Source: a virus
IMG/VR virus record: IMGVR_UViG_3300011258_000204
Coordinates: 1 to 32,819 of that record
Length of the DNA: 32,819 nt
Direction: 5' to 3' (one strand)
Shown: in pieces, positions 1-32,819 of the stretch
Position numbering within the stretch: position 1 is the stretch's first letter
Layout: each line of letters starts with the position of its first letter
The notes under the pieces: model-generated
Seen by the model: the letters and a program-made list of their open reading frames with translations, nothing else
What the model was told of the DNA's origin: nothing
Databases searched by the model: none
Position numbers and translations under genes: made by a program

Positions 1-21
1 ATTTAAAAACTTAAATAGGAG
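1..21. repeat. 21-bp direct terminal repeat (left copy)
   Basis: The first 21 bases are identical to the last 21 (32799-32819). The match stops exactly at 21, as expected for a k-mer overlap of a circular contig. The repeat contains the leader AAAAACTTAAATAGGAG that also precedes other genes, so it doubles as the ribosome binding region of the gene starting at 29. Confidence 0.85.
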
Positions 22-28
22 CAAGAAA

Positions 29-190
29 ATGAAAGATAAAAAATTAGAAGTATTGCAAAATAAGTATAGGCAAATAATGGATAAAATGGTAACTCAAGCA
101 GTATTTGGCAGTCAAAAATCTGTTAAGAAATTAAAAGCAGAGATGAAAAAAATTGAGCTTGAAATAGAAAAATTACAAAAAAATAAATAA
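29..190 (+). CDS. Small lysine-rich coiled-coil protein, 53 aa
   Basis: Not a family I recognise. The ATG lies 7 bases after the GGAG of the leader AAAAACTTAAATAGGAG, which supports this start. The protein is very rich in Lys and Glu, and residues about 33-53 show heptad-like spacing (KKLKAEMKKIELEIEKLQ), so a short coiled coil is likely. There is no signal peptide or membrane segment. On the circular map it follows the 121-residue gene ending at 32767 and a GAAA-capped hairpin, so it belongs to the end of the rightward early unit. Function is unknown. Confidence 0.7.
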   Translation: MKDKKLEVLQNKYRQIMDKMVTQAVFGSQKSVKKLKAEMKKIELEIEKLQKNK

Positions 191-196
191 TTTTAA

Positions 197-271
197 ATGC
201 CAATAGAAATATATCAGATATTGTTAGCTGTTTTGTTCTGGGTTTTGTTTTTATATATTGGAAAGTTTTAA
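197..271 (+). CDS. Possible 24-aa membrane peptide
   Basis: A 24-codon frame starts 6 bases after the upstream stop and ends at TAA 269-271. It reads MPIEIYQ and then a run of about 15 hydrophobic residues, ending IGKF, so it would be a single-span membrane peptide. There is no convincing ribosome binding site, so translation would need coupling to the gene before it. Its 3' end overlaps the leftward 45-residue gene by 4 bases. The inverted repeat here means both strands encode Leu-Phe-Trp. It may be a real micro-protein or chance. Confidence 0.3.
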   Translation: MPIEIYQILLAVLFWVLFLYIGKF

Positions 272-294
272 CAAACCAATATAATCCAGAACAA
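233..294. terminator. Inverted repeat at the convergence of the two transcription units (possible bidirectional terminator)
   Basis: Outer arms TTGTTCTGG (233-241) and CCAGAACAA (286-294) are perfectly complementary. Inner arms TATATTGG (254-261) and CCAATATA (276-283) are also complementary around a 14-base loop. The arms are joined with unequal spacers (12 and 2 bases). The structure sits exactly where rightward and leftward transcription meet. It lacks a clean U-tract, so termination is an inference. Confidence 0.4.
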
Positions 295-405
295 GCAGAT
301 CAAAGAACATTGAATAATAAATAACATTTTGCTTGGTATGTTATAAGTAATATCTTCTATTACATCTTTTACTTTCTCATAGCCTTGCTTTAGTTTATCT
401 AACAT
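268..405 (-). CDS. Small membrane protein, 45 aa
   Basis: The ATG overlaps the stop of the upstream holin-like gene (TAATG), so it is translationally coupled. Residues 1-26 are charged and helical (MLDKLKQGYEKVKDV). Residues 27-45 are a hydrophobic segment ending CLFWIILVC, giving one C-terminal membrane span with the N-terminus probably in the cytoplasm. It is the last gene of the leftward unit and sits with other small membrane proteins, so a part in lysis (holin partner or spanin-like) is possible. No family is recognised. Confidence 0.6.
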   Translation of the reverse strand: MLDKLKQGYEKVKDVIEDITYNIPSKMLFIIQCSLICLFWIILVC

Positions 406-821
406 TACTTTTTCCTCTTCATAAATTTGCTAATACCACCAACCCCTTTTAATCCTAGTCCAGCACATACTGTTATATAAATCAAATTAATGTACCAATC
501 TGGAAGTGTGCCTAAGATATCAAAACCTAATCTTATATATGGCTGTAAACTTGGTATGAAAATTAAAATACAGGGAGTTAGCACGACCAATGTTATAAAT
601 TCATCTTTGAGTGAGCCAGAAAGTTGGTCAACAGCCTTGTTCTCCCATTGACTGTTTAATTTATCTGCTTCAATTTTGCCTTCTGCTACAGCTTTAGCAA
701 CAGTAGTCTTGGCTTCAATCTCGGCTTTTTTCAATCCAGCTTTGGCTTGTGATTCTTGAGATTTGTTTTCAAAGTAACCACCAACTGCTTTTGTTAAGCC
801 ACTTACAATTAATCCCATCAT
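405..821 (-). CDS. Holin-like protein, GTA holin 3TM type
   Basis: 138 aa. Residues about 1-70 are amphipathic and rich in Ala, Lys and Glu. After DEFITLVV two or three hydrophobic segments follow (about 75-92, 95-107 and 110-125), with a conserved-looking PDWYINLIY and a basic tail KFMKRKK. This order (charged helix, DE-xx-TLV, membrane segments, P-x-WY) is that of the Holin-of-3TMs family found in gene transfer agents and related phages, which opens the inner membrane at lysis. It overlaps its neighbours by a few bases within a cluster of small membrane proteins. The call comes from pattern recognition and not from a search. Confidence 0.6.
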   Translation of the reverse strand: MMGLIVSGLTKAVGGYFENKSQESQAKAGLKKAEIEAKTTVAKAVAEGKIEADKLNSQWENKAVDQLSGSLKDEFITLVVLTPCILIFIPSLQPYIRLGFDILGTLPDWYINLIYITVCAGLGLKGVGGISKFMKRKK

Positions 822-1021
822 ATGCCATCTCCATACTTAAATAATCCAGCTATAACTGTTAAGGAACTGCCAATCCATATTAATGCTTTGACTGCACCCT
901 TACCCATATTGACTGTAGCTTTTAAATCAGATATTTCTTTTGCATTTTTTTCAACTGACTTTTGTACTTGGTCAAGTTTTTCTTCCAACCTTAATAAACA
1001 TTCTTTTTCAGATGATGTCAT
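818..1021 (-). CDS. Coiled-coil membrane-anchored small protein (XhlA-like)
   Basis: 67 aa. Residues 1-40 form a likely coiled coil (LLRLEEKLDQVQKSVEKNAKEI), and residues about 44-62 are a hydrophobic segment (ALIWIGSSLTVIAGLF). The layout matches small haemolysin XhlA-type or holin-accessory proteins that sit in the inner membrane beside a holin. It ends 4 bases inside the holin-like gene and starts right after the 112-residue membrane protein, so all three are probably co-translated. A spanin component is the alternative. Confidence 0.55.
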   Translation of the reverse strand: MTSSEKECLLRLEEKLDQVQKSVEKNAKEISDLKATVNMGKGAVKALIWIGSSLTVIAGLFKYGDGI

Positions 1022-1022
1022 A

Positions 1023-1361
1023 TTAGTTACCTAGTGAAAGTGGATTTGAGTTTATGGAATCCGTTACTGCTTTGAACGACTTATCAACTTGTTCAACAAT
1101 CTTATCTATATCTGCGTCAATCTTGTCAATAGAATTTTTGTTGTTAGTTGCATTTATTTCTACAGCAGTAATTCTTTCAACGATTGCTGAATTATCTCCA
1201 GATGGAATACTTGCAACATTATCTTCTAATACTGTCAATCTTGATGACACTTGGCTTAGCCACCAAATCCCACTCGCTGTTGGTGTTGCTATACTGATTA
1301 AAAAAATTAGAATTAGCTTTGGCGTAATCTTGATTGTTTGTGAATCCGTCTTGTCCGTCAT
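1023..1361 (-). CDS. N-terminally anchored coiled-coil protein, 112 aa
   Basis: A GGAG box lies 10 bases before the ATG, inside the preceding 547-residue frame. Residues about 14-35 (LILIFLISIATPTASGIWWL) are a membrane segment. Residues about 40-105 look like a coiled coil with many Asn, Asp and Ile, facing the periplasm if the anchor is N-in. That topology is that of i-spanins and of some tail-attached proteins, but no family is recognised. The first 143 bases overlap the 3' end of the 547-residue gene in another frame. Confidence 0.6.
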   Translation of the reverse strand: MTDKTDSQTIKITPKLILIFLISIATPTASGIWWLSQVSSRLTVLEDNVASIPSGDNSAIVERITAVEINATNNKNSIDKIDADIDKIVEQVDKSFKAVTDSINSNPLSLGN

Positions 1362-2862
1362 AAAAATCTATCTCCGTTGTCGTTAAGTCTATCGTATCTT
1401 TGTAGGTGTTTGCAAAATATTCTTTATTAAAAGATATTATGGTTGGTAAATCAAGTTCTTGGATAACTATATCAGACTTAATTTCTTGGGTAGTCTTAGT
1501 ATCAGAACTTTTTTTATTGTCCTTATTTTGCGATTCAGAGCTTTGTTTTTCTTCTGTTTTTGTTGTTTTCTTTGTTTTTACCACTTTATCTTCACTTTTT
1601 GTTGGCTCGTCTTTTATTTCTTTTTCAGTAGATTCTTCCTTTTCTTCTGATTCTTTTTCTTCGGTTGTGCTATCGTCTGATAACTCGCTTTCTTCATTTT
1701 CTCCAACAGCTTCATCATTCTCTGCTGGTGTTTCCTCTTGTTGTTCATTTTTATTCTCCTTTAAATCTTCTTCCATATTTGTTTCTTCTACTTCTGCTGG
1801 AAGTTCCTCTCTTATTTCTTCTAAGGTTTCTGGCTCTGATACAGATTCTATTTCTATGTCATTTATTTCTGGCATTTCAATATCAATGTCAATCTCTGGT
1901 AAATCCATATCTGGTATATCTGTTTCTACAGGAACTTCTGCTCCTGTATCTATAAGTGTTGGCATTTCGTTATTCAATGACACATCAGCTATCTCCATAT
2001 TCATTTGTTCAGTTCTTATATCAGAAAGCACAGATATTGATGATGTTAAATTTGCAATCTGTAAATCTTCTGGTGGATTTATGTCAATCACACCTGTAGA
2101 AATTGTATTTGCTATAGATGTTGCGTCTAATGAGCCAATTTGGACAGTTTCTACCACTTCTGGCTCTATGACTTGCTGGATAATGCTGTCAGACGCATTT
2201 ATTGGTGTTATTTCGGCTTCTTCTATGGTTTCTGCTACTACCACATCAGATAGTGTTAAAACAAGGCTTAAATTGTCTATAATTGTGCCAAATTGACCAG
2301 ACCAATCGCCTGTATCTGCTCCAGCAACATTATAGCTTAAAGATGTGATGGTAATATCAAATTCTTTGTCTACATTAATTTCATAATCTGTTGTTATCAC
2401 TCCATCATTATAATCACTTGTGTAATTGTAAGATAATACTTCTGTTTGCGTTCCATCTGTAAATGTTATGGTTGCATTAACAGGATCAAGATTGTTGGCT
2501 GTGCCTGTTTTGGTACACCAACTAGAGCCTTCATTATTGCAGCCATAAGAAGTAATAGAGCCTTCTATTTTTACCACATTTTTTGATTCATCTGATAGAT
2601 TGCTTAAATCAATAGATTGAGAAACAGAGCCACCATTTGCACCACTAAATCTTACTGTTTTATTTAAGTCGCTTCCAGAATAGTGATTGCCGTCATATGT
2701 AGCTGTACCATCTAAAGTCCAGCCATTCGTGTTGCCATCAAATGTTCCGTTATTTAGGATATTTGCTGTTTCTGTTTCCGTTGCTTGAACTGTTTGAATC
2801 GCTGTAGTTACTAACATTATAATCAGCACCCAAGTAGTCTGGGTATTTAAGTATATTCCCAT
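1219..2862 (-). CDS. Large secreted protein with beta-sandwich-like domain and acidic low-complexity region
   Basis: 547 aa. Residues about 10-27 are a signal-like hydrophobic stretch ending TVQA. Residues about 33-205 begin ILNNGTFDGNTNGWT and end with a DNLSLVL strand, the pattern of carbohydrate-binding jelly-roll modules; two Cys lie near CNNEGSSWC. Residues about 290-460 are strongly acidic Glu/Lys/Ser-rich low-complexity sequence. The C-terminal 80 residues return to ordinary composition. It overlaps the 182-residue gene upstream by 113 bases and the 112-residue gene downstream by 143 bases. It is probably an exported or virion-surface protein that binds glycans; the function is an inference. 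Confidence 0.6.
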   Translation of the reverse strand: MGIYLNTQTTWVLIIMLVTTAIQTVQATETETANILNNGTFDGNTNGWTLDGTATYDGNHYSGSDLNKTVRFSGANGGSVSQSIDLSNLSDESKNVVKIEGSITSYGCNNEGSSWCTKTGTANNLDPVNATITFTDGTQTEVLSYNYTSDYNDGVITTDYEINVDKEFDITITSLSYNVAGADTGDWSGQFGTIIDNLSLVLTLSDVVVAETIEEAEITPINASDSIIQQVIEPEVVETVQIGSLDATSIANTISTGVIDINPPEDLQIANLTSSISVLSDIRTEQMNMEIADVSLNNEMPTLIDTGAEVPVETDIPDMDLPEIDIDIEMPEINDIEIESVSEPETLEEIREELPAEVEETNMEEDLKENKNEQQEETPAENDEAVGENEESELSDDSTTEEKESEEKEESTEKEIKDEPTKSEDKVVKTKKTTKTEEKQSSESQNKDNKKSSDTKTTQEIKSDIVIQELDLPTIISFNKEYFANTYKDTIDLTTTEIDFYDGQDGFTNNQDYAKANSNFFNQYSNTNSEWDLVAKPSVIKIDSIRR

Positions 2863-3298
2863 AATTATCTATATATCCCATTTTTTTATAAAATTTAACT
2901 GCTTCCGCTCCTATCAATGCTTTCTTGCCATTCCAGATACTACAAGGCGTTCCAGAATGAAGCATAGCTGACCACACAGCTTTGCTCCCAGCACAAAGAA
3001 CAGATATTGACGCAACTTTTAATCCAGCTTTACTAAGAGAATTTGATAACATTCTTCGTTCACAATTCCAATCTGTAAATGTTGTTCCAGAAGAAATACC
3101 AACTACAGATGTAGACACACTTCCTACAACGGGAAAGCTGCAAATTGCTTGGCTGTACGATTGCACACTTGGAGCTATAGCAGATGGTGGTGGTTGATTT
3201 TTATAATTAACGGTACTGTCTGCTCCATATGTCGTAACAGATGACCATATTAAAACAATCATCATAAAAAAAAGAAAATATATAAAGCCTTTTCTCAA
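2750..3298 (-). CDS. Exported cysteine-containing protein, 182 aa, probable TTG start
   Basis: I place the start at a TTG overlapping the upstream stop (TTGA), with AGAGGA 6 bases before it. The longer frame to 3388 would overlap the distal tail gene by 94 bases and begins with unrelated sequence. The N-terminus LRKGFIYFLFFMMIVLIW and a TYGA cleavage-like site make a signal peptide. The mature part has Cys residues in SQAICSFP, DWNCERR, SVLCAG and TPCSIW, probably disulfide-bonded in the periplasm, and a Ser/Asn-rich tail. The middle (ERRMLSNSLSKAGLKVAS) resembles an exported phage protein type I have seen without known function. Confidence 0.6.
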   Translation of the reverse strand: MRKGFIYFLFFMMIVLIWSSVTTYGADSTVNYKNQPPPSAIAPSVQSYSQAICSFPVVGSVSTSVVGISSGTTFTDWNCERRMLSNSLSKAGLKVASISVLCAGSKAVWSAMLHSGTPCSIWNGKKALIGAEAVKFYKKMGYIDNYGNILKYPDYLGADYNVSNYSDSNSSSNGNRNSKYPK

Positions 3299-3921
3299 GT
3301 TACTTCCTCTGCTGCAAAGCTGATTCCATATAACGATATTCTGTCTGCACTCCAACTCAAGTCTGGAGTTTGCATACGCATTACGCAAACAGTATTTGTG
3401 TAAACAACTACATCATCTTCTGCTACAGCAGTTTTTAAAGGTGGCTCAATTTGCATAGTTGCTTCTCCATTACCATCAACATTTACATCTGCAATTATCA
3501 TATGTAGTCTTGAAGTTCCAGCGCTTCCAAACTGAACATAATCACCTTTTTTTAATGCGCCATTTTCGCTGGTGTCGGCAAGATATATAACAACATCAAA
3601 AGCACCTATCGCTGCGGCAGTTTTAACTTTAAAAGTATTACTCATTGAGCCTCTTATATTTTTTGCGTCTGGATCGCCCATAAGGAATGTGCCAAAATTT
3701 CCATTTAATTGTGCAAAAAAAGCTACCCATTCTGACGCTTCGGCTCTTGACATTGGTGGTAATGATACAGACGCACACCATTGAGAGCCTGTGTATTTTG
3801 CTGCTTGACTTGCATAAGTAAATGGGCTTTTTGTAACTGCAACTGATCTTTTAAGTTTCCATTCACTTCTTACAAAGTTTCTGTTAGTAGGCATTGTTAA
3901 AGGAAAACTAGGCTCACTCAT
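3295..3921 (-). CDS. Putative distal tail / minor tail protein
   Basis: 208 aa, directly downstream of the tape measure gene, the place where distal tail proteins are coded. Residues about 60-85 (EASEWVAFFAQLNGNFGTFLMGDP) carry the GxFGTFLxGDP pattern seen in virion proteins of many marine and alphaproteobacterial phages. The rest is beta-rich with a central segment on VQFG and an ending ISLYGISFAAEE. No signal peptide or membrane segment. It would form the ring joining tail tube and tip. The call rests on position and motif only. Confidence 0.5.
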   Translation of the reverse strand: MSEPSFPLTMPTNRNFVRSEWKLKRSVAVTKSPFTYASQAAKYTGSQWCASVSLPPMSRAEASEWVAFFAQLNGNFGTFLMGDPDAKNIRGSMSNTFKVKTAAAIGAFDVVIYLADTSENGALKKGDYVQFGSAGTSRLHMIIADVNVDGNGEATMQIEPPLKTAVAEDDVVVYTNTVCVMRMQTPDLSWSADRISLYGISFAAEEVT

Positions 3922-3924
3922 AAT

Positions 3925-5871
3925 CTATGCTCCAAAGTCTTTTGCAAATCTTCCGCCACGCAATCTGGCTTCTTGAACAACTTGTAAAGTTGATTGTTGT
4001 ATTGTTGGTAATAAATTTAGAACTTCTGCTTGTACAGTTTCCGATACTCCTGTGGCAAAGTTAAGATTTTGCTCTACTACAATTCCGCCACCCATCTGTC
4101 CATTTGGTATTATTGTTCCAGCAGACTTAGGCATAAATAATTCTGCGCCTCGTTCTCCAACCATATATGGCATATTTGGATTCACATTACCGCCATACTG
4201 TCTTGTGCCAAAATGAGCAGAGCCTAGATTTGATCCAGAATCAATATGACCACTCCCGCTGCCAATACCCCCTGTCAAAAATCCAAGCGCTTGACTAACA
4301 AAGCCGCTACTGCCACCGCCTGTTCTTGACTTATTAATTGAATCTTCTATTTCTTTTAATAAAGGCTGAATAACATATAGCTGAAATATTAATGCAGTAA
4401 CTTGCTGCAAAATACTTTGAAATATATCTACCATAGAATCTTTAAAATCTTTACCGCTTATAAGCGCTTTACCAAAAGCGTCAGATATGCTTTGTCCTAC
4501 TTCTTCAAATTTTTTCATTATTTTGTCAAGTTGCTCTTGTTCTTCGTCAAAAGCTGCACCTCTAATCTCTGCAATTCTATCCATTTCAACTTGATTAATT
4601 TGCGCCCTTAGAATAAATTGTTTTTGCATAGCTTCTAGTCTTGCTTTTTCGGCTTTTTTGGCTGCCCTTTCTGCTGCTTTTTGTTCTTTTAACTTTTGTT
4701 CTTGTATTTTTTTTCCAGTTATATGATGGAAAGCGTGATCTGATAATCCTTTCATTACATTATCTGCAATAGCTTGTTTTGTTTTTTCTGCTTCTTCTCG
4801 TAAATCTTTAGTTGCTGATGTAAGTTTTGCTAATCCAATTCCAGCCGAAACAGCTAGTCCAATAATCGCAAAAGCTGGGTGCGCCCTCATTAAAGCCGCA
4901 GTAACAATTAAAATATCTTTTAATGCTTTAAGTTTTATAATTAAGCTACCAATCGCACCAAGAACTGCTGCACCAGCTAATGCAATAAAAAAATTCTTTA
5001 TGGTTTCAATATTATCTGCCATCACTCTTATAAATTCTGCTATTGACTTTCCAATATTTTTTCCTATTTGAGCAATTTTTTCTTCGTTCTCCGCTAAGAA
5101 TAAATCAAACTCTGTAAATTGAAATTGAAGTTCAGCAAAAAAACCTTCTGCAACAGCTTTTTGAAATGCAAAAAACTTATCTTTAATCATAGTTAAAGTT
5201 CCGCCAAGAGTATTTGCAAGTTCATTTGTTACATTTCCAAATTCTCCACCTTCTCCAAATGCTTTTTGAAATGCCGCTATTGTTTCTTCGGCTGTAACAG
5301 TTGCTCCAGCTTTGAAACCAAGCATATTTCTTACGCCTCTTTCTCTAAAAACATCAGCAGCAGCTATACCACCAGCAAATGATCTCTGTATTTGTTCTGC
5401 TGTTTGTTGGAAAGATAAGCCTGTTACTGCGGCAACATTACCTGTAATTTTTAAGACATTCCCAAGTTCGTCTGCGTCATCAGAAACTACCGCTAGATTA
5501 CCAGCAGCATTTTGGATTTCTTGTAATGAGAAAGGAACTTGTCCAGCAAATTTAAGCATAACATCAAAAGCTCTTGCGCCTTCTTCTGCACTACCAAATA
5601 ATGCTTTTAACCTTATTTCCAGAGATTCAATTTGTAGACCAACATCTACTACGCTTTTAAGGAATACGCCACCTAAAACTGTACCAGCAAGAACACCAAA
5701 TTTAGTAATACTTGCGCCAAGCCTTGTAAAGCCCACGCCCATATTAACTAATTGTTTTTTTACATTACTAGTTGATTTGCCAACAATTTTGTTGACTTGT
5801 GCCATATCTCGCTTTAAGCCCGATAAATCTGCTTCAATCTTGACTATTAGCTTATCTAATTCAGTTGCCAT
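3925..5871 (-). CDS. Tail tape measure protein
   Basis: 648 aa. The N-terminal 40 residues are helical (LIVKIEADLSGLKRDMAQV). Residues about 75-260 match the tape measure domain (IESLEIRLKALFGSAEEGARAF, then PFSLQEIQNAAGNL and FRERGVR). Hydrophobic segments lie at about 283-345. A charged coiled coil follows at about 380-470. The C-terminus has the GERGAELFMPKSAGTIIP motif typical of tape measure ends. It sets tail length and is ejected with the DNA. The ATG overlaps the stop of the chaperone extension (TAATG). At 648 residues it predicts a tail of roughly 95-100 nm by the usual 1.5 angstrom per residue. Confidence 0.92.
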   Translation of the reverse strand: MATELDKLIVKIEADLSGLKRDMAQVNKIVGKSTSNVKKQLVNMGVGFTRLGASITKFGVLAGTVLGGVFLKSVVDVGLQIESLEIRLKALFGSAEEGARAFDVMLKFAGQVPFSLQEIQNAAGNLAVVSDDADELGNVLKITGNVAAVTGLSFQQTAEQIQRSFAGGIAAADVFRERGVRNMLGFKAGATVTAEETIAAFQKAFGEGGEFGNVTNELANTLGGTLTMIKDKFFAFQKAVAEGFFAELQFQFTEFDLFLAENEEKIAQIGKNIGKSIAEFIRVMADNIETIKNFFIALAGAAVLGAIGSLIIKLKALKDILIVTAALMRAHPAFAIIGLAVSAGIGLAKLTSATKDLREEAEKTKQAIADNVMKGLSDHAFHHITGKKIQEQKLKEQKAAERAAKKAEKARLEAMQKQFILRAQINQVEMDRIAEIRGAAFDEEQEQLDKIMKKFEEVGQSISDAFGKALISGKDFKDSMVDIFQSILQQVTALIFQLYVIQPLLKEIEDSINKSRTGGGSSGFVSQALGFLTGGIGSGSGHIDSGSNLGSAHFGTRQYGGNVNPNMPYMVGERGAELFMPKSAGTIIPNGQMGGGIVVEQNLNFATGVSETVQAEVLNLLPTIQQSTLQVVQEARLRGGRFAKDFGA

Positions 5872-6095
5872 TAGTTATCTGGGTACAGCTCCATTAGTTC
5901 GTTTAACTCCTCTGAATCCATTGGTCTATCCTTCTTGCCACCATTGAACTCGCTAAATCCTTTTACTGCTAGAGTTATTTCGGTAATGCTCATATCCCAA
6001 AATACTGCTGGATTAATACCTATCATTCCTACACATACCTCTATCCATCTTTGATATGGTAGATCAGCCTCTTTGTCTATTCCTCTACTAGACTT
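5871..6095 (-). CDS. Tail assembly chaperone extension (T-like), reached by -1 frameshift
   Basis: This open frame has no credible start near its 5' end and runs 74 codons from the slippery A-run to a TAA that overlaps the tape measure ATG. The product segment includes LPYQRWIEV and then MIGINPAVFWDMSITEITLA, which matches the short tail chaperone family with an L-x-P-x-x-FW-x-x-(T/S) core (Phage_TAC_6-like, found in GTA clusters). With a -1 slip at A AAA AAA near 6096-6102 it is fused to the preceding chaperone, giving a product of about 185 aa. An internal ATG could instead yield a separate 51-residue protein. Confidence 0.7.
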   Translation of the reverse strand, partial: KSSRGIDKEADLPYQRWIEVCVGMIGINPAVFWDMSITEITLAVKGFSEFNGGKKDRPMDSEELNELMELYPDN

Positions 6096-6427
6096 TTTTT
6101 TTCGTCATCAGTATCGTCATCAACATTCAAAGCTAAAGTTACCAACTCTCCAGCCATCTTAATAGCTTCTAACAAACCTATATCTGCAACCAATACTTTA
6201 ACTTCTTTGTCCTGTAGGTTATTCCCACCAGCCCTTAGAGCTAAAGTAATAACAGATATTATTTCTGTTATTGTAATATCAGCTTGTGCTAATTTATTAC
6301 CTAGCTTTAAGATACTGCAACTTAACGCTTGTTCTATTCTAATGATTGTATCAAGGCTCATTCTTGCCTTGTATTCATTATCATTAAACTTTAGTATCTT
6401 TTCCGCTTTTAGCTTGTTTATGCTCAT
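6077..6427 (-). CDS. Tail assembly chaperone (G-like, GTA TAC type)
   Basis: 116 aa from the ATG with GGAG 7 bases upstream; a longer frame to 6442 contains that GGAG and is rejected. The protein has the layout of the Phage_TAC_11 / gene transfer agent family: an N-terminal strand region, then MSLDTIIRIEQAL, ITEIISVITLALRAGG and a C-terminal helix, ending with an acidic tail just before a run of nine A. It binds the tape measure protein during tail assembly and is not in the virion. The end of the frame contains the slippery A AAA AAA, so part of the product should shift into the -1 frame. Confidence 0.78.
   Translation of the reverse strand: MSINKLKAEKILKFNDNEYKARMSLDTIIRIEQALSCSILKLGNKLAQADITITEIISVITLALRAGGNNLQDKEVKVLVADIGLLEAIKMAGELVTLALNVDDDTDDEKKSLVEE
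6094..6102 (-). promoter_or_regulatory. Programmed -1 ribosomal frameshift site (A9 run)
   Basis: On the minus strand the codons are GAA AAA AAA AGT, with nine A in a row. A tandem slip on A AAA AAA changes the next codon from AGT to AAG and avoids the TAG four codons later. This is the known lambda gpG/gpGT arrangement. The run length should be checked, because homopolymers are prone to sequencing error. Confidence 0.7.
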
Positions 6428-6647
6428 TGTTTTTCTCCGCATTAGTTAAAATAATAATTATTTCATCTCTATCACCAAGATTCTTAGCAAATTTGATTGT
6501 GTAAGATTTCTTGTCAATTTTAATTGTATCTGTATCTTTAAAGCCTTTGTAATAAGGTATTTCTATTTCAACATTGTTTTCTCCAATGTTTACTTGTGCG
6601 TCTAATTTTTTAGAGCCTATTTCTATAGGCATTAATTCCCAACCCAT
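6384..6647 (-). CDS. Small tail-region protein, 87 aa
   Basis: AGGAG lies 7 bases before the ATG. The protein is beta-rich (VNIGENNVEIEIPYY, YTIKFAKNL, EIIIILTN) with a basic C-terminus. It lies between the major tail protein and the tail chaperones and overlaps the chaperone start by 44 bases. No family is recognised; the position suggests a minor tail or assembly role. Confidence 0.6.
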   Translation of the reverse strand: MGWELMPIEIGSKKLDAQVNIGENNVEIEIPYYKGFKDTDTIKIDKKSYTIKFAKNLGDRDEIIIILTNAEKNNEHKQAKSGKDTKV

Positions 6648-6661
6648 AATTATCTCCTAAA

Positions 6662-7075
6662 TTAAACTGTAGCAATAGTTATTGTTCCAGCAGATTCAAA
6701 GCTCATTGAGTAAGAAACTTCTCCATTATAACTACCAGAATATTCCAAAGTTGTCACTTGGAACGCACCTGTAAAAGTATTATAGTCTGGCACTAGAAAT
6801 TGATAGTTGCTAAATGTTGCAGCAGAAAAAGCTGTCAATACTGACTGCTCACTTGCTGCGTCTGTAAATACACCAGAGCCACTTATTGAAAAAGATTTTA
6901 TTCCAGCATTAGCTAGTAATGTTCTAACTCTACTTGAATCTTTGTTTGTAACATCTATTGTTTCTGAATTAATTGAAATTGATGTATCTCGCAATCCAGC
7001 TACAGTTGTGAAAACTTCTGGACTAGCAGCATTACCAATCTTAACAAGTAACCCACTTCCTTTTTGTACTGCCAT
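6662..7075 (-). CDS. Major tail (tube) protein, TP901-1 family
   Basis: 137 aa. It starts MAVQKGSGLLVKIGN and continues with the typical TVAGLRDTSISINSETIDVT, then NKDSSRVRTLLANAGIKSFSISGSG and a beta-rich end ESAGTITI. This is the pattern of the TP901-1 / Phage_tail_2 tube protein, whose hexamers stack into the tail tube. Its place between the tail terminator and the tail chaperones is the standard one. The lack of a sheath gene supports a non-contractile tail. Confidence 0.88.
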   Translation of the reverse strand: MAVQKGSGLLVKIGNAASPEVFTTVAGLRDTSISINSETIDVTNKDSSRVRTLLANAGIKSFSISGSGVFTDAASEQSVLTAFSAATFSNYQFLVPDYNTFTGAFQVTTLEYSGSYNGEVSYSMSFESAGTITIATV

Positions 7076-7092
7076 TTTCTATCTCCCTAAAA

Positions 7093-7500
7093 TTAATTAT
7101 CGTACACAATCAATGACAAAGTTAGCACACCGTGTCGTGTAATTCCATCATTTTCTACCAAAGTAATTACATTACGAACTTGACTAACTACCATATCAGC
7201 TCCAGAAACAGAATATGAAGTGTCGTGCAATAACTCATATATTCGTTCCATAATTTCTGAAATTTGTTTCTTTCCTCTATATTGCGACCATACATCAATG
7301 TCTATTGAGTATTCGTTGCCATCTAATGTTTTTGTACCTCTGTTCACTACATTAAAATTACTTAAAACAACATAAGGATATGCTGTATCTTGCGGCACAT
7401 TATCAAATATTTTATTATTACCAACAAGTCCATCTAAAGTGCTGTCATTATTTAGCGTAGAATATAATATTGTTTGAACATCAAAACCGTGAAAGCTCAT
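7093..7500 (-). CDS. Tail terminator / tail completion protein (DUF3168)
   Basis: 135 aa. Residues about 8-45 (IQTILYSTLNNDSTL, then VGNNKIFDNVPQDTAYPYVVL) and 65-80 (YSIDIDVWSQYRGKKQ) match the DUF3168 family, which caps the tail tube and meets the neck. The end has the usual VVSQVRNVITLVENDGITRHGVLTLSL. It overlaps the gp10-like gene by 4 bases and precedes the tube gene. Confidence 0.85.
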   Translation of the reverse strand: MSFHGFDVQTILYSTLNNDSTLDGLVGNNKIFDNVPQDTAYPYVVLSNFNVVNRGTKTLDGNEYSIDIDVWSQYRGKKQISEIMERIYELLHDTSYSVSGADMVVSQVRNVITLVENDGITRHGVLTLSLIVYDN

Positions 7501-7949
7501 AAGATTTTACCTTTTCCGATTGATATGTCTTTGGCTATTTCATTAGCATATTTTTTAACTTGTTTATAAGGCGCTGATCTTTCACTCATAAACGGTCTAT
7601 CTAACCCTGTTTCATCTTCTAAAAATTTGGCATATTCAACATTTGTTTCCACTCTTGAAGAAAAATTTGTAAATGTTGCTGGATAAGGAATAATGCTATT
7701 TACTAAACGATTTGTGTTTACTGCTGGTGGATTTCCTTTTATAGAAGCTGTATGAAATCCTTTTTCGCCTTCTCTTTTACTTACTCTATATGTTCTGCCA
7801 CCTGTTGAGTTGTACATAGCGGTTGTAATATAAACTTGAAACATATTTGCTACCCTGTTTAAATGTCGGATAGTATTTTCCTCGTAAATATCAACACCTT
7901 TTGCAATATTAGATTTAAGTTTAGATTTAATACTTACTTTTACTGTCAT
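7497..7949 (-). CDS. Neck protein, HK97 gp10-like
   Basis: 150 aa. The middle has PPAVNTNRLVNSI and the C-terminal half has VEYAKFLEDETGLDRPFM, the two signature stretches of the HK97 gp10 / head-tail completion family, which lies in the neck ring stack. The N-terminus is basic and helical. It overlaps both neighbours in the conventional order connector, head closure, gp10, tail terminator. Confidence 0.85.
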   Translation of the reverse strand: MTVKVSIKSKLKSNIAKGVDIYEENTIRHLNRVANMFQVYITTAMYNSTGGRTYRVSKREGEKGFHTASIKGNPPAVNTNRLVNSIIPYPATFTNFSSRVETNVEYAKFLEDETGLDRPFMSERSAPYKQVKKYANEIAKDISIGKGKIL

Positions 7950-8272
7950 TATGTTGCAACTCCTTCTTCTGCGTCAATAATTTGATACCTTTCTTTACCT
8001 TCTAGCAAAGAAGAAATATGTTGAATATTAAAAGTTTTTGAGTTGTAACTAATTCTATACTTAGCTGTAAGTGCAGAGTAATACCTTATAGTAAATCTGT
8101 AGTTGGCTCTATCTTCTATTTGATCGCCGAAAGAACTTTCTGTGCCAGATAAATTTTCTACTTTAGCCCATACTGTAGTTGCTGCTCCCCAAGATATAGA
8201 TTGTCCACCACCGCTGTCAGTTGTAGGCGACATAGATTGCAAAACAACTCTATTTCTCATTTCTCCAATCAT
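7949..8272 (-). CDS. Head closure / head-tail adaptor (Phage_H_T_join)
   Basis: 107 aa. It starts MIGEMRNRVVLQSM and continues TDSGGGQSISW and TVWAKVENLSG, then a beta-rich half with YRFTIRYYS and ending RYQIIDAEEG. This is the pattern of the SPP1 gp16-like head closure family. Its single-base overlap with the next gene and its place after the connector agree. Confidence 0.87.
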   Translation of the reverse strand: MIGEMRNRVVLQSMSPTTDSGGGQSISWGAATTVWAKVENLSGTESSFGDQIEDRANYRFTIRYYSALTAKYRISYNSKTFNIQHISSLLEGKERYQIIDAEEGVAT

Positions 8273-8949
8273 TATCCAAAGATACCCCCGTATTGCATTT
8301 GTGTTTTATATGGATTTGTTGACAATGATTTTATTTTATATGCCTGTAATAATTGTGTAGCAGATGTTGGAGCTAATACTCTTTTGCCATCAAGTAAATC
8401 TCCTCTATGCTCAAACAAATATGCAGAATATTCCAAACAAGCTGATTTAATATCATAAGGAATCGCTGTGGTTGCTCCATATCCAGCGACATACTGAATC
8501 TCTAACCCATTAGCAACTCTTAGTCCTGTAGGATAATTAGAGCCTTTTCTTAATACAATTTTTGCTGGAACACTTACATTATCTAAGTAATAGTTAGAAC
8601 TTGCAAAAGTGGTAGCATTATCTGAATCGTCATATGTTTTAATATGAGTTACACTTGCAACAGGACTTTTTGGCAACAAGATACTTCTGGTATTAAATGT
8701 TCTATCAATGCCATTATACATTCCCTCTTGTATTGGATAGTCAATATCGTTATATAAATCTAAAAATAATTGATATGTAACTGTTGTTAATGTTCTGCTA
8801 GTGTATTCTTTTACCCAATTATGTACTGCTCTTTCTATCAAAGCAACAACTGTGTCATCATCTGAACTATCAATTTTATTCCAAGCCTTAATCTCTGCTT
8901 GAGTTACTGCGTATGCTGTTTCTGCTGTGTGTACTTTTAGTCCAGCCAT
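8272..8949 (-). CDS. Head-tail connector (HK97 gp6-like)
   Basis: 225 aa. The N-terminal part (TQAEIKAWNKIDSSDDDTVVALIERA, then EYTSRTL) is the helical start of gp6-like connectors. The central strands include ILLPKSPVASVTHIKTYDD and LEIQYVAGYG, and the C-terminal helices begin AIPYDIKSACLEYSAYLFEHRG. GGGAGAG stands upstream of the ATG. It forms the ring below the portal. Here it follows a 2OG oxygenase gene and not the capsid gene, which is unusual. Confidence 0.85.
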   Translation of the reverse strand: MAGLKVHTAETAYAVTQAEIKAWNKIDSSDDDTVVALIERAVHNWVKEYTSRTLTTVTYQLFLDLYNDIDYPIQEGMYNGIDRTFNTRSILLPKSPVASVTHIKTYDDSDNATTFASSNYYLDNVSVPAKIVLRKGSNYPTGLRVANGLEIQYVAGYGATTAIPYDIKSACLEYSAYLFEHRGDLLDGKRVLAPTSATQLLQAYKIKSLSTNPYKTQMQYGGIFG

Positions 8950-9618
8950 TTATACTCTCCCTGTCCAATTATAAAAATGAGTTATACAATATCTTCCATA
9001 ACCAAACTCTATATCTTCCTTTGACTTTACTTCAGTTACTTCGTGCTGTAAATAGCTAGGGAAAAGTATCATTCTGTTTGATATACATTCTATGGTTGCA
9101 TTTCCATCTATTAGCTTTAAATTACCACCAAAGAATCTTTTTGGTTGCTTATATAACCAGATAAGACAAGTAAACTGAACTGTATCGGAATGAGATTTGT
9201 AATATTTTGCTTTATCGTAATAACTAATCATTGTTCCATCTGTATCGGTAGCAATAAAATTATTATAATGTTGTGGTAATGCGTTTTTGACAATATCGTG
9301 AAATTCAATACTTCTCTGTTTATACAAACAATTCATAATATGAGATATATTTTGCCCTTTTGGCGTATAGTAATCCCACATATGAAACCTATAAGCATTT
9401 GATTTACTTATACCATCATTATCTCTAGCAACAACAGTATTTTCTGCCTTCTCTATTTTTGCGTGTTCTGTATGAGAGTAAAAATCTAATTCTGACCAAA
9501 CTCTTTTTTCTTCTTCTTCCGTATACCAATTATCAACAATAAAATATGGACAATGTTTTATCTTATTATGAATTTTTATATCCCAATTTTGCTTTGTTTT
9601 TTCAATGATTAAACTCAT
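8950..9618 (-). CDS. 2-oxoglutarate/Fe(II)-dependent oxygenase (prolyl 4-hydroxylase-like)
   Basis: 222 aa. The metal triad is visible: H143 and D145 in YYKSHSD, and H192 in LFPSYLQHEVTEV. R209 in GYGRYCITHFYN would bind the 2OG carboxylate. FFGGNLKL is the strand typical of the P4H-like fold. The enzyme would hydroxylate a protein or small molecule using O2, Fe(II) and 2OG, in the cytoplasm (no signal peptide). It lies between a cupin-like gene and the head-tail connector, one base from each. The substrate is unknown; a virion protein such as the neighbouring adhesin is a guess. It is clearly different from the second oxygenase at 31667. Confidence 0.85.
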   Translation of the reverse strand: MSLIIEKTKQNWDIKIHNKIKHCPYFIVDNWYTEEEEKRVWSELDFYSHTEHAKIEKAENTVVARDNDGISKSNAYRFHMWDYYTPKGQNISHIMNCLYKQRSIEFHDIVKNALPQHYNNFIATDTDGTMISYYDKAKYYKSHSDTVQFTCLIWLYKQPKRFFGGNLKLIDGNATIECISNRMILFPSYLQHEVTEVKSKEDIEFGYGRYCITHFYNWTGRV

Positions 9619-9619
9619 A

Positions 9620-10039
9620 TTATGCTACCTTGCTTTTATATCTGCCATCTCGTTTGCATAATCGTTTATACGGTATAATTCTGCCTTTATATTCTACAGA
9701 AACCTCGTGCCTCTTTTTACCCATAAATTGAATTGTATACACAGGTTTTTCACAAGTTATGTAATGCAAGGTATTCCATTTAACATTATTAATCCAACGG
9801 TAATTTGTTTTAATTAAAGATTCTGAATTTGGCACTCTTACATACTCTGTATATCTACCCCACAAAAGAAATGCTATAAAATTTCCTTCGTGATCGTGCA
9901 TAACTTGTTGAACAGGTAGTATTTTAGAAAAGAAAAAAGAAAAATAAGGCGACCAAAAACCCCATCTCAATATAGTTGCGTGATTTGTTCTGGTAATAAT
10001 ATGCGACCTTCCCCAACCCCATTCAACACCGTTTGCCAT
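9620..10039 (-). CDS. Cupin-like phage protein
   Basis: 139 aa. The centre reads VMHDHEGNFIAFLLWGRYTEYV and later LHYITCEKPVYTIQFMGKKRHEVSV. This is the pattern of a small cupin-like family common in phages: HDH then a GGYTE-like strand, then a strand with W/Y-T-L-F-x-G-x-x-R. The two His of HDH could hold a metal. The N-terminus is rich in Trp and Phe. Its reading frame stops one base before the oxygenase gene begins, so the pair is probably co-translated. Activity is unknown. Confidence 0.6.
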   Translation of the reverse strand: MANGVEWGWGRSHIITRTNHATILRWGFWSPYFSFFFSKILPVQQVMHDHEGNFIAFLLWGRYTEYVRVPNSESLIKTNYRWINNVKWNTLHYITCEKPVYTIQFMGKKRHEVSVEYKGRIIPYKRLCKRDGRYKSKVA

Positions 10040-10050
10040 ATAACCTCGTC

Positions 10051-10875
10051 TTATAAATCTTTAAGTAAAACTCTGTCATACCCACCAGAGCCATCATCTT
10101 TTGCCACAAGTATATATTCATTTATATTTTCCTTGCTAACTTCTTGTGCCACTCTATTTCCGTGATTATCATACTTTGCTTGAACTATTTCTGTGCTATC
10201 TAAATTTGTTATTTCATCTGCATAATTGCAAGAATATTCAGTAAACAATCTGTCATTTTTACCATATACCATTGTTCTCTCTAAATGCGCACATAAAGTA
10301 ACTTCGGTAAGCTGCTTATCTTTATTAAATTGAAATTTAAAACAATCTTTATCTGCAACAGTTTTGCTTTTTGATATTGGCATTGTAATACCAGATTTTA
10401 AACTTTCCGCCCAAGACCAAACATTTGCGTTTGTTCCTGTAACATATACAGCTTGAGTTTGTTGTAATACAAATTCACTATTTGCCATATCGCTTATATG
10501 TTGAACAGTCAAGCCCTTGCCTAAAGTTTGCACAGGATATACTCTGTTTGGTTTATAAAATACTTCATAGCTTTTGGTAGATGTGTCCATATCATAAATA
10601 TATCTTATAAAATCCTTATCTATTAAAAGACTATTTTGCAAATCACTACTTAATTTATTATCTGCGTCAAAACTACATTGGTGTATAGAATATACATTAC
10701 TTTCCATTTCTATACCCCATATCCAAGCCTTTATAGGTAATTTTTCATTTGGAAATTTACCTTTTATCTCGTTAAAAACTTTTATTGTTTCTGGATCATC
10801 ACTACCACCCCAATAAACTCTGTTGTATACTTTTTTATCTCGTATAAATGCTCTATATAAAATAATATCACTCAT
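10051..10875 (-). CDS. Unknown protein, 274 aa, downstream of the adhesin gene
   Basis: The start is the ATG overlapping the adhesin stop (TAATG), with GGAG 10 bases upstream; a longer frame to 10917 lies in the adhesin gene. The protein begins MSDIILYRAFIRDKKVYNRVYWGG and ends GGYDRVLLKDL. It has no membrane segment or signal peptide and no motif I know. Its position directly after a gp38-like adhesin gene is where adhesin partners or fibre assembly factors are often coded. A role in receptor binding is therefore possible but unproven. Confidence 0.6.
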   Translation of the reverse strand: MSDIILYRAFIRDKKVYNRVYWGGSDDPETIKVFNEIKGKFPNEKLPIKAWIWGIEMESNVYSIHQCSFDADNKLSSDLQNSLLIDKDFIRYIYDMDTSTKSYEVFYKPNRVYPVQTLGKGLTVQHISDMANSEFVLQQTQAVYVTGTNANVWSWAESLKSGITMPISKSKTVADKDCFKFQFNKDKQLTEVTLCAHLERTMVYGKNDRLFTEYSCNYADEITNLDSTEIVQAKYDNHGNRVAQEVSKENINEYILVAKDDGSGGYDRVLLKDL

Positions 10876-11876
10876 TATGAAACTGCTCCTTGTACATTTG
10901 TGTTTCCATCTTCCCAAGTTAACGCATTACCATTTAAATTAATAGCTTTACCAGCCGCACCACCAGCGCCACCAGCGCCACCTGTAACTGAAAGACCGCT
11001 ACTGTTTCTTGAACTACCTGTAACACCAGTTTGACCAGCGCTTCCAAAAGCACCACCATTACCACCAGCGCCAGAACTTGCTGGTTGACCTGTTGCACCA
11101 GCAGAGCCACCACTACCACCATTACCCGCAGAAGTTGCACCACCAGCTTGACCAGCCTGTGTTACTGTTTGTTGTGATCCTTGTGTTGCTCCCGCTGCTC
11201 CAGCGCCACCCAAAGCCGCACCACCGCCGCCGCCGCCGCCGCCTAAGTTTTGTTGTATATCTCCCTTCATATTGTTTGCGTTATATGCGTGTCCGCCGCC
11301 ACCACCGCCACCACCGCCGCCTCTGATGTGTCCACCATTGTTTTGGATAGTTACAGGGAATTGCAAATCTATTGCGTTTCCAGCAGCGCCACCAGCAACT
11401 CCAGCTCCTTGTTGTGCCTGTTGACCACTTGCTGTTCCACCAGCGCCACCAGAGCCACCTTTAGCAATTATTTGTGCGTTGTTTATAATCTTGACTGTAT
11501 CGCCACTAGCAAATGAGCCTGTCTGTATTGCGGCTTGAGTTGTACTACCACTTGTAACATTTGCTTGAACAGTTAAAGTTACATCAGATTCTCCAGCAGA
11601 GTACGATCCACCCCTGTTTGAAAAAATATTATATGCTGATGTTGTGGCTTGTGATATTTGTAGTGCTATAGCTACTCTTGTAGATTTTGCAGCAGTATAG
11701 AATATATTAAAATTTATCGCACCAGAACTTGGTATGTCGCCACCATTACCGCTTGTTCCAGATGGTACATTATCACCACCCGCATAATATTCTGACATTG
11801 ATATTGGATTACTACCACCAAACTCTGTTTGGATTTCTGACATTGAAAGAGGACTGCCTGTACCGTGTATTGCCAT
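10875..11876 (-). CDS. Glycine-rich receptor-binding adhesin (T-even gp38-like)
   Basis: 333 aa. The N-terminus has SMSEIQTEFGGSNPISMSEYYAGG, a conserved entry motif of phage tail-tip adhesins. From about residue 138 to 325 the sequence is built of Gly-rich blocks, including two runs of eight or more Gly, separated by Ala/Ser/Thr/Gln stretches. That is the pattern of gp38-type adhesins, in which polyglycine II helices form a core and the loops between them bind the receptor. No signal or membrane segment. It follows the S74 fibre gene with a one-base overlap, so it probably caps that fibre and sets host range. Confidence 0.75.
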   Translation of the reverse strand: MAIHGTGSPLSMSEIQTEFGGSNPISMSEYYAGGDNVPSGTSGNGGDIPSSGAINFNIFYTAAKSTRVAIALQISQATTSAYNIFSNRGGSYSAGESDVTLTVQANVTSGSTTQAAIQTGSFASGDTVKIINNAQIIAKGGSGGAGGTASGQQAQQGAGVAGGAAGNAIDLQFPVTIQNNGGHIRGGGGGGGGGGHAYNANNMKGDIQQNLGGGGGGGGAALGGAGAAGATQGSQQTVTQAGQAGGATSAGNGGSGGSAGATGQPASSGAGGNGGAFGSAGQTGVTGSSRNSSGLSVTGGAGGAGGAAGKAINLNGNALTWEDGNTNVQGAVS

Positions 11877-12808
11877 TATTTACCTCTTTTTAATTCATCT
11901 ACTTCTGCCTTTAAATCTTTTATAGCTTCAATAAGTACGCCAACCATATTTCCATAAGCTACAGATTTTATTTTTTCTTCTGAACTATCTTCTTTTACAA
12001 CTTCTGGTATTATCTTCTCAACTTCTTGAGCTATAACGCCCATTTGTTTTTCACCATCAAAATCAGTTCTGTTAAAAGTAACGCCACGCATTTGACATAC
12101 TTTTTCTAATGCGTCTGGGATTGTTTCTATGTTTTCTTTTAGTCTTTCATCTGAAAAAGCAGTTACATCATTATTAAAAGTTGCTGCTCCAGCGGTTGAC
12201 ATATCTAAAGTCAATGCTGTTATTACACTACTGTTATCAACACCTTTAAAAATAATGTCTTTGTCATTAGTTACTGACTTAATTACGAAGTCAGTTGATG
12301 AATTAGTTAGCTCTGCTATAGCAACACCACCATCATTTATTTTTACATCTCCACCATCTGCGTCTAAAATAATATCTCCAGCTACATCTAATGTTAAGTC
12401 GCCACTTGATAAATCAATTTCTGTGCCATCAATAGTAATATTATCTACAACTACACCAGCATTTGCTGTAACAGCACCACTAAAACTACAAAGCCCACCA
12501 TCTGAAATGGTAATTGCGTCATCACCATCTGTGAATTCTATTAATGCTGTTCTTATAGAATCTGATTTAAAATACTCTACTGCGTCATTAGTTTGATCTA
12601 AAACTGCTATCGTAATATTTGCGTCATTATCTTCATTACGAATATATAAAGTATTAGCAGAGGTGTCATACCAAAGCTGATTTGCAAAGGTAGTTGATGG
12701 TACAGAACTACCAGAGCTTGTACTTGCTAACGCTTGTAGTGCTGAATTAATATCAGTCCTTGTGTTTGGAAAGGTCTGATTTGCTATGGTAAAGTCATTT
12801 TGGCTCAT
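11876..12808 (-). CDS. Tail fibre with C-terminal S74 chaperone domain
   Basis: 310 aa, GGAG upstream of the ATG. The N-terminus reads DFTIANQTFPNTRTDINSAL and ANQLWYDTSANTLYIRNE, typical of phage fibre attachment regions. The middle (about 90-215) is repetitive beta sequence (IDGTEIDLSSGDLTLDVAGD). Residues 219-310 are a Peptidase S74 intramolecular chaperone: SDERLKENI with the S219/K224 dyad, then MGVIAQEVEKIIPEVV and YGNMVGVLIEAIKDL. The domain guides trimer folding and then cuts itself off. Confidence 0.88.
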   Translation of the reverse strand: MSQNDFTIANQTFPNTRTDINSALQALASTSSGSSVPSTTFANQLWYDTSANTLYIRNEDNDANITIAVLDQTNDAVEYFKSDSIRTALIEFTDGDDAITISDGGLCSFSGAVTANAGVVVDNITIDGTEIDLSSGDLTLDVAGDIILDADGGDVKINDGGVAIAELTNSSTDFVIKSVTNDKDIIFKGVDNSSVITALTLDMSTAGAATFNNDVTAFSDERLKENIETIPDALEKVCQMRGVTFNRTDFDGEKQMGVIAQEVEKIIPEVVKEDSSEEKIKSVAYGNMVGVLIEAIKDLKAEVDELKRGK

Positions 12809-12847
12809 TTTTTTAACTCCTAAATAATATTAACAATACTCTAATTA

Positions 12848-15800
12848 TTAGCTTGATTCAAGGTAGCCGTACCCTTTAGCAACATAACCAAAAGTTCTAT
12901 CTACCACCGAGCCACCAGAGTTTTTAAATTTGATGGTGAATCCTGTTGCTGATTTACTAGTTATCTCGTAAAAATCTCCTGTTGCTAAGTTATCAGCACT
13001 TATAGCTAAACCTTGTAAATCTTTAAATGCTGGGCTAAATGTTACAGCCTTTCCACCACTTGCTGTGGTACTTGCTATATCATCTACAGCAACCGTTCTG
13101 TCTGGCATATCAACAACCGCAGATAGAGCAGAAATCGCTGGTGTTGACGCAAAGTTAGTAGTTTCTAACTTAACTCTTAATTTTAAATATCTTGCTTTAT
13201 AATTACCTAGTATATAGTCTTGGTACGCTGAATATGTTGAATTGTCGTTAGAGGTAGAAATTTGGATTTTAGCACTAACATCATCTTGCTCGGTATAGTT
13301 ACCATCAAAATTACCTTCTTGGCTGTCAAATAGCCCTTCAAAGCTGTCAAACAGGCTACTTGCATTAAACCTACTGCTTGTCATTGATGTTGTAACATAA
13401 GAATTATATATCGCACCTAAATCAATAGGATTTGCATTAAACTCATAAATTCCTTGCACATTAGATTCTACTTCTCCACCATCATCAAAATTTCCTACAG
13501 CACTATCAAAATTACCTGTATGTGCGTCAAATAACTCACCTAATACTATTTGTAGAAAATTTGTGCTATCTCTATTTACTACTTCAACACCATCTTTTGT
13601 ACCAGCAAATCCTGTTGATTCTGTCGCTGTTGCAACTGCATTAAAATCATCTGATATTTGATTTCTTATAATGGCTGTTTTGGTTGATGTTTCAGAAGCT
13701 AAACCTAAAACATCTACAGCTTTAATCATATATGTCCCTGTTTGTGCTGGTAATGATATTTGATTTGTTGCCTTAGAAATATAATTAGCAACAACAGTAG
13801 CTCCAGCATAAGCTGGGCTAGATGTGGCTGGTGTATGCCTAATAATATAGTGTGATAAATCTAACTCATTATTTGCTGTCCAAGAACACACAGCTAAATT
13901 ATTTACTACATTGACAGAAAAATCAGCGACATTAGCTGGAACAGCAGTTTTTCCAATTACTTCGTGAGCAACTGATGTAAATGATGATGGCACATTAAAA
14001 GCATTAATTGACCTTGCTCTAATTTCGTAAACCATTCCATCTTCTGCGTCTATTATAGAAAACTTATTATTTCGTGATTTACCAAGTGATGTAAATTCTG
14101 TATCTGTAGATGTGTTTCTATATTCCACTTCAAATTCGTTAGTCGTTCCGCTGCTAGATACACATTCAATGTTTATAACTGTTGTTATAATGCCAGAATA
14201 AGACTTCATTATATCGCTTACAGTTAAACTAGGAGCAGATGTAGTTTGGAAAGTAGGTAAATTTGTGTTATCTAAAGCAAAACTTGTTTCTTCTGCACTC
14301 CAATTCCATACATCAGCAGATGTTTCTTGTAAAATTAAATCAATACCAAAGTCATTACTTCTGCAAGAGAATGTCCAATCTGCTACTTGAAACACTTTAC
14401 TTGACCAGCCAAGCCTTGCATTTGTTATATTAACTGTATCGCCTACCTGTAATTTAAAAGCTGTAAATTTGCAAGGCGCTTGTACTATTATTTGTTGTCT
14501 ATTTTTAAACAAAGCTACTTTAGCAATTCGTTGAGCCATTGTTGATGATGTTGTAAAAGGTAAATTAATTTCACCAAATATTGTTTCGTCATTATCTTCA
14601 CTAACAAATGTGCTTGAAGTTACCATTGGATAATCTGTTGGCTGCCAATTACTTTCTGGACTAGTAAATACACCTTTTGCTGTATTAAATAAATCTCTCC
14701 TTGATTGTTTTGTGTTTATAGATATACCACCTCGCAAGTCATCTTCATCAAGTGTTATTGTTGGTGCAACATATTTACCACCCGATAGATTAAACTTACC
14801 ATTCGTGTAGCTTAAAATTCCAAGCATTGATCCCGTTATACTGTCTATTGCGTTCATTGGTTGTATATCAGAAGTTACAACACCATTACATTCGTATCTG
14901 TTTTCTGTACCACCAGCGGCTAAAGTAATATCTTCATCACATATATTTGCAACAGTTGTAAAAGATGTTGTGTCAATATTTGCTGTTGGTGTTGCTAACC
15001 CAAATCTTGTATCGCTTAAATAATCATATAAAACTAAAGCTGGATTGTTACTATAAGCTGTAGAGCCTGTTCTAAAATCTAATAACTTTTTGCCTTTTAT
15101 TTCAGCAGATACATTTGGTATTCCATTTGGAAAAACACTTTGGTCGTATTTTAGCGCAACATACAAATAAGCAATTCCAGATAACTTGTGATTTTCTGTC
15201 CATTGAGCTACTTCTTCTACCAAATCTCTGTCCGCTAATTGATCGTCTGCTCCTAAATGTTTTTTTACTCTAACTGTTAATTCAGAACTATCTGTAAATT
15301 TATGTGTTGCTATTACGGCATAATTTGTTGTTGTTGTTGTTCCAGCTAAATATGGAAGTGGAGTATTTGGGTTATCTCTATATGGTGCAATTCTTGATTG
15401 TGCGCCAAATGCAGCAGCAAAAGATATTGCAGTTGCTCTTACATCAGTTTTTAATCCTTGCGAAATAGTAACTGTTAATGTATGTCTTGTTCCAGAGGCA
15501 GAAGAACTGCCGCCTGTTGAAATTCCATAATCAAAACCATTAATATTCAAAGTATCAGCTGTTGATATACTAAAAGCAGTATCAGATACTAATGTAACTT
15601 GTGTAATGCCTTTAACAATTCCTTTACCATTGACAACTGCATTACCACCAAAAGGTAATGATTGATTTACAGTAACATCTTCATATTCTGATATAACCAA
15701 AGGTCTTGATGATGTGGTAAATCTTGATTCTGTTGCGTACTTAGAGGGAGAAGTTACCTTAAATCTGGTAATACCATTTGCGTCTGTACCCGCACTTGCA

Positions 15801-16177
15801 AGAGTAAGTTCTTCATCATTAAAATAAACTTTATCAATAGATTGTATTTCGTGTGAAGCTAAAGACAATATCATATGCAAGGTTTGGTTATTTGCTGTAG
15901 ATTCCATATATAATAATGTTCCAGATTTTTTTACCTCACCATATACAATGTCCCTCGTTGATAAAGGCTGCTTTATCATTTCAGTTCTTTTTTGTAATCC
16001 AAGCGGTGCAGCCATTTTTGGCTGCGAAACCAAGACTTTTGTTAAACCCATAGCAACAGCAGAAGATACTGCAAAATTAACTGCTTTTGCTGTAAAGCCC
16101 GTCAAAGAAGCGGAAGCCCAGCCACCTGTATAAATCGCTGCTGCTGTTATTGCTAGTTGTCTTATGCTACTACCCAT
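12848..16177 (-). CDS. Tail tip / baseplate hub protein (gpJ-like)
   Basis: 1109 aa, the largest gene. The N-terminal 50 residues are Ala-rich and hydrophobic. Residues about 55-300 (QPLSTRDIVYGEVKKSG, then LHMILSLASHEIQSIDKVYFND) match the start of lambda gpJ / Phage-tail_3 hub proteins. LVLYDYLSDTRFGL at about 370 and the SPESNWQP stretch also belong to this family. Residues about 655-860 look like fibronectin type III modules (EYRNTSTDTEFTS, then SWTANNELDLSHYIIRH). The C-terminal 250 residues are beta-rich and probably hold fibres. Its ATG overlaps the stop of the HlyC-like gene by one base. Confidence 0.85.
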   Translation of the reverse strand: MGSSIRQLAITAAAIYTGGWASASLTGFTAKAVNFAVSSAVAMGLTKVLVSQPKMAAPLGLQKRTEMIKQPLSTRDIVYGEVKKSGTLLYMESTANNQTLHMILSLASHEIQSIDKVYFNDEELTLASAGTDANGITRFKVTSPSKYATESRFTTSSRPLVISEYEDVTVNQSLPFGGNAVVNGKGIVKGITQVTLVSDTAFSISTADTLNINGFDYGISTGGSSSASGTRHTLTVTISQGLKTDVRATAISFAAAFGAQSRIAPYRDNPNTPLPYLAGTTTTTNYAVIATHKFTDSSELTVRVKKHLGADDQLADRDLVEEVAQWTENHKLSGIAYLYVALKYDQSVFPNGIPNVSAEIKGKKLLDFRTGSTAYSNNPALVLYDYLSDTRFGLATPTANIDTTSFTTVANICDEDITLAAGGTENRYECNGVVTSDIQPMNAIDSITGSMLGILSYTNGKFNLSGGKYVAPTITLDEDDLRGGISINTKQSRRDLFNTAKGVFTSPESNWQPTDYPMVTSSTFVSEDNDETIFGEINLPFTTSSTMAQRIAKVALFKNRQQIIVQAPCKFTAFKLQVGDTVNITNARLGWSSKVFQVADWTFSCRSNDFGIDLILQETSADVWNWSAEETSFALDNTNLPTFQTTSAPSLTVSDIMKSYSGIITTVINIECVSSSGTTNEFEVEYRNTSTDTEFTSLGKSRNNKFSIIDAEDGMVYEIRARSINAFNVPSSFTSVAHEVIGKTAVPANVADFSVNVVNNLAVCSWTANNELDLSHYIIRHTPATSSPAYAGATVVANYISKATNQISLPAQTGTYMIKAVDVLGLASETSTKTAIIRNQISDDFNAVATATESTGFAGTKDGVEVVNRDSTNFLQIVLGELFDAHTGNFDSAVGNFDDGGEVESNVQGIYEFNANPIDLGAIYNSYVTTSMTSSRFNASSLFDSFEGLFDSQEGNFDGNYTEQDDVSAKIQISTSNDNSTYSAYQDYILGNYKARYLKLRVKLETTNFASTPAISALSAVVDMPDRTVAVDDIASTTASGGKAVTFSPAFKDLQGLAISADNLATGDFYEITSKSATGFTIKFKNSGGSVVDRTFGYVAKGYGYLESS

Positions 16178-16584
16178 TAAACAAAATGCCTCTTAGTTTG
16201 AACTGATTTTTGTATTACTTTATCACTATACACTCTTTGCCACTTAACTTTTTTATTGCACCCAAGTAATTGAGTAAAATGTTGTTTTGTCCAATCAGCA
16301 ACTTGCAATAGATTATCTTTGGCAAGTAAATCTACCAGCCAAACTCTATCTCCAGAACACCATTGGGTTTCTTTTATATGTCGCAAATCTAAAAAGTGCT
16401 GTTCTTCTTGTTCATTAAGAAAAGCCCAATTAGAGAATCCTATAAGTTGTTTGTTATTATAATGCAGTTTGTATTGCTTTAATTTGATAGATGGCAATAT
16501 GTGTAAAAATATTTCATCTTGTGAGTAATCTTTATACCTATTAAAATTCTTGTATAAATTTATTATCGCTTGTATGTTTTGCAT
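16177..16584 (-). CDS. HlyC/RTX-type toxin-activating lysine acyltransferase homologue
   Basis: 135 aa from the ATG that overlaps the upstream stop (TAATG, GGTGGA before it); a longer frame to 16605 is less likely. The order of motifs is that of the HlyC family: catalytic-type His (H28 in FLHILPSI), KQYKLHY, then IGFSNWAFLNEQEEQHF and SGDRVWLVDLLA with D85. HlyC uses His and Asp to move a fatty acyl group from acyl carrier protein to Lys of an RTX toxin. No RTX toxin is seen in the window. It sits between two tail-tip genes, so a virion protein may be the acceptor. The family call is fairly secure; the role is an inference. Confidence 0.72.
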   Translation of the reverse strand: MQNIQAIINLYKNFNRYKDYSQDEIFLHILPSIKLKQYKLHYNNKQLIGFSNWAFLNEQEEQHFLDLRHIKETQWCSGDRVWLVDLLAKDNLLQVADWTKQHFTQLLGCNKKVKWQRVYSDKVIQKSVQTKRHFV

Positions 16585-17156
16585 TAATTTCCACCACCAC
16601 CCCATACAATATTTTTATCTTGCAAGTCTGCAACAAATTCCAATCCTTTGTCGTTTGGAAAAAAATGTTTTTGGTCTTGATCTGTGTACCTAAAATCAAG
16701 TGGTTTTTCTAACGCAATAAGTTTATTTTCTATTGAAAATTTTATGGTTGATGTATCTCCAGCTTCGCTAATTGTTACTCTATCTACAGTTCCATTAAAT
16801 AATTGATAAGGTGTATCAACAACAACATTGGCGTTACTTGATGTAGCTAGTACACCAAAATATAAAACCACATCTACTCCTTGTTGTGTTTGTGTTAAAG
16901 AGCTTGAAAGAATTGAGCTATCAATTCCAGAAAATACAACATTTAAACCTGTAGCTTTAGTTTCAGATGTTTCGGTTATTTCTGATATTTCCATAAAGTT
17001 AGCAGAACTGTAGTAGGTTTCCCCATCAATAGTTATTTCACCATCTGCTGTATGTATTCTTAATGGTGTTGCATAAGCAAAACTTATAGCATAAAAAGGT
17101 CTAACAGAACTGCTAGAAATCTGGGTATTAAAATTAGTCCCAATCGTTCTAGCCAT
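16584..17156 (-). CDS. Baseplate protein (phiJL001 gp84 / DUF2163-like)
   Basis: 190 aa. The segments VRPFYAISFAYATPLRIHTADGEITIDG, YYSSANFMEISEI and LFNGTVDRVTISEAGDTSTIKFSIENKL follow the pattern of the Phage_phiJL001_Gp84_N / DUF2163 family coded beside GTA-like hub proteins. The end LDFRYTDQDQKHFFPNDKGLEFV is also usual. A baseplate or hub-connecting role is likely. In most relatives this gene follows the tape measure; here it follows the capsid genes. Confidence 0.72.
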   Translation of the reverse strand: MARTIGTNFNTQISSSSVRPFYAISFAYATPLRIHTADGEITIDGETYYSSANFMEISEITETSETKATGLNVVFSGIDSSILSSSLTQTQQGVDVVLYFGVLATSSNANVVVDTPYQLFNGTVDRVTISEAGDTSTIKFSIENKLIALEKPLDFRYTDQDQKHFFPNDKGLEFVADLQDKNIVWGGGGN

Positions 17157-17162
17157 AATTAC

Positions 17163-17387
17163 CTACTTAGATTTTTTAGTAGTTTTCTTTTTTACAACTT
17201 TCTTTTTTGTTTCCTTCGGTGCGTCTACTTTTACTTCAATGGCTGAATTATTTGACATAAAGTTTTGCGCCAACTCTACTTGCCATTGTTGCGTACAATC
17301 TATAATTTCATCATTTTTATAAATTCTAGTCGCATTTCCAGATTCATTACTAGAGGCTTTTACATCTCTTAACATTTTTATTTTCAT
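17163..17387 (-). CDS. Small basic-tailed protein, 74 aa
   Basis: Start set at the ATG with GGAG 6 bases upstream; an ATG 12 bases earlier contains that GGAG and is rejected. Residues 1-55 are ordinary (MKIKMLRDVKASSN, IYKNDEIIDC). The last 18 residues are almost all Lys and Thr (KKKVVKKKTTKKSK), which may bind nucleic acid. It lies between the decoration-type gene and the baseplate gene. No family recognised. Confidence 0.6.
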   Translation of the reverse strand: MKIKMLRDVKASSNESGNATRIYKNDEIIDCTQQWQVELAQNFMSNNSAIEVKVDAPKETKKKVVKKKTTKKSK

Positions 17388-17496
17388 ATTTATCTCCATT
17401 ATTCATTACATAATATTCTTAAAATACCATCTAATCAATAAGAGTGAGGAGCAGACAATGAGCAATCAAAACCACTCCCCACAAACTTATCAGATA

Positions 17497-17928
17497 TTAA
17501 GCGTCTGCTGAATCAATAGGATTACCCAATACCGCTTGAACACTTATAGGTGTTCCGTTGGAATGAGTACCTGTTGCGTCAATTTTCACTCTTACATATC
17601 TTGCACCACCGATATAGCCAATTTGACTTGTCTGTGGTGTTTCACCGTTAGCGTCTAGTGTTAAGAAAATACCAGAACTGTCAACACTTCCCTCTGTTAC
17701 AGATGTAGAACTTGTAACAGCAGTAAATGTAGAATCGTCTGTAGATTCTTCAAGTATAAAGTCAAACTTTACACTCCCAGATAATGTATCTCCTTCAATA
17801 CCAGAGTTCACAATGAACATTACTGATTGAAAACCAATCGTATCTACAGTAGTTCCATTTGCGTCTGCTGTAAATACTTTTGCGTCTTGGCAAGTAACAC
17901 TTTTTGTATTATTACTAATATCTCTCAT
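17497..17928 (-). CDS. Probable capsid decoration / stabilising protein
   Basis: 143 aa, 12 bases after the capsid gene, with GGGGG upstream of its ATG. Beta-rich throughout (SVMFIVNSGIEGDTLSG, VKFDFILEESTDDSTFTAV, YIGGARYVRVKIDATG) without signal or membrane segment. Small beta proteins right after HK97-type capsid genes are often head decoration proteins. The call rests on composition and position, and a structural protein of other type remains possible. Confidence 0.5.
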   Translation of the reverse strand: MRDISNNTKSVTCQDAKVFTADANGTTVDTIGFQSVMFIVNSGIEGDTLSGSVKFDFILEESTDDSTFTAVTSSTSVTEGSVDSSGIFLTLDANGETPQTSQIGYIGGARYVRVKIDATGTHSNGTPISVQAVLGNPIDSADA

Positions 17929-17940
17929 AATATACCCCCG

Positions 17941-19155
17941 TTATGCAGAAATGTTTTGTAGTCTAATAGCTTCCGCTAAAACTACTGCACCGCCAACTCT
18001 GCGTCTGGCGACATAACGAATATTCCCACTTGTAGCTTGTGAGTACGGATCACGCATTACTGAAAGATTAACTCTGTCAACAATAGTGTAAGCTCTTGAG
18101 AAATCTCCATAAGCTATAGGTTTAGCTGAACTACCTACATCTGGCATATCTTCTGCTAACACATAAGGTTTTCCAAGAATAGTAGATGGCGCACCACCAA
18201 CATAATTCATAGAATTAACAAAGATTTTTTGTCCTTCTGTATCTTCTAATTTAAGAATTGCCGCTAGTGTACTTCTGTTAAAAACAAATCTAGCATTGTT
18301 CATATAATCAGATTTAATTGCATACATAAGGTCTAGTAAACCATTTGCTGTTAGCGCACTACCATTACCAGAATTAGTTGTTCCAACTCCAGCCGTAGTA
18401 TCTGTAAAACCTTGTGGTCTACCTACAGAATTACCAGATATGAAAGCTGTACCTTCTGCTTTAGCAAACTGCTCACCAAACTCTGTAGACATTTCGCTTT
18501 CTAAATCAAAAGCAGAATCTTCTAACATAGCTTGTGAAATATCAACTAACGCATATAATTCGTGTGCGTCTATTGACATTAAGCCTGTTGTATAGCCTGT
18601 GGTTTCACTTCTTGTACCTGTTTCAGCAACAAATTGTGCAGCGAATTGACCTGTTCTTTTAGGTATTTCAATGCCTCTATTTGATGTTGTTCTAACTCTA
18701 GCAATAGAACGAATAGGCGAAATCTCTGTTACAGACTTAATTAAATCCGCAACATATTCTGTTGGAGCATAATAACCACCTAATGTATCGTCTGATTCAT
18801 AAAGTGCTTTTTTCTCCTCTGGATCAACTTCCCCTTTTCTTAACCAATCGCCAAATGCTTTCATTTGAATATTGGTATCTTTTGCTTCACCAGATGTATT
18901 TGGTCTTGAAATAATAGTTTCCAAATTATCTAGTTTTACTTGTGCTTCTGCTAAGTTCTTTTCTTGAAGTTCAATCTTCTGTTTAGCTTCTGCCATTTTA
19001 GAAATGTCATCAGCCATCTTGTCAACTTTTTCTTCAAGTATCGGATCAGCAGAGCCTTTCTTTTCAATCTGGTCTAAACGCTTTGTATTCTCACTTTTAA
19101 AATCTTCAAAAGTAGAACTTAAATTGTCTATAACAGATTTAATTTCTTCACTCAT
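17941..19155 (-). CDS. Major capsid protein, HK97 fold
   Basis: 404 aa, GGAG before the ATG. Residues 1-100 are a charged coiled coil (the scaffold-like delta domain), followed at about 105-135 by KAFGDWLRKGEV and LGGYYAPTEYV. The capsid core follows: ISPIRSIARV, IEIPKRTG, LYALVDISQAML, FISGNSVGRPQGF and, near the end, YGDFSRAYTIVDR. This is the Phage_capsid family. The delta domain is normally removed by the protease coded just upstream. Confidence 0.93.
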   Translation of the reverse strand: MSEEIKSVIDNLSSTFEDFKSENTKRLDQIEKKGSADPILEEKVDKMADDISKMAEAKQKIELQEKNLAEAQVKLDNLETIISRPNTSGEAKDTNIQMKAFGDWLRKGEVDPEEKKALYESDDTLGGYYAPTEYVADLIKSVTEISPIRSIARVRTTSNRGIEIPKRTGQFAAQFVAETGTRSETTGYTTGLMSIDAHELYALVDISQAMLEDSAFDLESEMSTEFGEQFAKAEGTAFISGNSVGRPQGFTDTTAGVGTTNSGNGSALTANGLLDLMYAIKSDYMNNARFVFNRSTLAAILKLEDTEGQKIFVNSMNYVGGAPSTILGKPYVLAEDMPDVGSSAKPIAYGDFSRAYTIVDRVNLSVMRDPYSQATSGNIRYVARRRVGGAVVLAEAIRLQNISA

Positions 19156-19166
19156 AATAAACTCCG

Positions 19167-19832
19167 TTAATGTTTAATTTTGTCAATCAAGCGATTAATA
19201 CTATCTACAACATCTCGTTGCTCATTTTCTACTACATTAAATGATTTATACAATACACTTGCACTTTGTTTTGCAACAGAATTAGTCATACCTAAATCAC
19301 ATAAGTAGTTTTCTAGCTCTCTCACATTCATTCCAGCAAGTTTTACTTTCGTAACCTTTGCTTTTGGATTCATTGGAAATGTTACCATTGATACTTCCAT
19401 TAAATCTAAATTTGTAATCGTTCTTTTCTTTAGCTTATCGCTATATTTGTAATCTTCTGGTGCTAACCTATAACCAATAGACATTGAATCTAATGCACCC
19501 ATCTTCATAAGCTCAAAAACTTCTTTGCCTTTCTGTGTTCCCATAGCAAGTCTGCCCTTGATCTTTAATCCTCGCTTATCTTCTTCTAAAGAATCAATAA
19601 CACCAATAGGCTCGTCAGTCTTGTGCTGATAAAGTAATTTAATTTGTTTTGGTTTTTTATCGTAGATTGATTTAGCAAATGCACCTTGTTTGATTACATC
19701 ATTTCCTAAATCTTTGTTGTTGAATACAGAAGCATAGCCTTCAAAGCTGCCATCATCATCTGTGTCAAGTCCTTTGTAATCACATTCTAAGTCCAATATA
19801 TCGTGTATAATACCAATTTCGTTCTCGGACAT
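19167..19832 (-). CDS. Prohead maturation protease (HK97 gp4 / S78 family)
   Basis: 221 aa. It has GSFEGYASVFNNKDLGNDVI, the His motif LLYQHKT (H70) and the Ser motif LDSMSIGY (S118), which are the hallmarks of the HK97 prohead protease. It cuts the capsid delta domain during maturation. It is the first gene of the capsid block and starts about 65 bases downstream of a strong terminator, with a candidate promoter between. Confidence 0.92.
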   Translation of the reverse strand: MSENEIGIIHDILDLECDYKGLDTDDDGSFEGYASVFNNKDLGNDVIKQGAFAKSIYDKKPKQIKLLYQHKTDEPIGVIDSLEEDKRGLKIKGRLAMGTQKGKEVFELMKMGALDSMSIGYRLAPEDYKYSDKLKKRTITNLDLMEVSMVTFPMNPKAKVTKVKLAGMNVRELENYLCDLGMTNSVAKQSASVLYKSFNVVENEQRDVVDSINRLIDKIKH

Positions 19833-19865
19833 AACTTAAATTCCTTGTCAAGTAAAAGTTCCTTT

Positions 19866-19895
19866 ATGATAGCAATACTTGTGCATTAATTACAA
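19866..19895 (-). promoter_or_regulatory. Candidate promoter for the capsid block
   Basis: On the minus strand TTGTAA (19890-19895) and TATCAT (19866-19871) are separated by 18 bases. They lie just after the terminator and before the protease gene, where a promoter would be needed. The boxes match the consensus only moderately. Confidence 0.4.
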
Positions 19896-19897
19896 GC

Positions 19898-19922
19898 AAA
19901 AAAAAAGGGCTGTTTCCAGCCC
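19898..19922 (-). terminator. Rho-independent terminator with GAAA loop
   Basis: Minus strand GGGCTG (19917-19922), loop GAAA (19913-19916), CAGCCC (19907-19912), then nine T (19898-19906). It ends the short leftward unit of small genes and separates it from the capsid block. Confidence 0.9.
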
Positions 19923-19949
19923 AAAAGTTTTCCTAGCAAGTAAGATAAT

Positions 19950-20069
19950 CTAATAAGTTATTAATAAAAATAACCAAGCAGTTCCTAACATCATAGCAAA
20001 TAAAAAAATACTTGCCACAATTTCCCAGCCTGTCATATATTTATTATTTAATCTATCTTGTTCATTCAT
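19950..20069 (-). CDS. Small membrane protein, 39 aa
   Basis: The ATG lies in the 3' end of the 81-residue gene (8-base overlap), so it is probably coupled. Residues 1-15 are polar (MNEQDRLNNKYMTGW) and 16-39 form a hydrophobic span (EIVASIFLFAMMLGTAW, then LFLLITY). It is the last gene before the terminator at 19898-19922. A single-span peptide made with regulatory-type genes could be a holin modulator or a superinfection factor; no family is recognised. Confidence 0.55.
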   Translation of the reverse strand: MNEQDRLNNKYMTGWEIVASIFLFAMMLGTAWLFLLITY

Positions 20070-20307
20070 AATCATAAGCTCCATCTAATCTATCCATAGC
20101 TATTTGTCCATATTCTGCTGTACTTTCTGCCTTATAAAGTCTGGCTGCTTCTATTGCATTTCTTTTGTCTAGCTCTTTAGCTACTAATTTAAAATGCTCC
20201 CTTAATAGAACTTGTTTGTACTCATTAGCTTCAACATATTCATTATAAAAATTGTTTAGCCAATCGTCAGACTGATTTTCTATAAATTTTCTTGTAAATG
20301 CTCTCAT
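20062..20307 (-). CDS. Unknown protein, 81 aa
   Basis: GGAG lies 8 bases upstream of the ATG. Helical and charged: MRAFTRKFIENQSDDWLNNFYNEYVE, then AKELDKRNAIEAARLY. No signal, membrane segment or recognised motif. It follows the 89-residue gene by 3 bases and shares its operator-controlled promoter. Confidence 0.6.
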   Translation of the reverse strand: MRAFTRKFIENQSDDWLNNFYNEYVEANEYKQVLLREHFKLVAKELDKRNAIEAARLYKAESTAEYGQIAMDRLDGAYDYE

Positions 20308-20310
20308 AAT

Positions 20311-20580
20311 TTATCTCCTGTATAAATGTTTAAGTTGTAATTCTGTCAATCTTCTATTTAAATGATTGCTATATTCTTTTCTAAATAATTTATTCAAGAT
20401 AACTTTTTCAATCATTTCTTGTCTTTCACAATATCTAATATCTGAATCTTCTGTACCTTTAACAAAAATATCTTTGTTATCAATACATCTAACTATAAGT
20501 GTATCTAAATCAAATGCTTGGTTTATTGATAAGTTTTTATAAACCTTATTTTGATAATCTATTGCTTGTTCTGTAATCAT
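20311..20580 (-). CDS. Unknown protein, 89 aa, first gene behind the operator-controlled promoter
   Basis: The ATG follows the leader AAAAACTTAAATAGGAG with a 7-base spacing. The protein is charged and helical, with a Cys in IVRCID and another in RYCERQ, and a basic C-terminus (RRLTELQLKHLYRR). No domain is recognised. It heads a three-gene unit (20580 to 19950) ending at a strong terminator, which looks like a separately regulated accessory cassette. Confidence 0.6.
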   Translation of the reverse strand: MITEQAIDYQNKVYKNLSINQAFDLDTLIVRCIDNKDIFVKGTEDSDIRYCERQEMIEKVILNKLFRKEYSNHLNRRLTELQLKHLYRR

Positions 20581-20585
20581 TTTTT

Positions 20586-20602
20586 TGCTCCTATTTAAGT
20601 TT
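20586..20602 (-). repeat. Leader repeat AAAAACTTAAATAGGAG
   Basis: An exact copy of the 17-base leader also found at 5-21 and 29480-29496 on the plus strand and, through the terminal repeat, at 32803-32819. It ends in the GGAG ribosome binding site. Confidence 0.8.
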
Positions 20603-20630
20603 TTATATAAGTTGTTATTAACTTATATAA
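20603..20630. promoter_or_regulatory. Perfect 11-bp palindrome, probable operator
   Basis: TTATATAAGTT (20603-20613) and AACTTATATAA (20620-20630) are perfect inverted arms around the 6-base spacer GTTATT. The minus-strand promoter -10 box ends 2 bases away, so a bound repressor would cover the transcription start. The same design recurs at 32349-32372. Confidence 0.75.
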
Positions 20631-20632
20631 GA

Positions 20633-20661
20633 AGTATATATAATTATTATATATATGTGAA
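20633..20661 (-). promoter_or_regulatory. Sigma70-type promoter of the 20580-19950 unit
   Basis: On the minus strand TTCACA (20656-20661) and TATACT (20633-20638) are separated by 17 bases. Each differs from the consensus by one base. The palindrome starts 2 bases downstream. Confidence 0.65.
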
Positions 20662-20721
20662 GTATATATATAAAATAAATGTAGTTATAAGTGATTGATT
20701 TATATAGATATTAAAAAATAG

Positions 20722-20750
20722 TTAAAAAAAAGTTTAAAAAAGAGTATGAT
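20722..20750 (+). promoter_or_regulatory. Candidate promoter for the plus-strand gene at 20781
   Basis: TTAAAA (20722-20727), 17 bases, then TATGAT (20745-20750), 30 bases before the ATG. The gene stands alone on this strand, so it needs its own promoter. The -35 box is weak. Confidence 0.35.
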
Positions 20751-20780
20751 TGAAGGTCAATAAACAACTAATGAGCAGAT

Positions 20781-20999
20781 ATGGCTTTGACATTTACAGA
20801 AGCATTTGAAAAATTAAACGATATTCTTGAGCAAGAAGAAATTACTTTGGCTGATTATAAAGTGTTTATGAGTGTTCCAATCTTGAAAAGCTATGATGAA
20901 GTAGAAACTTTAACTTTAATAGAAATTCAAGAAGCTATGATAATAAGAAGTAGTGAAATCGTTGCAAAAACAGGCTCATCAGAATTTATTTTTCAATAA
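20781..20999 (+). CDS. Lone antisense small gene abutting the MuF-zincin gene, 72 aa
   Basis: Transcribed against both neighbours; its TAA ends at 20999 and the MuF stop begins at 21000. The protein is acidic and helical (TEAFEKLNDILEQEEITLADY, then SYDEVETLTLIEIQEAMIIR), with no signal or membrane segment. The start has only a weak GAG upstream. It has the look of a moron or of an antitoxin/immunity-type protein, and it lies next to the effector-like end of the MuF protein. No family is recognised, so the function is open. Confidence 0.6.
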   Translation: MALTFTEAFEKLNDILEQEEITLADYKVFMSVPILKSYDEVETLTLIEIQEAMIIRSSEIVAKTGSSEFIFQ

Positions 21000-22736
21000 T
21001 CACAAATTTTTTAAAACAGTATTTTCGTAGAAATCTATCCAATCTTTACTTATTTTATTTTTAAAGCCCATATTATAAAGTGCAAAATTTTCAGCAAACC
21101 ATTCTTTAGAGTTGTATGATGAATAGCCTGTTGGATATAGTTTACTGACCCCATCTTGTCTTATAATTTTATTATCTTTTCTAACTGCTTTATTAAAAAC
21201 AGTATTTAATTCATCTTCTATATTATTTAAAGTTCCAGCTATTCTTGTTTGTTGATGAATATGATGACCCATCTCGTGATATATTGTTATTCTTTTCATA
21301 TCTAAAGATAAATCTAGTTTTTCTGCTTTAGATAAACCTTTTATTCTTCTACCCTTTAATAAATAATAAGCTGAACTAAATGGAATTTCTCTATTGCTTT
21401 TTATTCCTTGTCTTTTACCAAATGCTTGAGTAGTTCCACCTAATCTTGTATTTCCTATCTGATAATCACTTTGTTTTGTAACAATATAATTTTCGTTATC
21501 TTCTGCTCCTTTAATTAAGGTATATTTACTTCCTTCACCTTTTATGAGGTCTTTGTTAATTGATAAACCACCATCACCCATAGAAGCATTTGCTTTTCTT
21601 TTTCCTACTGATGATGTTCTTCTTAATTTTGGAAGTTTATGTTTAACTGCTAATTGGTTAGCTTCCTCTAAAAGAATATTAATCTCTGTCAATTCTCTTT
21701 CATTCCAATCATTAAAATAGTATTCACCATCTTTAAAGCGACCACCATATTGGTCAGGCAAATACTGTTTATATTCATCTGAATTGGTAAATCCTTGCGT
21801 AGAATTTAATTTGACATCTGCTTGTAATTCTTTTTTATTTTTTGTAACAACTATTGCAGAGCCTTTTATTGGATTCAGTAATGATGTTGCGTTTCTTTCA
21901 GCAACTACCTCTGGAATATCCTCTACTGGCACTACAGGACTATCTGGCTGTGGTGTAGCTCCAATCACTTCATCTTCCATATCATAAGTAAGCGTCATAC
22001 ATCTGCAATTAATTACATTTAATGCGCCACCATTCATATCTCCCGTGTAATCCATATATTTAGGTATTGATCCGCCACCCGAAATTGGAGTATATACTTC
22101 AAATTTTTCATCAATAGCTATAGCTTTTTTTGTATTCATTTGTTTATGCCAATCTCTAGTTCTAACATCTCTAGCACTAATCCATTTTTTAACAGGATTT
22201 TTAAAACCCATTTGTTTTGACATTTCAAACCTTCCATAATTCATAGCAGAATGTGTTTCAGTCCTAGCAATCATAGTGGCTCTGTAGGGCTTAAATGCGT
22301 TATTTTGGCGTATATCTTTGGATATGGTAGGAATGGATTCCCCGTCAGCAATACCCTTTCTAATTGACTTTCTAATACTTTGTTTTGTTGTTTCTGTTAC
22401 TTGTGTAACTTTTGTTGCTGCTTCTTGTTGAATATAACTCGCAACAATTACATCTATTTTATCTTCTTGTTTAGTTTCTCTCTGCTTAATAAGCCTATTG
22501 CTGGTAGCTGTTATAACAGTTCTATAATGAGATGATAATATTTTATAGAAATCATTTGAAAAATCTTCTAAAAAGAAATAATACATATCTTCATATTTAA
22601 GATATTCTTTTTCTGCTTGTCTGGCTGTTTTTCTAAATAACTTCTTTACCTTTGCATTTAAACTTTTAGATAAATTAAGATACAATTTAATTTGTTCTTT
22701 GTACTCTTTATTTAGATTAATCTTAATCTTTGCCAT
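21000..22736 (-). CDS. MuF head protein fused to a C-terminal zincin-like metallopeptidase domain
   Basis: 578 aa. Residues about 95-255 are the MuF / SPP1 gp7 domain: TMIARTETHSAMNYGR, KKWISARDVRTRDWHK, and NVINCRCMTLTY. A Pro-rich linker follows (about 262-285, PQPDSPVVPVED). The last 290 residues are a separate domain with HEMGH (487-491) and E545/E549 in EWFAENF, the HExxH plus downstream Glu pattern of zincins. MuF proteins sit in the head near the portal and can carry toxin domains into the cell. The ATG overlaps the endolysin stop (TAATG). The domain calls are firm; injection is inferred. Confidence 0.85.
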   Translation of the reverse strand: MAKIKINLNKEYKEQIKLYLNLSKSLNAKVKKLFRKTARQAEKEYLKYEDMYYFFLEDFSNDFYKILSSHYRTVITATSNRLIKQRETKQEDKIDVIVASYIQQEAATKVTQVTETTKQSIRKSIRKGIADGESIPTISKDIRQNNAFKPYRATMIARTETHSAMNYGRFEMSKQMGFKNPVKKWISARDVRTRDWHKQMNTKKAIAIDEKFEVYTPISGGGSIPKYMDYTGDMNGGALNVINCRCMTLTYDMEDEVIGATPQPDSPVVPVEDIPEVVAERNATSLLNPIKGSAIVVTKNKKELQADVKLNSTQGFTNSDEYKQYLPDQYGGRFKDGEYYFNDWNERELTEINILLEEANQLAVKHKLPKLRRTSSVGKRKANASMGDGGLSINKDLIKGEGSKYTLIKGAEDNENYIVTKQSDYQIGNTRLGGTTQAFGKRQGIKSNREIPFSSAYYLLKGRRIKGLSKAEKLDLSLDMKRITIYHEMGHHIHQQTRIAGTLNNIEDELNTVFNKAVRKDNKIIRQDGVSKLYPTGYSSYNSKEWFAENFALYNMGFKNKISKDWIDFYENTVLKNL

Positions 22737-23137
22737 TAAGTTATTATTTCAAAATGCACAGCGTCTATAAAGTTCATATCCCTATTTAATTTGAAATCTC
22801 CTGTAACCCAACTACCACCCCATCTTATCTTAACATTTAATATTTCGGACACTTCACCCACTACTCCAGCTACAGCTTCATAATATTCTAAATCCCAAGT
22901 AACTTTGCCATTGTTATAACAGACAATATCAACAGCCTTGCCTTGACAATGAAGTGATTTAGTTCCTACCTTACTTAGCCCATCTATTTTTAGCTGCTCT
23001 GCTCTCTCTAGGCTTCTCATTCCTTCGGTAATCCCAAAATCTATAGGTGTCAGTTTAATTGCTTCCATCATAACCAGCTTTAAGTCTGGGTTTACAGTAT
23101 CTAATTTTTCTAATGATCCACTTCCAAATTTAAACAT
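22736..23137 (-). CDS. Endolysin, M15 L-alanyl-D-glutamate-type peptidase
   Basis: 133 aa. Zinc ligands H63 and D70 in SLHCQGKAVD (the SxHxxGxAxD motif) and H128 in AVHFEI are visible, with WGGSW between them. This is the VanY/M15 family of T5-type endolysins, which cut the peptide of peptidoglycan. It has no signal peptide, so it needs a holin. It lies between the portal and MuF genes, about 20 kb from the holin-like gene. Confidence 0.87.
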   Translation of the reverse strand: MFKFGSGSLEKLDTVNPDLKLVMMEAIKLTPIDFGITEGMRSLERAEQLKIDGLSKVGTKSLHCQGKAVDIVCYNNGKVTWDLEYYEAVAGVVGEVSEILNVKIRWGGSWVTGDFKLNRDMNFIDAVHFEIIT

Positions 23138-23140
23138 AGT

Positions 23141-25291
23141 TTACTCCTTAGATGATAATGGGTGGTCTTTCGGTAGTAAGTCTAAATCAAACTTACCACC
23201 TCTGAATTTACCTGTTCTAACAGCTACAAGAAAAGCATTTACTCTCGCATAAGCCCATTGATCTTCTGACCTTACACTTGGTCTAACACTCGCTGGATTT
23301 GTCCTGTATGCTCCTACACCACGCTTAAATACCTTGCCAAGCATACCAACACTTACTCTCTTGCCTTTCTTATCTCCATACTTATCATTGTGTTCATCAA
23401 CCTTCCCTTGTAAAGCCTTTTCTACAGTCTTAGATAATCCAGCTACTTTGGTTTCCATATCATCATATGACTTTTCTCTCTCTGCCATAATCTGATTTCT
23501 TTTTCTTTTAGCCCAAGAGAATCCTTCATCACCAGACCACAAAGCCCAAGCTATTCTTCCAGCAGAGGGATAGCCTTTCTCACCTCTGTTGAATCCTTGA
23601 CCTTGCTTATCTACTTCGTGTCTTGAAAAGAATGAGAACATTCTAAGAACTGTGTCTGGCGACATTCTTTCACCACTAACAATTTGATTTGCTCTGGCGA
23701 CACCAACTTGAGTGCCACCTCTATTGAACTTTTTTCGCCATTCAAGCCCTCTCCTAGCTTCTTCCTTCATACCTTCGGTGGCTTTTAAATCTAAATCGTC
23801 TAGCGCTTTTTCTCCAACCAATTCATCATATTCTGCGTGAGTAGAACAAGGCATATAAACTGTCTGTCCGTCTTTATCCATAGAATGTGTACCTTCACAG
23901 CCAATAACATTGGCTCTAGCTTCTGCTTCTTCTTCATTATCAAAAACATCTTCTTCCAGCATAGCTTTTTCGCCATAGATCGTATCAAAAGTTTCATCAT
24001 ACTTTTCGTTGCCTTCTGAATCTACAGGTCTATCATTATCTTCTTCATCTGGAGTATCATCTACTTCGCCTAGTGGGAATAAGTTTGAAGGCACTAATAA
24101 ACTATCGCCACCATCTATAGGCTCAAGCCCAAGTCTTTCTCTGGCTTCGTTTCTAGTCAAAATACCTTGCTGAACTCCTTGACTGACATTGACGAATATC
24201 TGTTTGCGCTTCTCACTCATAGCTGGGATACTATCCAGATCATAAGCAATTCTTAAATCACCATCATATAACGGCGTAAGCCATTCGTTTAAGTCTGATT
24301 CAATTCTGTCAAGTAAAGGTATAATGGTTTCTTCATATAACGATAATCTAGCTTCTGCAACATTAGCATAAGTCTGATCTGCAATACCAACTAACTGAGC
24401 TGGTACACCAAATACTAAGGCAATCTCTCTGGCTGACATATTCATCAATTCCAAAAAATCCATATCCTTTGGATTTAATCCAAGTTGTTGGTACTCAAAA
24501 TCTCCTTCTAATAACATTGGTCTACCCGAATTATTACTACCTCTAAATCTAAACTCTAAATCTTCTAACAGCATAGCTCTTTGTTCGTCAGTAAGTGTTG
24601 CTGACATACCTGTTTCATCTTTAGGCTGGAACTTCAACATAGCAGATGGAGTACAGCCATTCTTTAATAATCCTACATTATGCAAACCAGCTAGGTTGTG
24701 TTGGTCAATGTTATAAGCTGCTGTTTGAATAGGACTAGCTCCGTAAAAATCGTCTAATGGATTCCAGAGTTTAATGTGCTTTAGTTGTGAATAACCTGTC
24801 AACTTATCCACAGGATATTCAGCTATTGTTTTGTTATCTACTTTATAACAATAACTGTCTGGTATAACAGATGATGAAGATTTTATAATAATTCTATCTG
24901 GGCGTAATAAATACAATTCTTTAGGTGAGCCAAATTCTTTATCTTTCAACATATATGAATTTCCAGAAATTAATAAATAACTTATCATACTGTGAAAATA
25001 CTCTTTACCAGATTGTAAAGGATTTGGTCTATTTAATAATGATATTAATTCGTGATTATCAAGTTCATTATCACCAGAAAAAACTTTTATTTTAGTAGCA
25101 GAAGCATTATTAGCAATTAAATTAATAGAACGGTATGCTATGCTGTTGTCCAAATATCCATCTTGCGAAAATTCTTTATACCTTCTAGTGCTTTTACCAC
25201 CATACGCATTTATTTTATTAATCAATACTTTTGGTGCTTCTTTTTTATGTATTTGCTCATTTTGTTTTTTAAATCTATCAAATAGTCCCAT
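23141..25291 (-). CDS. Portal protein with long multi-module C-terminal extension
   Basis: 716 aa; usual HK97-type portals are about 400-450. Residues 1-400 are the portal: DGYLDNSIAYRSINLIA, PNPLQSGKEYFHSMISYLL, LYLLRPDRI, AREIALVFGVPAQLVG and GILTRNEARERLGLEP. The extension has an acidic linker and a C465/H469/C482/H485 cluster that could bind zinc. It continues with a block at about 504-603 (KEEARRGLEWRKKF, FSRHEVDKQGQGF, GRIAWALWSGDEGFSWAKRK) and an end at about 655-710 (KRGVGAYRTNPASVRP, WAYARVNAFL). These blocks occur in other phage proteins without known function. GAGGGA precedes the ATG. Confidence 0.88.
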   Translation of the reverse strand: MGLFDRFKKQNEQIHKKEAPKVLINKINAYGGKSTRRYKEFSQDGYLDNSIAYRSINLIANNASATKIKVFSGDNELDNHELISLLNRPNPLQSGKEYFHSMISYLLISGNSYMLKDKEFGSPKELYLLRPDRIIIKSSSSVIPDSYCYKVDNKTIAEYPVDKLTGYSQLKHIKLWNPLDDFYGASPIQTAAYNIDQHNLAGLHNVGLLKNGCTPSAMLKFQPKDETGMSATLTDEQRAMLLEDLEFRFRGSNNSGRPMLLEGDFEYQQLGLNPKDMDFLELMNMSAREIALVFGVPAQLVGIADQTYANVAEARLSLYEETIIPLLDRIESDLNEWLTPLYDGDLRIAYDLDSIPAMSEKRKQIFVNVSQGVQQGILTRNEARERLGLEPIDGGDSLLVPSNLFPLGEVDDTPDEEDNDRPVDSEGNEKYDETFDTIYGEKAMLEEDVFDNEEEAEARANVIGCEGTHSMDKDGQTVYMPCSTHAEYDELVGEKALDDLDLKATEGMKEEARRGLEWRKKFNRGGTQVGVARANQIVSGERMSPDTVLRMFSFFSRHEVDKQGQGFNRGEKGYPSAGRIAWALWSGDEGFSWAKRKRNQIMAEREKSYDDMETKVAGLSKTVEKALQGKVDEHNDKYGDKKGKRVSVGMLGKVFKRGVGAYRTNPASVRPSVRSEDQWAYARVNAFLVAVRTGKFRGGKFDLDLLPKDHPLSSKE

Positions 25292-25298
25292 AGTTCCC

Positions 25299-26585
25299 TC
25301 AACTGATTCTAAAAATTGCGCTTCCGCTACTTTGAAGCGCCATTATGGCATATACAAAAGCGTCTAAACGATCTGGGCTTTTTATTGTATCTGCTGTGTA
25401 TTGACACATCTGTTCTTCAAGCTCCTTAAAATATCCAACAAATTTAATCTTTGACTGCTCTGCTAGTGCTGCTACAGGCTCGGCTCTTAATATCTTGCCT
25501 CTGGTCGCCCTAATAGATGTATAAGGTATATTTACATCTTGTACCCTAAGTAGTTTTTCAATTAAATCTCCACCGTTATTAACCTCACATACGATTCTAT
25601 CTGCCTCAAATTTATAATACAAGTCTATTGCCCTCTTAATCCACTTATCTGGGCTATATATGCCCGAATAATCGCCTAAAACATAGTAATGGTTATCAAC
25701 ACCCCTACCAGCAACAATAATGCCTGTTTCATCACTTGAAGCCTTACTAGTAACACTTGGATCAATAGCAATAACGATCCGCTGTAATTCTGGCGCAATT
25801 TCTATTCTATTTTGTTCAATGTTAGCTGCATTAAATAATGCGCCTTCTATATCTTCTAATATCTGACCATACAACTCTTGCTGTCCTAATCGTGTGCCAC
25901 TATATCTTTCTTTAAGCATTTTAATAGTTGATGGAGCTAAGTTATCCGCATTTTCAAAAGTATTTCCTTTGATGACTTTGGTATCTGATCTGACTACCAA
26001 CTGCTTAATTAATTCTATCGGTCTAGGTGTTGTAGTAATAATACATTTAGGAGATTCACCTAATCGCAGAGCCATCATTAAGTTATCAAATGTTTCGGTG
26101 GCATATCGCCAACTTGCCAATTCATCACAATAAGCTCTATGAAAGTTGTTTCCTCTTAAACGATCTGGCTCAATGGCTGGAAAGCCAATTATCTTACTAC
26201 CATTATAAAATTCAATCTGATTATCGGTCTTGTTATATCCAGAGTTTGTTAATAACTCTCTGTCAATGATATTAAGAAATCCAGATTCTCCTTGAAAGAT
26301 TATCTTTTTTAAATCGGAATAAGTTGGTGCTACGACACCTACAATAGAGTTTGGATTAAGTAAGCAATAAATAGTTGCGTCATAACTTAGTGTTAATGTC
26401 TTGCCAAATCCCCTTCCAGCAAGAAAAATCTGAATATTGTAATCATCTTCGTCTTTTATTAACTGTTTATCTCTTGCTATTGCGTACCACTTAGTTAATA
26501 GAAGTGTCGCTTTCTGTGTCGGTAAATCTAGTTCGTTGTATTGCTTTTGCCAACTCTCTAAATTTATCATTTTGCTCTGTGCCAT
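25299..26585 (-). CDS. terL: Terminase large subunit
   Basis: 428 aa. ATPase: Walker A GRGFGKT (57-63), Walker B YCDE (D154/E155) and the TTTPRP coupling motif near 184-189. Nuclease: D275 in AIDPS, E334 in CEVNNGGD and D405/D408 in SPDRLDAF. It packages DNA through the portal and cuts it. GGAG lies 7 bases before the ATG, so the 95-base overlap with the small subunit gene appears genuine. Confidence 0.95.
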   Translation of the reverse strand: MAQSKMINLESWQKQYNELDLPTQKATLLLTKWYAIARDKQLIKDEDDYNIQIFLAGRGFGKTLTLSYDATIYCLLNPNSIVGVVAPTYSDLKKIIFQGESGFLNIIDRELLTNSGYNKTDNQIEFYNGSKIIGFPAIEPDRLRGNNFHRAYCDELASWRYATETFDNLMMALRLGESPKCIITTTPRPIELIKQLVVRSDTKVIKGNTFENADNLAPSTIKMLKERYSGTRLGQQELYGQILEDIEGALFNAANIEQNRIEIAPELQRIVIAIDPSVTSKASSDETGIIVAGRGVDNHYYVLGDYSGIYSPDKWIKRAIDLYYKFEADRIVCEVNNGGDLIEKLLRVQDVNIPYTSIRATRGKILRAEPVAALAEQSKIKFVGYFKELEEQMCQYTADTIKSPDRLDAFVYAIMALQSSGSAIFRIS

Positions 26586-26874
26586 CTTGTATCTCCACTA
26601 TTTGCCTTTCTTGCCAACGGGCTTGACACTTTAACCAGAAGATTCCAGCAGAAACGGCTTCTCTCCCTGTGCCTGTTGCAATCTTAAATAAATTTTCTGC
26701 TACTTTAGCATTAGCAGTAGCTTTGCCATTTAACAATTCTTCTTGATAATACTTGTAAAGTGATGGCTTTGATATATTTAATATGGAGCATATCTGTTCG
26801 TGTGGCAATCCAAGCCCAGATAACTGTGTTACCATTCTTGCATTTTCTTCTGTTTTATTGACTATTTTAGGCAT
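26491..26874 (-). CDS. terS: Terminase small subunit
   Basis: 127 aa. Residues about 15-45 (TQLSGLGLPHEQICSILNIS, then PSLYKYY) form a helix-turn-helix. Residues about 50-90 (KATANAKVAENLFKIATG, GIFWLKCQARWQER) are the oligomerisation helices typical of small terminases. It recognises the packaging site and directs the large subunit. Its 3' end overlaps the large subunit gene by 95 bases. Confidence 0.85.
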   Translation of the reverse strand: MPKIVNKTEENARMVTQLSGLGLPHEQICSILNISKPSLYKYYQEELLNGKATANAKVAENLFKIATGTGREAVSAGIFWLKCQARWQERQIVEIQDGTEQNDKFRELAKAIQRTRFTDTESDTSIN

Positions 26875-26903
26875 ATATATCTTTTATAAAGTAAAAATAA
26901 AAC

Positions 26904-27443
26904 TTAGTCAAACTTATTAAGACTTTTCTTACAATGTGGACAAGTATTCATAATCGTATCTTCGTCTAGTTTAAAGTCTAAATCTAAATCAAATGTATCT
27001 TTAAACATAGTCTTTTCCCTTTCAGCTTTTGCTTCCCTTTCTTTTCTTGCCCTTTCGTGTTCTTGAATAATAATATTTTTTTCTATTTCTTTTTGTCTTT
27101 CCAATTCTTTTTGTTCTTCTTTTAATTGTTTATCTGTTTTGTAAAAGATTCTTTCATAGTTTATCTCTGCACAATCTCTTATTGTAACAATAGCTTTTTC
27201 TATGCTACAAATAAAAAATTCTCTTTGTTTGTTTGGTCTTAATCCACTTAATTTTTTATGTACTATCTTTTCTATTTCTTCATATTCCTCTACTAAAGCA
27301 TAATACTCAACAAGAAATGGCTCTGGCACACCTGTTGAATACAAATTATCTTTTCTTTGTGTTGGATCGCTTTTAGATATACCTACCTTTATCCTTTTAT
27401 CAGCAAAAGATTTGTTACTCATTATGTATATAAAGCCATTCAT
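26904..27443 (-). CDS. T5orf172 / GIY-YIG-type nuclease domain protein
   Basis: 179 aa. Residues 1-85 (GFIYIMSNKSFADKRIKVGISK, then LYSTGVPEPFLVEYYALV, EEIEKIVHKKL) match the T5orf172 domain, a GIY-YIG relative. Residues about 105-150 are a charged coiled coil rich in Glu, Lys and Arg. The end has CPHC but no second pair of Cys, so it would be only half a zinc ribbon. It lies between replication and packaging genes, where homing or recombination nucleases are common. The domain call is good; the role is unknown. Confidence 0.78.
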   Translation of the reverse strand: MNGFIYIMSNKSFADKRIKVGISKSDPTQRKDNLYSTGVPEPFLVEYYALVEEYEEIEKIVHKKLSGLRPNKQREFFICSIEKAIVTIRDCAEINYERIFYKTDKQLKEEQKELERQKEIEKNIIIQEHERARKEREAKAEREKTMFKDTFDLDLDFKLDEDTIMNTCPHCKKSLNKFD

Positions 27444-27445
27444 AC

Positions 27446-27703
27446 TTAAAACAAACCACTTTGCTTTAAATCATTTATTTCTGGCTTAAAAAGTATATCT
27501 ACTAATCTATAACTGCCTTTATAGTTTGATTGTATCTTCTTACCTGTTGGCTTTAATTGACTTAACTGATCTGTACTAATTACCATATGTTTATCTTTGT
27601 AGTGTAATATTAACCCACCTTTCTTAATTGCTTTAGTCAGCTCGTAATCTCTAATACTACAATACTTACCTTGCCATAACTTAGTTACTGTTTTCTTAAT
27701 CAT
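27446..27703 (-). CDS. Unknown protein, 85 aa
   Basis: AAGGAG lies 6 bases before the ATG. The protein is basic (MIKKTVTKLWQGKYCSIRDY, LTKAIKKGGLILHYKDK), which would suit nucleic acid binding. No motif is recognised. It sits 8 bases after the helicase gene, so it probably belongs to the replication group. Confidence 0.6.
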   Translation of the reverse strand: MIKKTVTKLWQGKYCSIRDYELTKAIKKGGLILHYKDKHMVISTDQLSQLKPTGKKIQSNYKGSYRLVDILFKPEINDLKQSGLF

Positions 27704-27711
27704 AATGCTCC

Positions 27712-28581
27712 TTAGTCGTGTTTAGCCCAAATATTACTATTGATCTGATGAAATGACCTTGTTTTGCCGTTCCATTTGAACTCTGCTTCACCAATATTTC
27801 CATAGAGTTGTGCTTCCCTAACCTTTCTAACTTGAAATAATGTTTTCTCTGGCTCAAATATTCTTTGAATAACTACAATAACATCAGCTTTATTTGAGAA
27901 ATGTGCTGTGCCACTTATACTATATCCATCAACTCTGTATGTTCCGTCTGCTTCTCTTGGAAGTTTTGTTGGGTGAGCTACCAACCAAGTAACACATTCT
28001 GTTTCCCTATTAAATCTTTTTATATCTGACAAGAGATTACTGATATGTTCATCTTCTCTAAGATTGTTTTTTCTTGCACTATTTATCTCATTATAAGGAT
28101 CAATGATTAAACCATCTATGTTATATAAATCTTTCGCTTGTCTAGCCACATTTAATATCCATTTTATATCTGGTGATTCATTCTCCATCTCAATAAAATA
28201 AAAATGCTCATTAATAAATTTTAAACTTTGACCAAGTTCTTCTTTAGTAATTCTGTCTGACACACCATAATCAAAAGGTTTTTGCATAAACTTTTCACAT
28301 AATCTTTTTACAGAATTTGCAAGTGAATGTTCTGGACTAAAAACACAAAATTTCCAACCGTGAATTTTCGCCATTTGGACTAAAATATCCGCAAGAAATG
28401 ACGACTTACCGTGATTTGGTACGCCTGTCCAAATATGTAATGTGCCTCTAGCTACCTTATACAATTCGTCTAATGCTTCAAAACCGACATCAAATGGTTG
28501 TGATGTGTTTCCAGAATATAAATCAACAATTTGTGATCTAATATCTTGGACTGTATATAACCCTTCTATTTTTTTGCTCAT
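27712..28581 (-). CDS. Replicative helicase core (DnaB/Twinkle-type RecA domain)
   Basis: 289 aa. Walker A lies in GVPNHGKSS (53-61), Walker B ends at D161 in GLIIDPYNE, and the VAHPTKLPR stretch matches the H3 region. The end (ADVIVVIQRIF, VRKVREAQLYGNIGEAEFKW) carries the arginine-finger type region. It resembles the C-terminal half of DnaB or Twinkle, without an N-terminal DnaB domain or primase. It would unwind DNA at the fork after loading by the O-like protein just upstream. GGAG precedes the ATG. Confidence 0.88.
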   Translation of the reverse strand: MSKKIEGLYTVQDIRSQIVDLYSGNTSQPFDVGFEALDELYKVARGTLHIWTGVPNHGKSSFLADILVQMAKIHGWKFCVFSPEHSLANSVKRLCEKFMQKPFDYGVSDRITKEELGQSLKFINEHFYFIEMENESPDIKWILNVARQAKDLYNIDGLIIDPYNEINSARKNNLREDEHISNLLSDIKRFNRETECVTWLVAHPTKLPREADGTYRVDGYSISGTAHFSNKADVIVVIQRIFEPEKTLFQVRKVREAQLYGNIGEAEFKWNGKTRSFHQINSNIWAKHD

Positions 28582-28598
28582 TGTCTACTCCAATTTAA

Positions 28599-29180
28599 TT
28601 ATCCAGCTAACCAATTTTTATTTTTAACCTTGACTTCTATCTGATCTTCCCACCTACCTTGTGATAAAAAAGTGCTTGGGTGTACTATAAATTCAGTTTC
28701 AGTATTCTTAACACTTTCTGCATATCTAGTCATACCTTCTATGAGTTCTTGTTCTGTTACTTCTTTAGATTTTACCAACCTTTCATAAATACTTTTAGCT
28801 TTTTTCTTTCCAATCTTTCTAGGGGTGATTGCCCACCAATTTTCAAAATTTGATATTATTTGTTTATCTTGTGTATTGTGTGCCAATCTGTCATTAGTTA
28901 AGTGCCAATCTGGCGTGTACCTAATATTTAATTTATAAAGATTAAAACCATATGCTCCATTTTTTTCTTTACGGATAGATATAAACTTTTGCTTTTCAAG
29001 TTCTTGTATATGTCTGACTATTGATCTCTTTGAGCATTGACATATCTTTGCCAAATGGTCTTGGCTTGGATATGCCTCTCCTTTTTCATTTGCATAATTA
29101 GCAATCATCATTAAGATTAATTTTGATACAGGGCTTTTAGTATTTATTTTAGAAGCCCAAGCCATAGCGCTAAAGCTCAT
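28599..29180 (-). CDS. Replication initiator / helicase-loader-like protein with winged helix (lambda O-like)
   Basis: 193 aa from the ATG that overlaps the end of the regulator gene; a frame to 29237 would lie inside that gene. Residues about 12-70 (SPVSKLILMMIANYANEKGEAYPSQ, then LAKICQCSKRSIVRHIQELE) are a HTH_36-type winged helix found in phage replication proteins. The C-terminal part (WWAITPRKIGKKKAK, PSTFLSQGRWEDQ) is the usual tail of these proteins. It should bind the origin, possibly within its own gene as in lambda, and recruit the helicase. Confidence 0.78.
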   Translation of the reverse strand: MSFSAMAWASKINTKSPVSKLILMMIANYANEKGEAYPSQDHLAKICQCSKRSIVRHIQELEKQKFISIRKEKNGAYGFNLYKLNIRYTPDWHLTNDRLAHNTQDKQIISNFENWWAITPRKIGKKKAKSIYERLVKSKEVTEQELIEGMTRYAESVKNTETEFIVHPSTFLSQGRWEDQIEVKVKNKNWLAG

Positions 29181-29370
29181 TATTGATACCGTAAAAATCG
29201 TTTGGCTGAACTCTGCCCTTAGTAAATTCATACACAATCAACATCTGTGGCTTTTTTGGTATCACACCACAAAATTTCCATTTAGTTACTGTAGCTTCAT
29301 TAAGTCCTGTTTCTTTACAAAACTTGGAAATACTTAATTTTTGTTCTTTTAAAAAATCCTTTAAAATCAT
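29170..29370 (-). CDS. Cro-like helix-turn-helix regulator
   Basis: 66 aa. MILKDFLKEQKLSISKFCKE, then LNEATVTKWKFCGVIPKKP, is a Cro/YdaS-type HTH, and the length suits a dimeric repressor. It is the first gene of the leftward unit, directly beside the divergent promoters, the standard place for an autoregulator. AGGAG stands 7 bases upstream of the ATG. It is the best candidate to bind the operator-like palindromes at 20603 and 32349, but nothing proves that. No CI-type partner is seen. Confidence 0.8.
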   Translation of the reverse strand: MILKDFLKEQKLSISKFCKETGLNEATVTKWKFCGVIPKKPQMLIVYEFTKGRVQPNDFYGINNEL

Positions 29371-29391
29371 AAACTTCTCCTATTTTATATG

Positions 29392-29483
29392 TTTTAGTAA
29401 AAGAATAATAACATTATATATAAAAAAAGTCCAAATAATACTTGCATATATAAAAAATGTATATAATATGGTTATTACTAAAA
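29392..29483. promoter_or_regulatory. Divergent early promoter region with symmetric leaders
   Basis: Leftward: TTGGAC (29429-29434), 18 bases, TATTAT (29405-29410). Rightward: TTGCAT (29442-29447), 16 bases, TAATAT (29464-29469); TATAAT at 29462 is an alternative. The inverted repeat TTTTAGTAA (29392-29400) / TTACTAAAA (29475-29483) starts 4-5 bases after each -10, so both transcripts begin with nearly the same leader. Confidence 0.6.
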
Positions 29484-29496
29484 ACTTAAATAGGAG
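29480..29496 (+). repeat. Leader repeat AAAAACTTAAATAGGAG
   Basis: Exact copy of the 17-base leader with its GGAG 7 bases before the ATG at 29504. Confidence 0.8.
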
Positions 29497-29503
29497 ATAA
29501 AAA

Positions 29504-29674
29504 ATGTTCGGATCAGCACCAGATATGAGATGGTTAACACAAGGCGAGGACACTTCTGACTGGGATAGAAGAATAGAAGAAGGAACAGAAGAATGTCATA
29601 CAAGAGGAGAAACAGGTTATTATCCAAAAATTGAAAATGATGATTATGACGAGTTTGAAGATTATTGGGATTAA
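29504..29674 (+). CDS. Highly acidic first early protein, 56 aa (DNA-mimic candidate)
   Basis: The first gene of the rightward unit, with a strong GGAG. It has 18 Asp/Glu against 5 Arg/Lys in 56 residues. The acidic residues are spread over the protein and clustered at the end (NDDYDEFEDYWD), with several Trp and Tyr. No known domain. Small acidic proteins made first in infection are often DNA mimics that block restriction or host DNA-binding proteins (Ocr and similar). That role is inferred from composition and position only. Confidence 0.65.
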   Translation: MFGSAPDMRWLTQGEDTSDWDRRIEEGTEECHTRGETGYYPKIENDDYDEFEDYWD

Positions 29675-29682
29675 CTTTAACA

Positions 29683-29702
29683 GGGAGCTAGAAATAGCTC
29701 CC
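29683..29702 (+). terminator. GAAA-capped hairpin, copy 1
   Basis: GGGAGCTAGAAATAGCTCCC forms an 8-bp perfect stem with a GAAA loop, 8 bases after the stop of the acidic gene. There is no U-tract, so it may attenuate, protect or process the RNA. An identical copy lies at 32776-32795. Confidence 0.7.
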
Positions 29703-29721
29703 AATTATTATAGGGCATACA

Positions 29722-30045
29722 ATGAGCAAAGAAATAGAAGCATTAATAAATCCATCTGATAGTGTAGATTTACAAATCATAAAACTAGTTGAGGAAAAAG
29801 AAAACTTGCAAGAACAATTAAGTTTTTGGAAGCCAATACTTATGTATAGTGATCCACTTTATAATTATATACTTAACATATCATATTATGCTGTGTTCAA
29901 TAAGTATGAGCTGCAAAAAGATATTGGCATAAAGCATTTTATTGATTTTCTTATTTGCGACTTTATGAGATCAGATCAATTTAAAAAATTAGATGACCTA
30001 GAAAAAGAATGTATATTTACTTTTTTAAAAGGTAGATTGCAATAA
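29722..30045 (+). CDS. Unknown early protein, 107 aa
   Basis: The start has only a weak site (AGGGC) upstream. Residues about 15-40 are a charged helix (DLQIIKLVEEKENLQEQL). The middle is rich in Tyr and Ile (DPLYNYILNISYYAVFN) but not a clear membrane span. The end is charged (KLDDLEKECIFTFLKG). No family recognised. It lies between the hairpin and the ERF gene in the early unit. Confidence 0.6.
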   Translation: MSKEIEALINPSDSVDLQIIKLVEEKENLQEQLSFWKPILMYSDPLYNYILNISYYAVFNKYELQKDIGIKHFIDFLICDFMRSDQFKKLDDLEKECIFTFLKGRLQ

Positions 30046-30069
30046 AAAACTTAAACAATGGAGAACAAA

Positions 30070-30723
30070 ATGAATAATGCAGTAAATAAAGAAACACCAG
30101 CAGATATAGTAGAAAGGCTTTCACACACAGAAGTTCATATTAGACTTTTAAGAGCTATGAAGAATTTTCCTGTTATTAATGGAACAGGAAAAGGCGCATA
30201 TAAAGACGACAAAGGTAATTGGATTGTGATTGCTTCAAAAGCAGATATTAAAAGATGTACTGTAAAACCTTTGGCAGATGAAGGCTTAATTGGATATTTT
30301 AGTCAAGATGTTAGCAAGTGTAATGACAACAGTATTGTTTTTAAATATCAATTATTACACGCTGATTCTGGTCAAGCGAAAGAATGGTATATAAAAATGC
30401 CAACTTCAAAAGGTACATTTTGGGATTATGGCTCTGCACAGACATATGCTTATAGATACTTATTGGGAGATATATTTAATCTTACAATATTAGATGATGT
30501 TGAAACTATTGACCAAGACGCAGTATCAGCTCAATTAAATTTAATGTATAAAAACTTTACTACAGATATGTCTAATGTAAAAACTGAAAACGATCTAAAA
30601 CAATGTAAAGAAAAAACACATAAGCAATTTTTAAAATATATTAAAGATTATAAGCAGACAGAGTATATTAAAAAAGCAAGTGAAATTGTACATTTAACAG
30701 AAGCTAGAATAGCGGGAGAATAA
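30070..30723 (+). CDS. ERF-family single-strand annealing protein
   Basis: 217 aa from the ATG with GGAG 6 bases upstream; the ATG at 30058 contains that GGAG and is less likely. The core features are AMKNFPVINGTGKGAY early on and SAQTYAYRYLLGDIFNLTIL, then DDVE at about 125-150. This is the ERF signature (G-S-x-x-TYA-x-RY-x-L followed by an acidic cluster). ERF proteins anneal complementary strands in recombination and can help circularise or repair the genome. The C-terminus is a charged helix. Confidence 0.82.
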   Translation: MNNAVNKETPADIVERLSHTEVHIRLLRAMKNFPVINGTGKGAYKDDKGNWIVIASKADIKRCTVKPLADEGLIGYFSQDVSKCNDNSIVFKYQLLHADSGQAKEWYIKMPTSKGTFWDYGSAQTYAYRYLLGDIFNLTILDDVETIDQDAVSAQLNLMYKNFTTDMSNVKTENDLKQCKEKTHKQFLKYIKDYKQTEYIKKASEIVHLTEARIAGE

Positions 30724-30724
30724 A

Positions 30725-30922
30725 ATGGATATATCCAGCAGTATAATAAGAGATGAAGTTAAAGAGTTAGAATATGATATGTCGGTTAATGACTTAATAA
30801 GAGCTATTAGTTCTGATCGTCTTTTAATTGATATTAACAATGTTCTTGAAGAAATAGCAATAGAAAATATTGATGATAGAACTCAAGAGCTAGAAGAAAT
30901 AGAGAAAAGAGGAAAAATATAA
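30725..30922 (+). CDS. Unknown acidic early protein, 65 aa
   Basis: Starts one base after the ERF stop, with GGGAG in the end of that gene. The sequence is acidic and helical (IIRDEVKELEYDM, LLIDINNVLEEIAI, RTQELEEIEKRG). No motif is recognised. It overlaps the next ATG by one base, so translation is coupled. Confidence 0.6.
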   Translation: MDISSSIIRDEVKELEYDMSVNDLIRAISSDRLLIDINNVLEEIAIENIDDRTQELEEIEKRGKI

Positions 30923-31200
30923 TGGATAAAGATGAAAGTTATGAGAATGTTCAAGAAGCAGAAGAAAATTTTGCTTATGAATTAGAAATGCAACAGCAAG
31001 AAGAAGAACAGGAAGATAAATTTTTGAAAAGAATAAAAGATAACAACATAGGTATGCTTTGCTTATCTGTTGACGCTAATAAAAACTTAAATTGGCTAAT
31101 ACAATATTATTTAGAGCAAGAGCAACTTTACCCAGAAAACCACAAAGAATGTATAAACAGAACAAACCAAAAACTTAATAAGGAGAAAACTAATGTCTGA
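30922..31200 (+). CDS. Unknown Glu/Gln-rich early protein, 92 aa
   Basis: Overlaps its predecessor (TAATG) and the next gene by 8 bases. Residues 1-40 are very acidic with a Gln/Glu run (MQQQEEEQEDKF). The middle is NIGMLCLSVDANKNLNWLIQYY and the tail is basic. No family recognised. Its place between the ERF and SSB-like genes suggests a recombination or replication accessory, without direct evidence. Confidence 0.6.
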   Translation: MDKDESYENVQEAEENFAYELEMQQQEEEQEDKFLKRIKDNNIGMLCLSVDANKNLNWLIQYYLEQEQLYPENHKECINRTNQKLNKEKTNV

Positions 31201-31555
31201 CACAAAAGAAAAAGAATTTCCAAATGGAATAATATTTAAAGAAGCTAAAGTTGATTTTATACATTGTAAAATTTCAATTAAAAAGCAAGAGTTTATTGAA
31301 TGGCTAAAAACAAAAGATGATGAATGGATTAACATTGATTTAAAAACTGCAAAGTCTGGGAAATTATATGGTGAAGTAAATAATTGGAAACCTGTAACTG
31401 AGGGAATGGTAGGCGGATCAGATTTTAATGAAGCTATACAAAGACAAAAGGCTGGTCAAAATTCTGGTATAACACCAGAACAAGCTGGTAAAATAATTTC
31501 AGAAGATTTTAAAACTGAAAAAAAGAATGAATTTGATGATGACATACCTTTTTAA
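31193..31555 (+). CDS. SSB-like protein with DDDIPF tail
   Basis: 120 aa, GGAG before the ATG. The C-terminus is DDDIPF, identical to the tip of bacterial SSB that recruits partner proteins. Residues 9-70 (FPNGIIFKEAKVDFIHCKISIKK, then FIEWLKTKDDEWINIDLK) are beta-rich and resemble small phage ssDNA-binding proteins but not classical SSB. It would coat single strands for the ERF protein and dock host SSB partners. The binding fold is an inference; the tail is plain. Confidence 0.68.
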   Translation: MSDTKEKEFPNGIIFKEAKVDFIHCKISIKKQEFIEWLKTKDDEWINIDLKTAKSGKLYGEVNNWKPVTEGMVGGSDFNEAIQRQKAGQNSGITPEQAGKIISEDFKTEKKNEFDDDIPF

Positions 31556-31570
31556 AATGTTATTATTAAA

Positions 31571-31620
31571 AGGAATATTTTTTTCATATCCTAAAGTCCT
31601 TGCTCCTTTTAGTAAGGCAA
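31571..31620 (+). ncRNA. Possible structured RNA segment between the SSB-like and oxygenase genes
   Basis: Two imperfect hairpins, AGGAATAT (31571-31578) with ATATCCT (31586-31592) and TTGCTCCTT (31600-31608) with AAGGCAA (31614-31620), lie just before a strong terminator. The stems are short with bulges, so this may be a structured 3' end or chance. Confidence 0.25.
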
Positions 31621-31628
31621 TTTAAGTT

Positions 31629-31654
31629 CCGCCCTAGAAATAGGGCGGTTTTTT
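31629..31654 (+). terminator. Rho-independent terminator with GAAA loop
   Basis: CCGCCCTA (31629-31636), GAAA, TAGGGCGG (31641-31648), then six T. It closes the recombination group; the following oxygenase gene depends on read-through or another promoter. Confidence 0.92.
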
Positions 31655-31666
31655 AAAGGAGATTAA

Positions 31667-32260
31667 GTGGGTAAGTTAAAACATTTAAAACAAGAATTTT
31701 TTGCAGATAATATACTTTACGATCCAAACCAAGATTCAGAATATGGAATTGTCCCTTGTGAGATGAATCCAGAAATGAGTACATTAGTTTTAAAAGAAGC
31801 ATTTGAATATGGAGAAGAAGTACAAACATCAACAACAGATAGTAATTTTTCAAATTTAAGAAAAGTTGATTGTTGGCGCTTGAATCAGAAAAAAAGCATT
31901 ACAGCAGAATTAGTAAGCCACGCTTTAATTGATATTAATAAAACATTTAATTATAGATTAAGCGGAATCCAAGATATTCAATATTTGGAATATTCAGAAG
32001 GTTGCAAATACGACTGGCACTCTGACATTGGCAGCGGCGTTTCTAGTATGCGTAAGATTTCAATATCTTGGGTTTTAAATGAAGGCTTTACAGGCGGCGA
32101 TCTTCAATTCTTTGGTGATGGCGGCGAAATTATGACATATAACTCTGTACCAAATAAGCTGGTAGCATTTACTTCGTTTCTTAACCACCGCATAACCCCT
32201 GTTACTAACGGAGTTCGCAAGGTTATTGTGGCTTGGTGTTTTGGCGAAAGCTGGAGATAA
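31667..32260 (+). CDS. 2-oxoglutarate/Fe(II)-dependent oxygenase (P4H-like), GTG start
   Basis: 197 aa. AAAGGAG lies 5 bases before a GTG, which I take as start. H118 and D120 in YDWHSD, H174 in FLNHRITPV and R184 in GVRKVIVAWCFG form the iron and 2OG sites, and FTGGDLQFF is the fold-typical strand. It is compact and cytoplasmic, like the oxygenases common in marine phages. Substrate unknown. It sits alone between a terminator and a fresh promoter in the early unit. It differs clearly from the enzyme at 8950, so this is not a recent duplication. Confidence 0.87.
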   Translation: MGKLKHLKQEFFADNILYDPNQDSEYGIVPCEMNPEMSTLVLKEAFEYGEEVQTSTTDSNFSNLRKVDCWRLNQKKSITAELVSHALIDINKTFNYRLSGIQDIQYLEYSEGCKYDWHSDIGSGVSSMRKISISWVLNEGFTGGDLQFFGDGGEIMTYNSVPNKLVAFTSFLNHRITPVTNGVRKVIVAWCFGESWR

Positions 32261-32315
32261 CAAAAAAAATTTTTTAAGTTATTGATTCCTTTATAAAAAT
32301 AATCTATTTATATAC

Positions 32316-32344
32316 TTGACTTCTATACCATCTTTTTATATACT
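32316..32344 (+). promoter_or_regulatory. Strong sigma70-type promoter
   Basis: TTGACT (32316-32321), 17 bases, TATACT (32339-32344). Each box differs from the consensus by one base. The palindromic operator begins 5 bases downstream. Confidence 0.8.
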
Positions 32345-32348
32345 TTTT

Positions 32349-32372
32349 TTATAGGTTGATAACAACTTATAA
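32349..32372. promoter_or_regulatory. Operator-like palindrome, second copy
   Basis: TTATAGGTT and AACTTATAA flank the spacer GATAAC, with one mismatch between arms. It is nearly the same as the 20603-20630 site read on the minus strand (spacer AATAAC) and has the same position relative to a -10 box. The leader AAAAACTTAAAT follows in both. Confidence 0.7.
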
Positions 32373-32401
32373 AAAAACTTAAATTTTACAGGAGATAGGA
32401 A

Positions 32402-32767
32402 ATGAAATACGAAATACACCAAATACATTTAACAAAAGAAGAAATGGATATTGTTAATACTGATCCTAAAGGACATTTTGCTTTAGACAAACAAGTTACT
32501 AGAATATCTTTTGATATGTCTGAACATTCAGAAGTTGTTAAATTAGCAAAACACGCTATAGAAAATAAATATTATGAACATAAAGCAAACATTGAAGCAA
32601 ATAGTTTAGAGGGTGTTTTTAGAATTGGCAACCAAGATATGTCAACAGATGAAAATCCAAACATTGAAGATATTGATGGTATGTATTCAGTATCAGTTGG
32701 AGATTTAATTGTATCAGAGGAAGGAAAATATGTTGTTGCTTCAATGGGGTTTGCGAAAGTAAGTTAA
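32402..32767 (+). CDS. Unknown early protein, 121 aa, behind the operator-controlled promoter
   Basis: AGGAGATAGG stands right before the ATG. The protein is acidic (MKYEIHQIHLTKEEMDIVN, NQDMSTDENPNIEDIDGMYS) and ends VVASMGFAKVS. No family is recognised and there is no signal or membrane segment. It is followed by a GAAA-capped hairpin and then, across the closed end, by the gene at 29. Its promoter and operator match those of the 20580 gene, so the two are probably co-regulated. Confidence 0.65.
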   Translation: MKYEIHQIHLTKEEMDIVNTDPKGHFALDKQVTRISFDMSEHSEVVKLAKHAIENKYYEHKANIEANSLEGVFRIGNQDMSTDENPNIEDIDGMYSVSVGDLIVSEEGKYVVASMGFAKVS

Positions 32768-32775
32768 TTTCCTTA

Positions 32776-32795
32776 GGGAGCTAGAAATAGCTCCC
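32776..32795 (+). terminator. GAAA-capped hairpin, copy 2
   Basis: Identical over all 20 bases to the hairpin at 29683-29702, 8 bases after a stop codon, also without a U-tract. The leader repeat starts 7 bases later. Confidence 0.7.
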
Positions 32796-32798
32796 ACA

Positions 32799-32819
32799 AT
32801 TTAAAAACTTAAATAGGAG
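32799..32819. repeat. 21-bp direct terminal repeat (right copy)
   Basis: Identical to positions 1-21. Joining the ends keeps a sensible gene context: stop, hairpin, leader with GGAG, then the ATG at 29. Confidence 0.85.

Follow-up and report, generated by a model that had tools for sequence, protein, structure and literature searches.

The gp38 proteins of T2/S16-like phages are small proteins encoded after the fibre gene, and their glycine-rich motifs form a polyglycine II sandwich (PMC6851490, PMC12892980). Polyglycine II helices are similar to the helices of polyproline II type found in collagen (PMC6851490); by this analogy, a prolyl 4-hydroxylase (P4H)-like enzyme would be a reasonable partner for such an adhesin. 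For the 2OG oxygenases and PrnA-type halogenases, which abound in marine phages, the roles proposed in print comprise host nitrogen sensing, DNA repair and antibiotic protection, or are left open (PMC3037559, PMC9602691, PMC2984593). In the open-access literature searched, we found neither a paper tying 2OG oxygenase or halogenase genes to adhesins nor a report of hydroxylation or prenylation of a phage adhesin.

Two described phages resemble the locus analyzed here. Pelagibacter phage Mosig (EXVC030M) carries the gene of the Gly-rich, fibre-like protein Mosig_00062, an oxygenase-type run and then neck genes, and cyanophage S-CAM1 has 2OG genes after its tail fibre. However, the cupin and the 274-aa protein described below have no sequence homolog in either phage.

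Anatomy of the locus

The window, i.e. the whole stretch of 32,819 nucleotides that was analyzed, is a 32.8-kb contig of an uncultured virus with late genes of siphovirus type. Positions 8950 to 10875 are filled almost gap-free by three minus-strand open reading frames of 274, 139 and 222 codons, flanked by the gene of a polyglycine-rich adhesin on one side and by head-tail connector genes on the other. The order of transcription is as follows:

11876-12808, minus strand: fibre with a Peptidase_S74 intramolecular chaperone domain (Pfam E = 5e-17), directly upstream of the adhesin
10875-11876, minus strand: polyglycine-rich, gp38-like adhesin, 333 aa (phrog_11439, tail fibre, E = 2e-14; phrog_2056, 'host specificity', E = 2e-4)
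10051-10875, minus strand: 274-aa protein family (ORF, alignments, AlphaFold model, Foldseek)
9620-10039, minus strand: small cupin by predicted fold, 139 aa (alignment, AF2 model, Foldseek against the PDB)
8950-9618, minus strand: 2OG-Fe(II) oxygenase, P4H-like, PF13640, 222 aa (Pfam E = 1.8e-9, alignment of 22 relatives)
8272-8949, minus strand: head-tail connector (phrog_442, head-tail adaptor, E = 9e-20), the first gene after the cassette and outside it

The successive gaps between the adhesin, 274-aa, cupin, oxygenase and connector genes are -1, 11, 1 and 0 nt. The ATG of the 274-aa gene overlaps the adhesin stop codon (TAATG), and the connector gene starts at the base right after the oxygenase gene. 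With such gaps, the block looks translationally coupled. A Phage_HCP match (E = 2e-18) also lies downstream of the cassette. An earlier note on this DNA had described oxygenase, cupin-like and 274-residue genes packed between an adhesin and neck genes, and the ORFs, gaps and profile matches bear out this description.

Several other genes of the window were recorded. Together with the fibres and the adhesin, the tail-tip J protein (12848-16177, minus strand) is flanked by capsid genes on one side and neck genes on the other, an arrangement that is unusual among siphoviruses. An endolysin gene (22736-23137, minus strand) stands between portal and head-morphogenesis genes, apart from a usual lysis cassette. 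A 547-aa ORF without PHROG match (1219-2862, minus strand) resembles in parts ORFs near the cassette in relatives including L010, L025 and L026 and may encode a further tail protein that is open to exchange. A second 2OG-Fe(II) oxygenase (31667-32260, plus strand) is located in the opposite-strand DNA-metabolism arm; the related record L002 likewise has one 2OG-Fe(II) oxygenase away from the adhesin.

The adhesin and the three cassette proteins

The adhesin contains multiple glycine-rich motifs with variable segments and is encoded after a fibre gene, as seen in its sequence and alignments; it thereby has the architecture of a gp38-like polyglycine II (PGII) protein. Its earlier designation as gp38-like holds for this architecture and not for homology, as no match at E ≤ 0.1 was obtained against PDB sequences including the solved gp38 (6F45 and relatives). 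With gp38 of T2/S16-like phages it would share a role in host range, and it differs from gp38 in having enzyme genes behind its gene. The C-terminus, ALTWEDGNTNVQGAVS, is of the EDG subtype, which is linked to the oxygenase.

The oxygenase reaches 38.9 bits against PF13640, exceeding the curated cut-off of 27. In an alignment of 22 relatives, H143, D145 and H192 occur without exception and R209 in at least 90%, i.e. the H-x-D...H iron triad and the basic residue for 2OG are present. Both the score and the intact site confirm the assignment as P4H-like made in the earlier note. The triad and the 2OG-binding residue are shared with the PF13640 superfamily (prolyl 4-hydroxylase-like; PKHD-type and P4H, PDB 3dkq and 6iuq), whereas sequence matches in the PDB are weak (best E = 7e-4) and the family of the window oxygenase is distinguished by its fixed linkage to polyglycine adhesins. 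Relatives in named phages amount to 125 records, nearly all from cyanophages and below 60% identity; the best named-phage relative belongs to Pelagibacter phage Mosig (40%).

The 139-aa protein had been called cupin-like, and this is supported by its predicted fold, the sequence match alone being weak (phrog_4786, 'cysteine dioxygenase', 1e-6). H48-x-H50 and H92 are invariant among 22 diverse members; motif 1 has no Glu at the usual place, a 3-His, cysteine-dioxygenase-like arrangement. With an AF2 model of pLDDT 86.8, the top Foldseek matches in the PDB were cupins, with E ≤ 3e-4 for all 50 matches listed, and the cysteine dioxygenase (CDO) of B. subtilis gave one of the best superpositions (TM 0.55-0.59, rmsd about 3 Å). 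By this model, the protein is predicted to be a cupin with a 3-His metal site. It shares the fold, the three conserved His and the replaced motif 1 Glu with B. subtilis YubC (3eqe, 4qm9), small cupins and phrog_4786. In contrast to cysteine dioxygenase, none of the 22 members matched a CDO family in Pfam, and many cupins score alike in Foldseek. Cupin folds are common; therefore, the predicted fold does not fix the reaction.

No sequence match for the 274-aa family was found in Pfam, PHROGs, NCBIfam (26 members tested) or the PDB, and neither this protein nor the cupin had a match among named phages. IMG/VR holds 117 relatives. The sole match in a bacterial genome, on a 7.7-kb contig in a Maricaulis MAG (L156), is probably a binned phage contig and gives a weak hint to the host. 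Residues R8, N60, C67, Y94, K101, E104, Y107, E213 and N224 are invariant; many of them are polar and situated in strands (R8, C67, Y94, K101, E104, E213), where they look like residues of an enzyme cavity. The AlphaFold model (pLDDT 90.5, pTM 0.88) predicts a beta-rich fold. Foldseek against the PDB placed PT-barrel prenyltransferases (AmbP3, FamD1, PatF) at all of ranks 1-7, with a best E of 4.7e-3 and a probability of 0.98; the superposition is weak (TM 0.34-0.37, rmsd about 8 Å). A relationship to the PT-barrel (ABBA) prenyltransferases is thus a lead, not an assignment: the model has the repeated beta-beta-alpha pattern of AmbP3, FamD1, PatF and DciF, whereas the family lacks sequence similarity to these enzymes and a TIGR04445 match. 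In 398 Pseudomonadota genomes, the PT-barrel families TIGR04445 and PF11468 gave no match, controls included. A 329-aa protein of cyanophage S-CAM1 encoded behind fibre and 2OG genes (SXBG_00061, phrog_4851, L159:2040-3029) was considered as a counterpart and rejected; picked only for having the length of a weak Foldseek match of the 274-aa model, it is unrelated by sequence.

Conserved linkage of the cassette to polyglycine adhesins

Separate scans seeded with the oxygenase, the cupin, the 274-aa protein and the adhesin all returned the order adhesin, 274-aa protein and cupin, with or without the oxygenase next. This order is kept in more than 100 IMG/VR loci on several genome backbones, and because of this recurrence it is not due to chance. 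The genes that follow the cassette vary and include siphovirus neck genes (L002, as in the window), a P22-gp10-like tail protein, holin-endolysin and others. Hence, the cassette travels between genome backbones together with the adhesin. The earlier note had asked whether the cassette is conserved beside adhesins, and it is; the finding named there as refuting, a pair that stands beside unrelated genes in most relatives, did not occur. The oxygenase-cupin pair of the note, taken as a unit, separates into two parts, as the cupin and the 274-aa protein nearly always follow this adhesin type and the oxygenase is optional.

The composition of the cassette varies among relatives. The 274-aa and cupin genes are duplicated in L019, L024 and L153; L020 belongs with these three, in which duplicated genes stand behind the adhesin together with more 2OG genes and a short-chain dehydrogenase. 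L076 and its relatives carry a desaturase and extra oxygenases. An ORF fusing a 'ferrochelatase'-labelled part, where the label probably stands for a misannotated oxygenase, with a 2OG part (PHROG matches) is inserted between the 274-aa and cupin genes in L038 (3463-4629) and L146 (5530-6705). The cupin is missing in L039-L042, and certain adhesins lack either the oxygenase or the cassette (L039-L042, L192, L193). Some relatives add an FA_desaturase-family gene, a short-chain dehydrogenase (SDR) or a glycosyltransferase in or near the slot, and one a sulfotransferase-like gene.

The oxygenase is strongly linked to polyglycine-rich genes. Of 34 non-redundant loci from the oxygenase family, 27 carry a polyglycine-rich ORF in the same orientation no more than 5.5 kb upstream, and none carries one downstream; the remaining sequence of these loci contained 3 such ORFs in 186 kb. 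The linkage is also seen where the 274-aa gene is absent (22 of 29 such loci among the 34). No such gene precedes the oxygenase over this distance in L044-L047, which come from cyanophages and one marine virus, nor in L256, L262 and L285. Across 26 whole records (870 kb), 30 of 34 PF13640 matches lay no further than 7 kb behind an adhesin and in its orientation, a zone in which 20% were expected; several of these records are near-duplicates, which makes the binomial p-values too small. Among records that had not been fetched through the oxygenase, the fraction in this zone was 19 of 20.

Furthermore, oxygenase presence segregates with the adhesin subtype. The adhesin ends in [YWF]EDGxxN[VI]QGAVS or a sequence near it in 21 of 22 cassette contigs with oxygenase and in 0 of 24 without. 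Each of three backbones includes both oxygenase-bearing and oxygenase-free states, matching the adhesin subtype. Oxygenase presence requires one change on the tree of the adhesin N-terminus, three on that of the 274-aa protein and four on that of the cupin, which suggests that the two middle genes were exchanged and the adhesin-oxygenase pair was kept. Thus, the adhesin subtype seems to be a better guide to oxygenase presence than the two middle genes are; this supports the link without proving it, as the tree test contains a single change on the adhesin tree and tests on independent pairs are far too small for significance. With only one change, co-travel of adhesin and oxygenase can arise from physical linkage alone.

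The earlier note had suggested modification of a virion protein or of a host surface target and not DNA metabolism. Conservation as strong and specific as this sustains coupling to the adhesin over DNA metabolism; the two kinds of target are weighed below.

What tells adhesins with an oxygenase from those without is a set of positions that includes Q104, K129, Q135, Q178, N180, Q243, E322, D323, G324, N327 and Q329 and contains no proline. In the oxygenase-bearing group the Gly-rich domain is Gln-rich (7.9% vs 1.7%) and Pro-poor. Proline as the target is therefore disfavoured for the EDG subtype, and the oxygenase of the window phage probably does not act mainly on proline, judged from these residues. 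Adhesins before other oxygenase arrays contain 7-10% Pro, and how much proline the Gly-rich domain has increases with how many oxygenases follow and of which type, a trend that speaks for tailoring. This contrast between Pro and Gln suggests that different oxygenases may act on different residues. These composition differences are correlative and, lying within one phylogeny, confounded.

Possible functions and distribution in other phages

On balance, we lean slightly towards an adhesin-tailoring cassette that acts post-translationally. A polyglycine-rich tip adhesin would be made together with enzymes acting on it after translation. Hydroxylation, or some other oxidation, of adhesin side chains would fall to the 2OG-Fe(II) oxygenase; the most plausible sites are in the Gly-rich (PGII) domain or in the conserved EDGxxNxQG segment at the C-terminus. 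Adhesins of the same lineage would also be acted on by the cupin, possibly a metal-dependent dioxygenase, and by the 274-aa protein, possibly a PT-barrel-like transferase. Modification would then adjust how stable the host-recognition tip is or how specific it is for its receptor. It is possible, if somewhat unlikely, that the cupin and the 274-aa protein are instead structural proteins or chaperones without enzyme activity, e.g. a tip subunit or an assembly factor, which would be compatible with tailoring by the oxygenase only. They almost always accompany this adhesin type, even without oxygenase, and the PT-barrel similarity is weak (TM 0.37); on the other hand, the invariant polar strand residues of the 274-aa protein and the invariant His triad of the cupin look like active sites.

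Phage tail-fibre regions are recombination hot spots, and the slot behind the adhesin could simply be one where unrelated genes hitch-hike as morons when the adhesin is swapped. Its widely varying content (oxygenases, desaturase, SDR, halogenase or nothing) and the single co-segregation event on the adhesin tree agree with this. We nevertheless judge it unlikely: the genes in the slot favour a single type of chemistry, very different phages have the same oxygenase family behind polyglycine genes, and the pairing of adhesin subtype with oxygenase outlasted the exchange of the two middle genes. Alternatively, the enzymes might alter the host envelope during infection, e.g. to block superinfection or re-adsorption of progeny. 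If they act on the receptor, a coupling to the adhesin type is to be expected, and the desaturase, SDR, glycosyltransferase and sulfotransferase-like genes of relatives fit envelope chemistry equally; yet the cassette sits in the late structural operon and, in many relatives with the oxygenase, the slot contains neither a lipid nor a sugar gene, so that we regard this as quite improbable. The least probable reading, to which we give very little credence, is a metabolic one in which the oxygenase modulates the 2-oxoglutarate/nitrogen state of the host or takes part in DNA repair. Such roles were proposed for cyanophage 2OG oxygenases (PMC3037559; repeated in PMC9602691), and the other 2OG gene of the window lies in the DNA-metabolism arm, but the position behind polyglycine adhesins and the correlation with the adhesin subtype would be left unexplained.

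The slot behind polyglycine genes is shared by enzymes of polypeptide-tailoring type, namely several 2OG oxygenases and the tryptophan-halogenase family. Distant phages have runs of two to five oxygenase-type genes there, and 14 of 17 tryptophan-halogenase family genes (PF04820), some of them near-duplicates, have a polyglycine ORF 0.6-4.1 kb upstream; the PF04820 matches have E ≤ 3e-95 in the four tested. By analogy with modified peptide natural products, marine phages might possess tailoring clusters in which a polyglycine adhesin is decorated by 2OG oxygenases, cupins, PT-barrel transferases and flavin halogenases to give chemically diversified receptor-binding tips; we consider this generalisation doubtful. 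The fixed link to polyglycine adhesins offers a concrete alternative purpose for the oxygenases and halogenases of marine phages, chemical modification of the host-recognition tip, and makes the old question of their role directly testable in the cultured Pelagibacter phage Mosig. If adhesin tailoring is true, the setting of host range gains a layer beyond sequence variation.

Tryptophan-halogenase family genes adjoin relatives of the oxygenase at L242:6669-8135, L265:5731-7275, L239:4461-6008 and L285:3807-5279. Additionally, in L200-L203, L212, L215-L217 and L219 distant adhesins with a proline-rich Gly-rich domain are followed by a gene of about 112 aa, a 157-168-aa protein and three to five consecutive oxygenase-like genes.
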